Shown here one piece after another: positions 1 to 64,000 of a DNA stretch of 64,000 nt. Position 1 is the stretch's first letter; each line of letters starts with the position of its first letter. Source of the stretch: Spizellomyces punctatus DAOM BR117 (Eukaryota; Chytridiomycota; Chytridiomycetes; Spizellomycetales; Spizellomycetaceae); assembly GCF_000182565.1 (NCBI RefSeq), contig NW_015971545.1:818208-882207 (forward strand), read 5' to 3'. The position numbers were made by a program, and so were the translations under genes. The notes beneath the pieces are model-generated. The model was not told the origin of the DNA and made no database searches. It saw only the letters and a list, made by a program, of their open reading frames with translations.

Positions 1-514
1 GTTTTTGCATTTGTTACTCTATCAAGAATGTTTTTTAAAAGTTCCAACTCACGCGTGTTCATTTTTATTTTGATCATCCCGATATAGAACGCGATATGGC
101 CACCTGTGTAGCAATGTGTTGTCCGCAAAGCGGCGAACTCGTTGCGGGAGGGGAACACGCACAGTTGAAACCTCAAATTGGGAACGATGGCCGCTCTAAA
201 AAAATCGTTCAATCGAGGGTCCCCCCGAATGAGAGCGATTACGACGCCTACGGTGGGACCCTGACAGCAAGTTGAACCCTGTATAGACCAGTCTTGTAGG
301 AGCAAAGAGTTGGCAACCCAAGTTGGCACTTTGTTCGTTGATCACAAATTTAGACTGCAGAGCATGCCTGGGATGAGCTGACACTCCCTTCTTATGATCT
401 CACTTGTCGTCTTTCCCAATGTTTCTCCTCACTGTTTGATCAAACATCTGCAATTATGGCGAGTAAAGTCGAGGATTCATGGTGCGATTGGAGAGGTAGA
501 TATGAACTACGGTT
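1..514. other. No gene recognised at left edge
   Basis: I see no convincing coding exon, RNA gene or repeat here. The last ~100 bases may be the 5' untranslated part, or an unrecognised first exon, of the membrane-protein gene starting near 515. A GT at 497 could be a donor joining an upstream exon to an acceptor near 554, but the frames do not clearly favour it. Confidence 0.4.
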
Positions 515-1722
515 ATGGTGTGTTTGGCGGATCTGTATCCTGTATCTAATGGCAGCTTGTTATGTGCAGTTCAAATATATCACTGTCACTATTCGAACTT
601 GTGGCGGATCTTCTTTTGCAGTACGTCTCGCCTTGCTACCCGCCTTTTTTCCCTGAAAACTCATAAACCTTCTCTTCTTTCATAGTCATGTCCACCATGT
701 GCTTTACTGTCGCCGCTATCGGAATCTACATACTCTACAGAAAAATCTGCGTCAATGGAGGGAGGTTTTTCAATGTCATCGAAGGATGGAAACAGCCAAG
801 ACCTTTTGAATGTTTTATTTTGTGGATGACTGTCTCTTGTCTGGGGCATGGGATCTACGGGGTGCTGATTTTGGTGGATGTACTGAAGAGCGAGGCAAAC
901 AAAGAGTTCTGGGTGGGTTTGCAAACGCTTCTTGCTTTATGGGAACATTTGGCACAGGGCTGACGAGCTTTATTATCAACCCGACAGCAAAGCTGGCCCT
1001 GGAACGCCGCGCAAGTGGCAGTCGTCCTCTACTTCTTCGGTATTCTCCATGCGACACCGGCGCTTGATATAAAATCGACGGCAAGCACGGAACCTCAAGC
1101 CCTTCCTTCCTCCCGCACCATGTCCATTCTAACCACCTTATTCACTGCCGTACCCGCCGCGGTCCTCACTCTCCTCAGTGTCCTCTCTGGTTTCGCAAGA
1201 GATCAAAAGTGGACTCATGCCCAAGATGCGCTCTTGATCCTCACCCTCACAGTTTGGGCTCTTGTCTGCATCGCAACGGCTCTGGCAGTCGGATATTCTG
1301 GTAGTAGGCTTATCAACCTGATAAAGTCCGCCATTCCTCTCCTTCCAAGTTCCAGTACACAAATCAGGCTCACCAGAACAGCCCGCAAGGTCTACTTGTT
1401 AACAGGATGGATCGTGATCAAATTGTGCATCTACGCTGCCGCACTGCTGCTTTTTGCCGGTTTTCGGGAACGGATCCTCGAAAACGCCCCATTGTCGATT
1501 TTCCTTGCGGGGTGTTGGTGGTTGTGTCTGCCATCCGGTCTTTTGGTCGTTTTTATAGTGGCGCTGGTCGTGTGAGTATCTAATTCTTCGATTGTGGTTA
1601 ATGCTTTAGATCTAACTGTACTCTTTCCTAGCTCTCATCAGACGCACAGAGTTTCTGATTCATCCTCATCATTCAAGTTTCCGTTCGACATGCAGAGTCA
1701 ACCCGCATCGGATCCATCGTGA
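515..1722 (+). CDS. Seven-helix membrane protein, unknown family
   Basis: Four exons: 515-620, 686-912, 988-1571 and 1632-1722. Introns of 65, 75 and 60 nt have GTACGT, GTGGGT and GTGAGT donors, and the phases fit. The ~335-residue product has about seven hydrophobic segments. The first surrounds LWRIFFCIMSTMCF, three fall in the middle, and the last covers the stretch before the third intron. The C-terminal tail is short, Ser-rich and hydrophilic, and probably cytoplasmic. Seven helices plus a Cys-containing first segment (LLCAVQIYHC) recall a G-protein-coupled receptor, but I cannot assign it to a family and see no diagnostic motif. The start is the first Met after an in-frame TGA; an extra upstream exon cannot be excluded. 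The membrane-protein call is secure; the receptor role is only a suggestion. Confidence 0.6.
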
Positions 1723-2198
1723 ACGTCATGGTAGCGAGTAACAACCATACTGGGTTGGACTCGGCCATCACATACAAAGCATCCTCCACCATGTTACCAA
1801 CAAATTGCCATCATGGGACAGGGGCATCCGCACCGCCGACTACCCTCAGCGCACATCAAGCGCAAAGTGGGTATACCTGCACACGAAAATGGAAGACCTT
1901 TCCATGTTTTGCCGCTCCTCCCGGCTCCATGATTTCATATATAGTCATTTTTTTTGCTCCTCCTAATCTGACCGATTCTATACAGAATCATAGATGGAGT
2001 ACTGTAGTATAGTGTTGTATCAAGTAGACAATATGCTATGGCTGTGTACATTGTAGTATAATTAGAGAAATTGTTATTCTGTTGAATATACTGGAACATC
2101 GAGTTTTCCTTCAATCAAACCATGCTGAATATCTTACTTCGCCAGCGATCCTGGTTGATTAGAATGGATGATATAAAAGTCCTCCGAAGATTTCATCT
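1723..2198. other. Intergenic, AT-rich
   Basis: The 3' side of the membrane-protein gene and the upstream region of a tRNA gene. A weak open frame at 1719-2012 has no protein-like composition. No other feature seen. Confidence 0.5.
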
Positions 2199-2271
2199 GG
2201 GGAATTAGCTCAAATGGTAGAGCGCTCGCTTAGCATGCGAGAGGCACGGGGATCGATACCCCGATTCTCCA
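2199..2271 (+). tRNA. tRNA-Ala(AGC), copy 1
   Basis: A complete 73-nt cloverleaf. The 7-bp acceptor stem contains the G3:U70 wobble that defines alanine tRNAs. The anticodon loop TTAGCAT gives anticodon AGC, the T arm is CGGGG-ATCGATA-CCCCG, and the discriminator base is A. There is no intron and no encoded CCA. A run of seven T at 2307-2313 is the likely RNA polymerase III terminator. This copy has GGTA in the D loop, as do copies 5 and 6. Confidence 0.97.
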
Positions 2272-2855
2272 TCCATATCTCGTAGGCAACACGTTTAGGC
2301 AACACGTTTTTTTGAATTCTTTCATCTAAGGTTGTCACTCCTTGAAATTTGTTGCGCTACCAACCAGCCAGTCGTTCTTTGTTCATGGCTTTGTGAGTGC
2401 GGAATAGGCTTGTCCATTGGCGCATGTATAAGAAGCTGCCACTGCTCGTGTGTAGGCGTTTTGAACAGCAATCACCGATCCTATGTTCGACTACGTAGAT
2501 GCTTGTGCTGTAAACTGTCGTTTCCGAAATGAAGACACTCCCTTTGCACCATGGGTTATCAATTGTGGCATTGGGCTGTGAATGGACAAGTGGTTGGATC
2601 GGTTCTTAGGCCAAATATTTATTCTGATATGTAGCCAGCTCTTGGTGGCTATTTTCAGCATGACATACTTTTGGGCGGACGACATTTTCATCATGATCGG
2701 GTCAGGTCCGCTTGTTGCTCAGGTCCAGGTCTTCCTGTAAAGATTGCTGTATTAAAAAGACGCACAATATAGCCATATAATCGCCAGAACAAACGAGATT
2801 CTGTGTACGGTATCTGTTCCATAATGGATAATAGCCGAGTTCCGGCCAATTCATA
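2272..2855. other. Spacer between tRNA-Ala copy 1 and element copy 1
   Basis: Apart from the pol III T-run at 2307-2313, I see only short open frames without protein character. TA at 2854-2855 flanks the inverted-repeat element that follows. Confidence 0.5.
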
Positions 2856-3013
2856 GTGTGGAGGCGATTGAAAATGGCACTAGGACCCATTATTATCCGG
2901 ATTAATCCGGTTAATCATATCGCATAATCAGAACCCCCCTCTATCGCTCAGATTGGTGTGGCATGTATTGTAATGTTTTTTTTTAAACTGCGGTGAGGCG
3001 CATGCCAAAGGTC

Positions 3014-3020
3014 TATAAAA
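3014..3020 (+). promoter_or_regulatory. TATA box of the element gene
   Basis: TATAAAA followed by GGGGGGCCTT, about 100 bp upstream of the element's ATG at 3121. The same block is kept in copy 2 (24505-24511, minus strand) and copy 3 (38713-38719), so the element seems to carry its own pol II promoter. Confidence 0.6.
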
Positions 3021-3120
3021 GGGGGGCCTTTTCCCTCTTTCCTCTTTACCCATCCTCGACTCGAAGCATCTGCGCAACGCTCATTGCGACCCACACAACC
3101 TCATTGCGACTCGGCCAACC

Positions 3121-3303
3121 ATGAGAACGCCGATGTGGTGGTGTCGAGGACCTCGACCGCCCGACAGCAACCGTGATCAGAACCAGCGGCAACCAATCAG
3201 ATCCGATAACAAAACCTACTATTATACTGCCACATTAGTTGAGCTTGGTTGGTATGTATCGATGGCATTTCTTGCATTTCTTGTCATCGGGTCACCTCGC
3301 TGA
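3121..3303 (+). CDS. Small element-borne gene (WWCRGPRPPDSN peptide), copy 1
   Basis: ATG at 3121 opens a frame beginning M-R-T-P-M followed by WWCRGPRPPDSN, then Gln/Asn-rich residues and a Tyr-rich segment (TYYYTATLVELG). A GTATGT donor at about 3252 and an acceptor TTTTTTTTAG just before 3321 suggest an intron into a second exon related to SPSLVTENPPACDAAQ. If so, the unspliced frame to 3303 ends inside the intron. The WWCRGPRPPDSN motif recurs in copies 2 and, as WCRGPRPPDNN, 4. Copy 3 has an in-frame stop. No known family is recognised. Coding status is plausible but unproven. Confidence 0.4.
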   Translation: MRTPMWWCRGPRPPDSNRDQNQRQPIRSDNKTYYYTATLVELGWYVSMAFLAFLVIGSPR

Positions 3304-3863
3304 CATGCAGTTTTTTTTAGTCTCCAAGCCTTGTCACTGAAAATCCACCAGCTTGTGACGCTGCCCAGTCGATTCGCTCCTGGATGCAAGAGTCTGGCTT
3401 CAATGCCATCAAGAGTTCTGGATCAAGGCTTAGTAGGGACCATGTGTGGTGGTGGGCAGTTATCCGGTTAGAACAACCATTACGTATTGCATGTATAATT
3501 GCCTAGTAGTAGTTAGATAGCTTTTCCGAACCGGTTGTCGCCGGTTTATTCCCTGGTGTAGTAGCTAGTGCCAGTTTCTGTCACCTCTACACTATAGATG
3601 TTTGATTAACTTGCAGAGACCACTAGCACTGGACGCATAGTATTTACGCACCAGCTGAATCTTATCTGCGGTACAATTTGATCTCATACTGTTGATACCA
3701 AGTCATTGGATGTATTCTGGAGAATGGGATACCACTCATCTGAGATCATGGTTGTTGAATGTTCTCGTTTGCTGCTTTCCCGTAATTGACACACCTTGTT
3801 CAAGGAGTGACAATCGAGAGCTAATTGAATTGATAAAAATGCGCGTTTGTTTATATTTCATCA

Positions 3864-3936
3864 GGGGAATTAGCTCAAATGGCAGAGCGCTCGCTTAGCA
3901 TGCGAGAGGCACGGGGATCGATACCCCGATTCTCCA
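3864..3936 (+). tRNA. tRNA-Ala(AGC), copy 2
   Basis: Identical to copy 1 except GGCA instead of GGTA in the D loop. G3:U70, anticodon AGC and discriminator A are present, and eight T at 3962-3969 follow. It begins 271 bp after the 3' end of element copy 1. Confidence 0.97.
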
Positions 3937-4385
3937 CTTCATGACGTTCTTCCAAAGAGAATTTTTTTTGCACGGTTATATCGGACGTTCTCTGGAGTCG
4001 AACCTAGCTGGTAGGATAATATAGTTGACTATCACGAAGTACAGTTGATAATTCAGTTGTCATTACTTACGGATGCTGCATCAGTACTTGAAAATCAGTA
4101 ATGCGATTTCAATGAGATGATCACAGAACGACAGGCCAATGATCAGTACATGAATAGGTTTTTACTGTTACCGTAGATTCATCTCATCTGGTCGCATCCA
4201 TTCTCTTCATCAACAAATATCCTGTTTCAAAGTCGACATCGTATATATTTGACTCTTAACTGTGTACATATACAAAAACTACAGAAAGCCTCCATGATCA
4301 CGGAAGAAATAGATACAAGGAAGCCATATTTCATACAGGGTGCAGGCTTTTCAACAAAACTATATGTGGGATATGCAGAAAATGA
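3937..4385. other. Intergenic
   Basis: Contains the tRNA terminator T-run and the 3' flank of the Slm1-like gene on the other strand. No further gene seen. Confidence 0.5.
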
Positions 4386-6351
4386 TCAGATATTCTCGAC
4401 CGTTCCTAGACTTGTAACCACTGGCTGGACGGGTTGCGCCGTCGCTTGGTTGGAGGGGCCTTGTGCTTGAACGGGTGTTGACTGAGTGGGAGCGGCTTGA
4501 GTTGGTGTTGACTGAGCGGGAGCCGCTTGAGTGGGAGCCGCATGAGTGGGAGCCGCATGAGTGGGAGCCGCATGAGTGGGAGCTGCTTGGGTGGGAGCCG
4601 CTTGAGTGGGAGCCGCATGAGTGGGAGCCGCATGAGTGGGAGCCGCATGAGTGGGAGCTGCTTGGGTGGGAGCTGCTTGGGTGGGAGCGGCTTGAGTGGG
4701 AGCTGCTTGAGCGGGAGCCGCATGAGTGGCAGCCGCATGAGTGGGAGCGGCTTGGGTGGGAGCTGCTTGAGTGGGAGCCGCATGAGTGGGAGCGGGTTGC
4801 GCCGCTCGAACTGGTGCTGTTACTCCAGAAGGTCCGGGTTCAGCAGCAGGAGGTAACGGGACAGGTTCCGGAAGTTTTGACGGAGCAACTGGTTGTCCGA
4901 CAATTGGCTGGTCCCGATGCGCATCTTTCATCTCCTCCGCCATCAGATGATTTTGGTTTGACCTCGTTAACGATGACGCGGTTGAAGCTATAGAAGCGGT
5001 GCTGTTCATCGTGCCCGCAGCTGCCAGCGTCTTATAGGGAACAAATTGGGCCATGGCATTCCACCACGATTCTGACTCTGACATGCTGTTGGTTGAAAAC
5101 TTGTACACCTTTCGCTTATTTGTGAAAAGGCCGTGATTCTCTCTGATTTCAGTCAAGTGGAACTCTTCAGCCGTGACACCCCCGGCGCCCATGCCAAGCG
5201 GACCTAGTTCGCAGCTGCGAAGCCAAATGTGCCGTTTGGGTTTAATGTCCTCTTCGCCGTCCAGTCGTGGCCTTTCGGGAAATTCATGTAACCAACCACT
5301 CGCACTCACGCAGTACCACTTTTCCTTCCATTTCTTCATCACTTTGCTTTTCCTCAGCATTGGGCCTTCTTTAAGCAGTTGAACGAGGGGATCATTTCCG
5401 CCCGGATAATCCTCTGCAAACGCGAACGGAGAGGCTGCGTCCTGCAGATTCCTGTTTCGGTAGGCCTCCCATTCACGGTCTGGGTCCAGCGCATTGACAG
5501 CGTTCTGGAGAGATGTTGTTGCACCATGAGACGCCGCCGCAACGGAATCCAGAGACGTGTAAGCCAGTAAAGCAGATTTGAGGTTTTTGATCAGGTTCTT
5601 CTCCCAGACTCCAAATGTACGTTCGATTTCGGCAATATTGTCCGAGCGGGAACGGTACTTGTGAGAAGCGTAATAGAGATGCCGTTTCACAGCTGATCAT
5701 TGGGGGGAATGGAAATGAGTATTGCAAGGCTCGCGGAAATGTGAAAGAAAATTGTCACATACCCCAATTGGCCAACCAAGGATCGCCTGCATCCCATGGC
5801 GACATTTTCACCACCCCCTGACCAGCGGACAATGTCCGTTGCAAAGTTTTCAAAAGTTGCTTGAGTTTCAGCTCATCCTTCTCCTTGTCCTTCTTTCTGT
5901 GACGCTCCTCTTCCATCAGTTCAGTCATTTTCCTGTGTACTTCCTTATCCAACGACTTCAAAGCGGGCAACGTCTGTGAATGCAACACCTTGTGGACTGA
6001 GTCGTGTTCTGCCGAAAGTTGCGAACACGTTTCTCTAGAACATTTCATCAACTCCCCGATGCCCGGGCTGTTACCGAACGCCGCATCTCGCTCACGGGAA
6101 GGGTTGGATGTCCAGTGACGAAGAGTTTTCTGTTGCGATACGCTGAGGTTCTTCTCGAGGGCAGCTTGGTCTTCGAATTGCAAGATGAGAAGCCGTATAA
6201 GGGAAAGCCAACCTGCGCAACGGGTAAGGATAAGGTCGGATGGATTCGGCGGCAGTTGCCCCTCGCCAATGGAGGGAGACCGGTAGCACGTGGGAGAACG
6301 TGTCACGTCTGTGGACGATCCAGTCTTTGTCGCTGATTCGAGCGTTGCCAT
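4386..6351 (-). CDS. Slm1-like BAR/PH-domain protein
   Basis: Two exons, 6351-5763 and 5692-4386, with one 70-nt intron (GTATGT...CAG); 631 residues. The N-terminal ~270 residues are helical and charged and resemble the BAR-like region of yeast Slm1/Slm2. A PH domain follows at about residues 305-415 (GPMLRKSKVMKKWKEKWYCV ... SESWWNAMAQF). Slm proteins bind PI(4,5)P2 at the plasma membrane, are substrates of TORC2 and calcineurin, and help organise actin and sphingolipid signalling. That role is inferred from domain order. The C-terminal ~150 residues are low complexity: many APTQA/APTHA pentads encoded by a 15-bp tandem repeat, then a Gln/Thr-rich end. A serine/threonine-rich linker follows the PH domain. 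Confidence 0.75.
4470..4800 (-). repeat. 15-bp tandem repeat in the Slm1-like gene
   Basis: About twenty tandem 15-bp units related to GTGGGAGCCGCATGA on the plus strand. Read on the minus strand they encode Ala-Pro-Thr-His-Ala or Ala-Pro-Thr-Gln-Ala pentads. Unit variants (GCCGCATGA, GCTGCTTGG, GCGGCTTGA) alternate in blocks, as expected from unequal exchange or slippage. The repeat stays in frame throughout. Confidence 0.9.
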
Positions 6352-8070
6352 AGTTGGTTCTACGACGTTTGGTTTGGTTGTTGTCTTTGTGATTTGATTT
6401 GATGTACTTGCGAAAGAAATAATGGGTAGCTTTTTTCCACAGAGTCGAGTCCGCCAACTCCAAAAGCTCGATCTTTATACATCTTTCCCGCCCGATTGTC
6501 GGGCCACACATCATGCGTTGCTATCATCGCAACTTGACATCATTCCTACGAGAAAGGGCTCACGAGGGACAGGGCCACCCCTCCGTCCTCTTGGTTCCCC
6601 CAAAAAGGTGTTGCAGTGTTCAAAATATGGCTTGGTCACATAACGTCATCCATCGCGACTGAGTGATGACGGGTAGCTAAGCCTCACTGTGGAGAACCAG
6701 CGTTCTAGCCCAACAGCCCTACATGCAAATACAGGATCTACCGGAAAGGAACAAGGGAAAAATCACTTTTGCACCTACAGCCGAGATGCATGGACAAATA
6801 AGCATAGCATAATATTAGCAGCCCAGCTGCGTTTTGAAAACATGAGATTCGCACAGTTCGGTCCCCAAAGGTCCACAGCTCAACCAACCAGATAAGACAT
6901 CTCACATCCTGATACCTGGATGACATTTCCTCCGCAACCGGAGGTAATCCCTACAACATTTCCCACCCCATTATTTGTTCCTCATCAAAAGCCTATTCGC
7001 CTGCAGTTTGGCCCGCCCTGACACTGTCGGCTATGGGATGTCGTCCTAATAGATGATGTTTTGGCCGGTTCCCTCGTCCGTCCTTGAAGGAACGGTAGTG
7101 AACCATCCCACTCAACGTAGTTCCAAATGATCGTCTAAAACAGCGTCCAGTATGTGTTGCGTTCAAACAAGGATCAATGTCATACTGTTCGCATTTTTGA
7201 CACCCGCAAATATTTCAATGCTGGAGTTTTTATGTCTAATCCAAACAGATGATATCTTTGAAGGGTGCCCGACAATTTGGAAATTATAATAGTGTCTTCC
7301 TAATAGTGTCATCGTTGCAGATCCCGCCTAAACTTAACCTTAATTCATGGTGCATCGGAGCGTACCGTGTCTTCTCAACACTTGTCCATCCAATTAACGC
7401 TTTAAATGCCTTCAATCATAGATCCAAGAAGTAGCCGGAAAAGGGTCGGGTTAGCCTTCCAATCGCAAAGGTTGACGCACGGTTAGTACAAAGAGTTCGC
7501 ACGACTTGCCAGGAGTGTCATACTACAGAGGCAGCCATCCACAAATCAAGACACTGCCAAACATTCAATGAACATTTCCGTGGCAGTTGCTCCTTTCCTA
7601 TATACACACTCATTGCGCGGACAGGCTTCAGCTACGCAAAAGCCCAGCAAGTTCACGATTTCTCGTGCTCTTTGAACGAAATTCGTGGAACGAACTTGGG
7701 GCGTTTCCAAACCTCGACAGCTCCTTCGCGCAAATCTGCTTAATCATAAGAACTAGTAGTTCAAAACCAGACAAGCTAAAGCTTCCCATTTATACGTGCA
7801 TCAATACAGAAATTCCCCACGACTGTCCGTACATGTACCTTCACAGATTGCCAAGAAGTTCAATCCACTGTCGGAACAAGCGGTGGAATAGCATTATTGG
7901 AATAGACAGGCTTTTGGCTACACCATGCATGGGATTAGCTTCCGCCCACCTTCTAATTAACAGCACCTACCTTCATGAGACCATCCAAGTAGCGCATTTG
8001 GAAGCGCATTACTCCATGATGAAGAGAGTTCATTTCTGACATATAAATGTGGGGTAATCTGTACATTCAT
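6352..8070. other. 1.7-kb intergenic stretch
   Basis: No gene supported. The longest open frame (7587-8039, 150 codons) lacks domain or composition support, splice context and promoter, and I regard it as chance. The left part is the upstream region of the Slm1-like gene. Confidence 0.45.
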
Positions 8071-8143
8071 GGGGAATTAGCTCAAATGGCAGAGCGCTCG
8101 CTTAGCATGCGAGAGGCACGGGGATCGATACCCCGATTCTCCA
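8071..8143 (+). tRNA. tRNA-Ala(AGC), copy 3
   Basis: Same sequence as copy 2 (GGCA D loop). Acceptor stem with G3:U70, anticodon AGC, T-run at 8164-8171. Flanks are unrelated to those of the other copies. Confidence 0.97.
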
Positions 8144-8495
8144 TTCTCTGAAATAGTGTGTTGTTTTTTTTGGTCGTGTTTTGATCATCCGTGCTTCCAC
8201 CTGGGAGGCATTTTCATTAATGCGTATGGAAATCAGTCTTAAGTTCTGACAACTAGTATTTAGTGAAGGAATAAGTATTCATAGGAGGCATTGATGGGAC
8301 AATTTCTTGCACCACTGTGCCCTCCAAAATTCATATGCATAGACTAGAATGCTAGACCATCACATGACAGGATATATATGTACAGGAATTTACAAAAGAA
8401 ACGCAAGCAATATAGAGCACAAACTGCAAGCACCTGCACCACAAAGCACAAACCAGCGAGAATCCCACTCAAGCACTTTAGAACTCAACGACCCT
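8144..8495. other. Spacer between tRNA-Ala copy 3 and the sHSP gene
   Basis: Contains the T-run terminator and the 3' flank of the heat-shock gene. Nothing else seen. Confidence 0.5.
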
Positions 8496-9044
8496 TCATT
8501 CGACGGTAATCTGCTTTGGTTGAGGCTGCTCAGCCTTTCCAACCTTGACCGTCAACAGTCCATTGTCGAGCTTGGCTTCAACCTTGTTTGGATCGAATTT
8601 TCCAGGAGGAAGCGGAATGGCACGAGCAAACTTGCCGTACATGATCTCGCCAGCGTATAAAGCCTGGGCTTTCTCATAGACTTCGGGCTTTGGGTATTCA
8701 CCAGAGATCATGAGTGTGTTTTCGTCCGAGAGTTCGACTTTGACCTTGTCTTTGGGTACGCCTGGGAGTTCGCTGTAGATCTGTGCAGGTCGTGTGATGT
8801 GTTAGAGAATCTTGCGAACTCATAAAGGATAAGAAGAGGGCTTTACCAAAAAGTGGTCACCGGCGTCCAATACATCAACGGGGGGCATCCACTCGGCAGG
8901 CGGACCTTTCCGGCCCTGGCCGCCTTGGGTCGGCCCACGGGTGATCAGAAGCGGGCTACCGGGACCAAAGTCGGAGAGAACGTCACGTAGGACTCGTTGC
9001 ATGTTGCGTTCCAGTTGTCGAAAGGTGCGGTCAACGTCAGCCAT
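8496..9044 (-). CDS. Small heat-shock protein (Hsp20/alpha-crystallin)
   Basis: Exons 9044-8847 and 8780-8496 with one 66-nt intron; 160 residues. The alpha-crystallin domain covers roughly residues 52-150. It contains the ELPGVPKDKVKVEL strand pair, a P-rich loop with YGKFARAIPLP, and the closing NGLLTVKV motif, which is the family's G-x-L signature. The N-terminal ~50 residues form a short amphipathic arm with a Gly-rich stretch (TQGGQGRKG). Such proteins form oligomers that hold unfolded clients without ATP, usually in the cytosol; no targeting signal is seen. Heat-shock-element-like TTC/GAA repeats lie upstream. Confidence 0.93.
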
Positions 9045-9246
9045 AGGTTGAAATTGAAAAGAGTGAGTTGTTGATCAGTTATAATTGAAAAAGCAGTTCG
9101 ACAAAAAGTTGGGTGGGAAGGAAATCTATGAAGGGTGCTCTTTATGTACTGTTTTATTAGCAAACCCGAAAGGCCAGCCATCATGATGTGGCATGACACA
9201 AAAAGTTGACGTGCAAAGAGCGCCAGAAGGGTTCAGTTACCATAAC

Positions 9247-9364
9247 GTTCCGGAAACTGCCCATCTTCCAGTAGCAGCACGTTCCCAGTCCCCCCGCGCG
9301 CGTAGGCGGATGACCCAGGAAGGGGAACAGCTCAAGGACGGATACCATTGAGAACCTTCCAAGA
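9247..9364. promoter_or_regulatory. Candidate heat-shock elements
   Basis: TTCCGGAA at 9248-9255 and GAACCTTCCAAGA at 9352-9364 match the alternating nGAAnnTTCn pattern bound by heat-shock factor. They lie 200-320 bp upstream of the small heat-shock protein start (9044), the gene expected to use them. The units are only two to three repeats long. Confidence 0.45.
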
Positions 9365-9568
9365 TTAAAGTATTTGAAAATGTTTTGGAAATGAGGTCAA
9401 TATTTATTTTGAAATTTGACCGGACATTCGCACCAGGCGACAAGTTCCGGCAATTTCAATCCTTCACAAATTATACAAATGAACAAAGTCACACCTTTGC
9501 AATCCCACCGCAATTATCGTAACCATCTCTACAGTTTTAATACTACTACATTATGCTCCGTGATATGA

Positions 9569-10728
9569 TTACGCTGGTGCTTTGCCCAACTCAACCTCGA
9601 GAGGCAATCCAATCAATGCACCTGCAACCCAGGAGACTGGATTGTCACCGCCAACGGAGATGGGCACAACTTTCAAATGCGCATTGGTTTGGCCACCCAA
9701 AACTTGGCCCAATGCCGCTTGAATAGCTGGGGGGAACGCACCGGTGGGAGCCAATACAGCGTCCAAAGGCAGGGTTGTCTCTCCCGCAGACTTGAGCATA
9801 GTCTTCCCGATGCTAGTTGCTTGACCAAGTGGGAGAGTGATGTTCGTGCCAGGTACGGGAAGAGTGACGTTGAAGACAATAGTGTCGAGTTCGATACCGA
9901 TGGGAGAGGGGTTGTTGAGTGTGGCATTCATAGCGATGGGGAGAGGTTGGGCTGGGTCGGGAACAGCCTTGGGCTGGAACTGACGGATAGCGGTGCCCTT
10001 GAGTTGGTTCATACCCTTCAGCTCAACAACCTTGTCCATCGTCAGACCCTTGTAGGTGCGGCCAACAGCCTTGACCCACATATCAGCTCGCAACCTCCAT
10101 TTGAAGCTGGGGGAGACGATCATGAATTTGTTGAAACCGGTCAAAGCCTGCTGGCTCAGGACAGTAACGTTTTGAACCGTTTGCTCGATGGTGCCTTTGC
10201 CGCCAGAAACTGAGAAAGCACCCATGTTAACTTCCAAAATTGGCTTCTCAGATTGGTCGTTGGGGTCTAGGCCGCCAATCCAGGAAATTGTAAGAGGGGA
10301 GTTGTGGATAAGGGTAGCGTCAAAGTGGCCGGCATTGGTGACATCGATTTTGACGGAAAGCGTAAACGAGTTGTTTTGGGGGTTGCTGATGCTGGCGTCG
10401 ACGAATGTAAGGACGGAGTCGTCGATAGAAGATTCTAAGCATCATGGGAAAATAGGAATGGTAAGTACTGGTTGAGAGCAGTATGAAAAAACTTTGCAAA
10501 CGTACGAGCAATCTTTGGCACAATGACCAGGAAGATGACGGGCAACAAGACAATCAATAACACGGCGATCAAACCAAGGCATCCGAAAGCCCAGGTCTTC
10601 CTTTTCCGTGTCCAGAATCCGGTTTTGTTTGCAAATCCATCATCCTTTGTTGTGGGGGCCTCAACATCTTGGACGGTCTTTGACTCTGGTGCTGTGTCCA
10701 CCTTGGTTTGGGTTGGTGTCTCAGACAT
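9569..10728 (-). CDS. DUF3712 (LEA2-like) membrane protein
   Basis: Exons 10728-10506 and 10434-9569, intron 71 nt; 362 residues. A Thr/Glu-rich cytosolic N-terminus of ~45 residues precedes one transmembrane helix (WAFGCLGLIAVLLIVLLPVI). The rest is a beta-rich region resembling fungal DUF3712, a late-embryogenesis-abundant type 2-like fold, with repeats of the type 'F-V-D-A-S-I-S-N-P' and 'V-N-M-G-A-F'. Topology is probably N-in with the large domain in a lumen or outside. Molecular function of the family is not established. An in-frame Met 36 bases upstream (10764) is an alternative start; I prefer MSETPTQ. Confidence 0.75.
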
Positions 10729-12605
10729 GGCAATGTGTGTGTGTTGTGAGCCGGGGAGTGACAAGAGGAGATGTTGTGTGGAATGAGGTACAGAGTGTAT
10801 GAATCAAGAGCCCGAGCTGTGGTGGTTGGAAAATAATCCAAGAGGGAAAGCAGAAGGGGGCCCTTTTATTTGATGAAATTCAAAGTAAACAATATCCTTA
10901 ATAAAAACGACTTTCTTTTGCCGCTACTAAAAAAAAACAAAAAAGAACAACAGGAAAAGTGTCCGCTGCTCATCTGCCCCCATTGTCAGCAGTAGATTTT
11001 TTAAAAGGTCATTACCCATGTCTAGCATACAGGTGGTACAATGTTAAGCTAGACTTGGTTCTTTTCCCGTACATCATTTCGCTTGGCAAGCTGGCTGTAA
11101 AAAAGTTAAAAATAGTTTAAGAAAAAGTGGCTATATCCCGCGGGACGTCTTAAAACACACTGGGAGGCAGCCTAGCAAAGAATCCACACCCAAAGGTGTC
11201 TAGCTGGTTGAAAAGGAACACGGCTTCATCATTAGCCGCTCCCATACAGGTCTTGGAAAAGTAAGGTGGGGGGCCGCCGCACTGCAACAAGACATTCCGT
11301 TTTGTTGAATAAACAAAGAAAAGGAGAGCCATCGACGGATGTGTTCCAACTTGTTTACCGTGAATGTCTCTGGCCTTCCGAGGCAGAAAGATTTCCTTGG
11401 CTGCGGGCAGTCGGTTTCTTTCAAGCCGTTCATCGGGCCTTGTTTCTGGCTAGTCGCGTGGTGTCTATCAATAGGAAGGGTAATGCTCGGAAGCCATCAT
11501 ATTGGTCCTTTACAACAAAAAACCTTAACGCAATCGACAACATCATCTACTCCTTCCAAAACGACACCAAGACCGAGTGCAAGTGGTGCAAGAGTGTTGC
11601 TTTGAACTGGTTTAGGCTGATTAGTCAAAATCGAGAAATAATTTCAATCTGCTCGATTTAACCACTGAAACGAAATGCGAAATCTCGTCGCTTTTTTTCC
11701 ACTTTCTCACATCCATGAACCAAGGCACTGGGAGAGGTCACACGACAGGGGCTTTTCTGTTTTGGAACACTCGGTTTTAGGTGGATTCTTTTACGTCATT
11801 TTCCACGTTAAGTAAACGGCTTAGTTAACTTTAATATTTATAGCCACAGATGGTTTCTTGCCTCTTTTGTGGGACATGCACAAACAGTCGATATTCTGTT
11901 GATTTTGGAGTAATTTTCATGGTTTAACAAGAGCTCCGCTTGCCGCTTGTGTTTGATGAACGAAAACGGCTTAGGTCTTGGCATTACCTCCATCGTTCAC
12001 ACAAGAATGGAAACTGGTCCGTCCGCTCGCTCATGCTAAACTTTAAAACGGGGATATCAGTGAAGGTTGCGCAAGATACTGTACACTTCCATATGGCAAG
12101 AATGAATGATAAATGAAGATTGCATGTGAATTGTCCGACATCCAAACGTTGTCTTTTGCACGCAGTTCCCGCTCCCAAGAGACACACATTGCGGATGGCT
12201 CGTGTGTGCCAATCTGGGAAGTGAGCACAGATGCATCACAAAGTAATTCTTTGTGTTTTAAGAACATCTATTGCTGCCTGCGACCATAAAATGGATGGAA
12301 TGGTGCACGAGTTCCTCTCGTATCCTCTCAAGTCTACCTAGTCAATAAGCATCCAGTGGTGCACAAGTCTTGCCAAAGTCGCAATTCGGCAAAACAATTC
12401 CCTCTGCAGGTAGTGAAAGCCAGTCTCTGAATCGAGTTGCATCGAGTGACCCAGTCCGAAGACATGCAAGAGTTTTGGCTCACTGTCTGATTCCTGTCTG
12501 ACGGTCCTTTGCATTCTTGAGATGCTCTGCTCTATCTCTCTTCATCCATGTGTCGGTCGGTATTGTGATATCTCTGCATGTTGTTAAACAGTCATGTCAA
12601 CTCAC
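10729..12605. other. 1.9-kb intergenic stretch
   Basis: No gene supported. Frames at 11266-11661 (131 codons) and on the opposite strand show no recognisable domain or convincing splice sites. A poly(A)-like tract at 10928-10950 and scattered T-runs are present. Confidence 0.45.
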
Positions 12606-12678
12606 GGGGAATTAGCTCAAATGGCAGAGCGCTCGCTTAGCATGCGAGAGGCACGGGGATCGATACCCCGATTCTCCA
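12606..12678 (+). tRNA. tRNA-Ala(AGC), copy 4
   Basis: Same as copies 2 and 3. Nine T at 12696-12704 form the terminator. An open reading frame on the same strand runs through the tRNA into the next gene (starting 12594), but that is chance: the protein gene is better started at 12792. Confidence 0.97.
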
Positions 12679-12791
12679 CTCTGGGGCCGATGCGATTTTT
12701 TTTTCGCAATATTGTAAATGCTCCCTTCCATGGCAACAGTAACACATATGCACGGACTTCGTTTGACTCTACACTATTCAGAGGACCCTTC

Positions 12792-13559
12792 ATGGCGTAC
12801 CAGCGTCCTCTAGCGCTATTTACCTTGCTCACCTTCATTTTGGTGACATATTTTTATTCACCACGTACAACTTCATCGTCACCATACCGATACGTCTGCG
12901 ACCTTGGTGCATACACCCATTTACCGTATCTTCCTCCGATTGATGACGCCCCCAGCAGCCTCCTTGCAGCAGCAGCAGAGTATGCAAGCTCAAAAGGCTT
13001 GCAAAAAACGACTTACACCCATGTCTCACGAATCAATGGTCAACGAGGGACCTATCACACAGACTGTTCATGTTTCGTTTCGTATTTACTCTATACGACC
13101 GGTCTGACGGCACATTTGCAAGATGTGCCCAAAGAGCGCAATGACACTGCTGTGGATCCCCCCATGCCTCGGGCACAAGATTATGCAAATTTCATTTATG
13201 GCCTAAATTCCACTCATCCGAGATGGAAACGCATCCACCGTGTCTCAGATCTCATTCCAGGAGACTTGATAACCTGGTCTATACCCTCTCGAACAACCAA
13301 CACAGGACACATGATGGTCGTCCTAGCAGATCCTATCACTATACCAGTATCAACAAATGAAACCTGGGTCCATGTTGCTGATGCGAGTTCGATTACTCAT
13401 GAGTGGGATTCTGCGTGTCATGATGGTGTATGTAAGAGATGGGGTGTTGGACAGGGGTTTGTCATGCTGTTAGAAAGGGCGGGTCGCATTGTGGGCTTTA
13501 AATTTCGGAGCGGGGCTAGAGAGCGGTGGTGGGAAGTCGGCGTGGGGAGGCTCTTGTGA
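12792..13559 (+). CDS. Secreted/anchored NlpC/P60-like protein
   Basis: A single exon of 255 residues starting at MAYQRPL. Residues 6-22 are a hydrophobic signal or anchor (LALFTLLTFILVTYFY). An NlpC/P60-type core follows, with a DCSCF motif (Cys92 the candidate nucleophile; usual consensus D-C-S-G-F) and a GHMMVVL motif (His173, usual G-H-V-G). WVHVADAS may supply the third polar residue. Bacterial relatives cleave peptidoglycan stem peptides; fungal ones may act on bacterial walls or other amides outside the cell. Substrate is unknown. The Cys in place of Gly after DCS is unusual. An upstream Met at 12690 would add 34 residues but sits against the tRNA terminator. Confidence 0.65.
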   Translation: MAYQRPLALFTLLTFILVTYFYSPRTTSSSPYRYVCDLGAYTHLPYLPPIDDAPSSLLAAAAEYASSKGLQKTTYTHVSRINGQRGTYHTDCSCFVSYLLYTTGLTAHLQDVPKERNDTAVDPPMPRAQDYANFIYGLNSTHPRWKRIHRVSDLIPGDLITWSIPSRTTNTGHMMVVLADPITIPVSTNETWVHVADASSITHEWDSACHDGVCKRWGVGQGFVMLLERAGRIVGFKFRSGARERWWEVGVGRLL

Positions 13560-13740
13560 TCCTTGGCAGCCATGCCAACTTCTGACGCGTCGCGTCGCAG
13601 ACGGCGTTGGGTGAACAAGCCCTTTAAAAATACGCCTTTACCGTTTATAGTTGGGGGTGCACACAGCCTTACGGGATACCCACGTATAAAAAGACTTTGT
13701 TGGTCTGCCTTCCTCCACCTTGCGCATCAACTCTGTAAAC

Positions 13741-14395
13741 ATGTCAGTCCCATTTCCAGACCCCAACAACACCTACACTCAAGCACCGCCACAACCGCAA
13801 CAATCTTACGCTCAACCGCCTCCCAACAACGGGCAGCCAAACCAACCGTACTATTATGAGCCTGGCCAACCCCAACAATCGCCTCCGGCGAATGAGCAAG
13901 ACAAGGACAGAGGACTCTTTAGTAATATTCAGCAGGCTTTAGGTGGTGGTGCACATCCACCTGGGCCGGGGCAACCGCAACAAGGAGCACCGGCGCCATC
14001 AGGAAGCAATCACTCAGGTCTGAACGTTACGCTAGGAGGAGTGTTGGGAGCGGTTGCTGTAGCTGGTGCGTATGGTCTTGTCCGTTTCACTTTCTTGAGC
14101 CACAGCCATTTTAACTTTGGTCATTCGTCCCTTAGGTGTCGGATATCTCGCTTATGATCAATGGCTCAAACATCAGAATAAGGCTCATTCCGACCATTCT
14201 GTTGAAGAATTCAAACGTTTGCAGGCTACACATGGGGCGCCTGCAGCGCCTGGTGCCCATGATTCACACGGGGGAAAGCATAAGGACAAGAAACACAAGG
14301 AGCACAAACAGAAAAAGGATAAACATGACAAAAAGGAAAAGAAGCACAAGAAGGGAAGCGGTAGCAGTTCTAGCAGTTCTAGCGATAGCGATTAG
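13741..14395 (+). CDS. Pro/Gln-rich, Gly-zipper, Lys-tailed small protein
   Basis: Exons 13741-14065 and 14136-14395, intron 70 nt; 194 residues. The N-terminal ~100 residues are Pro/Gln/Asn-rich and disordered. Residues ~103-120 form a Gly/Ala-rich hydrophobic segment (LGGVLGAVAVAGVGYLAYDQ) that could cross or insert into a membrane. The C-terminus is strongly basic (HKDKKHKEHKQKKDKHDKKE) and ends in Ser/Asp. Fungal proteins of this layout exist but I know no function. It lies 180 bp after the NlpC/P60 gene on the same strand. A tail-anchor or membrane-curvature role is only a guess. Confidence 0.7.
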
Positions 14396-14484
14396 AATTG
14401 CATCATGTTAATTGGGTATACTTTTACAAATTTGGTTCACACATAAACCCCTTTACACAAAGTTGAAAGTCCATTCTTTTTACA

Positions 14485-15165
14485 TTACACACCCACCACC
14501 ATTCCGCCCATCTTCCTCTTCCTGACCCACTCGGCATGCTCCTCATGCCTCTTCAACTTTTCCATCCTCTCCTCCTCTAATTGCATGCGACGAAGTGCAG
14601 CCGCCTCCAACTTGGATTCCACATCTGGAACAACGCGTGCAGGTACACTGCATCGTCGCTGGCGCTTTTCGCCCCGCTTTTCAACAGCTTCCTTTCGAAG
14701 CATGTCAGCCATGCGCATCTTTTCGCATAGCTTGCGGTAGGTGTCTTGTGTGTGGGCCACTTGAGATTCGTGAACGGCCTGGGAGGTCTCGATGGCGTGG
14801 GTGGTCGCTTGGTGGGCCTTGAGAGCAAGATTCCGAATGTGCTCCTATCAATATCAAAAGCGACAATTTAGAACAGCGCAAGGAAAGACTATGTAGGTAC
14901 GAGATACATACTGCTTTGCGTTCGGCTGCCTTGGACATTTTCTCCTCCAGGTCTTCTTGGCTGAAGCTACCAAAGTTACGAGGAGGGTGAGACAGGCAAC
15001 TCGCGACAAGCACGTCTAAACATTAGGGCAAAGAACAAACCTTCTTTGGGCTTTACGTCCTTCAAATTTTCTAGGAATCTTTGGCGAGAGCTCTTCGGCA
15101 TGGACAGGGAGCGTCGTCACATCCTGTTCGTCATCCAAAACAATAGCAAAAGCTGTTGACGCCAT
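14485..15165 (-). CDS. Stathmin-like coiled-coil protein
   Basis: Three exons, 15165-15041, 14966-14912 and 14844-14485, introns 74 and 67 nt; 179 residues. The layout matches stathmin. An N-terminal strand (STAFAIVLDDEQD, compare the stathmin N-terminal tubulin-capping hairpin) is followed by a Pro/basic linker. A long charged helix begins at FSQEDLEEKMSKAAERKAEH, matching the family's S-x-E-E-x-x-x-K-x-x-A-A-E-E-R-R pattern. The rest is continuous coiled coil rich in Glu/Lys/Arg/Met, ending in a basic RKRKMGG tail. Stathmins sequester tubulin dimers and promote microtubule catastrophe. Homology is judged by eye over ~90 residues and is not certain; a generic coiled-coil protein is the alternative. 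Confidence 0.55.
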
Positions 15166-16296
15166 GCTTTACGTTCGTTCGTAAGAAAGATTAGTCTGGT
15201 TTTGAGAGAAAACTGTCTGCTGGGGGAGACGAGAAGAGAGTTGCGCTCTTTTTATGAAGAGATGAGGCGAAAAACGCGTTGCACCGTAAGCGAGAACGCG
15301 ACATGAACGCGTTCATCTGGGCCCGAAGTTGCAGCTTGGCGTGCCCTTTAGGCGAGTGAGCGACAAGGGAAATGGTCCCTGAAGCTCTACTGAGGATATG
15401 TCATTCCACTTGTAGTAGTCGTTTTACCTTGTCCTAGAGTTGGCTGGCGTACATTGGATTTGTTTTAAGATGGATGGATATCAAGTCTAAAACTTGAAAA
15501 AAAAAGGATGGCAAGTGCTTGTAGCGGGATTTGAACTCTGTCAAACGTGGTAGGCAAAACATGAAACAAAAGGGGAGCCAACCGCCGCCACAAACGGTGA
15601 CACAGAGTCATAACCTCCTCCTTCAAAGTGATGGAAACTCGGCGCTTTGGAAAATGCATTTCTGTTGCTATTTTGAGGATGGGTTTTTGATAAGTTTGGG
15701 ATCTGCACACGGGTTATGCCATGATCCACACACACACACTGGAAACCTCTCTATTATTATAGAAATGTCATGCTGTTTACTGCTTTCGTAGCTGTTCATT
15801 AACGATAACACCATCCGTTGAACAAGATCCTTGATTTTGCAAAAACCAATTTGTGATTTATCCCTTCTGTGCTTGTAAATTGTTGAAATTCGTTCATCTT
15901 TTTTGTTGGACGCCGTCAGTTCGTTACCAAAGCCACCCTCCTGCGTGCACAGAGCCGCAAGTACAGCGCGCGCGTTTTGATTTTGACCAAGTAGTGGACG
16001 CCTTTGAGCAAGCGATTTTTTACGGGGACCTGTTGGGGAGGACATTGCTGGCAGTGAGGACATGAACACCCATTGAACGCATTGGCAGATTGGGACTCTG
16101 TGTTTACACGTTCAAGATTTATATTCTGACAATTGCCCATTTGCACTCCCATTCCGAACATTCAACTGTTCCTCACACTAGCGCACTACCCAGCATAAAC
16201 ACTTCTTTCATCGCACTCAACACCGAGAGAGAGAGAGAGAAAGACTGAGCGTGACCAAACGACTAATCACGACGCCCTCTGCGTGCGCGCCGAGAT
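15166..16296. other. 1.1-kb intergenic stretch
   Basis: Shared upstream region of the stathmin-like gene (minus) and the RabGAP gene (plus). Includes a GA repeat at 16226-16241 just upstream of the RabGAP start. A GGGATTTGAACTC string near 15528 looks like a reversed pol III B box, but no cloverleaf can be folded around it. Confidence 0.5.
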
Positions 16297-19011
16297 ATGT
16301 TTGTAGAGTCCCACGCGCAGGCACCTCCTTTTACGCTTGATTCGTCGCCTGCGTCGGTCACAAATCACCATAGTCCGTTCGTTCCTCGCTCGTGTTCCAA
16401 ACTTGAAATGTCACCTGAGGTGCTAAATGGAACTGTAAGACGTGAGGAAAAGGCAGAAGGAGTTGCTGAGGCGCGGACAACTCTGCAGAATTCCCCTGAC
16501 GAAAATGTACAAGTGGAGGAACAGGGAGGCGAAGACGGTACTGTTGACCTTGAAATGGACAGTATGAGTGATGAAAATATAAGGGAAGAAACAAGGCAGA
16601 GGGGAAGCGAGGAAATAGCGGCGGTGGAAGCACAACGACTGTCCGAGAACCTTGTCGAGTCGCCAGCAATTGTTCAGCCCGCCAACACGGATGGTAGTTC
16701 CGAAGATACGGCTGCCAACAGCATCAGCAACACAGTACCGGACATCGACGGTCAGAAAACACCAGCGAATGGCTCCCCGATGGATTTTTCATGTAAGATC
16801 TCTTTTATACTCTGATCGATCGCGAAAGAGACTTACATGCTACGGTCCTCTTTTAGCGCTTCTTCCCCAGCGAAAACGACGACCCTCTTCAATCGCTGAA
16901 GCAAATGTAACTGCGGCTGCGGTATCCGAAATGCCCCGACGTCCATCTTCAACCTATATACGAAGCTCCTCTGAAGAAAATGCCCCCAAGATGTTCCGAC
17001 CACACGCACCACAACGAACCAAAACCATGTCCGGATTCTCTACTGTAACACCGTCGCGGCCCACAATGTCTGGTTTCATGGGGAAGCCGCGACGCCCTTC
17101 ATCAGCTCCTAATGTCAACTCTGCATCGCCACGAAGTAGAAGCAAATCGGAACCCTTTTCTGCGAACCCTCTACCACCAAACAGTCGATCCGCATCTGTG
17201 GGCACGTCCCGCAAGAGCTCAGAACCAGTATCACCGGACAGTGCTAGCTCCCCGCTTGCAGTTCACCGACGGCCCTCCACTCAATCCATGGACTCTGTTT
17301 CGAGCACACCGACCCAAGGTGACGCGACAGAGGACGAGTCTTACTTTGTCTTGGCCCGGTTGGAGGAGGAAAAGGAGGTTACAAAGGAAGAAGTCGAAAA
17401 GGAAGAAACCAAGAAAGGGTGGTTCTCTCCCGCGGCTTATCTGCAAGCAAGTTTCCAAGCTGTGAAAGAGTCCATGTTGGGAGAGGGAAGAGGGCCAGAG
17501 GAGAATGAAATCGAAACAGATTGGGGTAATTACATCACGTATTGCGCAACCAAGGATTCTCCGGTCTGATTATTTGCAACCATTTACAGAGTTTTGGGGC
17601 AAAGTGATGAATGACTACGAAACAACTGTTCGCAAGCACCCTCGCACATTCACACGAAAACTACATCAAGGAATACCTGACTCTCTACGTGGAATGGTGT
17701 GGCAACTCATATGCAAAGGAAAAGACCCGGACCTGGAAAACCAATACGCAACTCTAATAACCCGCACTTCCATTCATGAGAAAGTGATTCAACGAGATTT
17801 GGCGCGAACATTTCCGAAACATGAACGATTTCAGGAACCTGGAGGCCCAGGACAGGAGAGCTTATTCAATATCATCAAAGCTTATAGCTTGTATGACACA
17901 GAAATCGGCTATTGCCAAGGAATTGCATTCGTCGTTGGTGCCCTTTTGTTGAATGTGCGTGTTTTTGAGTTACCCGTACGATTGAGGTTATAACTAATTA
18001 AACCTTTCGTACCAGATGCCCGATGAGGAGGCTTTTTGCGTACTAGTACGGCTGATGAAAGACTACAAGCTCCGAGAGCTGTACGCCCCTCAGATGGTTG
18101 GACTGCAACTACGATTATATCAGTATGATGAGCTACTTGAAGAACAGTTTCCAGCCGTTGCCAAGCATTTGGAAGAGCAGGAGGTGAAGAGTACCATGTA
18201 TGCCTCACAATGGTGAGTTTTTGTCGGAGATCAAGTCATATCACATTCATGACTTTAAAGTTGATCCTATTCCGGTTTTGCAAGGTTTATGACCATGTTT
18301 GCCTACCGCTTTCCTTTGTCCGCCGTTTTCCGAATCATGGACGTCATCTTTGCCGAAGGCGTTGATGCCATGCTCCGTTTCGCCCTTGCCTTAATCAAAC
18401 GTAACCAAGATATCATCCTTACCCTCGACTTTGAAAATCTCCTAGAGTTCCTCAAAAACGGGTTATTCGACGTGTACGCCGACAATGTCGTGGCTCTCAT
18501 CTACGACGCGGCGTCCATCCGCATCTCTAAAGGAAGATTGGACAAACTTGCCGCTGAACACGCTGAAGCCGTCCGCATGGCCAGCCCAGAACACATGGAA
18601 GCGGATGCCCTCCGCGCAGAAATGCGAAGAATGATGGAAACCATAAAGCGAATGGAAACCGAGTACGAAATCCTCAACCGTGAACACGTCACATTGGCCA
18701 ACAGACTCTTGGAAGCAACTGTTTGTTCTGAGCGCGATCGGGAACGAGCAGATACACTCCAAACCCGTGTATCGGAACTAGAAGCCCGAGCAGCGGATGA
18801 GCGGAAAATGGCTGAACAAGCTGTTCAAGCGGAGATGGAACGCTTGGCTCACAAGAACCTGGAACTTACTGCGCGGAACGCAGAATTGCAAGAAGAGGTC
18901 ATTGGATTGCAGGATGTCGTTGCTGAGACGAAACTCAAATGGGCGGATTGCGAGAATCAGAGATCAGAGTTGCAGAGAAAGTGGGATGGATTGAAGAAGG
19001 TTTTGGGATGA
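16297..19011 (+). CDS. TBC-domain RabGAP (EVI5/Gyp5 type)
   Basis: Five exons (16297-16792, 16857-17525, 17590-17954, 18016-18212, 18285-19011); 817 residues. The N-terminal ~385 residues are disordered, acidic, then Ser/Pro/Arg-rich, with many S-P and R-R-P-S sites that look like kinase targets. The TBC domain runs from about residue 410 to 640: GIPDSLRGMVWQL, the arginine finger in IQRDLART, and the glutamine finger in YCQG. Both catalytic residues are present, so it should accelerate GTP hydrolysis by a Rab/Ypt protein. The C-terminal ~170 residues are a coiled coil, as in EVI5 and Gyp5/Gyl1, which act in polarised secretion and Golgi traffic. The exact Rab is unknown. Confidence 0.88.
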
Positions 19012-19889
19012 TGTGTTGCATTGATACCTTTTTTTTTTCAGTAATAGTGTTGTTTCTTTTTTTTTTTTTTCGACATACTTTTGTGTTTTGCCGATGTAGT
19101 GTTCTGTCTCTGCCTATGGCTTTTTTTTGTTTCTGTAAGAATTATTCTCGTACTGTTACTTCCCTTCCGCTCCATGATGTTTTCCTGCTCTATGCTTTTT
19201 TTTGTATTGATGAGTAACGGTTTTGGACCTGATAATTCATTTAAACGAGAAATAAATCCCACCCTGAAGCTTGGTATAGAGTGTGCTTAAACAGCACCTG
19301 GATAGTCCAATAGGTTGTTGGATGCGCACACTGCTTCGATTGAAACCAATAACAAAGTAATGGCACATAAATACGATCTAAATTAGCACGTACAAGGACA
19401 ATGCATGTCTTGGTTTATTTTGTTAACGGGCTGCTTTGAATCATCTCCAGCATTATGGTGACGAACAGCCAAAACGAACTCTGTTAAAGAACAGATAGAC
19501 TGTGAGAGCAAAAAGAAGGATAAACAAACAGTACGGAGTGCTTTGGAAAGTTGTAATTGTCGACAAATTCTCAAAAAGGGCAAACAGCTGCGCGCATCAG
19601 CCAACATAGTAAAACCGCGGAACAATAAACGCACAACGTCTTTTGGGGCCGTTCAAGGGAGACCGGAAAATCACCATAACGTCCTTTAATGGATATGATT
19701 CATGGGTAGACTGACCTTTGGACCAGGCGGTAATGATAATCCTTCTCAGAAAAGGCAGCTAAATGAATATAAAGTCTGGGCAGTATTGGAACATGATTTG
19801 GTGTGACAGCCAATATCAAACGTCCTGTAATGCAAACATACAGGGTAGTCGTTTACAGAACAAAAAACACAGCTATGAAAGAATGGGAG
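19012..19889. other. Intergenic, T-rich 3' flank
   Basis: Several T-runs (19028-19078 and after) follow the RabGAP stop. A stretch of six A at 19862-19867 is the T-run terminator of the minus-strand tRNA. No gene supported. Confidence 0.5.
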
Positions 19890-19962
19890 TGGAGAATCGG
19901 GGTATCGATCCCCGTGCCTCTCGCATGCTAAGCGAGCGCTCTACCATTTGAGCTAATTCCCC
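19890..19962 (-). tRNA. tRNA-Ala(AGC), copy 5
   Basis: Reverse-strand copy with the GGTA D loop, identical in sequence to copy 1. G3:U70 and anticodon AGC are present. Confidence 0.97.
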
Positions 19963-20888
19963 GATGATGAATTGGGAGCGCATGTAAATTATGTGCGTAT
20001 CACAATCTTGAGAACAGCACCCTCATGCAATCATCACCACAGTATTTCGAATTGGCTTGTCAAGCAATACTGTCCTGCGGAATAAGTGCAGAAATTTCGA
20101 TCGGGTTGGTATCGATTCTGGATGCATTGATGGGTTTCAATGAGCTTCAGACGATACGATAGGCAGCAACACGGGTTATTTCTTTTATGACTGAAGAAAG
20201 GTTTGGTGAACGTCCTTGAGTTCTTTATAGGTAAATGAATATGATAGAGTATTGACCACCTCAGCTGGATCTTTATGAAAGGGTTATCCGACTTTATGCA
20301 GTCGAGGATGTGATTCCATGTCATATTAAGTTGGTCAATCGTAAGCCTCGCTGCAGTAGAAAATATGGAATATTCCCATTGCCTCTGTCATCAAGAGTTC
20401 TTTTGAAATGCTGTTGCCTATTATTTGGGTATATTAGCCATTTAATTTTACACGGCAGCATTCCAGATCCGATTACAAACCAGAGGGCAGGTACAGTAGC
20501 TTAAATACACCGACAAGGTCCTCTGGAGGGAAGGATTTAGGAGCAGAGACGAAATTCCTGGATATTGAGCGGCGATCATCTTCAGTCCCCAGACGAGACA
20601 GTCATCTAACAAAGCACATCTGGCAGTAGTTGGTATCGAACACTGCCAATCCAACTCGAGCCACGTTGCTTGTGATTTCAATCGGTTGAATAGGTTAAAC
20701 AATTTGATCATCGGCGGCTTTCACCGTCACGTCACGCGTTTGGTTGAACAGCAACCGACAAAAAAGTTGAGGTTGAGGATTTTGGGTTTCCGACATGGGT
20801 ATTCTAGTTGTTGTAATTAGGATAGCTACATAATTTTTATTGAGAGAGAATAGACGATTTGTGACCAATTTACCTGGTTCATTGTTCA
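19963..20888. other. Intergenic
   Basis: Upstream of the hydrolase gene. Minus-strand frames (20034-20324, 20448-20711, 20695-20919) are short and lack protein features. Nothing else seen. Confidence 0.45.
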
Positions 20889-23029
20889 ATGGGTACACTT
20901 CTTCAGCTGCTTGAACCACTGTCGGCTGCAGCGTCCTCCGCCTTTCAAACGGTTTCTCATGCCGCAGAGTCTCTCACGAAGCCTGCGGTCGATCAGTCAA
21001 ACGATGGTCCACTACCTACCACCCCTAGCAATATCGCAACCTCTATCCCACAGCGAAGTTCGTCACTTCCTCCGGCGGACGATGACGACAGTTCCGACAC
21101 TGAGCAGTATGATATCGCAGCAAAGGTTCCCAGTTTAGGCGTCGGGTGGAATTCGATTTGGCAGTTTCTGGGTGGTTCAGAGGAATTGAGCGATGACGAG
21201 TGTCCAGAGGAAGTGGAGCTAAAGGATCTGAGTAATGAAAGAGGAGACCCAACTCAAGCCTCTAAAACAGAGACAAACAAAGATGAGATTATTGCCGTAC
21301 AGCGAGCCGCCGATGCTGCAGCTCAAGCTCCAAGTGGATGGGCTGCGTTCGGATTCAATTTAAACATACCCATGCCACCCTTCCTTGATACCAGATCCTT
21401 TCCCGCACCGCCCGACGAGGTAGCACCACTACCCGGCCTCACACCAGCTTCAAATACCGCACCCGAACAAGGTACCGTCCGGTCAACGACACCAGATGGG
21501 GACGCTACCACAGCAGCCAGCGCCTGGACTAAGGCTTGGGCATCTGTCACCGGATCCGCAACGCGCAACTTGCGACCCTGCGGGCATCGACATCCGTTTC
21601 ATTTCTTGGAGGGGGACCTTGTCCTGATGGGCGGCATGTATGGTTCCTTCCTGGAAGATCGATCTACCGGCCGGAGGGAATGGCTTTCGATGGATGCAGT
21701 GTTGAATTGGAATACCCCAGATTTGAGACTCCCCCTAGGCGGAGATGAGGAGGACGACAGGCTTGTGCCAAGCGGGTGAGTTCCTTTCATTGACTTATAT
21801 CTTAATATATCCTTTTCTACGAGTTTCTTTTGACACCATTCTTTTTTAAAAATTCAGTATTTTCGACCGTCTAGGTCCAATCAATGTTTGCGCCGATCTC
21901 GTGCGTGAATTTGTTTCCTGGGAAAAATGCAGCTCAGGAGCCTTTCGCTTCCACCCTTTCGCCTACGATTGGCGCAAATCCCCACACCATGCTTCAAAGT
22001 CCCTTGAGACCTTCCTTAGTAACATTTATGAACGCAATAACCACCAAAAAATCCTCCTTGTTGCGCACTCCATGGGCGGCCTCGTGGCTCTTTCAGTGAT
22101 CAATAGACGACCAGAGCTGTTTCGTGGTGTTGTGTTTGTTGGAACGCCTTTTGGAAGTGTTCCGCTCATTATATGGGCTTTAAGACGTGGCGCACCCTTT
22201 ATGTTGAACCGAACGTTGATGTCAGCTGGACTGCACTTTGGAGCGCGGACTTCTTTTGTATTTTTGCCGACCGATGGCAAAGGTTTGGTGGATGATAAAG
22301 AAGAGGATATTTTGATTGATTTTTATAATGCCGACGAGTAGGTCTTGTGTGCTTGAATTGCAGCAATCCAACCTCGCCTAATTAGACTTCCAATATAGGT
22401 GGCTCAACTACCGCCTCTCCCAGGTTTTCCATACTGCAAAAACGCAGGAGGATCTCCAAAGCTTCCACACATATCTCAAACAGACTCTTCACAGCGCCAA
22501 AACCTTCCGAACGTCCCTCTCCCACAATCCCGATCAGTCATATCCCCCATTCGCCACGGTAACCTCTACAAAATTCCCTACACCAACTCGTATTCGCTCC
22601 TCTGTTCGTAAGGTTCAAACACCGTTAGGAATAAAGCGCGAAATTAAACTCATGTGGCCATGTCGCTTTCTGCCCGGGGATGGGATTGTTAGCGGGGAAG
22701 ATATGCGTATGCCATTAGGATTTACGTTTTCGGAAGTCAGAAGTTTAGTAGGACATTGGGGCCTCCTAAATGATGTAGCGGCAATAAGGAAGGCCTTAAA
22801 GAACATTTTGGAGGAAGAGACGAAACGGAGTAAGCCTGAGAGTGCGGCTGACAATGAGCAGATACCGACAACAAACGAAACTCATGATGAGAATGCGCAC
22901 GATATACAGCGGATAGACTGCAGTGAGGAACCTAAAAATGAAATGGATAAGCTTGACATCAATGACAGAATGGAAATTAAGAACGGAGATGAACCACAAA
23001 TGGAGCAGACCGGATCATACACAACATAG
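20889..23029 (+). CDS. Alpha/beta hydrolase, LCAT/PGAP1-like lipase
   Basis: Three exons (20889-21775, 21858-22337, 22399-23029); 665 residues. A ~220-residue disordered, acidic N-terminus precedes the hydrolase core. The core opens with HPFHFLEGDLVLMGGMYG, continues with FHPFAYDWRKSP (a YDWR motif typical of LCAT-type acyltransferases and lipases), and has the nucleophile elbow AHSMGG (Ser as nucleophile) followed by VFVGTPFGS. Later acid and histidine residues are not assigned with confidence. A disordered Glu/Asp-rich tail ends the protein. Likely a lipase or phospholipid acyl hydrolase; no signal peptide, so probably cytosolic or membrane-associated. Substrate unknown. Confidence 0.7.
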
Positions 23030-23572
23030 TGAAGTACGAGAGGATAGAGCACCGGAAGACTCGGCTGGTGGTGCCTTGTAGCTTGTGGAAACTGTACCAT
23101 AATCACTTCGACTGCTCATATACAATCTCATTCTGATGCACAAACTAACATCTGGTTCTTCTGGTTCCTGCTCCTCCTTTTTTTTGTCATCAAACACGTC
23201 TTTTCCTATGATATTTTCTTTGCCTTTTGAGTTCTTTTGCCCACTTTTGGGTTGACGGCCTTTTTTGCTTTTCCGGTTCAAGAGCTGTAGTGGTTCTCAG
23301 TTCTTCCGGCTGGTTTGTGGAAGTATCATCGGAGGGTGCTGATGAAGCGTCGCTAGTAGCACCTTTCCCCTTTGATTTATCGCTGTTTCTTTTTTTGCCG
23401 CCAGTTCGCCTGAGTTTAAGCGAGCTGAGGGAACCGAATTTCATTAAATGTTGGGTACATCATGACAGGGTAATTCGTGCATACTTGCAGCACAGCAATA
23501 CCAAAGGGCCGCTGTAAAATTGGACACCATCACATTCAAAACACAAAAAATACCCTCTCTCGACCGCGCGAT
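23030..23572. other. Intergenic with a doubtful minus-strand Lys-rich frame
   Basis: An 84-codon minus-strand frame (23444-23190) encodes a Lys/Ser-rich peptide starting MKFGSLSSLKLRRTGGKKR. A second frame overlapping its end continues as Lys/Glu-rich (to 23015). They could be exons of a small basic protein, but no clean donor and acceptor joins them. Low support. Confidence 0.25.
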
Positions 23573-23645
23573 TGGAGAATCGGGGTATCGATCCCCGTGC
23601 CTCTCGCATGCTAAGCGAGCGCTCTACCATTTGAGCTAATTCCCC
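23573..23645 (-). tRNA. tRNA-Ala(AGC), copy 6
   Basis: Identical to copies 1 and 5, with a T-run on the transcribed strand at 23550-23545. Its 5' end is 274 bp from the 3' end of element copy 2. Confidence 0.97.
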
Positions 23646-23919
23646 ATATTGATTGCTGAGGATACAGTAAATACATCATTTTTAAATATACTCATCTAGA
23701 TCAGAAAGACTTGACCCGATGAGCTCACAGAAGCAAGAGCATCCCAAACAAAACTAATAATCAACGGCTGAAAATATCTGTGAAGCACTGCTCAGTGGAG
23801 AAGCGGCACTTAGCGTTGACATTGACTTTATCAACTAAGATGCGGGCAACCAGCCGTCCCGTTTGGTGGCATAGTACCCACGGAAACGAATGGCTCAGGA
23901 TTTCAAATGACATTTGATA

Positions 23920-24667
23920 GTGTAGAGGTGACAGAAACTGGCCTAGCTACTACACCAGGGAATGAACCGGCGAGAACCGGTTCGGAAAAGCTAACTAACT
24001 ACTACTAGGCAATTATACACGCAATACGTAACGGTTCTAAACCGGATAATTGCCCACCACCACACGCGTTCCTACTGGGCCTTGATCTGGAACTCTTGAT
24101 CGACATTGAAGCCAGAGTCGTCGCAAGAGAGTTAATATCGTCAGGGAGACTCGCAAGCCGGAGGATGTTCAGTAACGAAGGCTTGGAGACTAGAACTGCC
24201 TGTCAGAAGATGACCAGATGATAAGAAATGATGCCATCGGTACATACCAACCAAGCTCAACAAATGTGGCAGCATAATAGTAGGTTTGTCAACAGATCCA
24301 ACTGGTTGCTGCTGGTTCTGGCCATTGTTGCTGTCGGGCGGACGAGGTCCTCGACACCACCACATCTGCATGCTCATGATTGACCGAGTCGCAATGAGGT
24401 TGCAATGTGGGTCACTATGAGGTTGCAATGTGGGTCGCGATGAGCGTTGGGCAGATGCTTGCGAGTCGAGGATGGGTAAAGAGGAAAGAGGGAAAAGGCC
24501 CCCCTTTTATAGACCTTTGGCATGCGCCTCACCGCAGTTTAAAAAAAAAGCATTACATGCATGCCACAGCGCTTTGAGCGATAGAGGGGGTTCTGATTAT
24601 TCGATATGATTAACCGGATTATCCGGATAATAATGGGTCCTAGTGCCATTTTCCATCACCTCCACAC
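23920..24667 (-). mobile_element. TIR element with TA flanks, copy 2
   Basis: A 748-bp full-length copy in reverse orientation, with TA outside both ends (23918-23919, 24668-24669). TIRs, TATA box (24505-24511), leader and small gene are all recognisable. It differs from copy 1 by scattered substitutions and small indels, e.g. one base fewer in the TYYY segment and a changed second-exon region. Confidence 0.85.
24141..24377 (-). CDS. Small element-borne gene, copy 2
   Basis: ATG at 24377 gives M-S-M-Q-M followed by WWCRGPRPPDSN and a Gln-rich stretch. A single-base difference from copy 1 shifts the frame in the Tyr-rich segment. A GTATGT donor follows at about 24247, and a TTCTAG acceptor precedes a segment reading SLQAFVTEHPPACE, equivalent to SPSLVTENPPACD of copy 1. 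The unspliced frame stays open to 24141. It could be a degenerate copy or a spliced variant. Confidence 0.35.
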   Translation of the reverse strand: MSMQMWWCRGPRPPDSNNGQNQQQPVGSVDKPTIMLPHLLSLVGMYRWHHFLSSGHLLTGSSSLQAFVTEHPPACESP

Positions 24668-24669
24668 TA

Positions 24670-26497
24670 TGCTCAAAGCGATCAAAGGCAATTCTGTCAT
24701 CAGAACTCCCCTATTTCTCTTTTGAATTCATGGCCTACAGGCGTCATTTCTCTCTTTTCGTATCGCCGCCAAGAAGAAATACTTCGTACATCATTTAATC
24801 CTTGTCTGTTTTCATGCGCAGATTTTGATCATGAAAGGACGGTACATAAACAGCTGTGAGTTTTGCTGCACAAACTCGTGCCGCAACATTATTTTCTTCT
24901 ACTTGCTAACATGGAGCACTGCACAATGTGAAAATCTGTTGAGGGCCTTGTACGCTTCGACTGCAAAGCGCTTATACCGAGCCTAGTCATTTTTCTGTGA
25001 ACGTTTTGAGACAACTTATGAGCAGCTACTTGTCGTAGCGAAATACCCCATTCTTTCAATGTTATAACGGGTCAACGCTGGTTGCTGTTCAGCTCGCAAA
25101 CCATGGGATTGGTGTGCACCGAGTACCACTCGGTGGTGAGGGCCCTACCGTGGCAGTTGGTGTGCTCCGAGTTACCACTTGAAGTGAATCTGCCGTAGCA
25201 GAGTGATTGGTGTGCATCGAGTACCACTCGAAGTGAATGTGCCTTTAGCAGAGTGATATGAATCTGCCTTAGCAAAGTGCTTGCTGCCGTAGCGAACCTG
25301 CCTTTAGCAGAGTGATGTGAATAAGGGCGATGGCAAAGCGCAGCCTGCAAGCCCGGCTTCTTCATGCGGTATTCGCGCAAGTATGTGAGGCGTTGCCCGG
25401 CAAGGTGGCATCTATGTGGAAACTTGCATTGCGTCTTCAGCATTTTCGTAGCAGCACAGCCCATGCCATCCATCTCCAGAAGCGCGGTTGTTTTAGGTGC
25501 CGATGTACAAACTGGCAGAACTCAACTGGCATCTATCATTCTTTTTACTCTCCATGCCACGAAAACCACGCCAAGTGTCTCAATGAAAGATGAGTTTGGC
25601 AGCTGAGTTGCCTTATGGACTTTGCAATTCACCACTAGTTTTGAACCCTTTGGGTAGAGGATGTGACATAAACTGGAATCACAGAATGCTAGGCAATCAG
25701 TACGTGGCGAAGACTCGTAAGCTTATAGATCTGGACTAGCAAACGATGTGGTCCTTCTTTCCACAGCAAAATGGACGTTGGCCGTCTTCTTTCCCATTCA
25801 ATCCCACAATCCCAAAGCAAACATCTGCGTGAGCTGTGGGCTGTGCTTTTGTTGAAACGAAATGTGCCAAGCCCCCCGTAGCGCTTCCCAGTTGGTGACT
25901 TTGTGTATTACATACCTATGACTCATGCACGAGACGGGGTGGAGATTTGTCCAGTGGAAATCCAAATCCACCCTCCACCTTCCTTGTCCTCTTGTTGCTG
26001 TTCTTCCACAAAAGACATTACTTGCATAGGTACGAAGTCTTGGCACGGATACATCAGAAGGAAATCCACAGACTCTTAAAGAGAGCGTTCTTGTGTATTT
26101 TTGTTTACAGTTCTCTTGCCGTTCACAAGCAACAGTCCGTTGTCGAACTATTTTACTTGAGCTTGCTTCTTTGGTGAGCAAAGGACACTATTCCTTCGTT
26201 TCGATCTCGCCGCTTGCGGCGGCTATTGTGAAAACCTAACCGAACCTTTCTCCCTTGAAAGCGAATAGCTTTGTCCCTTCTGTTTGTATTTGCGAAATAT
26301 CACTTTCATAGACAGAAAGAAAGGAGCAAACCGCCTGAAAAGACGCTTTCTTCTTGCAAGTAGCCAAACAAAGGACACGCAAGAAAAAGCTTTTCGTTGC
26401 TTTAAACAACCTCACGTCCCTCATAATCTGAAAGAGAAAAGGCCCGGGTCGATCCTAACCATAACATCCCTTGATCATCAAAAACTCCGCGCGCGCC
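24670..26497. other. 1.8-kb intergenic stretch with tandem repeat
   Basis: Holds the ~50-bp tandem repeat listed separately. No gene seen; a minus-strand frame 25072-25473 merely reads through the repeat. The last 200 bases are the upstream or 5' leader region of the fimbrin gene. Confidence 0.45.
25110..25320. repeat. Diverged ~50-bp tandem repeat
   Basis: Units start at 25110, 25158 and 25208, each beginning TGGTGTGC and continuing with a C-GAGT-ACCACT block and a TGCC..AGCAGAGTGAT block. Two partial units follow, retaining CTGCCTTTAGCAGAGTGAT. Function unknown; probably a minisatellite. Confidence 0.7.
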
Positions 26498-29155
26498 ATG
26501 TCAGGTTTCCGGAACTTCTCCACGTCCACATTCACCACAAGCGCCCCAACTCTAAATAGTGCCTTGGACGAAGACGATTGGCGCTCTGACGAGGAAGACG
26601 AATCGAACACTGCTCCTGCCTCAAATAAAAGCGCTCCGTCGTTTGCATTACCATCCTCACAGAATAACTGGAGAGAGCAGAACCAAGAAGATTGGTTAGC
26701 TAACAAGCAAAAGACTATAACCTCGGAGACAAGAGTTACTCCTCCTCCGCCTGTTCGCGCTACTCCACCTGTGCCAGTCTATCGCCCGTCGTACGCTACT
26801 CCTCCAGTAACTTCGGGTGTATCCCCCAGTGTGCCAACGAGGCCTATCAACGAAGCGGTCACAGTTTCCAAATCAAGTACTTTTAGTGCTCCAGTAAAGC
26901 CTGTCAAGCCAACTCGGCAGTACGAGTAAGAATTAATGTCGTGGACATATTACTGCATGGTTAGAAAAAATACTCATTGTTTTTCTTTTTGGCAGCACCA
27001 GCCACCTGCCTACGACAATACCTGCCTACCCGGGTGCAGTTTCAGGAAAATTTCCTTCCGCTGCTCAATCTGCCGAAGTCCACCCTTCATCTTATCCTAA
27101 ATACAAAATGGGTATCAACACTCAAGCTCTCGCTGTTAAATTTCCTTATTTCACTCCATCCGAAATTGCTGCTTTCCACCAGCAATTTGCGTCCCTCGAC
27201 AAGGATGGACGTGATCTGGTTCACCAAAGCGATCTCACCAACGTTGCTACAAAAGCTGGCGCAAGCTCACAGGATGTCACGGCTAAGTTGGCTCAGTTGA
27301 GTTTGACTGACGAAGAGGGACTTGTAAGTTTCGAGGGTTTCTTGCAAGCGGTCTCCAAAGTAAGAGCCGACAAGGGTGCGCCAAAACAACATGGCGAGGA
27401 CAAGAAGAAGATTGTTTTGCACGGCCATCTTGAAAATACCACGCATACTATCAATGAGGATGAAAAAGAGTCTTTCACGCAGCATATCAACCAGCAGTTG
27501 GCCTATGATCCGCACGTCAAGGACCGATTACCTATTGACCCTGCCTCCATGCAGGTTTTCTCCGAGTGCAAGGGTATGCTTCAAATTTGGTTTAATTTGT
27601 TGTTTGCTATGGCTGACAGTTAGCTACAGACGGTCTCCTTCTCGCTAAGCTGATCAACGACGCTGTTCCCGGCACTATTGATGAGCGAGTGTTGAACGTG
27701 TCGAAAAAGCTCAATGCTTTCCATATGACCGAGAACAACAATGTCGTCGTCAACTCTGCAAAGGCCATCGGTTGCAGCGTCGTCAACATTGGTGCCCAGG
27801 ATCTGATTGAAGGTCGTGAGCACCTTATCCTTGGTCTCATCTGGCAGATCATCAAAATCGGTTTGCAAGCGAAAATTGACATCAAAGTTCACCCGGAGTT
27901 GTTCCGGTTACTGGAAACTGGGGAAAGCTTGGAGGATTTCTTGAAGTTGCCTCCAGAACAAATTTTGTTGCGGTGGTTCAATTACCACTTGAAGAAAGCA
28001 GGGTGGGCGCGAAAAGTTACAAACTTCAGTTCCGACGTCAAGGATGGAGAAAACTACACTGTTTTGCTCAACCAACTCGCCCCATCAACATGTTCTCGTG
28101 CACCGCTGCAAATTCACGACCTTCACGAGCGGGCTGAAGCCGTCCTGCAGAATGCCGACAAACTGCAGTGTCGAAAATACCTTACCCCCAAGACTCTTGT
28201 GGGTGGTAACCCCAAGCTCAATTTTGCATTCGTAGCACATCTCTTCAATACCCACCCAGGTTTGGAGAAGCTCAGCGAAGCTGAAATGGCCCAGCTAGAT
28301 GAATGGCTCTTCAGTTCTGAAGGTGATCGGGAAGCGCGTGCATTTGCGCTCTGGCTCAACAGTCTTGGAGTGGAGCCATTTGTCAACAACTTGTTTGACG
28401 ATCTTCGGGACGGTTTGATACTTCTCCAAGCAATGGACAAAGTCCACCCGGGCATTGTAGACTGGAAGAAGGTGAACAAGGCTCCCGTGACGAGTAAATT
28501 TAAGAAGGTGGAGAACACAAATTACGTCGTGGTGCTCGGAAAGAGTATGAAGTTTTCGTTGGTGGGAATTGGAGGGAGCGATTTGACAGATGGAATAAAA
28601 AATTTGACTCTTGGTAAGCATTTTTCGATGGGCTTATCTTACAATGGTGTTCCTAACATTTCTATGTTCCACAGCGCTTGTATGGCAACTTATGCGGGAA
28701 CACGTCATTCAAACGCTCCGCACTTTATCAACAGGCGGACGGGAGATCACCGATGCAGACATGATTAAATGGGCCAATGACACTGTCAAGTCTCGTGCAA
28801 GCAAGAGTTCGAGTATGGCGAACTTCAAGGATCCTAGCCTCTCAACAGGAATTTTCTTCCTTGACTTGTTGAACGGTATCAAGAAGGGTGTTGTGAACTA
28901 CGAGCTTGTGACATCAGGAGAATCGGAGGACGATGCAAAGATGAATGCCAAGTACGCCATCTCCATTGCACGTAAGCTGGGTGCTACTATCTTTGTTTTG
29001 CCGGAGGATATCGTGGAGGTGAAACCCAAGATGGTGAGTAGGGCGTGCTTTCGAATTCAAAAGTAGGTTCCAGTCGCTCATATATCATTTTCCTTTTTCA
29101 GATCTTGACGTTTGTGGGTACTTTGATGGCGCTAGACAAACAGCAGAATGCATGA
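26498..29155 (+). CDS. Fimbrin/plastin (actin bundler) with N-terminal extension
   Basis: Five exons (26498-26925, 26996-27573, 27630-28613, 28675-29033, 29102-29155); 800 residues. From Met at 27108 the 620-residue remainder is a full-length fimbrin. It has a degenerate EF-hand region (LDKDGRDLVHQSDL, TDEEGLVSFEGFL), then four calponin-homology domains with family motifs (DGLLLAKLIN, NCAKAIGCSVVNIG-like, GNPKLNFAFVAHLFN, and LRDGLILLQAMDKV). Fimbrins crosslink F-actin at patches, cables and rings; yeast Sac6 is the reference. The first 180 residues are extra: disordered, acidic at first, then Pro/Thr/Ser-rich, reached by a GTAAGA donor and an in-phase acceptor. Exon 1 could be alternatively spliced, with 27108 as a second start. 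Confidence 0.9.
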
Positions 29156-29426
29156 TGTCGTCTTGTAGTTTCGTAGATCACTTTGAAACAGCTTATATAA
29201 TTCAAACGTATGGTGAATCACCCAGTGGCTTGTCAGTGGCGCATGATCCATGCTAGTGGAGACAATGTCCCCAGGGTTGGTCGACAATATCCTCAAGGTC
29301 TCTCGCCACCATCCATTTTGCATGTGAATTTCCATCAAGTAGCCCTTCTGTCTCGCTCCCTGCATAAGCACGTCTGTACCTGCACCTCTTCAAAGCCCCC
29401 AAAGGCCACACGCGCGGGCCCGTTTG

Positions 29427-31829
29427 ATGATGGAAGGTGAAGGAACAGCAACAACATCAACCACGCATACAACACACAAAAAGGCACACAAACAAACACA
29501 TGTGGAGGGACAATCACGACAGTTTCTCACGGCGCAGAAACTGAAAATAACGGGGACGAAAGTATGGGCGTGTGATCGATGTACGTTTTCACTGTCTGCC
29601 TTTAAGAAAGAGCGCGTTTCACTGCCCTGTGAACATGTCACTTATGTGTATCCTTGCAGGTTATCGTCTAAAGAACAAGTGTGATTCAGGGAGACCCACT
29701 TGTTCTGTCTGTGCAAAAGGAAATCATGAGTGTACATATGGGCAGAGGAGTAAAGGGAAAGGAGTAGGTAGGAGGTCACGGGCTGGGTCTTTGACGGAAC
29801 CTGCTGATGGCAATCCGTATGTATGATTGTGCATCTATTTCTTCCGCCGGAGTTGCCATGGACTAATATTGTGTGTGCGAAAGGTACACCCAAATGCTAC
29901 AAACCAGGCTGTATGAACTGGAGGAAAAGGCGCGAAGTATGAGTGTACCTAATGACGATCCACGAGTACCAGATCCTCGAAATCAAGACCCGCGAGTGCA
30001 GGACCTGGAGGCGAGAACAAGTCAAATGACCGTGTCGGACCCAGACCCAACGACAGATCCTGCATATGCCGTTTTATCACCCATAGCCGCAGAAGGAGCG
30101 ATGGTGGAAGGTGCATTTTCTGCGTACGATCTTGGCGCCGATTCACATGCTCCAGTCGACTATCTATTCCAACCCATTATCCCCAGCAATATGTACTCCA
30201 CATTACCGTCTGACCAAACCCTCTTCTCCGATGATGTACTGAAATATCTGGTTCACACGTTCTTCCTCGACATTGTACCAACATGGTTTCCCAATCCCAT
30301 TCATCAAGCAACCTTCATGGCAAGGTGGCCCAATCATCCACCATTATTGATCTATAGCATGTGTGCAGCTGCCGCGAGACGATCTGATCATCCTGTGACG
30401 AGGGCGTACGTTGCATCAAGGAATGTACCGCTGTATTTGGGAGGCGAACCATATTTTTGGAAAGCTAGGGAGATTATAAATTCTTTCGTGGGGGAGCCAG
30501 ATTTTGAGACCGTTTTGGCGCTTGTGACTCTCGGGCTGGCAATGTCAGGTGAGCATTTCAAAGGCAGCGATCATCTGGTTGGTCACTGCAAGTGCTGACG
30601 GCTTGATTTCTGTGGCTTTTGCTTTGTTTCTTTACAGGGATGGGAAACCGTAAGTACCAAGCAATATTTCGATTCTGTGGTAGGGAACCACCTGGACATT
30701 AATAATTTGTTGTTATTTTTATCCTTCAGTTGATGCCTCGGTTCCTCTCATGTCAATGGCGATCCAGACAGCCCTTTCCCTGCGACTTGACGTCGACCCT
30801 GACGTGGAGGAAGTACATGGACAGCTGACATGGCTCCAAAAAGAATCGCGTCGACGATTATGGTGGACTCTATGCATGGTACGAAACCGTAATATCAGCG
30901 GTTACTCATATGGTAAAGGGATGTTAAGATCCGTTTGGTCTATATTGTAGTACGACCGGCAACCTAAACCGGGTCTTGAGTCTCCCGACGAGCAACGCAT
31001 TCCACCAATGATTAATGATCAAGCCCGTCCTTCCGTCGATCAGTTCACGTTTTTCGGTACCTCGAGTCGCACTGTTCAAGTTCCTGCTCCAGAACCACTG
31101 TGGCTGTCTGTAGCGGATCCCGACGGTCTTCCCGTTCTCGAAGCTTTTGTTCCAGGTCTCGACATTGACTTTATTGATCTGTCGGGTCGCCTCGCACGCG
31201 TTTTTTACAAAATCCAATCATTGTATGATTCAATGCATGGTTCGCAAGTCACCTCACCTGATTCCCTTCTACCTTCCCCCATCTCGTTGGTCGAATCCGA
31301 GTCTCTGCTAGTGATTGAATTGACCGCGATCATGGGCGCCCTCCCCGCATGGGCCCGTACTATTGATACCTACAATGAATTCTCCCCACACATAACTTCC
31401 CGTCCTCCATTACCGCCGTACCACCTCTTAACCCACCACATCATCCACCACGCGCTTCACGTGTGCTTGCGCCTCCCAACCGTTCTCGCTGCAGCCGATA
31501 GCCTCAAATACAAAACCAACCTGACACCACACATCCTCGCTAGCTATAATCACTGTCGCTACCATGCCTCAAGAGTTGCATACCTCCTCCGAAAAATTGT
31601 GGCGGTGAACCCTACAGCCAGGTGGATTGACTGGTACACGCTTTACTTGGCCTTCAGATCAGCGTTGGTTCTCGTCGTGGCACTTAATGCTGAAACGGAT
31701 ACAGAGGAGTTGGTGAGAGCTAGGAAAGATTTGGAAATTCATTTGGAGATTATGAGGAGTGTTGGGCGACACATGTGGTTTGGGAATTATATGACCAAGA
31801 TGTTTGAATCCATTATTATGGAAGCTTGA
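29427..31829 (+). CDS. Zn(II)2Cys6 transcription factor
   Basis: Six exons (29427-29580, 29660-29816, 29884-30548, 30638-30649, 30730-30878, 30951-31829); 671 residues. The zinc cluster is split by intron 1: C49-x2-C52-x6-C59-x6-C66-x2-C69-x6-C76, a perfect match to the fungal binuclear cluster (ACDRC, YRLKNKC, RPTC, SVC). A short coiled coil (MLQTRLYELEEKARS) follows, as expected for dimer formation. The middle region (residues ~220-400) looks like the fungal-specific regulatory domain, including LSLRLDVDP and the RRRLWWTL motif. Exon 4 is only 12 nt and could be skipped in frame. Target genes are unknown; flanking genes give no hint. Confidence 0.88.
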
Positions 31830-32191
31830 GGGAGAGTTGTTTAGGATATTGCTTTTATATAATGAAAGAGGGCTCTTAGCAATTGTGCGTTTGAGCACAG
31901 AACACGACGGAGCTTGGATGCCGGCGTTGAACTTCCTAGCAATCATTGGCCGCCGCTTCACTTCACTTTATAAATGCACTCTTCTGCAATTTTTTGACTG
32001 ATGTGGCATATCAATCTGTGGTCACTGGGGAGGAACTACATAACGACCTATTTACTATTATTTACATTAAGGGACGAATCTTAAACTACAGGGACGGAAA
32101 ACTATGAATATGTTGATTCAGTCCTTCAATCGGTGAACGAAAGGTGTTGAGTGCGGTGTGTGGACGCGGGAAAGGATGCTCGGATGTGGAG
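31830..32191. other. Space between convergent genes
   Basis: 3' flanks of the Zn2Cys6 gene and of the PAN-like protein gene on the other strand. Nothing else seen. Confidence 0.5.
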
Positions 32192-33228
32192 CTATGTGGT
32201 CGGGATTTCTATGATTGTATCCGATGCTTCGCGGTCAGTGCCAGCATGGTTGGGTAATGGGATGGGTGCTAACGGGGGAGGAACATCAGAGGACGGTACA
32301 GCTGTTGCAGTCCTCACAGGAAGTTCCTCATGAAGCAGGGAAGCCTCCAAATACCAATTAGGTTATTGGATATTTAGGAATTGCAAAAAAAAAGGTAACA
32401 CCTACCTGTCCTCCATTTACCGCTAGGTTTTGCTTTGAGCGTCGCCAGTAACGGTAGCCAACCACAGCCCCAGTAATAATGTAAGCGCCCACCAAAGCAG
32501 CTATAATACCCGGGACAAGTCCCCTATGCGCCTCATCTGGGACCACCCTCCAATTGGGTGTCGTTTGTCCTGTCGACCACGGCGCTCTCGGATCCCACAA
32601 CCCAGTGACTTTAGTTGCATCGGGGACGCCAGAGCGCAATTGGCATTCCTTGTTCCTCCATGATATGTACGCGCAACTAGATATGTTTTGACAGTGGGAT
32701 AGGCATTCTTCAAGAGTAATTGGGGCCCTGTCTGGTGGGGAGGTGATGGTTGTCAGATTTTGGGATGGAAAGCTGGCAGGTAGGTCACCAAGGAGAGGGT
32801 AGTCAGGAGACGAGAGAAAGACCGTAGTGTACTTTGCCTGCTTGATTGGAGTATGTCATTCGACGGTCATGAAAGCAGAGAACAAAGACATTGAATAGCG
32901 AAGCACACACCCCATTCCTATTTAAAGTTCGCAAAAAACACAGAGTCCCATCCCACACCCACCAATCACATCGCTGGTTCGCAACTCCACAGACATCTCC
33001 ACAGGCACAAGCGGAATTCGCCGTGACGACACGCTCTAATAGCGGCAACGCCGCGGTCGATCCTAGCGGGATGTCGATGCCCCATAGGACTCTGAACCCC
33101 ATTTTGGGCTGGGAACTGGGTGCTGGTGGACATGTTGGTGGTGGTGGTTCAGTAGGATCTACGGCGAAGATTGTGGGGAGAGTAAGAAGGAGAAGGAAGA
33201 GATATGTGCTCGCAATGGGCATGCACAT
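32192..33228 (-). CDS. Type I membrane protein with two PAN/apple-like modules
   Basis: Exons 33228-32911, 32837-32406 and 32344-32192, introns 73 and 61 nt; 300 residues. A signal peptide (MPIASTYLFLLLLTLPTIFA) is followed by a Pro-rich spacer. The first Cys-rich module has CACGDVCGVANQRCDWWVW...LCFL, the second has LEECLSHCQNISSCAYISW. A transmembrane helix (GIIAALVGAYIITGAVVGY) follows, then a ~75-residue cytosolic tail rich in Pro. The Cys and aromatic pattern fits PAN/apple-like carbohydrate- or protein-binding modules of fungal surface proteins. It is therefore a candidate cell-surface sensor or adhesin; the ligand is unknown. The start could be either of two Mets 6 bases apart. Confidence 0.65.
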
Positions 33229-34854
33229 TGGTGGTGTGGGGACAGTTTGGCGGGGAGGGGGGACGACTCCACAATGGGTTTCTTTGGATTTGATGAGATA
33301 CAGGACAAGATGATTGTGCAATGCCCTTGCAGTATATGACGTCGATTGCTCTGCTTATCTCTTTTTTGATTGTCAAAACATATCCCAAACGGAAAAATGA
33401 AGAAAACATTCATTTACCAAAACTCCTTCATCATGAGCCGAGGATATAAAAGGAGCTGGTGATGGACCATGTGGTAACGTCAATTGCTATCAGTGTGGTT
33501 GTCAAAAGGAATGTAAGCATCACAGTGACAGACTTGCATTTTGACAAGATCAAAAAGGGCGGGGAAGGCAATATCCAAAACAAGCAAAACGATAGGGGAT
33601 TGCGCAGGGCAGAAGCGACCTTTTTTTACGCCTTGGGAGCCCTTGGGTCGCCTTTTGAAAAACCGTGCTACTTTTAGAGTTGTCCCGATAATTGCTGAGT
33701 ATTTGGATTAGCCAGCTGTGGGGTGAATTGCGGCAATTGCGTTGCTTGCTACGACACATTTGCTATGCTGTTGGCTTGTAAAAATGAAAAGGGCATGGCA
33801 AGCCATTTGTTACAATTGTCGTACGATTTACACAACTGGTCTTATTTCCACGTGCATTGGCATCAACAATCCTCCTTGTAAAAGTCTGTGCAGGCAAGCA
33901 AACGCTTCAAGTTGCCGGTTAAAACTGAGAAGGAAGACGCGAATTGCTAGATGTCCAGGTTTGACGATACAGCACCTTTTTTTTTCCACTGCAGCATCAT
34001 GACAACTCATCCAATGCTGCCAGGATATGGTGTCCTCGCAACCTGAAAATATATTCTGCTGAAAAGGACGAGGAAGAAAGATCCAGCTCGTTTACATAAC
34101 AGGGATAGCTTGACATGATGTCACTCTCTTTTGCAGAACATCAAACCGTTGACATGTATAAAAGGATGCGCATTATTGTTGAAGTCGTTTGTTTGGTATT
34201 GACATTTGCAGGATGGAAACTACAAGTATGGGGCGTGTCAGAATCTTAAACTCAAATATCCTCGAGTCAGAGGATTCTAGCTAAAGCCTCCTAATGACCA
34301 ATGCTTTCGCAGTTCACGACTTCACGATCTTGTGCGTGATGTCATGTCTTTTTGATCCTGTTTCCAGAGACATGTTGCTATTGACACCCGGCGAGGTGTC
34401 TGTTCCCCACATCGCTACAAACTGGAAACTGCCATTGCCATCGTGCGGGGCACCCACTTTCCAAGAGCAGCCGTCAAAAAGCCAGTGAGTCAGGCCTTTT
34501 TTTGGGGCAGTGACAGGTTGAGGTGGGGAAAGGCCTCCAAAGCATCGCAGTCTTGTGTGGACGCGTCTGGTGGAGGGTAGTCGATTCCACTGCTTTGTCA
34601 AAACCTGTGATGTAATAAGTTACAAGACGGCTTTTTCTTTTTTGAACAGGGGCGCCAATGTGGATCGGAAGGTTGAAGGGGGCTTGACTGCTTTTGTTGC
34701 TTTTGCTCTGGACATGTTACTTTGAATACCTTTCCCAATACCGATATCTTTAGCCAGTCAGTATCCATCCCTTCGCCAACAAACAATGCACGTTTCCTCC
34801 GACCCACCCACTCGCCTTTGTGTGCGAGTAGGAGCATCGCCATCATCTCTGGAA
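33229..34854. other. 1.6-kb intergenic stretch
   Basis: No gene supported. TATA-like TATAAAAGG strings near 33444 and 34157 precede no convincing coding frame. Short frames at 33459, 33742 and 34294 are left out. A Met at 34786 could extend the DUF1769 gene. Confidence 0.45.
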
Positions 34855-36013
34855 ATGGCCCCCGTCAACGATGACTTTCATCCGATTGAATTTGATTCGC
34901 CTCATTTTACAGGACGGATATGCGTCCGGATCGTCCATTATCGCGGTATCACACCAAAAGGCCAAGAACCGCTTGATTCGACACCGTATTTTGAGGGGCG
35001 AAAGAGATATTTTTCGGTGCAGATTGAGGGCAGATTTAAGCAGCCTTGGAATGGGGACGATGTGATCTTTGGAGTTGTGTTTGAGAGAAAGTTGAGGCTG
35101 CCTCCTGGCGCTGATCTGGCATTGACCATCGCCAAGGTGTCTTTGAACGATTCCTACAGTTTTTGAAACTCAGACTGGTCTCTTCCTGGGTTAACACGGA
35201 CTTTCTTTTTTTTTCAAATAGTGGATCGATCCAGCACTCACAGCCGACCTACACGCAGACTCGCCATGGGCAATGAGTCCGATTCTCTGCGCCATGAACA
35301 TATTGAGTGTCCATCCAGCTCCATGCCTTCTCGCCCGAGACTCCTTTCTGAAAACGACGCGGATCGACCACCGAGGTCATCAAAAGACCAGGAGTGGGCT
35401 ATGGCGATTGTCATGGCCCATAGCTGGAAACGTTGATGATAAAATCAGTAATACTCTCGCGCTACCGGCTGCTGCTGAACCGTCAAATGCCCCAAATCCG
35501 GCACCGCAGCGTAAGCATGGACCTTTGAAACTGCCGCCGTGGGCGTTTGGAAATGAGCGTAGCCTGGAGGAAGATAATGCGTTAGTGACGGAAAAGGGAA
35601 AACCAGTGTCGGCAGAGAATCGGAAGGTTAGTGTTGTCTGAAAACTTACAACTCTTGTCGTAGAACTACCACTGACAGTATGTTATACTTGCAGAAACAT
35701 TTTGTAAAAGCCTCACACAGAAAAGAGTTTACCTTCTCACCAGATCATGTGTATGGATGGGGTACGCACGCAACCATTTGTTATTCTCGTTTTGTCCCTT
35801 CTTCTTATTCCCTGCATCAACCGATCAGATTTCTACAACCGATATATGGACATTGGTAACCTTCAAGTCCGTCTCCCTGGCTTCAGCGTAAATCTTGCCG
35901 ACTACTGGGATGGCCAACCACTTCGATACGTCGCTCGGTCAAGGGATGGAAAAGTAACCTTCTTTGTCGTACAGTTTGAATTGATGGATGACGCTGCTGT
36001 AGCGAATTCGTAG
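34855..36013 (+). CDS. DUF1769-family protein
   Basis: Four exons (34855-35136, 35222-35626, 35695-35761, 35829-36013); 312 residues, or 335 if started at 34786. Family marks: FTGRICVRIVHYRG near the N-terminus; PYFEGRKRYFSVQIEGRFK; LPPGADLAL and WIDPALTADLHADSPWAMSP in the middle; and the C-terminal YWDGQPLRYVARSRDGKVTF. DUF1769 proteins are widespread in fungi and of unknown function. The domain is interrupted by a Lys/Pro-rich insert of about 90 residues. No signal peptide or membrane segment. The start at MAPVNDD is chosen because the domain begins shortly after it. Confidence 0.75.
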
Positions 36014-36446
36014 ATATTCGGTTATCCGGTTATCGTTACATGGCGTAGAGTCTCTTGAGATTTAGTGTTTGACAGCGTCATCTCCTTCTACTCTATATAC
36101 TTGGGTTATTCAGCTAAAATGTAGATGGATGCCTTTCTTATGTAGATGTGTTATGGGCCAACTTTGCTATGATTTTCTGTAGAATAGTTTTCATTGTCAT
36201 ATGAAAGAGCTTTAGTGCATCAACAAAGTGAACATGTGTCGCGTATCTTTCGACCCCATTCGGGACTTGCTCATATTCTTCACCGACACTAGTTTATACA
36301 ACACAACAAAAGACCAGATATCTACACATATGTAGCACTTCTAAATACAAGACCATATGATACCCTTTCACTTCATGATATACCTTGACACGACACTTCA
36401 AAGAGAAAGACACGAGTTTCGATCAATTAAGATGTCAAACGAACAT
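36014..36446. other. Space between convergent genes
   Basis: AT-rich 3' flanks of the DUF1769 gene and the Asn-rich secreted protein gene. Nothing else seen. Confidence 0.5.
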
Positions 36447-37469
36447 CTAGACGACCTGGGCACTGGGCAAGCCGTTTTGAGCTTCCAGCGCAGTACGAGC
36501 CTTCTTGGAAGCCTGCACTTGGTTAATCTTAGCAACCAGGTCCTGCACGGCGTTGGGATCGGTGGCGCGTTGGCCAAACTGTTGAGCAGCAAGATTAATT
36601 TAATATCCATTGTAAAACATTCACCTAGCGCCAACTACTTACTTCCATGGCAGCCTTAAGCAAGATGGAACGGTCAATGTGTTCCTTGGCTCTGGCATCA
36701 TCGACGGCCTGAATGCCACTAACGGGAATTCCAATATCTGGGACTCCCGGGACAGCCAGTGTGCCTGGCACAGCGCGGAAACCAGGCGCAAGATTGCTAT
36801 TATTATTATTGCCATTATTGTTGTTGCCGTTACTGTTGTTTTGGTTGCCACTGTTGCCATTATTCTGATTATTGCCGTTGTTGTTGTTGGCTGCCGGGGA
36901 TGGACTAGTCGAGGGAGCGGGTTTGGGAGCAGTAGCCGACGGGCCCTGCTGTCCACCAGGGAGCCTCAGGGGAGTGCCACAAGGAACGTCCGTAGGAGGA
37001 TTAGGGTTCGGAGGAATCACATTAATAGGAGCGTGAGCCATCTCGTTGGCGAGCGCTCTAAGAGGTAAGCATTCATGAATGAGCGCTTGCCAGTGTGCCA
37101 TCACGATTGCAAACTCTTGAAATGATCAAACATACACTGCCCCGGGACGATCGCCAAAGTTGTCGAGCAAGGCTTGAGCCTCCCTGGTGCGTCCACAAGG
37201 ATCATTCTTGGCAGCAGCAGCCAAGATGACCCCCGTATAGCGACCAAAGATGTTGAAGCAGTTTTCACCCTTGGATCCCTGCGCACCATTCAGGGAGTTG
37301 CAAAAAGCTGATAATTTGTTTTTGGCTTGGGTAGTTTTCTGTTTAAACGCAACATTGTTTATTCCCAAGTGGACCTTTATCAATGACTTCAAGTACATAC
37401 AGGATCTTCGACGGCGGCAACGGAGGAAGCCAAAGCAAGGCATGCGACCACGACGGTAGTGACTTTCAT
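36447..37469 (-). CDS. Secreted protein with Asn/Gly-rich middle
   Basis: Four exons (37469-37401, 37338-37136, 37057-36643, 36578-36447); 272 residues. The first exon encodes a typical signal peptide (MKVTTVVVACLALASSVAAV). A ~70-residue domain with three Cys follows (FCNSL, ENCFNIF, NDPCGR), then a Pro-rich segment with one more Cys. A ~35-residue low-complexity run of Asn, Gly and Ser, e.g. NNNNGNNQNNGN, precedes a helical C-terminal region ending SAQVV. No family recognised. No GPI or wall-anchor signal is seen, so it is probably released. The Asn/Gly run comes from AAC/AAT/GGC repeats and may be length-variable. Confidence 0.65.
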
Positions 37470-38553
37470 GTTGGGATTCTTCTAAGTTCTTTGTCTATGT
37501 GTCTAGCAGGTATATATATCGAGGAGTATTTTTCAGACGGGGGGAGCGAAAGGGAGGATGACATGCTCTCTTTAAATAACTCAGCTCCCCCCAATGTCAT
37601 CCATCGTCATTCCCTCAGCAAAATGAAAAGATTCTGTAGAAACCTCCTTTGTCCATTAGAAAACCCGCTTTTTGCTGCGTTGCTTATGAAACGCGCCTTT
37701 AACTCCAAATTGGTTTTTGACCTGAAACGCGGCGGACTTTGAACTTTTTGACAGATGCTGCGTTAACCGTTTGTTACAAACACCGAGAGCCTTTGGGATG
37801 GGTTTACTTTTGATATTCCTAGTGTTTGGAAGGGAAAAGAACGGGTTTTAGATCAGCGCACAAACTAGTTGGTTGATGCGATTGCGCAGTAAAGATGAAC
37901 TTTGGGGGTGTCTACCAAAGTTGAAAGGGTCCCCTTAAGGGTTTTTAACGGCCAGCTGAGAGATGAAGGACTAAAAATGCGGCAGATTTGTTTTAATGCA
38001 CCTGCTGACGGCGAAAGGCGGCTTTCAACCTGCAACCGGAATATGATCCCTTGCTGTCTTTTCCAATTGGAAAGCGACTGGTCGATGGCGGGTTCCTTGT
38101 CGCGGGCTCTTTCGATGGCTCTGCTTCTTCCAGAGGACCACGTTCTCGCTTGCAGGTCATTTGTCGGTTTACGACCATTCTTATACATTGTTTGCTTCAG
38201 CGACATGTGCCACGCAAAAGGATACATCGCTGGCCTGTAAGGTCCAGTTTATTGCAACCCATATGAAAGCCGTAATGGGCCGTGTGCGTGTGTGCACTTG
38301 TAATGAACCTCGCAAAACATGAACTGATTCCATCCCCCTTGTGGATAAAATACAAGGGAATCCAATTGGAAACGGTGAATAGCGCACGTCTGCCGTCGTC
38401 CAACTAGAGTCGCCCATCTGCATTTCCTCATAGCATAATGCCATAACACGATAAACGGAACGATATGCCTTTACAATGTCCTTGTTTTTTGTTTTATCCG
38501 TCGCCTTTCGCAAAGTCTAGCTGTCAACATGTCCAATACGGTCGAGTAACATA
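37470..38553. other. 1.1-kb intergenic stretch
   Basis: Upstream region of the secreted-protein gene with a TATATATAT string at 37511-37519 about 45 bp before its start, then sequence without recognisable genes up to element copy 3. Confidence 0.45.
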
Positions 38554-39281
38554 GTGTGGAGGTGATTGAAAATGGCACTAAGACTCATTATTATCCGGAT
38601 AATCCGGTTAATCATATCGCATAATCAGCACCCCCTCTATTGCTCAGATTGGTGTGGCATGCATGTAATGTTTTTTTTTTTTTAAACTGCAGTGAGGCGC
38701 ATGCCGAAGGTCTATAAAAGGGGGGCCTTGCTCTCTCTCCCCTTCCTCACCAGTTCCTCGACTCTCAAACCATCTGCGCAACCCTCATCATGACTCTCAA
38801 GTCCAACCATGAGAATGCAGATGTGATGGTGCTGAGGACCTTGCCCTCCCAATGACTACAACCAACTGGAACCAGCGCAGCCTCGGAACCAACAAAGCTG
38901 CTATTATGCTGCCACATTAGTTGAGCTTGGTTGGTATGTACTGATTGCATCATTTCATTCTGTCATTCATCTCGCTGACATGCAGTTTTTTTATCCTAGT
39001 TTTTTTAGTCTCCAAGTCTTGTCACTGAACATCCTCTGGCTTGTGATGCTGCCCAGTCGATTCGCTCCTGGATGCAAGAGTCTGGCTTCAATGCCATCAA
39101 GAGTTCCAGATCAAGGCCTAGTAGGGACCGCGTGTGGTGGTGCGCAGTTATCCGGTTAGAACCAACTGTTATGTATTGCGTGTATAATTGCCTAGTAGTA
39201 GTTAGTTAGCTTTTCCGAACCGGTTGTCGCCGGTTTATTCCCTGGTGTAGTAGCTAGTGCCATTTTCTGTCACCTCTACAC
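38554..39281 (+). mobile_element. TIR element, copy 3
   Basis: A 728-bp full-length copy. TA stands at 38552-38553 on the left; the right flank reads TG where TA is expected. The TATA box is at 38713-38719. The small gene is broken: the sequence after M-R-M-Q-M has TGA where copies 1 and 2 have the first TGG of WW. It ends ~260 bp before the acyltransferase start. Confidence 0.85.
38810..38960 (+). pseudogene. Broken element-borne gene, copy 3
   Basis: Homologous to the small genes in copies 1 and 2 (ATG at 38810, then ATGCAGATG). An in-frame TGA replaces the first Trp of the conserved WWCRGPRPP motif, a further stop-creating change falls in the CRGP region, and there are small deletions. 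The GTATGT donor after TTGAGCTTGGTTG is kept. Non-functional as a protein gene. Confidence 0.5.
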
Positions 39282-39544
39282 TGTGCATTTGACGTCATGC
39301 CTCAATGGGAGATGAATTCGAATAAATGACTCGTTCGATGAGTCCTACACCGCTGAGTCACACTCAATGCATGGCCTCTCCGCTTGGCAATCGCTTGCGT
39401 TCCACCTAACGACACGCCCGTGGACGGTACTCGTCCCTTTGTCACAGTCCTGTACCAGGTAGCGCACTAGCGCGCTTCCATTGAAAAACCAATTGCGATA
39501 CCCATCCGGCGACGATCTCGGAGGCGCCTTCCAGTGCGACAACC

Positions 39545-42522
39545 ATGGCTGGACGCAACAGAAAGGCCCAAACACCAAAGCGTCATCACAAGCGGAGGAC
39601 TGGATCGCCAAGACGGCAGCCTCATGTTGATGAGACGGTTGCCCTTATTCAATCACAGAGTCGTGATGCTGATACGCGCGTGAGATCTAGAAGAAGGAGC
39701 TTCATGGATGGTCCTGTTGGACGCAAGTTTTTGGAGGTACATTGCGTTGATGTTTGCGCTAGAAAGGGCATAGTCTCGGAAGACAAAGAAAAAGATTCCT
39801 GATCTACGGGTTTTCGTCTAGTATCGTCGAGTTTTCTTTTTTGCGGGTACCTTCCTTGGAGTGATATCTACCCTTTTGGCAGCTGCAACTTTTCGACCAG
39901 CACTGAAACCGATAATGCCCATGCATCGAATGTCAGAGTTATTTTCTGGTGCTTTGGGAGATGTGGATCTGTCCGAGTTCCTTCCCGAGATTCCCGGAAT
40001 TAGTTCATATGATCTCTTGGGAAACCTGACGTCGATGTTTCAGATTCCATCACTTTTTGGAGGCACAAAGGTGGGATCGCCTGCTACCGAGTATGAGCAG
40101 TTTCTGCCTGGAGCCCGACTAGCTGGAGAAGGGCTCGCCGCAAAGGTAGGATTCACTTAATCGGCTTGCTGTCACCTCGAATGTAGATACAGATGATTTT
40201 GCATTGGCAATTCAGCACCCTGTCATCCTTATCCCTGGCATTGTGTCCACAGGACTTGAAGTGTGGAATATCCCTGTCTCGCCTAAAACTGACAGTCCTC
40301 TCGACACAAAGAATACGGGAGAGGCACAAGATCAAGCTGGTGGCCGTGCCAAAAGAAAGCCCCAGGCGAAATCAAGTGAATCAAAATCTGCACCTGCCAA
40401 GCAAACCACGGATGAAGCGGCCGCTGAGGAGATCATTGCAATGAACCGCGCTTGTGGGCAGAAATATTTTCGAAAGAGAATATGGGGAACCACAGATCAT
40501 TTCAAAGCTCTACTGTTGAACAATGCGTGCTGGGTATATCATATGATGCTAGATGAGACGACAGGGCTAGATCCGCCAGGTGTCAAATTGAGGGCAGCCC
40601 AGGGTCTTGATGCGGCGGACTATCTATTTCCTGGGTATATATTTCTTTTAGCTTTCAGTTATCTCATTTAAGAATGTTTGCTTATCTGACACCAAACGTT
40701 AGGTACTGGGTCTGGGCTAAACTTATTTCCAACCTTGGAGCTCTCGGATACGACAACAACAATAGTACGCATTCATTCCCACAAGAGTAAGCTGCATTTA
40801 TGTCATCTCACAGTTGATTTGCATCCTGTAGTGCACCTGGCAGCCTACGACTGGCGGCTCAGCTTTGCTAACCTCGAAAAACGCGATCTCTACTTTACCA
40901 AACTGAAAAATACGATTGAAATCTCGTACTTGCATGCAGGCGGGGGACCCGATGCCCGATCTGTTGTCGTGACCCACTCCATGGGCTCAACTGTTTTTAT
41001 GTATTTTATGAGCTGGATCCGCAGTGATACCGGTGCCGGCGCTGGAGAACAGTGGATTCAAAAGTATTTGAAGGATTGGGTGAACATTGCGGGGACCTTG
41101 TTGGGTGTACCAAAGGTAAGACAATGATTGGAAGAGTGCATAGTAGTCAAAGGACTCAAGCTCATTTTGTAAGGCGCTGCCAACGATGTTGTCTGGTGTG
41201 TTCCCAAGCAGTCTCCGTGACCATTATAACATAACATGACATCATCCTGTTTCACAGGAGAAATGAAGGACACTGCAATGTTGAACGGGCTTCAAGCCTT
41301 TGTCCTCGAAAACTACCTCATGACGAGAGCGCAACGTGCAAGGCTGTTCCGCTCATGGTATACACTCTGCAACCAGAGCTCATATTTCCTGCATAAACTC
41401 ACTATTTAAACCATCAGGGGAGGGCTTGCATCTATGCTACCATACGGAGGTGAAACCATCTGGGGAAGAGTAGGCCAGCCCGCTCCAGACGAAGGCGAAA
41501 CTGAGAACCCTAGTTTTGGCGAATTTCTCACATTCTATCCCGCAAAGAAAACAGTGGAAGACTCCCAGAAAACTGGAAACAGGTCCACAAAAAAGACAAT
41601 GACCCTTTCAGCTGACACCGCAGAAGAGTTTATATTGGACGTCGCCAATCGTCCATATTGGGCGGCCAACCATAAGCGTTATGTCGCCACGTCCAAGCGC
41701 CAGTTGTTGGAGGCAAAAGACGATAATACGGCGTGGACCAATCCACTTTTAACTCCTCTGCCGCATTTCTCACCAGATTTCAAGATTTATTGTCTGTACG
41801 GAACGGGCCGTAAAAGCGAACGCAAATACTTTTACAACGTTGAACCCAAAACAAACAAAAGCAGCAAAAATGATGAAAGCAAAAAGAATGGCGATAACGG
41901 CAAATATACACCAGACAACCGTGATGACGAAGAAGAAGCGAACGAAGAACTGGACTTCCATGTTGACACAACATATAGCCAAGAAGAAGCGAATATCTAT
42001 AGTGGGGTCCAGCTGACGGATGGGTTAGTTTCCCAGGTTGCATGATCTTGTTCAATATAGTATTAACCGCATTGATGACAGCGATGGCACTGTTCCCCTC
42101 ATTTCTCTTGGAGTATGTATCCCGTCGCTGCATTGATATCATACGTTTCCTAACATTGTTTTGTTGAATGTGAATAGTACATGTGCGCCAAAGGGTGGAA
42201 GCACAAACGATACAACCCGGCTCAAATACCCGTCATTACACGAGAGTTTCGTGATAAGCCAGCCGGCGCTTTTAGTCCACGAGGTGGACCCGGGAGTGCA
42301 GATCATGTTGATAGTATGTTCCACCGGCTTTCGCTATTTGATTTTCTCAAAAGTAACTGAATCTCAATGATTTTTTATTGGTATGCAGTCCTTGGCAATT
42401 ATGATATGACGGAAGATATTCTGCGAATAGTTGCGGGGAAAGTTGAAGGATTAGAAGATTCTATATTTAGTGAGATAGAGGAGATAGCAAAAAGGGTAGA
42501 ACTGCCGAATGGACTCGATTAG
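39545..42522 (+). CDS. LRO1: Phospholipid:diacylglycerol acyltransferase (Lro1 type)
   Basis: Eleven exons: 39545-39736, 39822-40145, 40216-40634, 40703-40764, 40832-41115, 41174-41195, 41258-41357, 41418-42023, 42082-42112, 42178-42313, 42389-42522; 769 residues. A basic cytosolic N-terminus is followed by one transmembrane helix (FFFAGTFLGVISTLLAAATF) and the lumenal LCAT-like domain. Family marks: HPVILIPGIVSTGLEVW, YDWRLS, nucleophile elbow HSMGS (Ser), the acidic residue in DGDGTVPL, and the histidine in DHVD near the C-terminus; the triad is complete. It transfers an acyl group from a phospholipid to diacylglycerol to make triacylglycerol in the ER. Exons 6 (22 nt) and 9 (31 nt) are very small. 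A Lys/Asn/Glu-rich insert (about residues 575-630) is unlike yeast Lro1. Confidence 0.92.
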
Positions 42523-42727
42523 CAACGCAGGCCGAAATTGATTGATCATTGGAGAAGCTTGATTTTGGTGAGAGCTCACGGTTTTGACACTGCGGCGTAT
42601 TGGACGGGGACAGGTAATTTCATTATAATCTTCATGGGTACTACTACAACATATTACAAACCGCCAATTGCACATTACTACATACATGGATTAACTAAGG
42701 ATACCAACTACATAATCGAGAGCCTAC

Positions 42728-43750
42728 TCAGCAATGCATTGCGCGCTTTACTTTTCTAAAAAACCGTCTTAGTCCCTTCTTTTGCGGTTTCGCATTTGTC
42801 GAGCTGTCATCACTGCTCAATGTAGGCGAATGCGTCAGGACCTTGACTTTGGTGTTGCCCATGGGTCTTGGACCAGCGGGTTTGCGAGTAGCTTTTGAAG
42901 TGATTTGCGGCTTTGGAGCAATTTCGGAAGATGATGGAACGTCCAAAGATGGAGCCGGAGCAGGTGTCAGTATGGGAGCCGCCACCGGTACTTCGACAAC
43001 ACCTTCATTGTACAGTTCGGATGTCAATCTTTTCCGGCGTTCAAGCGAGCTGTACGCGGAATCCAGCTGAGGATCGGTGGCATCTGGTTTCAATGTCGTT
43101 TCGGGTGGGATTTCCAGCCTGGGTATCTCGAGTTCGGGTGTCACTGACGCATTATTGGGCGCCAGATATTGTAGCAGCTTCTCTTCCTCCCATTTACTCC
43201 ACGCTGAACCAGTTTCAACTGTCATAGAACTATTGTCTAAAGACCCCTGAAGTCTTGTAATTGGCGGTCTTTTGATTGTGGGGGCAAACCGAGCATCATC
43301 TTTGAATGCTTGCACGTCGTTCAATAGCCCTTCTAGCATCATAATGGAGCGGCGAGTATGGAGGTCCTGATCAGGGACCAGAAAGGAAGATCTATCAAGT
43401 GTTCTATTTGCATAGCTGTCGACCAGACCGATTTCATCAAACGTTTCTTCTTCAATGTCTTCCTCGTCGAATGAAATGTCCGACCATATAGAGGAAGTAG
43501 AGTTGGTTCGGGTAAGAGCCGGGTGGTGGTAGACGTTCTTGCGCGGTGTCTTGTCGGGTGTGGGTTTGTCGTCCTCTTGCTGGTCTTTGTTTTGCTTCGT
43601 TTGAGTCGGACGACGAAACTTCCTCCGGGTACTCTTCCTCCTCATTCTCCTTGCAGAGGTAACGGAGGATGCTCTCCGAACGACAAGGTATCTATGTGTG
43701 GTGGCAGCTTGCGAAGGAGCCGACATTCTTATCGAGGAATTGCTGTCCAT
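42728..43750 (-). CDS. Unrecognised disordered protein with basic C-terminal tail
   Basis: A single exon of 340 residues, starting MDSNSSIRMSAPS. The N-terminus is Arg/Lys-rich (RRMRRKSTRRKFRRP), an acidic patch (ISFDEEDIEEETFDE) follows, and the middle is Pro/Thr/Ser-rich. A short helical part (RRSIMMLEGLLNDVQAFKDD) may be structured. The protein ends GLRRFFRKVKRAMHC, an amphipathic basic helix with Cys as the last residue, a plausible membrane-binding tail. Length and codon use are protein-like and it lies tail-to-tail with the acyltransferase gene. A Met at 43807 would add 19 residues. No family recognised. Confidence 0.6.
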   Translation of the reverse strand: MDSNSSIRMSAPSQAATTHRYLVVRRASSVTSARRMRRKSTRRKFRRPTQTKQNKDQQEDDKPTPDKTPRKNVYHHPALTRTNSTSSIWSDISFDEEDIEEETFDEIGLVDSYANRTLDRSSFLVPDQDLHTRRSIMMLEGLLNDVQAFKDDARFAPTIKRPPITRLQGSLDNSSMTVETGSAWSKWEEEKLLQYLAPNNASVTPELEIPRLEIPPETTLKPDATDPQLDSAYSSLERRKRLTSELYNEGVVEVPVAAPILTPAPAPSLDVPSSSEIAPKPQITSKATRKPAGPRPMGNTKVKVLTHSPTLSSDDSSTNAKPQKKGLRRFFRKVKRAMHC

Positions 43751-44239
43751 TGAAATTAGCAGATGGCCAAGAGCACAGAGGTGGGAATAAAAAAGCCAAG
43801 ACCACAACGAAGGGGCTACAACGTCCTTTCTACGTCACAGCCGAGTTAGGTAAGCGTAACGATCAGCCACATATCACGTGACAGAGCTTGAGCAGATTGG
43901 ACAGCTGGGACTTTTGGCTGACGGGAGACAGCTACTTTTGTGTTCGGGACGGGTTCGCCGTCGTTGCAGGCCATTCCCAATGCCCAAAGTCCTGAACTCC
44001 CTCCAGGACGCTCGTTCTCAAAGGAACGTTTGGGGCGGGGCAGTGCAAGTTAAATGTCAAGTGGTCAGTTGCCGATCACATACAACCGCGGTTTGCGCGT
44101 CTGCACGTGTGTAAATGAGTCAGCCCAGATCCCGCACAACTGTCGACTAGTGTATTTCTGCCTAGGCAGTACCAATTCGCCATCTTCCTAGTTGGCATCT
44201 GTTCTCCAAGAGCTCAATTTGTAGTAGCGGACAAGGACC
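43751..44239. other. Divergent upstream region
   Basis: Separates the basic-tailed protein (minus) from the mannosidase (plus), so it probably holds both promoters. No TATA box or repeat stands out. Short frames at 43878 and nearby are left out. Confidence 0.45.
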
Positions 44240-47200
44240 ATGAAACAGTCATCTTCGTCGCTCCGCACGTCGGACCTGAACGGAATGCAAAAGGTTGAAT
44301 GACATGTTCCCGGGGCATTGACACGACGTCCATTATGGCCACGTAATTAACACACCTTTAGCACCGACGTATCACCATTGAGCGGCTGGAAAAGTATCTG
44401 CAAAATGGTCAATTTTCCGATGTCAATCTTCATGCCACATTGGTGAAAGAGCGGAATCAAGAGGCTGTCAACTTGCAAGTGTTCTCTGTACCCAATGGAC
44501 GACGGATGTAAGTATTTGTCGGCGAGCGGTATAATAAAGTTGAATATCATGTCCCAAATCTTTGCATGTGAAGCATTTCTTGTCAGTAAATATGTTCTGA
44601 TGGTACCATTTTTATCAATTTCAGTCCTTTTGCTGACGCGATCCAAGGCTCATACCAGCCCACGCAAGTTGGGGAGAGCTTTGGTCCAAGTATGTTTGCA
44701 CTATATTTTGCCAGAAATAAAGTAATTTGCAAACTGATTGACCGATACCAATAAAACAATACGTAGCCTGGTCGACTCATTGGTTTAAGGTCACAATTAC
44801 CATCCCTGAATCGTATGCTGGGCAGGCGGTCGTTTTCATTTTCGATCCCAGCTGTGAAGCATTAGTATGGTCGACCAAGGGTCAGCTTTTGATTGGAATT
44901 ACGGGTGATAAAAATGTGGATCGGCATGTTGACTATAGGTTGACAAAATCTGCAAAAGGCGGCGAGGTAACCGTTCCATTCGGTGGTTTGTTTATATTTA
45001 CCTGCTCAAGCGCGTCTCACCGTTTTATTGCTTGCTGTAGCAATTTGAGCTCTATGTGGAAGTTGCTTGCAATGGAATGTTTGGAGCGGGAATTGGTATG
45101 TCGGAGATCTTTGAAAGAAGGGTGTGGCATGCGCAACCATTATCACGGCGCTGTTTGTCCGCGACCCTTACGTACGCTCACCACGCCCCCTACTTTCATT
45201 GCCACTTTCGTTGTAGGCGGGAATGGCTCCATTAATCCACCAGAGGAAGACAGGTAGCTCCCATCCTTGGCGGCTGTGCGCAGAACATTGCTCACTCAAT
45301 CATGGTTTTCGAAAGATACTACCGCCTAACCACGGCTGAGATCATTGTCCCGAACACAGACGCATTTGATCTTTTGTGGGACATGGAGGTCTTGTTAGGC
45401 ATGGTCAAGGTAATGAAACTGGATAGATGTCGACCTCGTCGAAAAATTTATTAATAAGATTTTCGTCCTGCAAGGAACTTCCGGAAAACACCCAAGCTTC
45501 CTGTGACGCTCTTTACACGGCAAACCAGATTGTTAACACTGTCTTCCACGACGACTTATCGTGCGTATAACTCAGTCGTTTCTCTATAAGACGACAACCT
45601 AACGCATTCTCGTTAGCTCCATTAAAAAGGCCAAAGAGATTTCCCGTGAGTTTTTTGAAAAGCGATCCCACACTGGTTATTCGCAGCATGTCGTAACGGC
45701 TATTGGCAATTGGTAAATATGGCATTTCATTTCTGCAAGTACTTTGGTAATTGGCTGACAAGCTATTATCTGTCTCAGCCATATTGACACCGGTGAGAAA
45801 CGACGATTGATGGAGGTCTTAGTGACGACTGACTAAAACTATGTCCCGCCGATATTAGCATGGCTCTGGCCTTATGATGAGACTAAACGGAAGGTATGCG
45901 AGCAAACGGAATCCACCGCACGCAAGATCAAATGTGATTAAATTATGCTTTCACCCAGGCTGCTCGTTCTTGGTCGACACAGGTATTTAGGTAATTCGTC
46001 ATTGGATCATGGGAGTTATTATTAAATTCATTTTACAGTGCCAGTGAGGATGCTGCAATTCATTTTTAGCTATGCCTTTGTTGTGATCTGACTTCGATAC
46101 CAGATTAATGGAGAATTATCCAGAGTACGTTTTCACTGCATCGGTAAGCACAGCAATAAGGAACGCAGGCTTAATAAGTATTATGCTCATCGCGCTTCCT
46201 TTTCCTCAACCGATTCCGTCAACAGCAAGCGCAGCAGTTTGAATGGACGGAACAGCTCTATCCTGAGCTATTCGAACGCATCAAGGAGCACGCGAAAACT
46301 GGAAATTTTATTCCAATTGGAGGTAAAGAGATCGCTATTTCTGCGTACTTGTTTGTGCTGGACTCATATCAGCGTACCTGTAGGGGTATGTCTCAAAGTG
46401 TACGCATCAGTATCGTGTCCATTGATTGAACTAAGTCGCGCAGACCTGGGTCGAAATGGATTGTAACCTACCCTCAGGAGAAGCATTCTGTCGACAGTTT
46501 TTGTACGGACAGCGGTACTTTGAAGAAAAGTTCGGGGAAAGGTGTACTGTTTTTTGGTTGCCGGATACCTTTGGATATGTACGTACGCGCCATTTGAACA
46601 TATCTATCTCTCCGCAATTTCTCACAATTTTGATAGTCAGCACAGGTTGGTCTGGTTTAGCTGTGTACATCATGGCCCAACACATTGATTGATGTTGCCG
46701 TTGTCAGTTGCCGCAAATCATTCATGAAGCAGGTGCGTTTTTTGCAAAATCTCTGTTAGATATGACTTGCTCAAGTGCTTCTCCTGCCAGGGTTGAAATA
46801 TTTCTTTACACAAAAGCTGTCCTGGAACAATATCAACAAGGTACAACGTTAGTTTGCCCTTTTGCACTGGAGCGGACTGAAATTGACATTCTAGCTGTCT
46901 GTTTAGTTCCCACACACAACCTTCATGTGGACTGGGTGAGTATATCGCTTCACAACATACGATGGGATGCTAATATTCCTCTCATCCAAACTGCAGACTT
47001 GATGGCACTTCGGTACGGCCCTTTTAATCTCGGCCTCGATCACAAGAACAAGAATTCTAATTTTGAATCGTCACATTTCGTAGGTCCTGACCCACTTTTC
47101 ACCCGCGGATACTTACACTGCGCAAGCAAGTGTTCGCGACGTTGTATTTGCGTGAGTTCTTCAAAATAACTTGATTCCAACCGTGAAATACGTTCTAAAC

Positions 47201-50200
47201 AACTGGGGTAGTGTACACAACAACAAGGATAAACCCTACAGTAACCAATCACTTTTGGTCTACGGTAACGGTGACGGCGGCGGTAAGAATGCGCACCATA
47301 TTGGCTTGTGGCGATAAAAATGACTGATGTTATGCCAATAGGTGGTCCCCTGATCCCAATGATTGAACGGCTACGTCGCATGCAGAATGTCGAAGGGTTA
47401 CCGGCCACGGTCAAATTCGGATCGCCAAACACTTTTTATGAAGAATTGGAGCAAACCAGTCGCGATCTTGTCAGCTGGAAGGGCGAACTGGTTTGTGAAA
47501 GTAGATCTTGCCAACTTGTGTGAACAAACACTGATGACGGATCCCGCTTTATCTGACAGTACTTTGAACTCCACCGGGGAACCGTAAGTCGCCATGAACT
47601 ACATTCATCTATTTGTGCCAATGCTTAAAAAAAAGGCATGGCACTTCAACAGTATACATCTCAAGCTCTTACGAAAAAGTATAACCGTCAAACCGAGCTT
47701 CTCCTTCGTGATATCGAAATTCTGTCTTCCTTGTGTGTGGCCACTGGAGTGTCCGACTTCAAGTATGTTATCCTTTGCATTTTGCCAACAGGATTGGCAA
47801 ACCTGATTTTCTCATCTTTACCTTGCTTTTCCTATAGATATCCAAAGACAGAACTGGATCGTTTATGGAAACTAGTTTTGCTGTAAGTATATACTAGGAT
47901 ATCTCTTTTACTGATCTTTCATAGATCCTCATCGTGCTAATTTTATTATGTTAGCAATCAATTCCATGATGTGCTGGTGAGTAACCAAAGATATATATAC
48001 GCCGTAGCGTATTATTGATATCTCTCGATCCGTTTAGCCGGGATCATCAATTGAAATCGTATATCACGACGCTCTCAAGGTAATATAGTGATATGGTGTG
48101 CCAGTTGCCAACATCTATTCACCAAGTGATCATTTTTCTTAGTTTTATGCTGATGTTGTTGAGAGCGGCACCAAGCTGCGAAATGAAGCATTGGAAGCTT
48201 TGATTGGACGGCAGAGGACTAGCACAAAGGGACCTGCAAGTATGTTTCGGTGTTGATCTTCCAAACGGGCAGCGAAATATACTCATCTTACCAATTGGCA
48301 ATCCGCGTCTCTAGCTGTTTTCAATCCCACTTCTTGGACTCGTCCAAGGCAAGTCATAGAACTCGACACGGAGACTGCCAATGTGGATGTGTCAATATTG
48401 CAACAGACTTCGGCTGATGGACGTAAAGCTCTGGTGATATTGGAAGAAGTCCCGGCATACGCTCTCAAAACCGTTCAAATGGGTTACAAGCCCAGCGACT
48501 TTGTCCCTGTCACCGGTATATCTACTGTGGTGAAATGTATTTGCATGAAATCCATCCTGAATCCCTTGTCCCGACAGTTGACACCTCATCCGGTGAGAAG
48601 ACGATTGTTGAAAATGCTTTCATCAAGGTCGTCTTCAACCAACACGGACGCATAGAAAGTTTATACGACAAAAAGGAAGGGTAATGTTTTAAATGTCAAA
48701 ATGTAAATTGGTGGGCAGCCTTTATCTCAACCTTGATAAAATAGGCGTGAAACGATTGCTCCACAATATTTGGCGAACGTCTTCAAACTGTATGAAGATA
48801 TTCCGCTTTATTGGGATGCCTGGGATGTGAGTTGACGTTTCATATGCCGTCAGATGTTCTTTTGCTGAGAGCCATTCTTATCGAAGGTGGAGGTCTATCA
48901 CCTCGAGAAAGGCGGGGAAGTCGCTCCTGGGACACTCTCTGTTGCCGAGACAGGTCCATTACGCGCTGTCCTCAAAGTATCACAGCCCATCACCAAGCAA
49001 AGCAAATTGGTGCAGACCATCATAGTGACGGCAACAAGTTCAATGGTCGAGTTTGATACCTGGGTGGATTGGCATGAAAACCGAAGGATATTGGTAAAAT
49101 TACATATTGAGAGATAGTACCGCTGATGTTATCTGAACCGCGTTGTTGGCGATGACAGAAAGTCGAGTTCCCTGTCGATATTGCTAACGACTTTGCAACC
49201 TACGAGACGCAATTTGGATTCATCAGGCGGCCAACTCATTACAACAACAGTTGGTGGGTCCCCATGGAGATATCCTACAATTCATTATCCGAGGTCGTCT
49301 CTCAATAGTTCATTGTTTGGGCTAGGGACATGGCGAGGTTCGAGGTATGCGGACACAAGTTTGTGGATTACTCTGAACACGGCTATGGTGTTACGCTCTT
49401 GAATGACTGGTGCGTCATGAAGATTTGGACGAAATCCATCGTGTGATGATGTGGTAATTGTGGAGTTGCTTTGTAGCAAGTATGGTTTTGCGGTTCATGG
49501 AAATGTAATCCGTATGTCGTTACTTCGATCTCCAAAGGTATGTGAGCTATTACTAAAAGCGCTTATCGTTAAATGCGAGCTGCTTGTAACGTTGCACAAC
49601 ATTCAGGCACCTGATTTGCACTGCGACATGGGTATGACCATTTCGTCGTTGAGTTGCTCTCGCAGTTATTCACATGCAAGACTACATAGGCGAACACAGA
49701 TTCCGTTACGCACTGTACCCTCATCGCGGCGGCTTCAATGAGAGTAACGTGGTTCAAGCGGGTTATGAGTTCAATGTGCCGTTATTGATCAGGTCTGTCT
49801 CGTTTCTGGTTTCTGGTGGCCATTATGTTTTCAGCTGCTCATTTCCCTTTTGCGCTTAGCTCAACATTCTCAGCTTCCATCGAAACCCAATTCTTCACTG
49901 TCGATACTTCGAATGTTGTCTTGGACACCATCAAACAGGCGGAAGATGCTAAAGACAAAGACATCGTTCTGAGGCTGTATGAAGCCTATGGCGGGCGGGG
50001 ACGAGCTCGCGTCAAGAGGTGAGAAATATATATCTCCGCCGTATGTGTTGGAATTTACTGATATGCCAGTTGAGCAGCACCTTGCCCATCAAAAAGGCAT
50101 TCTTGTGTAATATTTTGGAAGATGTCACTGAAGAGGTTAAGAGGGACGATGAAGGTGCTCTTCTGTTAGAGTACACTCCTTTCAAGGTGTTAAGTATCAG

Positions 50201-50216
50201 AATTGCCGTCGATTGA
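44240..50216 (+). CDS. AMS1: Vacuolar-type GH38 alpha-mannosidase, 42 exons
   Basis: By phase and homology I place 42 exons and 41 introns, 1048 residues. Marks: [13 protein letters not shown] near the start; Zn site [12 protein letters not shown] (exons 10-11); [14 protein letters not shown] with the Asp expected as nucleophile (exon 17); FWLPDTFGY joined to SAQLPQI; GNGDGGGGP; Zn-ligand His in NQFHDVLPGSS (exons 29-30); and C-terminal LPHRGG-like YPHRGGFNE. All catalytic motifs are intact, so this is a working gene despite its broken look. Yeast Ams1 enters the vacuole by the Cvt/autophagy route and trims free oligosaccharides; no signal peptide is seen here either. Micro-exons: 46384-46385 (2 nt), 46039-46043 (5 nt), 46637-46645 (9 nt), 45779-45792 (14 nt), 46997-47012 (16 nt). 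Confidence 0.92.
46384..46385 (+). other. Two-nucleotide micro-exon of the mannosidase gene
   Basis: Exon 15 ends in phase 1 (GGA-G) at 46322 and exon 17 starts in phase 0 (ACC TGG GTC) at 46444. Direct joining gives a stop within eight codons. Inside the 121-nt gap stands CTGTAG-GG-GTATGT: an acceptor, GG, and a strong donor. This splits the gap into introns of 61 and 58 nt, the normal size here, and restores Gly-Gly-Thr-Trp, the sequence conserved in the family. Confidence 0.7.
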
Positions 50217-50899
50217 CTAGATGATGGGTTTTTGCTGGTAGATATGGATGGAGAGAACGTGTTTTGGAGAGACCACATTAGTAGCGATTGATGTTACAAT
50301 GGACGGTATATGGAACCTTCATCTGTAGTTTTGGGGGCTCTTTTGGTTGATTCACCTAGTGCTTTGTAACGTGGAATGTTCTTCCGGTATTCAATGACAT
50401 GGAAAAAAAACTAGGTTGCTGATCACGGAAATATTTTGATGTGCAAGGATTTGATCATTTTGAAGACTGTTAGTGCTGAATGTTGTGGGCAATATGCACA
50501 TCCTTCTATTGGAATTAGAATCCCTATTGAGCATCTTACTGAGCATTTTTGTGGGTGCTGTGGCTATGATTAAGGGGGAGAGATGTGCATGTTGACCCCA
50601 TAGCGTAGAACCATGATACTCAACATCATCATTGCAGAGCGCAGGGAGCAAAGTTCCGCATCCAATCAGGCTCCGTCCCTTGGAATGTGCTCCTTCCTAC
50701 GTTGATGAACACGGCTGTCCGGCGGGACATGGGGTTGTCGTTGCTGTCGTACGTGGGCCAACTGGCGGTCGTTCCAAAATCCCTTTTTCCGCCATGATTT
50801 GTCATTCCATGACGCGTTTCCCTTCGATCGCGTCTCTCCTTTGATTGGTATAAAAGCCACAGCACGCTTTGACCACCCGCATTTGAGCTCGTCGCAACC
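50217..50899. other. Intergenic, with Hsp31 promoter at its end
   Basis: No gene seen up to ~50.8 kb. ATTGG (reverse CCAAT) at 50844-50848 and a TATA box follow, close to the Hsp31-like start. Confidence 0.5.
50849..50856 (+). promoter_or_regulatory. TATA box of the Hsp31-like gene
   Basis: TATAAAAG 51 bp upstream of the ATG at 50900, directly after TTGATTGG, an inverted CCAAT-type box. The short distance implies a 5' leader of about 20-25 nt. Confidence 0.55.
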
Positions 50900-51788
50900 A
50901 TGGCCGGCAAGAAAAACATTGTATTTGTTCTCACGTCTCATTCCCAGCTTGGCAATGTACGTACATGAGTTGTTATGTCCCTGCCATACCGGCAGCACTA
51001 ATGGTTCTATTAGACGGGAAAGAAAACTGGATGGTATCTCCCTGAGGTTGCCCACCCATACAACATCCTTGCTCCTCATTACAACATCACCTGGGCTTCT
51101 CCTCTCGGTGGTGAAACTCCCTTGGACCCATCAAGCGCAGAAGCGTTCGCAAAGGATGAAGAGTGTATCAAATTTTTGAACGATCCTGTAGCCCAGAAAG
51201 GGGTCAAGGAGACGGTCAAAGTGGAAGATATTCTCGCTAGAGCAAATGAGTTTGATGCAGTATTTTTCCCGGGCGGACATGGTGAGAAATCTGGGACCGT
51301 GGAATCACAGTTTGAACTGAATGAAATCTAATACTTACATGATTCGCTTACAGGACCCATGTTTGATCTGTTCACCTTTGTTCCATCTCTTCAGCTCGCG
51401 GCAAAGGTGTACGAAAACAACGGGGTAGTGGCAGCTGTGTGTCACGGTCCCGCAGCCATCGTCAACATAAAGCTATCCAACGGCGATTCCCTCGTGAAAG
51501 GAAAGCGTGTCACCTCATTTTCTAACTCTGAGGAGGACGCTGTTCAGGTGCGTACCATATTACCCATCCTCATGACTTCTTTCCTCATCTCACAAGAACT
51601 GCCTTTCTCAGTTGTCGCCAGTCATGCCATTCCTGCTGGAGAATGCTCTTAAATCTGCTGGTGCAAAGTACGAAAAGGCGGCCAAAGATTGGGAGGCTCA
51701 TGTTGTGGTTGATGGGCGGTTAATTACAGGACAGAACCCCAATTCAGGTGCACCTCTGGGGGAAAAATTGAGAGAGCTTCTAGGCTAA
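50900..51788 (+). CDS. Hsp31-like glyoxalase/chaperone (DJ-1/PfpI)
   Basis: Four exons (50900-50956, 51014-51281, 51354-51547, 51612-51788); 231 residues, close to yeast Hsp31. Marks: TGWYLPEVAHPYNIL, PLGGETPLDPSS, FFPGGHG, the nucleophile-elbow Cys138 in AVCHGPA followed by His139, and the closing DGRLITGQNPNSG. Glu from the EVAHP region, Cys138 and His139 form the usual triad. Hsp31 proteins convert methylglyoxal to lactate without glutathione and act as stress chaperones in the cytosol. The stretch after GHGPMFDL is a little longer than usual but in frame. Confidence 0.92.
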
Positions 51789-51996
51789 GTCGCCTATTCT
51801 ACCTTACTATACACAAAATAAAACTTTGCATGCATTGCCCCTCATGGCCTCTCATTCTTAATACTGTACTGAGGAATGTTGCATGTCCCGCGTACCCATC
51901 CTGCATATCGAAGAAACATGTGGAAGATATGATGTTACAATCAAATTTCATCCTCAGACCACGGTCCAGTGTGCTCATCCATAGTCACTAGATCAG

Positions 51997-53138
51997 TCAG
52001 CAGGAAACTGGCATACTCCCCGCCCCTTTTAGAAGTTCATCATTTACATCAACTTGAAACTTTTGCGGAATGCCTCTCGGAGCCTCCACATTGAATCTTC
52101 GTATCTTCGCATTGATTTCTGAACATCTCAGTTCTGCCCATTTCCTTCCTTTTTCTTCAAAATATGTTTTCTTTCCATTGGACACATTTGTCACACCTTC
52201 AACGTAAGTTCTCCACACGTCCCTCAATTCTGCCCGCATCTTTTCGATGTCCTCTTCAATCTCTTTTCCCAAATCTATCCAGGGAGGAACGTGGCCCTGT
52301 GCCTTAATCATTCGGTGCATGAAAAATTCAGTAGGCGTGATGAACGGGTTCTTGTGATCGTCCGCATCCAAATCCAGCGGTTTTCCTCGTCCCTGGAGAT
52401 TGTCAAATTCGCCATTACGCCGCGCGAGCGCAATACGCTCCTCAATTACAGAATTCCAGCCAGACATGGTGGTCGGACGCACGGCAAAGTAGTCTGTCCA
52501 AAGCTGACCAACCGGTTGTTTGTACACTGTCATCAGAGGTGAGTCGCAACTCTTCGATGCGGATTCTTATAGAACATCCGGCACCCACTTTCAGCATCCT
52601 CTTTAGCATGCATGACTCTTAGCATCTGAACCTTTTTGTTTCTAATCGGCGGTCCTCCAGTTCCCTCTAGAAATCTTCGGTTTACTACAGGGACGCTACT
52701 CGTGGTTGGATTATCTGCAGACCCTGCCCTCGTTTTCTGGCGCTGCTGCAGCAAAAACGTCTTCAAATTGTTAGTCGACATTCCACCTTGTCCCCCTCGT
52801 ACGCCTGCACCCGACCCAGCTCCATTCTTCAGTGCTGCTCCAGGATTTTTAACGAAAGCTGCCGGCGCGAAGGCTGCGGCGACGTGAAGCAACTTCAGGG
52901 CTTGTCCAAAAAGATTGTTAAGAACAGAAGAGTGCATATCTGCGGTGTAAAACTCGCGCGCGGGAGGATCGATTTGCTCAGAATCTTGTGGTTTCGGCGG
53001 GTTCGGCTCGCTGAACGTAGTATCAACGACGTTCGGTAGTGGGGTCAACTTCTCTTGGAATCCATCACTTTTTTCAGATTGTTTTGGAGTCAGGAAATTG
53101 GACGGCCCGCTATGTATGTCCTTCTTAACGGGTGACAT
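51997..53138 (-). CDS. DUF1992 protein (DnaJ homolog C28-like)
   Basis: Exons 53138-52589 and 52526-51997; 359 residues. The 62-nt intron (GTGGGT...CTGATGACAG) joins two frames that would otherwise end; the phase fits. The DUF1992 domain begins WNSVIEERIALARRNGEFDNLQGRGKPLDL (key residues E-E-R-I, G-E-F-D-N-L-x-G-x-G-K-P-L) and continues as a helical region. The N-terminal half is disordered and Ala/Gly-rich in part. No J domain is seen, as in other fungal members. Relatives are thought to act in mitochondria or with Golgi tethers, but the function is not settled. An upstream in-frame Met at 53168 would add 10 residues. Confidence 0.8.
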
Positions 53139-53900
53139 TGTGAGTTCAGAAAGCAGTACGACTTTCAAATGCGATGATTATCTGCCGTCACCGGCTGCGC
53201 ATCTAGTCGGCAGAAGCATTACGTAATGCAATAATGTCACCTTGTCGAGTTACACTCAAGGGACTTTGCACCTGCCTTCGTTCCAGACAAAATTCCCCAT
53301 AATGCATACAGTCAGCTCCTCCAACTCAATCCTCCGCAGGAGCGAGTACAGATTATGGAATGAATCCCCAACCCAACGATTCAGGTATAATCGACATATA
53401 TCTTGACACTCCGGAAAGTATACGATGCTCCGCATTACTTGTTGCTCGCTTCTTACGACGGGGTGCTTTCTGGCGTGGACATGCAACGTTTAACTCGCTC
53501 CATATATCTCAAGTTCCGGCTAGCCGACAGGTTCGGTCGCAACCAAGGTTTGATCTTGTGTCACACTGCTTGGCTCATTATGCTAAGCCACATCCATGCG
53601 CCGCGCCCAACCGTTTGAGACCACGGTCACGGACGACCGCGGCTGCCCATCCAGCAACCTTCACGCCCTGTTGCTTCCCGCCTCAGACCCAGTGTCAGTC
53701 TGCCCCACCTCCGCTGCTACATACGCTTTGGGTAGCGCTTCCTTTGTCTCGTCTCTGGCAAGATCCCCGCTGCTGGCGGCGGTTCAGCAATCATTGGGAA
53801 TCGACGCTGATCCAACGGATTTCTGTATATTGTGGTTAGACTCCAGAACGGTGTGCGGCCGGTCCGCCTTTTGGATTTTGTATAGTTGTGTGGCACAGGG
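53139..53900. other. Divergent upstream region of DUF1992 and kinase genes
   Basis: Holds the promoters and probably the kinase 5' leader. Plus-strand frames at 53360 and 53596 do not match the kinase frame, and I do not accept them. Confidence 0.45.
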
Positions 53901-56900
53901 ATGTCTGTTCAGCAGTACGGCAAGAAATTTCCAATTCTCCTTCGGACACCTTCGCCACGAGGCCAGGTGGAGTTGTTGGAAACAATAGGAAAGGGCAATT
54001 ATGGTTATGTATATAAGGTAACTTTTTTGCAGACGCACCACGGCGGAAGGCCTGAATGAGATAAATTGGACTTTGACGCTTGCTGGGCTTGACATTCATC
54101 GCGTTGGTGAACCCAAAGTGACCTGGTGCATGGGGAGGAGATAGATAGCACTTCCATTTTGGCGTAGTATTAGCCGTAATTATGCAGCTTGGATTAAAAT
54201 TCTGCGGTTTTGAAGACATGTTCTTATGTTGCGTGTTATGGTGCTTACAGTCTTGTGTCTTTGTTAGGGCCGATTACTGGCAACCGGCGAGATTTCCGCT
54301 GTAAAGGTCGTTTTTCTTAAGGAAGATGAGCTTCGAGAAACGCTTTTAGAGATGGAGATTCTGAAGGCATGCGAACACCCAAATGTCACAAAATATATGG
54401 GATGCTTTCTAAAAGGGTTGGATTTATGGGTGCGTCGACGACTCTCAACCTTTTTGAGATTGGACGTGGACTAATCGTCGCATTGATTAGATTTGTATGG
54501 AGTTTTGTGGAGGTGGAGCACTTGACTCTTTATATCGCGGTACGTGCAAGGGGTCGCCCATATGCATACTGGCACGTGCACCCTAAAGATGTGTCATGTG
54601 TGTGCAGCCCTGAGGAAACCGCTGTCCGAAGACCAAATTGCATCTATTCTTTACGAATCCGTGACAGTACGTACCTTTTTCTGCTCAACCAACAAGCCTA
54701 TATGTGCACACTTTGACAATTTTCTCTAGGGATTGGACTATCTGCATAACCAAGTGGCTCTAATTCATCGAGATATCAAGGCAGGCAACGTACTTCTAAC
54801 CGAGAACGGGGAATGCAAGCTCGGTATGAAGATAGCGCGTTTGGAACTGTCTCAAAACTTTGCTAATCCTGATAATTATGATATGTAGCGGATTTCGGGG
54901 TGTCCGCCAAGTTGAACAATGTTGGTGGCCGGGCACGAACATTTATCGGAACTCCGTAAGTGGACTTGTTGCACTGACCATGTAAGTTACAGGCAAAGGA
55001 CATTTACATCTATCATCCACTAGATATTGGATGGCTCCGGAAGTCATTATGACAGACCCTGAGAGTGCAACACATAATACCGCGTCATACGATGCAAAGG
55101 CAGACATTTGGTCCATTGGCATTACGGCCATTGAAATTGCAGAGAAAAATCCGCCACTCTCCGATATCCATCCTATGCGAGCACTGTACTTAATTCCGAA
55201 TTCAGATCTTGGATTGGCAAAACCTAAAAATTGGTCAAAAACATTTCAAGATTTTATTGCAGCTTGTCTGATAAAAGACCCGGTGAAACGTCCATCAGCA
55301 GCACAGCTTTTGCAGCACCCGTTTTTGGCAAAGGCTCGAGGCCTTCCACGACAAAAGATTCTGAGTGACCTGGTAGCGAAGGCTAGAATAGCACGGGAAA
55401 AGCGTAAGGCCGGGTATGATGTTGAGGATGAGGAAGAAGAAGAGGAGAAAAAGGAAGAAGTCCCATCGAAGATTGTGGCTGAGACAATCAAGCAAGCGAA
55501 ACAGGCTAAGCAAACTGCTCAGCAGGTGCAGCAACATCAAATGCAAGTTGCAGCCGTTGCGGTAAGTTAAAAATCTTCCGAAATTCTTCTATTCTCAAAG
55601 ACACGTCTTGATATTTGCTGGATCAAATTAGTCACCGGTACCAACACCCTCAACTGTACTTCCCATCGCCGATTTCCCAAAGTTTGTGGATAGCATATCG
55701 AATCCTGCGGCCCGTATATTGAAACCTATGGCTATCGGAGGTCTAATGCGAATTGAGATTTTGACAGCGGACATGCTTGACAAGCAATACGTGCTTGTTG
55801 GTGGAGAGAAAGGATTGTTCTTCATTGATTTATCTCAACCCCAGGAAAACCAGGAGCTTGTCCCCTTGATACGTAATACCCGATTCAAACAAATCGAAGT
55901 ACTGGAGGATTACGGCGTTATGGTTGCCTTGTCCGGAAAGCATGATCACATCAGGCAATACAAGCTCCCATCTCTCCGAAAGTTGATCAGATACCTTCAA
56001 GGTACAAGCCCGCAGCAGCTCGCCAAAATGAACATGGCTTCTGTTGAGTCTCTCAGCAGCGCTGCTGGTAGACAACCGACAAATACCTCACAAACGCCGT
56101 CTTCACCCGCCGTGTCGGATGCTGATGAGGACATGTACCGCGCACTTCATGCAAACGTGATTGAGGATGAGGCTGTGTTAGTAACGAGATGGGCAAGCGA
56201 CTATATCAAAATCCCAGGGACTAAGGACTCGAAGGCCTTCAAAGTACAGCAAACTGAGACGTCGATTTTCATGGCGGTCTTGTTCCGGCAAGATATTATA
56301 ATGTTTGAATGGGCAAAAGAGCCATATCTGAAATTCATGAAGCTGAAAGCTTTCTGGTTGCCAGAAGGGCCTAAATTTATGCAACTACTGCATGATGGAC
56401 TGGTCGTACGGGAAATCTTTTTAGGCTACTCTTCTGAAGCAAACTTGGTGAATGTGGACGATAGTCGCGTCAAAGAAATCGATGTGCAGCGCGATTTCCG
56501 AGAAAAGGCCGGAAAGGGTAAAGCTCGATGGCAGACTTTTGTTCAGATTCCATTTTCGGAGGCAAAACGGAATGAGCTTAGGACGCTCACTCGGAATGCA
56601 GCCGTTACTGTAAATCGGAAACTCGCTGCGGTTGCGGGTGCATCAACCATGCGAGCTGGAAGCGCAAGCGCGGGAATGCGTGTGGATCGGTATTTCCTGG
56701 GGACTTATCATCGACTGACACGAGTCGTGGACCTCTTCGGGCAGCCCATGATGGGCAGTGGCGTTGGCGGATGGAAAGACGGTGTAATGTGGAGGGAAAC
56801 GCCTGCAGAGCTTGTTCTACGACCGGTCGATTGGGTCATAGGAGTTGGGCGAAGTGGTGTGGAAGTAGTGGATTGGCGAACCGCTAAATTACTCCAGACC

Positions 56901-58271
56901 TTGACCGTAGATGGGGCAACGGGATCTGGCGATATTGGCATGAGGCTATTAACTGGCCGCGACAGAGGCCTGTTTGTGGTGATAGAGCGACGGAAGAGAG
57001 GGTGCGTCCTTTATCATCTGAAAGAGAAGGAGCGACCAAAGAATGAAAGTGATGCTGGGGGGAGAGAGGGTGGTATGGATGGCAGTGGCCTTCGCGAACC
57101 ACCATTGAGTGGCGAGTCGCATCCTTCTTTCTCAAATCAACCTGCGGCTGCTGTTGCCAATGGTCCTACGGAGTCGATCGTTGGCCAGATGCAAGTGCTC
57201 TCCGTACAAGACACCGCTGAATTGGCCAATGGCGGTGGTTCCCCACCTAAAGTTGCAGCGGCATCGCAACACCAACGCCTGGGAAATCAGCCCAACCTTG
57301 TGCCATCAGACAATAGAGACGCACAACACCTGCCCAAATCGCCGTCCGGCCCTGTTCCGACCGCGAAGTTACCGGAAGTGCCACAGTACGAAGCCTCTCA
57401 GCAGCCAACTGTGCATCCGATCCGAACGGTATCAAATGCGTCGTCATTATCTTCCAGTAATAGCTCTGCACCAGTATCTCCGCGTCCTGGTGGAAGTCCA
57501 GCAGGATCGCCGGCTCAGCAACGACGAACAGCTGGGGAACACCCCCCTCAACATCAGCAGCATCAACATGCGTATCAGCAGCAACATCCGCACCGACCAA
57601 TGACACCCCAAGAGCAGCAATACTATGCCCAACAACAGGCAATGGCTGCAGATCCAAGATATGCACAGTACATCGCCCAGCAGCAACAGCAGCAACAACA
57701 GTACTATGCACGGGCAGGTTCACCTGTCGACCCACGCTATGCGGCGGATCCTCGATATGCCGCGTACTATGCTCAACAACGACAGCAGCAACAATTGCTA
57801 CTACAACAACAGCACCAACAGCAACACCAACTCCACCAACATCACCAACAAGGGCCACGCCCCCCACAAGCTGGAGGACCGCCGGCGGCGGCGAATGGCG
57901 GTTCTCAACGATACCCGAATGATGTTGACACTCTCCGTAGTGCCGCATCATCAGCATACGGGTCTGCGCCAGGAGGGTACCATCCACAAGGCCATAGGCC
58001 TGCCGCTCCTGCCGGGTACGGGTACGTGCAGGGCCATCCGCAGGCTCGAACTCAACCACAGCCACAAGGGTATGATCCCCGGTACATGCACGATCCACGC
58101 TATGCGCAGCAGCAGCAGGCCATGTATGCGGCTGCACAAGGTCGTGCACCAGCACACGCCCAGCAAGCTGTTTTTGGGTATTATCCTAGGCCACCGGCGC
58201 AGGGGCGTGTGGTTGGATACGAGTATGGTGGCGACGATGCTCAGGAGAATGAAGGAGAGCGCAGACAATAG
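53901..58271 (+). CDS. Germinal-centre (Ste20-type) kinase with CNH domain
   Basis: Eight exons (53901-54017, 54268-54429, 54491-54539, 54608-54666, 54730-54823, 54889-54955, 55024-55561, 55632-58271); 1241 residues. The kinase domain starts near residue 22: Gly loop IGKGNYGYVY, lysine in ISAVKVV, HRDIKAGN, DFGVSAKL, and the Ste20 signature GTPYWMAPEV. All catalytic residues are present. An acidic/basic coiled coil rich in Glu/Lys then Gln follows (residues ~330-410). A citron-homology (CNH) domain spans about residues 420-800 (RIEILTADMLDKQYVLVGG...). The last ~370 residues are Pro/Gln/His/Tyr-rich. The layout fits the MAP4K family, which signals from small GTPases to MAP kinases or polarity. 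The first intron is 250 nt. Confidence 0.93.
57550..57860 (+). repeat. CAG/CAA/CAC-rich tract in the kinase gene
   Basis: A low-complexity run encoding Gln- and His-rich segments (e.g. AQQQQQQQQYYARAG-like stretches with repeated DPRYA motifs). It keeps the frame. Shadow frames over it on both strands are artefacts of this composition. Confidence 0.75.
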
Positions 58272-59076
58272 ATTATTTGAAGATAGATTTTGGGACGATC
58301 TTTGTCGGGATATGTATTGCAGGGACTTTTATGTTTTTTTTTTTTCACTCCTGCTGCATAAAGGGTTCATTTTTGCCTTACTACTATGTTGGAGTTTTGT
58401 TAGAATCATTGTGTGCTTTGGGTAATTGGCCACCATTCAAGTGAATTGTAAATCAGCCAAGTTTAAATCACCGGCGAAGAACTTGATAGCTTGTTCAACA
58501 TTCTCGCAAGATTGCATTATTAGCCGTCCAGGAGTGAGCAGTATCCTGGCCGTGAAGACAGATGTGACATACCCCATGACTAAAAAGAGCTGGAATGTGA
58601 TACTCATTAACGGCATGCCCCATCCTGTGTATTTTAAAGTCTATGCGTTGCAGTGCCTTTGCATCAGCGGTTGTCTGATTCAGGAAACAGCAATACCAAT
58701 TTTGCCAAAATTGGTGCAGGCAATTGACGTCCTTATGCTAGTCTGAGGTTGATCATTCTTCCAAAGCTCATCGTTGGCAGTTGAGCATGTCGATATCAGA
58801 GTGAAGTGGACTTGTGCTCTACCAGCCTTTGGCGTTTGATCATAGCAATCAAGCTGGCTGCCAGGTACTTTTTTTTTGCACTCAAACTGAGGAGCTGCTA
58901 TTAACAAACATTTATTTGTTGCCGTAACCTTACAAGAGCCAGATATATACAAGCTCAAGGTTGTCACCATTTTTTACCTCAAAGGGGAAGTTTCCTCTTC
59001 TGCGGACTCAGGAGCTTGGCTAGCAAAATGGGTTGCACGAGAATGCCCACAATAATTAGACCTTGCTCCTTTGCCA
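58272..59076. other. Space between convergent genes
   Basis: 3' flank of the kinase gene and of the minus-strand membrane-protein gene. Frames at 58426-58746 (plus) and 58680-58970 (minus) have no supporting features. Confidence 0.4.
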
Positions 59077-59906
59077 CTAGAAAGAGTTGTCCAAGGCGCT
59101 TGTGGAGTAAAACTGCATGTGGGATGCGACGTTGACCACAAGGATGACTGTGCATCGAGCTTGGAGAGATCATACGGTGGTCTCGCTAACATGTTCGTAT
59201 GAGGTGGCTATGATCGTCACGGAGAAGTTCTGTATGGGATCGTGTGATGCATCTTACCAAGGTAGACCATATACAGCGGGATAAAGTGGCCCGCCAAATA
59301 TCTCCAGCCCTTGGCAGCGGCAAATTGTTGGTCGATCAAGTTCTTGTCCCCTCCGCCATGCTATTATAATCACTGCTAAGCCCGATCATCACGTTTAACC
59401 ATGTGAGATTCAACATCGTTTGGCATATGTCAATGCGCCGATCATCCATTGCAATGGATACATGTCAAGGGTTGTGCTTTCCGAAAATTCGTCCGAGCGA
59501 TAGTCGCCGTGTGTTTCCTTTGCGAACAGAACGGCACACTCTGCAGCCCTTTCGCCCCTCAACGCACAGGGGACACTTTGTGCTAGTGCCACTTGTTCAG
59601 TAACTGTGCCATTTACGTTGCGTGACTGGACGATAAGGGAAATGTTGGACATGAAGGGGCTTGTGCACGTTGTAGAGTAAGCAATTCGCAGCTGCTCACC
59701 TCTTTCTTCCCTTTGACCCTGTCCTTTTTTTTTGTTCTCCTGCAATCGCGAGCTATCGCCGTAGCGTCGTCCTTGTGATTTTTTATATCTGCACGCACGG
59801 GTTCCCCTGGCACTACCATTCGCAAGTATCGTGCGCCAAAGATTAAAAGAAGGGCCACTCCGGTGGTGGCACCACGCAAGCAACATAATTCCCTTTCCAT
59901 CGTTTC
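59077..59906 (-). CDS. Small membrane protein, partial exon model
   Basis: Exons recognised: about 59906-59808 (MERELCC, helix TGVALLLIFGARYL); an exon reading LRIAYSTTCTSPFMSNISL up to LQWMIGALTYAK (about 59692-59414); 59360-59258 (NLIDQQFAAAKGWRYLAGHF, IPLYMVYL); and 59147-59077 (ILVVNVASHMQFYSTSALDN). The third and fourth exons join in phase through a 110-nt intron. The join between the second and third is unresolved, as no donor gives the right phase. Two to three hydrophobic helices and a basic N-terminus suggest an organelle membrane protein, perhaps mitochondrial. No family recognised. It is divergent with the gene at 59999, the starts only 92 bp apart. Confidence 0.45.
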
Positions 59907-59998
59907 GAGGCTACGTCGTCGCAAGGGCTCCACCATAGCGCGGCCATTCGGCCTGCCCACAACGCTTCCTAATTCCTTCTATTCTCGGTTCGTCCAGA

Positions 59999-61481
59999 AT
60001 GCCGGATGTGAAGGCGACTGAAACTGTGGGAAACCCGTCCTCAACGGAGAGCAAGGATCGCAAGGACCCGACATCGCCAGGCGCTTTCCGCAAATTGTGG
60101 AAGGGATACTTTGGCAAAGCATCAAAAGAAGATGTCTCGCTAGCTTGGCAAGCCGTTTCACACCTTGCCCAGACGGGAGAATCGCTTTTTAGGCTGGAAA
60201 ACGCCAGGTAAGTTGAAATACGAATTTGTAGATGATAGCCTGTTATGGTCTATGTTATCTCTTGGATCCCGTAGCCATGGATAGCAAGGGCCAGTCACAT
60301 AACCCTGTTACTTCAATCAATTAAAGACCCATATTTCTGTTCAATTTAGTTGGCGCATATGGAGTCGGAAGACGCCAGCTGAATCAGCTGAAATGTCTAC
60401 CATTGAGCAAACTGAGCAGACGTCTCCCGTAGTTCCGGTTGCAGAAGAGTCACCTGCTCCTGCCTCAGCTCCTACAACTCCTACAGACCCTGGACGCCGC
60501 CCAACCTTATTGGAATCATATTTGCCACAAAAGATCGCTGAACTTCCGACCACCGTTTTGGAGCGGTTAAAGAAGGATTCCGTCACCGGCACTATATCGT
60601 CGCTTTTAGGGGAGCCGTTAGCTGATCTCATTAGCTCGGCGATTGCACGTGCTGAAGCCACGGGACTACTCGACATCGGTGAGGCACAATATGATCGCTG
60701 GCGACTCCAGTCCTCCCCGACATCCTTCATTAAAAAGTGGAATTGGCTGAGCGGTCGCGGTGGAAAAGGGGAGGGACTTGATAGGATAGATTCTGCTGTA
60801 GATCTAGACGCCGATGGTTCGATTGACGAAATCTTCAAACGGGTGGACACCGACAAGGGAGATGATGAGAATTCCATCGCCTTTCTTCTACCTCCGCCAG
60901 TTCCGCCAAACACACCTTCCGCTTCTCCAGGTGTCGATGTTCTTGTGGAGCATTGTCGACAGAATCCTCATCAATTTCGCAAACGTTCCGTGCAAGCAAT
61001 TCCGATCAAGCAACCGTCACTTCTGTCCAAACTGATCGACGAGTCGTTGAAGGAACAAGACGTTTTTCAGGCAGCTGCCCAAAGACGGCGTTTGATGCGA
61101 CTAATGCGACGTAGGGCTATTGAATTTGAAGGCGAGGACAAGCGCGGCATGGACGTTGAAACTTACATGAAGCTTGTTGACGCGTGTGACGATGCTGCTA
61201 GCACAGGTGGAAACGACCGTCATTGGAAGCCATCTGACGTTGAGCCATTTGGGGACTCTGAAACTCGGAGGAAAGTGACTGATACTGCACAGAGCCTCAT
61301 TGGTACGTGGCTGCCGGTCTATTGTACCAGATCACTTTAAAAAACCTTTTTGCTAAAACACCTTTGCTCAGATCCCACATGGCGCATTCGAGATACCCGC
61401 AGCCGTCGAATGCCTTGGTTTGAGCGCAGTCGAAGTGCGATGTACGATGATGGGGACTTAGATAGCTTTCTGGTATGGTAA
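59999..61481 (+). CDS. Unrecognised protein, possibly organelle-targeted
   Basis: Three exons (59999-60207, 60350-61302, 61372-61481), introns 142 and 69 nt; 423 residues. The N-terminal ~70 residues include a helical part (SLAWQAVSHLAQTGESLFRL). A Thr/Pro-rich segment follows, then a folded-looking core: LPQKIAELPTTVLERLKKD, GTISSLLGEPLADLISSAIA, and an acidic LDADGSIDEIFKRVDTDKGDD. A Pro-rich loop precedes a helical, Arg-rich region (AAQRRRLMRLMRRRAIEFEG). The C-terminus is basic and Arg/Ser-rich. The acidic DADGSIDEIF stretch looks faintly like a calcium-binding loop but lacks a full EF-hand. No family recognised. Confidence 0.65.
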
Positions 61482-61854
61482 ATGTAGGTGTGATGGCAGA
61501 GGTTTTTTGTACATAGGAGATGCGTTTGGGATCTGCAGCGGATAGAACGAGCCAGGAAGGCGTATGATCGAACCGTTGGCATACATTGACAGTATTTCGT
61601 AATGGGGTTTCCTAATACTGGTGTACATAGTTTGTGGGAAAATACTGCCTTGTAGCATTGCAGCCTATTTGAATTAACCACATTTATGGTGACATCATCC
61701 TCATGAAGATAAACAAAAGGACGGGTCGAATACGTGCGGCCATGAAATGATTGCCCTTGCGGCCATCTGCATGAGTGGAATATTCTGCAGTTGCCAAATG
61801 CATGACGCCCATGACTATTGTATCGACTTGGTTTTCGATGCAAACGCCCCTCTT
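61482..61854. other. Intergenic
   Basis: 3' flank of the preceding gene. A minus-strand frame of 189 codons (61906-61337) overlaps it but lacks protein features. Nothing else seen. Confidence 0.45.
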
Positions 61855-62245
61855 CCTCTTCCCTCTTTTTCTTGATCCCTCGACTCTCGAAGCTTCTGCC
61901 CAACACTCAAGCAACTCTCAAGTCAATCATGAGAATGCCACTCTGGTGCCGAGGACCTCGCCCTCCCGACAACAATAACAATACACAAGGAGCACCTTGC
62001 AATTGCTACAACTACTATGCTGCAGGTATGCATTGCCTTTGTATTCTCCCACACTTATTACCCAGTCTAATTCCCGATTTACCTGAGTATCTGAAACATC
62101 CTCCGACTCAAGAACTTCGGAATCAGAGGCCTAGTAGGATTTCTCTCGTGGTGGTGGGCGCTAGTTACCCGGTTGACCAACCGTCATGTATTGCATATGT
62201 AATTGGGCCTAGTGGTTATTAGTTAGCTAGTCAGCTTTTCACACA
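61855..62245 (+). repeat. Diverged fourth relative of the TIR element
   Basis: Aligns with the internal part of the element: CCTCTTCCCTC leader, small-gene start, Tyr-rich segment, a donor and acceptor pair, and the TTAGTTAGCTAGTCAGCTTTTC end region matching TTAGATAGCTTTTCCGAACC of copy 1. No terminal inverted repeats or TATA box could be found, so it is an old truncated copy or a cellular relative of the cargo gene. Confidence 0.65.
61929..62222 (+). CDS. Small WCRGPRPPDNN-peptide gene, fourth copy
   Basis: ATG at 61929 opens M-R-M-P-L followed by WCRGPRPPDNNNNTQG, then a Cys/Tyr-rich end (APCNCYNYYAAG). GCTGCAG-GTATGC at about 62024 looks like a donor, and TTACCCAG at 62067 like an acceptor, giving a second exon starting near SNSRFT. 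Unspliced, the frame stays open to 62222. It keeps the conserved motif although flanking element sequence has decayed, which may mean selection on the peptide. Confidence 0.35.
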   Translation: MRMPLWCRGPRPPDNNNNTQGAPCNCYNYYAAGMHCLCILPHLLPSLIPDLPEYLKHPPTQELRNQRPSRISLVVVGASYPVDQPSCIAYVIGPSGY

Positions 62246-62933
62246 AGGGGATTAAATCGTCCGTCATTTGCCCATAAATGGGAACAAGCTTCAGGTGTTC
62301 ATCGTCCGAACCACGCGCCTCAGCTAGTGTGGCGCGGTATGAGTTGCTCCTATGCGTCTACCAGCCACCAAATGGCTAGTGCAATGTCTTAAAGTCGGAC
62401 GCGAGCGTTGCCTGACTTTCAACCTTTTTCCTTCAAGCTGGGCCCCGCGCGTTCGCCAATCTCGCGTTTTTTATACCCCCCAGGCTCAACTGTACATTCG
62501 CGCCCTTTCCTCATCTTTCGCGTAAAGTAGTAATTGGTTGCCAGCAGCCGTCTTGGGGGGCCGTACTTGCTATCCACGCTATCTTTTCATTGAGTGCGAT
62601 TCGTTGGTCTCAGCGTTTGATATCTGCGCAACACTGCATCTTCCACCCAGCAGCGCATAAAGGCAATCTACACACCTGCCCGCTCCAAAGCTGCTTTCCG
62701 CTTGGTGCTCTTGTAAAGGTGGGTGTCCTGTCCAGCCTGGTTTCAAATTTGTGCACGGACTTGGCCCTACGGGGCGATGGTCGGGTAGTTGACTGTGAGC
62801 AATATATCGCCGTCATCAAGTTGGGCGCCAGCTGTTGTTTACCTGCTTTGAACTTTTCAACTGACGCCGGTCTTCATTTCTTCGCGTGATGCAGCTGAGT
62901 TGAATACTCTTCTTGAGACCTTCCCTTTTCAAG
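62246..62933. other. Upstream region of the cyclin gene
   Basis: Contains a TTTTATA-like string near 62469 and GC-rich blocks. A frame at 62590-62889 ends before the cyclin start and is not accepted. Confidence 0.45.
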
Positions 62934-64000
62934 ATGATGCAGAATCAGGTAAGCACTATCGGCCCAAGTCATGTAGTATCATCTTCAATATGGCATATCG
63001 CATATATTGTGGTAGAGATCTGATAGTAGATTTGTGGATATTGATACTGACTTTTGCGTCTCCACGTCCAGCGCACCACCCGCAGCAGGGTTGCGGCCAC
63101 GAAAGCGCTGGCGCACGATGAGAACGCTGTGCCAAAACCGAGAGCTGCCGTTAAAGGCAAAAGCAGCGGCACAACCAAAGAAGCTGCGAAGCCAACGATT
63201 ACCAAGAAGACTCTTACCACGGCTGTTCCCAAACGAGCAGCCCTCGGGGAAGTGGCCTCGAATCAAGCTGCCGTGGTATGCACAGTGGCCTCATGTTGTC
63301 CGATGCATGATATTCGGATGCGTTCATGAAGCGTTAATCCGTCACATGGTCAATTGTAGAAGAATGATACGAAGAATACCCAAGTCCAACCGGCCAAGCG
63401 TGCTGTGCGCGCTCCTACGCAAAAGAAGGCTTTGTCGGTGGTTCCCGAAGTGGAAGAAAAGGTCAAGGAAACCACGGTGGTCAAACGCGAGGTCGAGACT
63501 CGCAGGGCCGTCAAGCTTGCTAAACAGGAACCTCCAGTGAAAGACTTAGTCAAGAAAGAGAACAATGCTGAGCCCGTGCCACATGTGAATCCCAAGCATG
63601 TTATGGTTGACGCTAGTGAGGCTCTTCCTGTCGCTAAAAAGGCTAAAACCGCTGCTCCTGCTCCTGCTCCAGCGTGGGAGGAATTCGATGCGGATGATGC
63701 GAATGATCCTATGATGGTTTCTGAGTACGTCAATGAAATCTTTGAGTACATGAGACAATTGGAGGTGCGTAAGATGCTTGGTTTTAAAAGTCATTGTCGC
63801 GTTGCAAAATTACTCATCAGATTGACCCTTCTTTCACTTTGTTTTATCGTTTTGCAGATTGACACGTTACCGGGATCAGATTACATGGACGAACAAAAAG
63901 AGCTGCAGTGGAACATGCGTAGCATTCTTGTGGACTGGCTCATTGAGGTTCACTACAAATTCCGTCTCCTTCCGGAAACCCTGTATCTGGCAGTCAACAT
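62934..64000 (+). CDS. B-type cyclin, 5' part (cut by window end)
   Basis: Exons 62934-62948, 63072-63275, 63360-63764 and 63858 to the window edge; introns 123, 84 and 93 nt. The first exon encodes only MMQNQ. The disordered N-terminus has a destruction box (RAALGEVASN) and a KEN box (KKENNAEP), both used by the anaphase-promoting complex. EYVNEIFEYMRQLE leads into the cyclin box: MRSILVDWLIEVHYKFRLLP, the B-cyclin signature. The partner would be Cdk1, and the role entry into and exit from mitosis. The protein runs off the end, so full length is unknown. Confidence 0.92.

What the first reader, a model, noticed from the sequence alone, without database searches (positions are those of the whole stretch)
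46384..46385. Two-nucleotide micro-exon
GG between CTGTAG and GTATGT is needed to join IPIG with TWVEMD in frame. It divides a 121-nt gap into two standard-size introns and restores the conserved Gly-Gly-Thr-Trp. Exons this small challenge exon-definition splicing and would be among the shortest known.
Basis: partly seen in the sequence, partly recalled or inferred. Interest (0 to 1): 0.75.

Follow-up and report, generated by a model that had tools for sequence, protein, structure and literature searches.

The report
Two-nucleotide exon in a chytrid mannosidase
A gene of a soil chytrid fungus very probably contains an exon of only two letters, squeezed between two ordinary small introns, which the public gene annotation missed; such ultra-short exons are known but rare, and this one still needs to be seen in RNA.

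Summary
The window is Spizellomyces punctatus DAOM BR117 (Chytridiomycota); the gene is a 42-exon Ams1-type GH38 alpha-mannosidase. GG at 46384-46385 lies between GT-AG introns of 61 and 58 nt, both normal sizes for this gene. Of 11 in-frame parses listed, the 2-nt-exon parse has the best splice sites and alone gives gap-free IPIGGTWVEMD. Of 118 homologs compared, 116 have exactly this length here and two lack the stretch. A spliced aligner guided by these homologs chose the 2-nt exon with 94 of 118 under bare GT-AG rules, and with 116 of 118 when splice weights from other introns were added. "Needed to join in frame" is overstated: a single 113-nt intron (46323-46435) also keeps frame, adding two residues (VAQ), and the public protein SPPG_05671 reads exactly so. 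Short fungal introns are probably paired by intron definition, so exon definition is not really challenged. Likely mechanism: two separate removals that cannot be simultaneous but could occur in either order. No transcript was examined. Precedents (1-nt exons in plants and Fusarium) make it a new member of a known kind.

The parts
44240..50216 (+). Whole coding region of the Ams1-type GH38 alpha-mannosidase: 42 exons, 41 introns; stop codon TGA at 50214-50216
   Evidence: Exon model (there cut at 50186; the last exon runs on to the stop, read from the printed tail and matching the C-terminus of P0003); Pfam PF01074 for a 74-aa piece
46226..46322 (+). Exon 15, ends ...ATT GGA G (phase 1), encoding QAQQFEW...FIPIG-G
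   Evidence: the intron before it is called with 116 of 118 references
46323..46383 (+). Intron A, 61 nt, GTAAAG...CTGTAG
   Evidence: one match, itself, in the 24.0-Mb genome
46363..46367 (+). Candidate branch site of intron A, CTCAT, 17 nt before the intron end
   Evidence: a YTNAY motif is found in the last stretch of 36 of 41 introns against 52% of random 40-mers, so weak support
46384..46385 (+). Exon 16: the 2-nt micro-exon GG, completing the Gly codon G|GG
46386..46443 (+). Intron B, 58 nt, GTATGT...GCGCAG
   Evidence: one match, itself, in the genome (queried with the GG in front)
46422..46426 (+). Candidate branch site of intron B, TTGAT, 18 nt before the intron end
46434..46435 (+). 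Rival acceptor AG (ctaAG) that explains the public protein's VAQ
   Evidence: score 0.6 bits by the PWM, against 3.8 for the intron A acceptor and 1.2 for the intron B acceptor; P0003 reads [13 protein letters not shown]
46444..46578 (+). Exon 17, ACC TGG GTC GAA ATG GAT..., encoding TWVEMD...PDTFGY
46039..46043 (+). Companion 5-nt micro-exon TGCCA (STQ-CQ-LM); less certain than the others
   Evidence: 19 of 118 references with bare rules (97 prefer the single intron 45991-46103); 116 of 118 and 78 of 118 with splice weights at intron costs 20 and 30
46637..46645 (+). Companion 9-nt micro-exon TCAGCACAG (FGY-SAQ-LPQ)
   Evidence: 110 of 118 with bare rules, 116 of 118 with weights at both costs
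45779..45792 (+). Companion 14-nt micro-exon CCATATTGACACCG (GNC-HID-TAW)
   Evidence: 117 of 118 with bare rules, 118 of 118 with weights at both costs

Best explanation
GG at 46384-46385 is a constitutive 2-nt coding exon of the Ams1/GH38 alpha-mannosidase gene of Spizellomyces punctatus. Intron A splits a Gly codon after its first base, GG completes the codon, and intron B follows at phase 0. Mechanism (inferred): each flanking intron is recognised by intron definition as an ordinary ~60-nt unit. The acceptor AG of A and the donor of B are 2 nt apart, so the 9-nt donor footprint GGG|GTATGT overlaps the AG of A and the two cannot be engaged at once; they must be removed one after the other. 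The order is not fixed by sequence: bases -3 to -1 of the B donor are GGG both before A is removed (G46383, GG) and after (G46322, GG), and the A acceptor keeps GG after it in either order. Skipping the exon gives a frameshift and an early stop. Shown here: sequence, frame, splice-site quality, conservation. Not shown: use in RNA, and order of removal.
For:: sites and frame; of 11 in-frame parses it has the best summed splice score (18.2 bits; next, also two introns, 11.7; single intron 46323-46435 6.2) and is the only one giving gap-free IPIGGTWVEMD; 116 of 118 non-Spizellomyces homologs have exactly the model length here, the other two lack the residues before TW; first Gly 116 of 116, second Gly 91 of 116 (11 Ala, 10 Ser, 3 Asn, 1 Cys); the five alignments printed to solved alpha-mannosidases (8 such chains matched) have no gap here; the aligner picks it with 94 of 118 references (bare GT-AG) and 116 of 118 (weights from 31 other introns, two cost settings; no frameshift in this region in the weighted runs); over the first 60 of 118 references, forbidding A and B costs a median 28.1 half-bits with weights, the fallback being the single 113-nt intron in 58 of 60; invented exons of 15 nt or less elsewhere are called with at most 4 of 118 references each; the profile score drops 9.7 bits with VAQ; the sister protein P0004 is also broken here, reading exon 17 out of frame.
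Against: No transcript was examined. The public gene set was made with RNA-Seq among its inputs (PMC4991717, whole text read), and its protein fits the single intron 46323-46435. With bare GT-AG rules 22 of 118 references prefer that single intron; by the list these have Ala (11), Ser (10) or Cys (1) in place of the second Gly. With bare rules the gain over the best alternative is only a median 6.0 half-bits, the best alternative then being mostly 46355-46443 (49 of 60). The intron B acceptor is weak: only 3 of 39 other acceptors score lower. Branch-site evidence is weak. Summed splice scores favour parses with more introns; only the per-intron cost corrects for that. The weights come from introns of the same hand-built gene model.
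Confidence: 0.9

Rival explanations
1. One 113-nt intron, 46323-46435, ends at ctaAG; the protein carries [13 protein letters not shown], two residues longer. This fits the public protein SPPG_05671. It could be the true transcript or a minor isoform.
For: In frame; P0003 reads so; preferred by 22 of 118 references under bare GT-AG rules; RNA-Seq was one input of that annotation.
Against: Weak acceptor (0.6 bits) and summed score 6.2 against 18.2; TTGAT would lie about 10 nt from this acceptor (positions); 113 nt is outside the main length class; none of the 116 compared homologs that have this stretch carries an insertion; the profile score falls by 9.7 bits; chosen with 0 of 118 references once splice weights are used, returning only when A and B are forbidden. 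The same public protein reads VLLLLP in place of conserved [11 protein letters not shown] just downstream, so its introns here look like computational guesses (inference).
Confidence: 0.07
2. Assembly error: one 121-nt intron and a 2-base deletion in the assembled exon.
For: Two other introns of this gene are 117 and 121 nt; a 2-base loss would also explain the frame.
Against: Sanger assembly of roughly 11.7-fold coverage (PMC4991717); the sister species' public protein is also broken at this place, which an error in one assembly would not explain; a Gly-encoding 2-nt exon with good sites near mid-way would be a coincidence (2.4% or 0.09% of shuffles); no frameshift was called in this region in the 118 weighted runs at either cost.
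Confidence: 0.02
3. A spliceosomal twin intron (stwintron) or zero-length recursive site, with nothing of the intervening sequence kept in the mRNA.
For: Two adjoining intron-sized units between two exons, in a fungus, is the usual layout of a stwintron.
Against: Keeping nothing joins 46322 to 46444 out of frame (sequence; not among the 11 open parses); each intron has complete motifs of its own; two bases must stay for the frame.
Confidence: 0.01

Closest known systems
1-nt exon of Fusarium CYP621A P450 genes (PMC12940212; abstract, introduction and discussion read)
   Same: Fungal gene; ultra-short exon made of G, the middle base of a Gly codon of a conserved motif; found because exon phases do not join
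   Different: One nucleotide, ascomycete, P450; the abstract reports confirming transcript reads; here two nucleotides, chytrid, GH38, no RNA seen
1-nt exons of plant APC11 and VPS55 (PMC4674806 abstract and passages; PMC8831610 passages)
   Same: Ultra-short exon absent from annotations; Guo and Liu find intron definition more plausible, with the two introns removed one after another
   Different: Plants; verified by RT-PCR and RNA-seq; one nucleotide
3-nt exons of lipS in Dactylellina (one sentence in PMC5639578, passage seen)
   Same: Very small exons in an intron-rich fungal gene
   Different: Ascomycete, another gene, a codon's length
Fungal stwintrons (PMC5639578, Background section and passages read)
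   Same: Two adjoining intron units removed one after another
   Different: There an intron interrupts a splice motif of the other, nothing is kept, and as a rule the order is forced; here 2 nt are kept and either order is possible

Membership tests
Ultra-short (1-15 nt) coding micro-exon | Flanked on both sides by complete GT-AG introns of normal size for the gene | tested here: met
   61 and 58 nt; donors of A and B score above 13 and 34 of 39 others, acceptors above 16 and 3 of 39
Ultra-short (1-15 nt) coding micro-exon | Needed for the reading frame and the conserved protein sequence | tested here: met
   Only gap-free parse of 11, though not the only open one; no insertion in the 116 of 118 compared homologs that have the stretch
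Ultra-short (1-15 nt) coding micro-exon | Present in spliced RNA | not testable with these tools
   No reads held; run SRR343043 is named in the reference list of PMC6142364 (passage seen)
Ultra-short (1-15 nt) coding micro-exon | Conserved in a related species | tested here: inconclusive
   I had no DNA of relatives. The S. 'palustris' protein P0004 reads into intron A (KEIATSAYLSVLDS against [14 protein letters not shown]) and then exon 17 out of frame, as expected if the same structure defeated that annotation
Spliceosomal twin intron (stwintron) | An internal intron interrupts the donor, branch or acceptor motif of an external intron, and nothing of the complex stays in the mRNA | tested here: not met
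   Total removal is out of frame; both introns have complete motifs of their own
Ams1/GH38 alpha-mannosidase (host gene) | GH38 N-terminal domain and collinearity with known Ams1 | tested here: met
   PF01074 E 1.5e-27 for a 74-aa piece; solved Ams1 chains 7vqo and 6lz1 at E 5.8e-30 and 1.2e-26; full-length homologs over up to 100% of the model

The most novel reading that the evidence does not exclude
The 2-nt exon is a true constitutive exon that is spliced by two mutually exclusive intron-definition events in either order, and it is one of a family of ultra-short exons (2, 5, 9 and 14 nt in this one gene) hidden from annotation in early-diverging fungi. Chytrid genomes would then hold many undetected 1-5 nt exons whose loss makes conserved enzymes look broken.
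Probability: 0.4. Interest if true: 0.6.

Novelty: new member of a known kind. Interest (0 to 1): 0.45.

Why it matters
It gives an exactly placed, easily checked case of a 2-nt exon in an early-diverging fungus, with a public annotation that appears to have got it wrong in a predictable way. It offers a compact test of how two touching splice sites are used in turn under intron definition, and it warns that short insertions or lost motifs in chytrid proteins may be annotation errors around ultra-short exons.

Tried and rejected
Introner-type origin of the flanking introns: introns A and B each match only themselves in the 24.0-Mb genome (the tool skips very common words, so this is not proof of rarity). 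A processed (intronless) copy as natural cDNA evidence: a 268-nt joined query found only exons 15 and 17 in place; the 22-nt junction string is absent from the genome with up to 2 mismatches and from the window with up to 3. Hidden splitting of the two long introns (117 and 121 nt): looked at by eye only, nothing convincing. CTAAC as branch consensus: only 1 of 41 introns; the looser YTNAY (36 of 41) is too common in background (52%) to be strong evidence. Whether a neighbouring gene is equally dense: the stop-to-stop frames of 39600-42760 looked by eye like longer exons; I ran no further search on it, so the spread of such exons in this genome is untested.

Slips and limits: my first notes call the rival intron 46323-46434; the enumeration gave 46323-46435, 113 nt. 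A regular-expression census missed several homologs and was replaced by the alignment census. My hand model is uncertain at some other introns, where fewer references agree: 44294-44361 (34 of 118), 49793-49859 (19; 79 prefer 49802-49859, which also fits P0003), 50019-50074 (3; 81 prefer 50011-50069). They were among the 39 training introns but not among the 31. The homolog set is the best 120 listed of 6339 found; two Spizellomyces proteins were dropped before the 118-counts because they are the annotations under test. A paper search for '2-nt exon' and like phrases listed one paper, on HLA-F, not opened; [quoted passage not shown]

Full report
What is there. At 46384-46385 the window reads CTGTAG|GG|GTATGT. 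The surrounding gene encodes an Ams1-type GH38 alpha-mannosidase: a 74-residue piece matches PF01074 (E 1.5e-27) and solved Ams1 chains. I built a 42-exon model by hand, 44240 to the stop at 50216. The nearest protein is SPPG_05671 of Spizellomyces punctatus DAOM BR117 (P0003), identical to the model in the alignment except at a few places that different splice choices would explain, so I take the window to be that genome (24.0 Mb held). The gene is dense in introns: 41 in about 3.2 kb of coding sequence, with exons of 14, 5, 2, 9 and 16 nt among them.

Frame and alternatives. Exon 15 ends with one base of a Gly codon; exon 17 starts at ACC TGG. Two more bases are required. I listed the GT-AG parses of 46226-46578 with one intron (40-160 nt) or two (40-90 nt each) that stay open: 6 with one intron and 5 with two. 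Scored with position weights from the 39 other introns of the model, the 2-nt-exon parse leads with 18.2 bits; the next, also with two introns, has 11.7; the single intron 46323-46435 has 6.2. Only the leader gives IPIGGTWVEMD without a gap. Its introns, 61 and 58 nt, lie in the main length class (36 of 39 are 56-77 nt). Sites: A donor 5.6 bits, A acceptor 3.8, B donor 7.6, B acceptor 1.2; the last is weak, with only 3 of 39 lower. Summed scores favour parses with more introns, so the aligner tests below, which charge for each intron, matter more.

Protein evidence. The search found 6339 related proteins and listed the best 120. Leaving out the two Spizellomyces proteins, 116 of 118 have exactly the model's length over IPIGGTWVEMD, and the other two (P0058, P0119) lack the residues before TW. 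The first Gly is Gly in 116 of 116; the second is Gly in 91, Ala in 11, Ser in 10, Asn in 3 and Cys in 1. Of the 120, only the two Spizellomyces public proteins carry insertions here: VAQ (+2) in P0003 and a read-through into intron A (+18) in P0004. A profile built from the 116 homologs gives the model 1782.2 bits, the VAQ version 1772.5, and the product of skipping 544.8.

Homolog-guided spliced alignment. I wrote a protein-to-genome aligner that allows GT-AG introns of 40-150 nt, very short exons, codon gaps and frameshifts. With bare GT-AG and a fixed cost of 14 half-bits per intron, 94 of 118 references give the 2-nt exon, 22 give 46323-46435, and two give other solutions. By the list the 22 have Ala (11), Ser (10) or Cys (1) in place of the second Gly; there an extra intron costs a little more than a two-residue gap. 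With weights learned from 31 other introns called with at least 99 references (A, B and the introns around the 5-nt exon left out), 116 of 118 give the 2-nt exon at intron costs of 20 and of 30; the exceptions are P0058 and P0119. Forbidding A and B costs, over the first 60 of 118 references, a median of 28.1 half-bits with weights (minimum 0; fallback 46323-46435 in 58 of 60) and 6.0 with bare rules (minimum 0; fallback 46355-46443 in 49 of 60). As a control on invented exons, one search lists every exon of 15 nt or less from the bare runs: apart from the four recurrent ones (14, 9, 2 and 5 nt, with 117, 110, 95 and 19 references) no place is called with more than 4 of 118.

Chance. In 20,000 shuffles of the 121-nt stretch, a Gly-encoding AG-NN-GT with at least 50 nt on each side turns up in 2.4%, and with YAG and GTRNGT in 0.09%. 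The test was framed after the fact.

Why annotation may have failed. The public gene set combined several methods and RNA-Seq (PMC4991717, whole text). Its protein here fits 46323-46435; just downstream it reads VLLLLP in place of the conserved [11 protein letters not shown], which I read as skipping of the 9-nt exon and the next one; at the 5-nt exon it reads VFR where the model has CQ. In the sister species S. 'palustris' (P0004, 90% identical) the public protein reads into intron A and then reads exon 17 out of frame. I infer, without its DNA, that the same structure defeated that annotation too. One search shows one way to miss the exon: BLAST places the joined mRNA sequence with query bases 1-98 ending at 46323 and 99-234 beginning at 46443, since a G at each edge stands in for the GG, leaving an apparent TA..CA gap and no micro-exon.

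How it probably works. In Pezizomycotina splice sites are said to pair by intron definition (PMC5639578, Background), and I assume the same for this chytrid. The donor motif of B (positions -3 to +6, GGG|GTATGT) includes the last base of intron A, so both sites cannot be held at once. Either intron can go first: removing A leaves GGAGGG|GTATGT, where -3 to -1 are GGG as before; removing B leaves CTGTAG|GGACC, a complete acceptor. This is unlike a twin intron, where the order is as a rule forced and nothing is kept. Guo and Liu proposed intron definition with one-after-another removal for the Arabidopsis 1-nt exon (PMC4674806, passages). Origin is open: two normal-sized introns favour gain of one intron 2 nt from another over a cryptic exon adopted inside a longer intron, the scenario of Nelson and Syed (PMC12940212, discussion), but two long introns (117 and 121 nt) do exist in this gene. 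No copies of either flanking intron were found elsewhere in the genome.

Novelty. Exons of 1 nt are reported in Arabidopsis APC11, plant VPS55 and Fusarium CYP621A, and 3-nt exons in a Dactylellina lipase gene. The present case is a new member of that kind, in a chytrid, without RNA proof so far. Confidence in the 2-nt exon 0.9; interest 0.45.

Noticed in passing
46039-46043: A 5-nt exon TGCCA (STQ-CQ-LM) is likely; the public protein SPPG_05671 reads STQVFRLM, as from 45991-46103, one residue longer than the model, whose length 115 of the 120 aligned proteins share.
   Followed up: partly
46637-46645 and 46708-46732: The 9-nt exon TCAGCACAG and the 25-nt exon after it encode conserved [11 protein letters not shown]; the public protein reads VLLLLP instead.
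   Followed up: partly
44240-50216: The mannosidase gene holds 41 introns in about 3.2 kb of coding sequence, while elsewhere in the window there are long open frames (for example 879 codons at 55632-58268).
   Followed up: no
44508-44624 and 45096-45216: Two introns of 117 and 121 nt, about twice the usual size; no hidden micro-exon or twin-intron motif was seen by eye.
   Followed up: partly
49793-49859 and 50019-50074: Intron borders of my model that few references support; the aligner mostly prefers 49802-49859 and 50011-50069.
   Followed up: no
20865-23026 and 39822-42700: Two separate gene stretches that look by eye like LCAT/PDAT-type acyltransferases (AYDWR in both); the name is recalled, no family search was run.
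   Followed up: no
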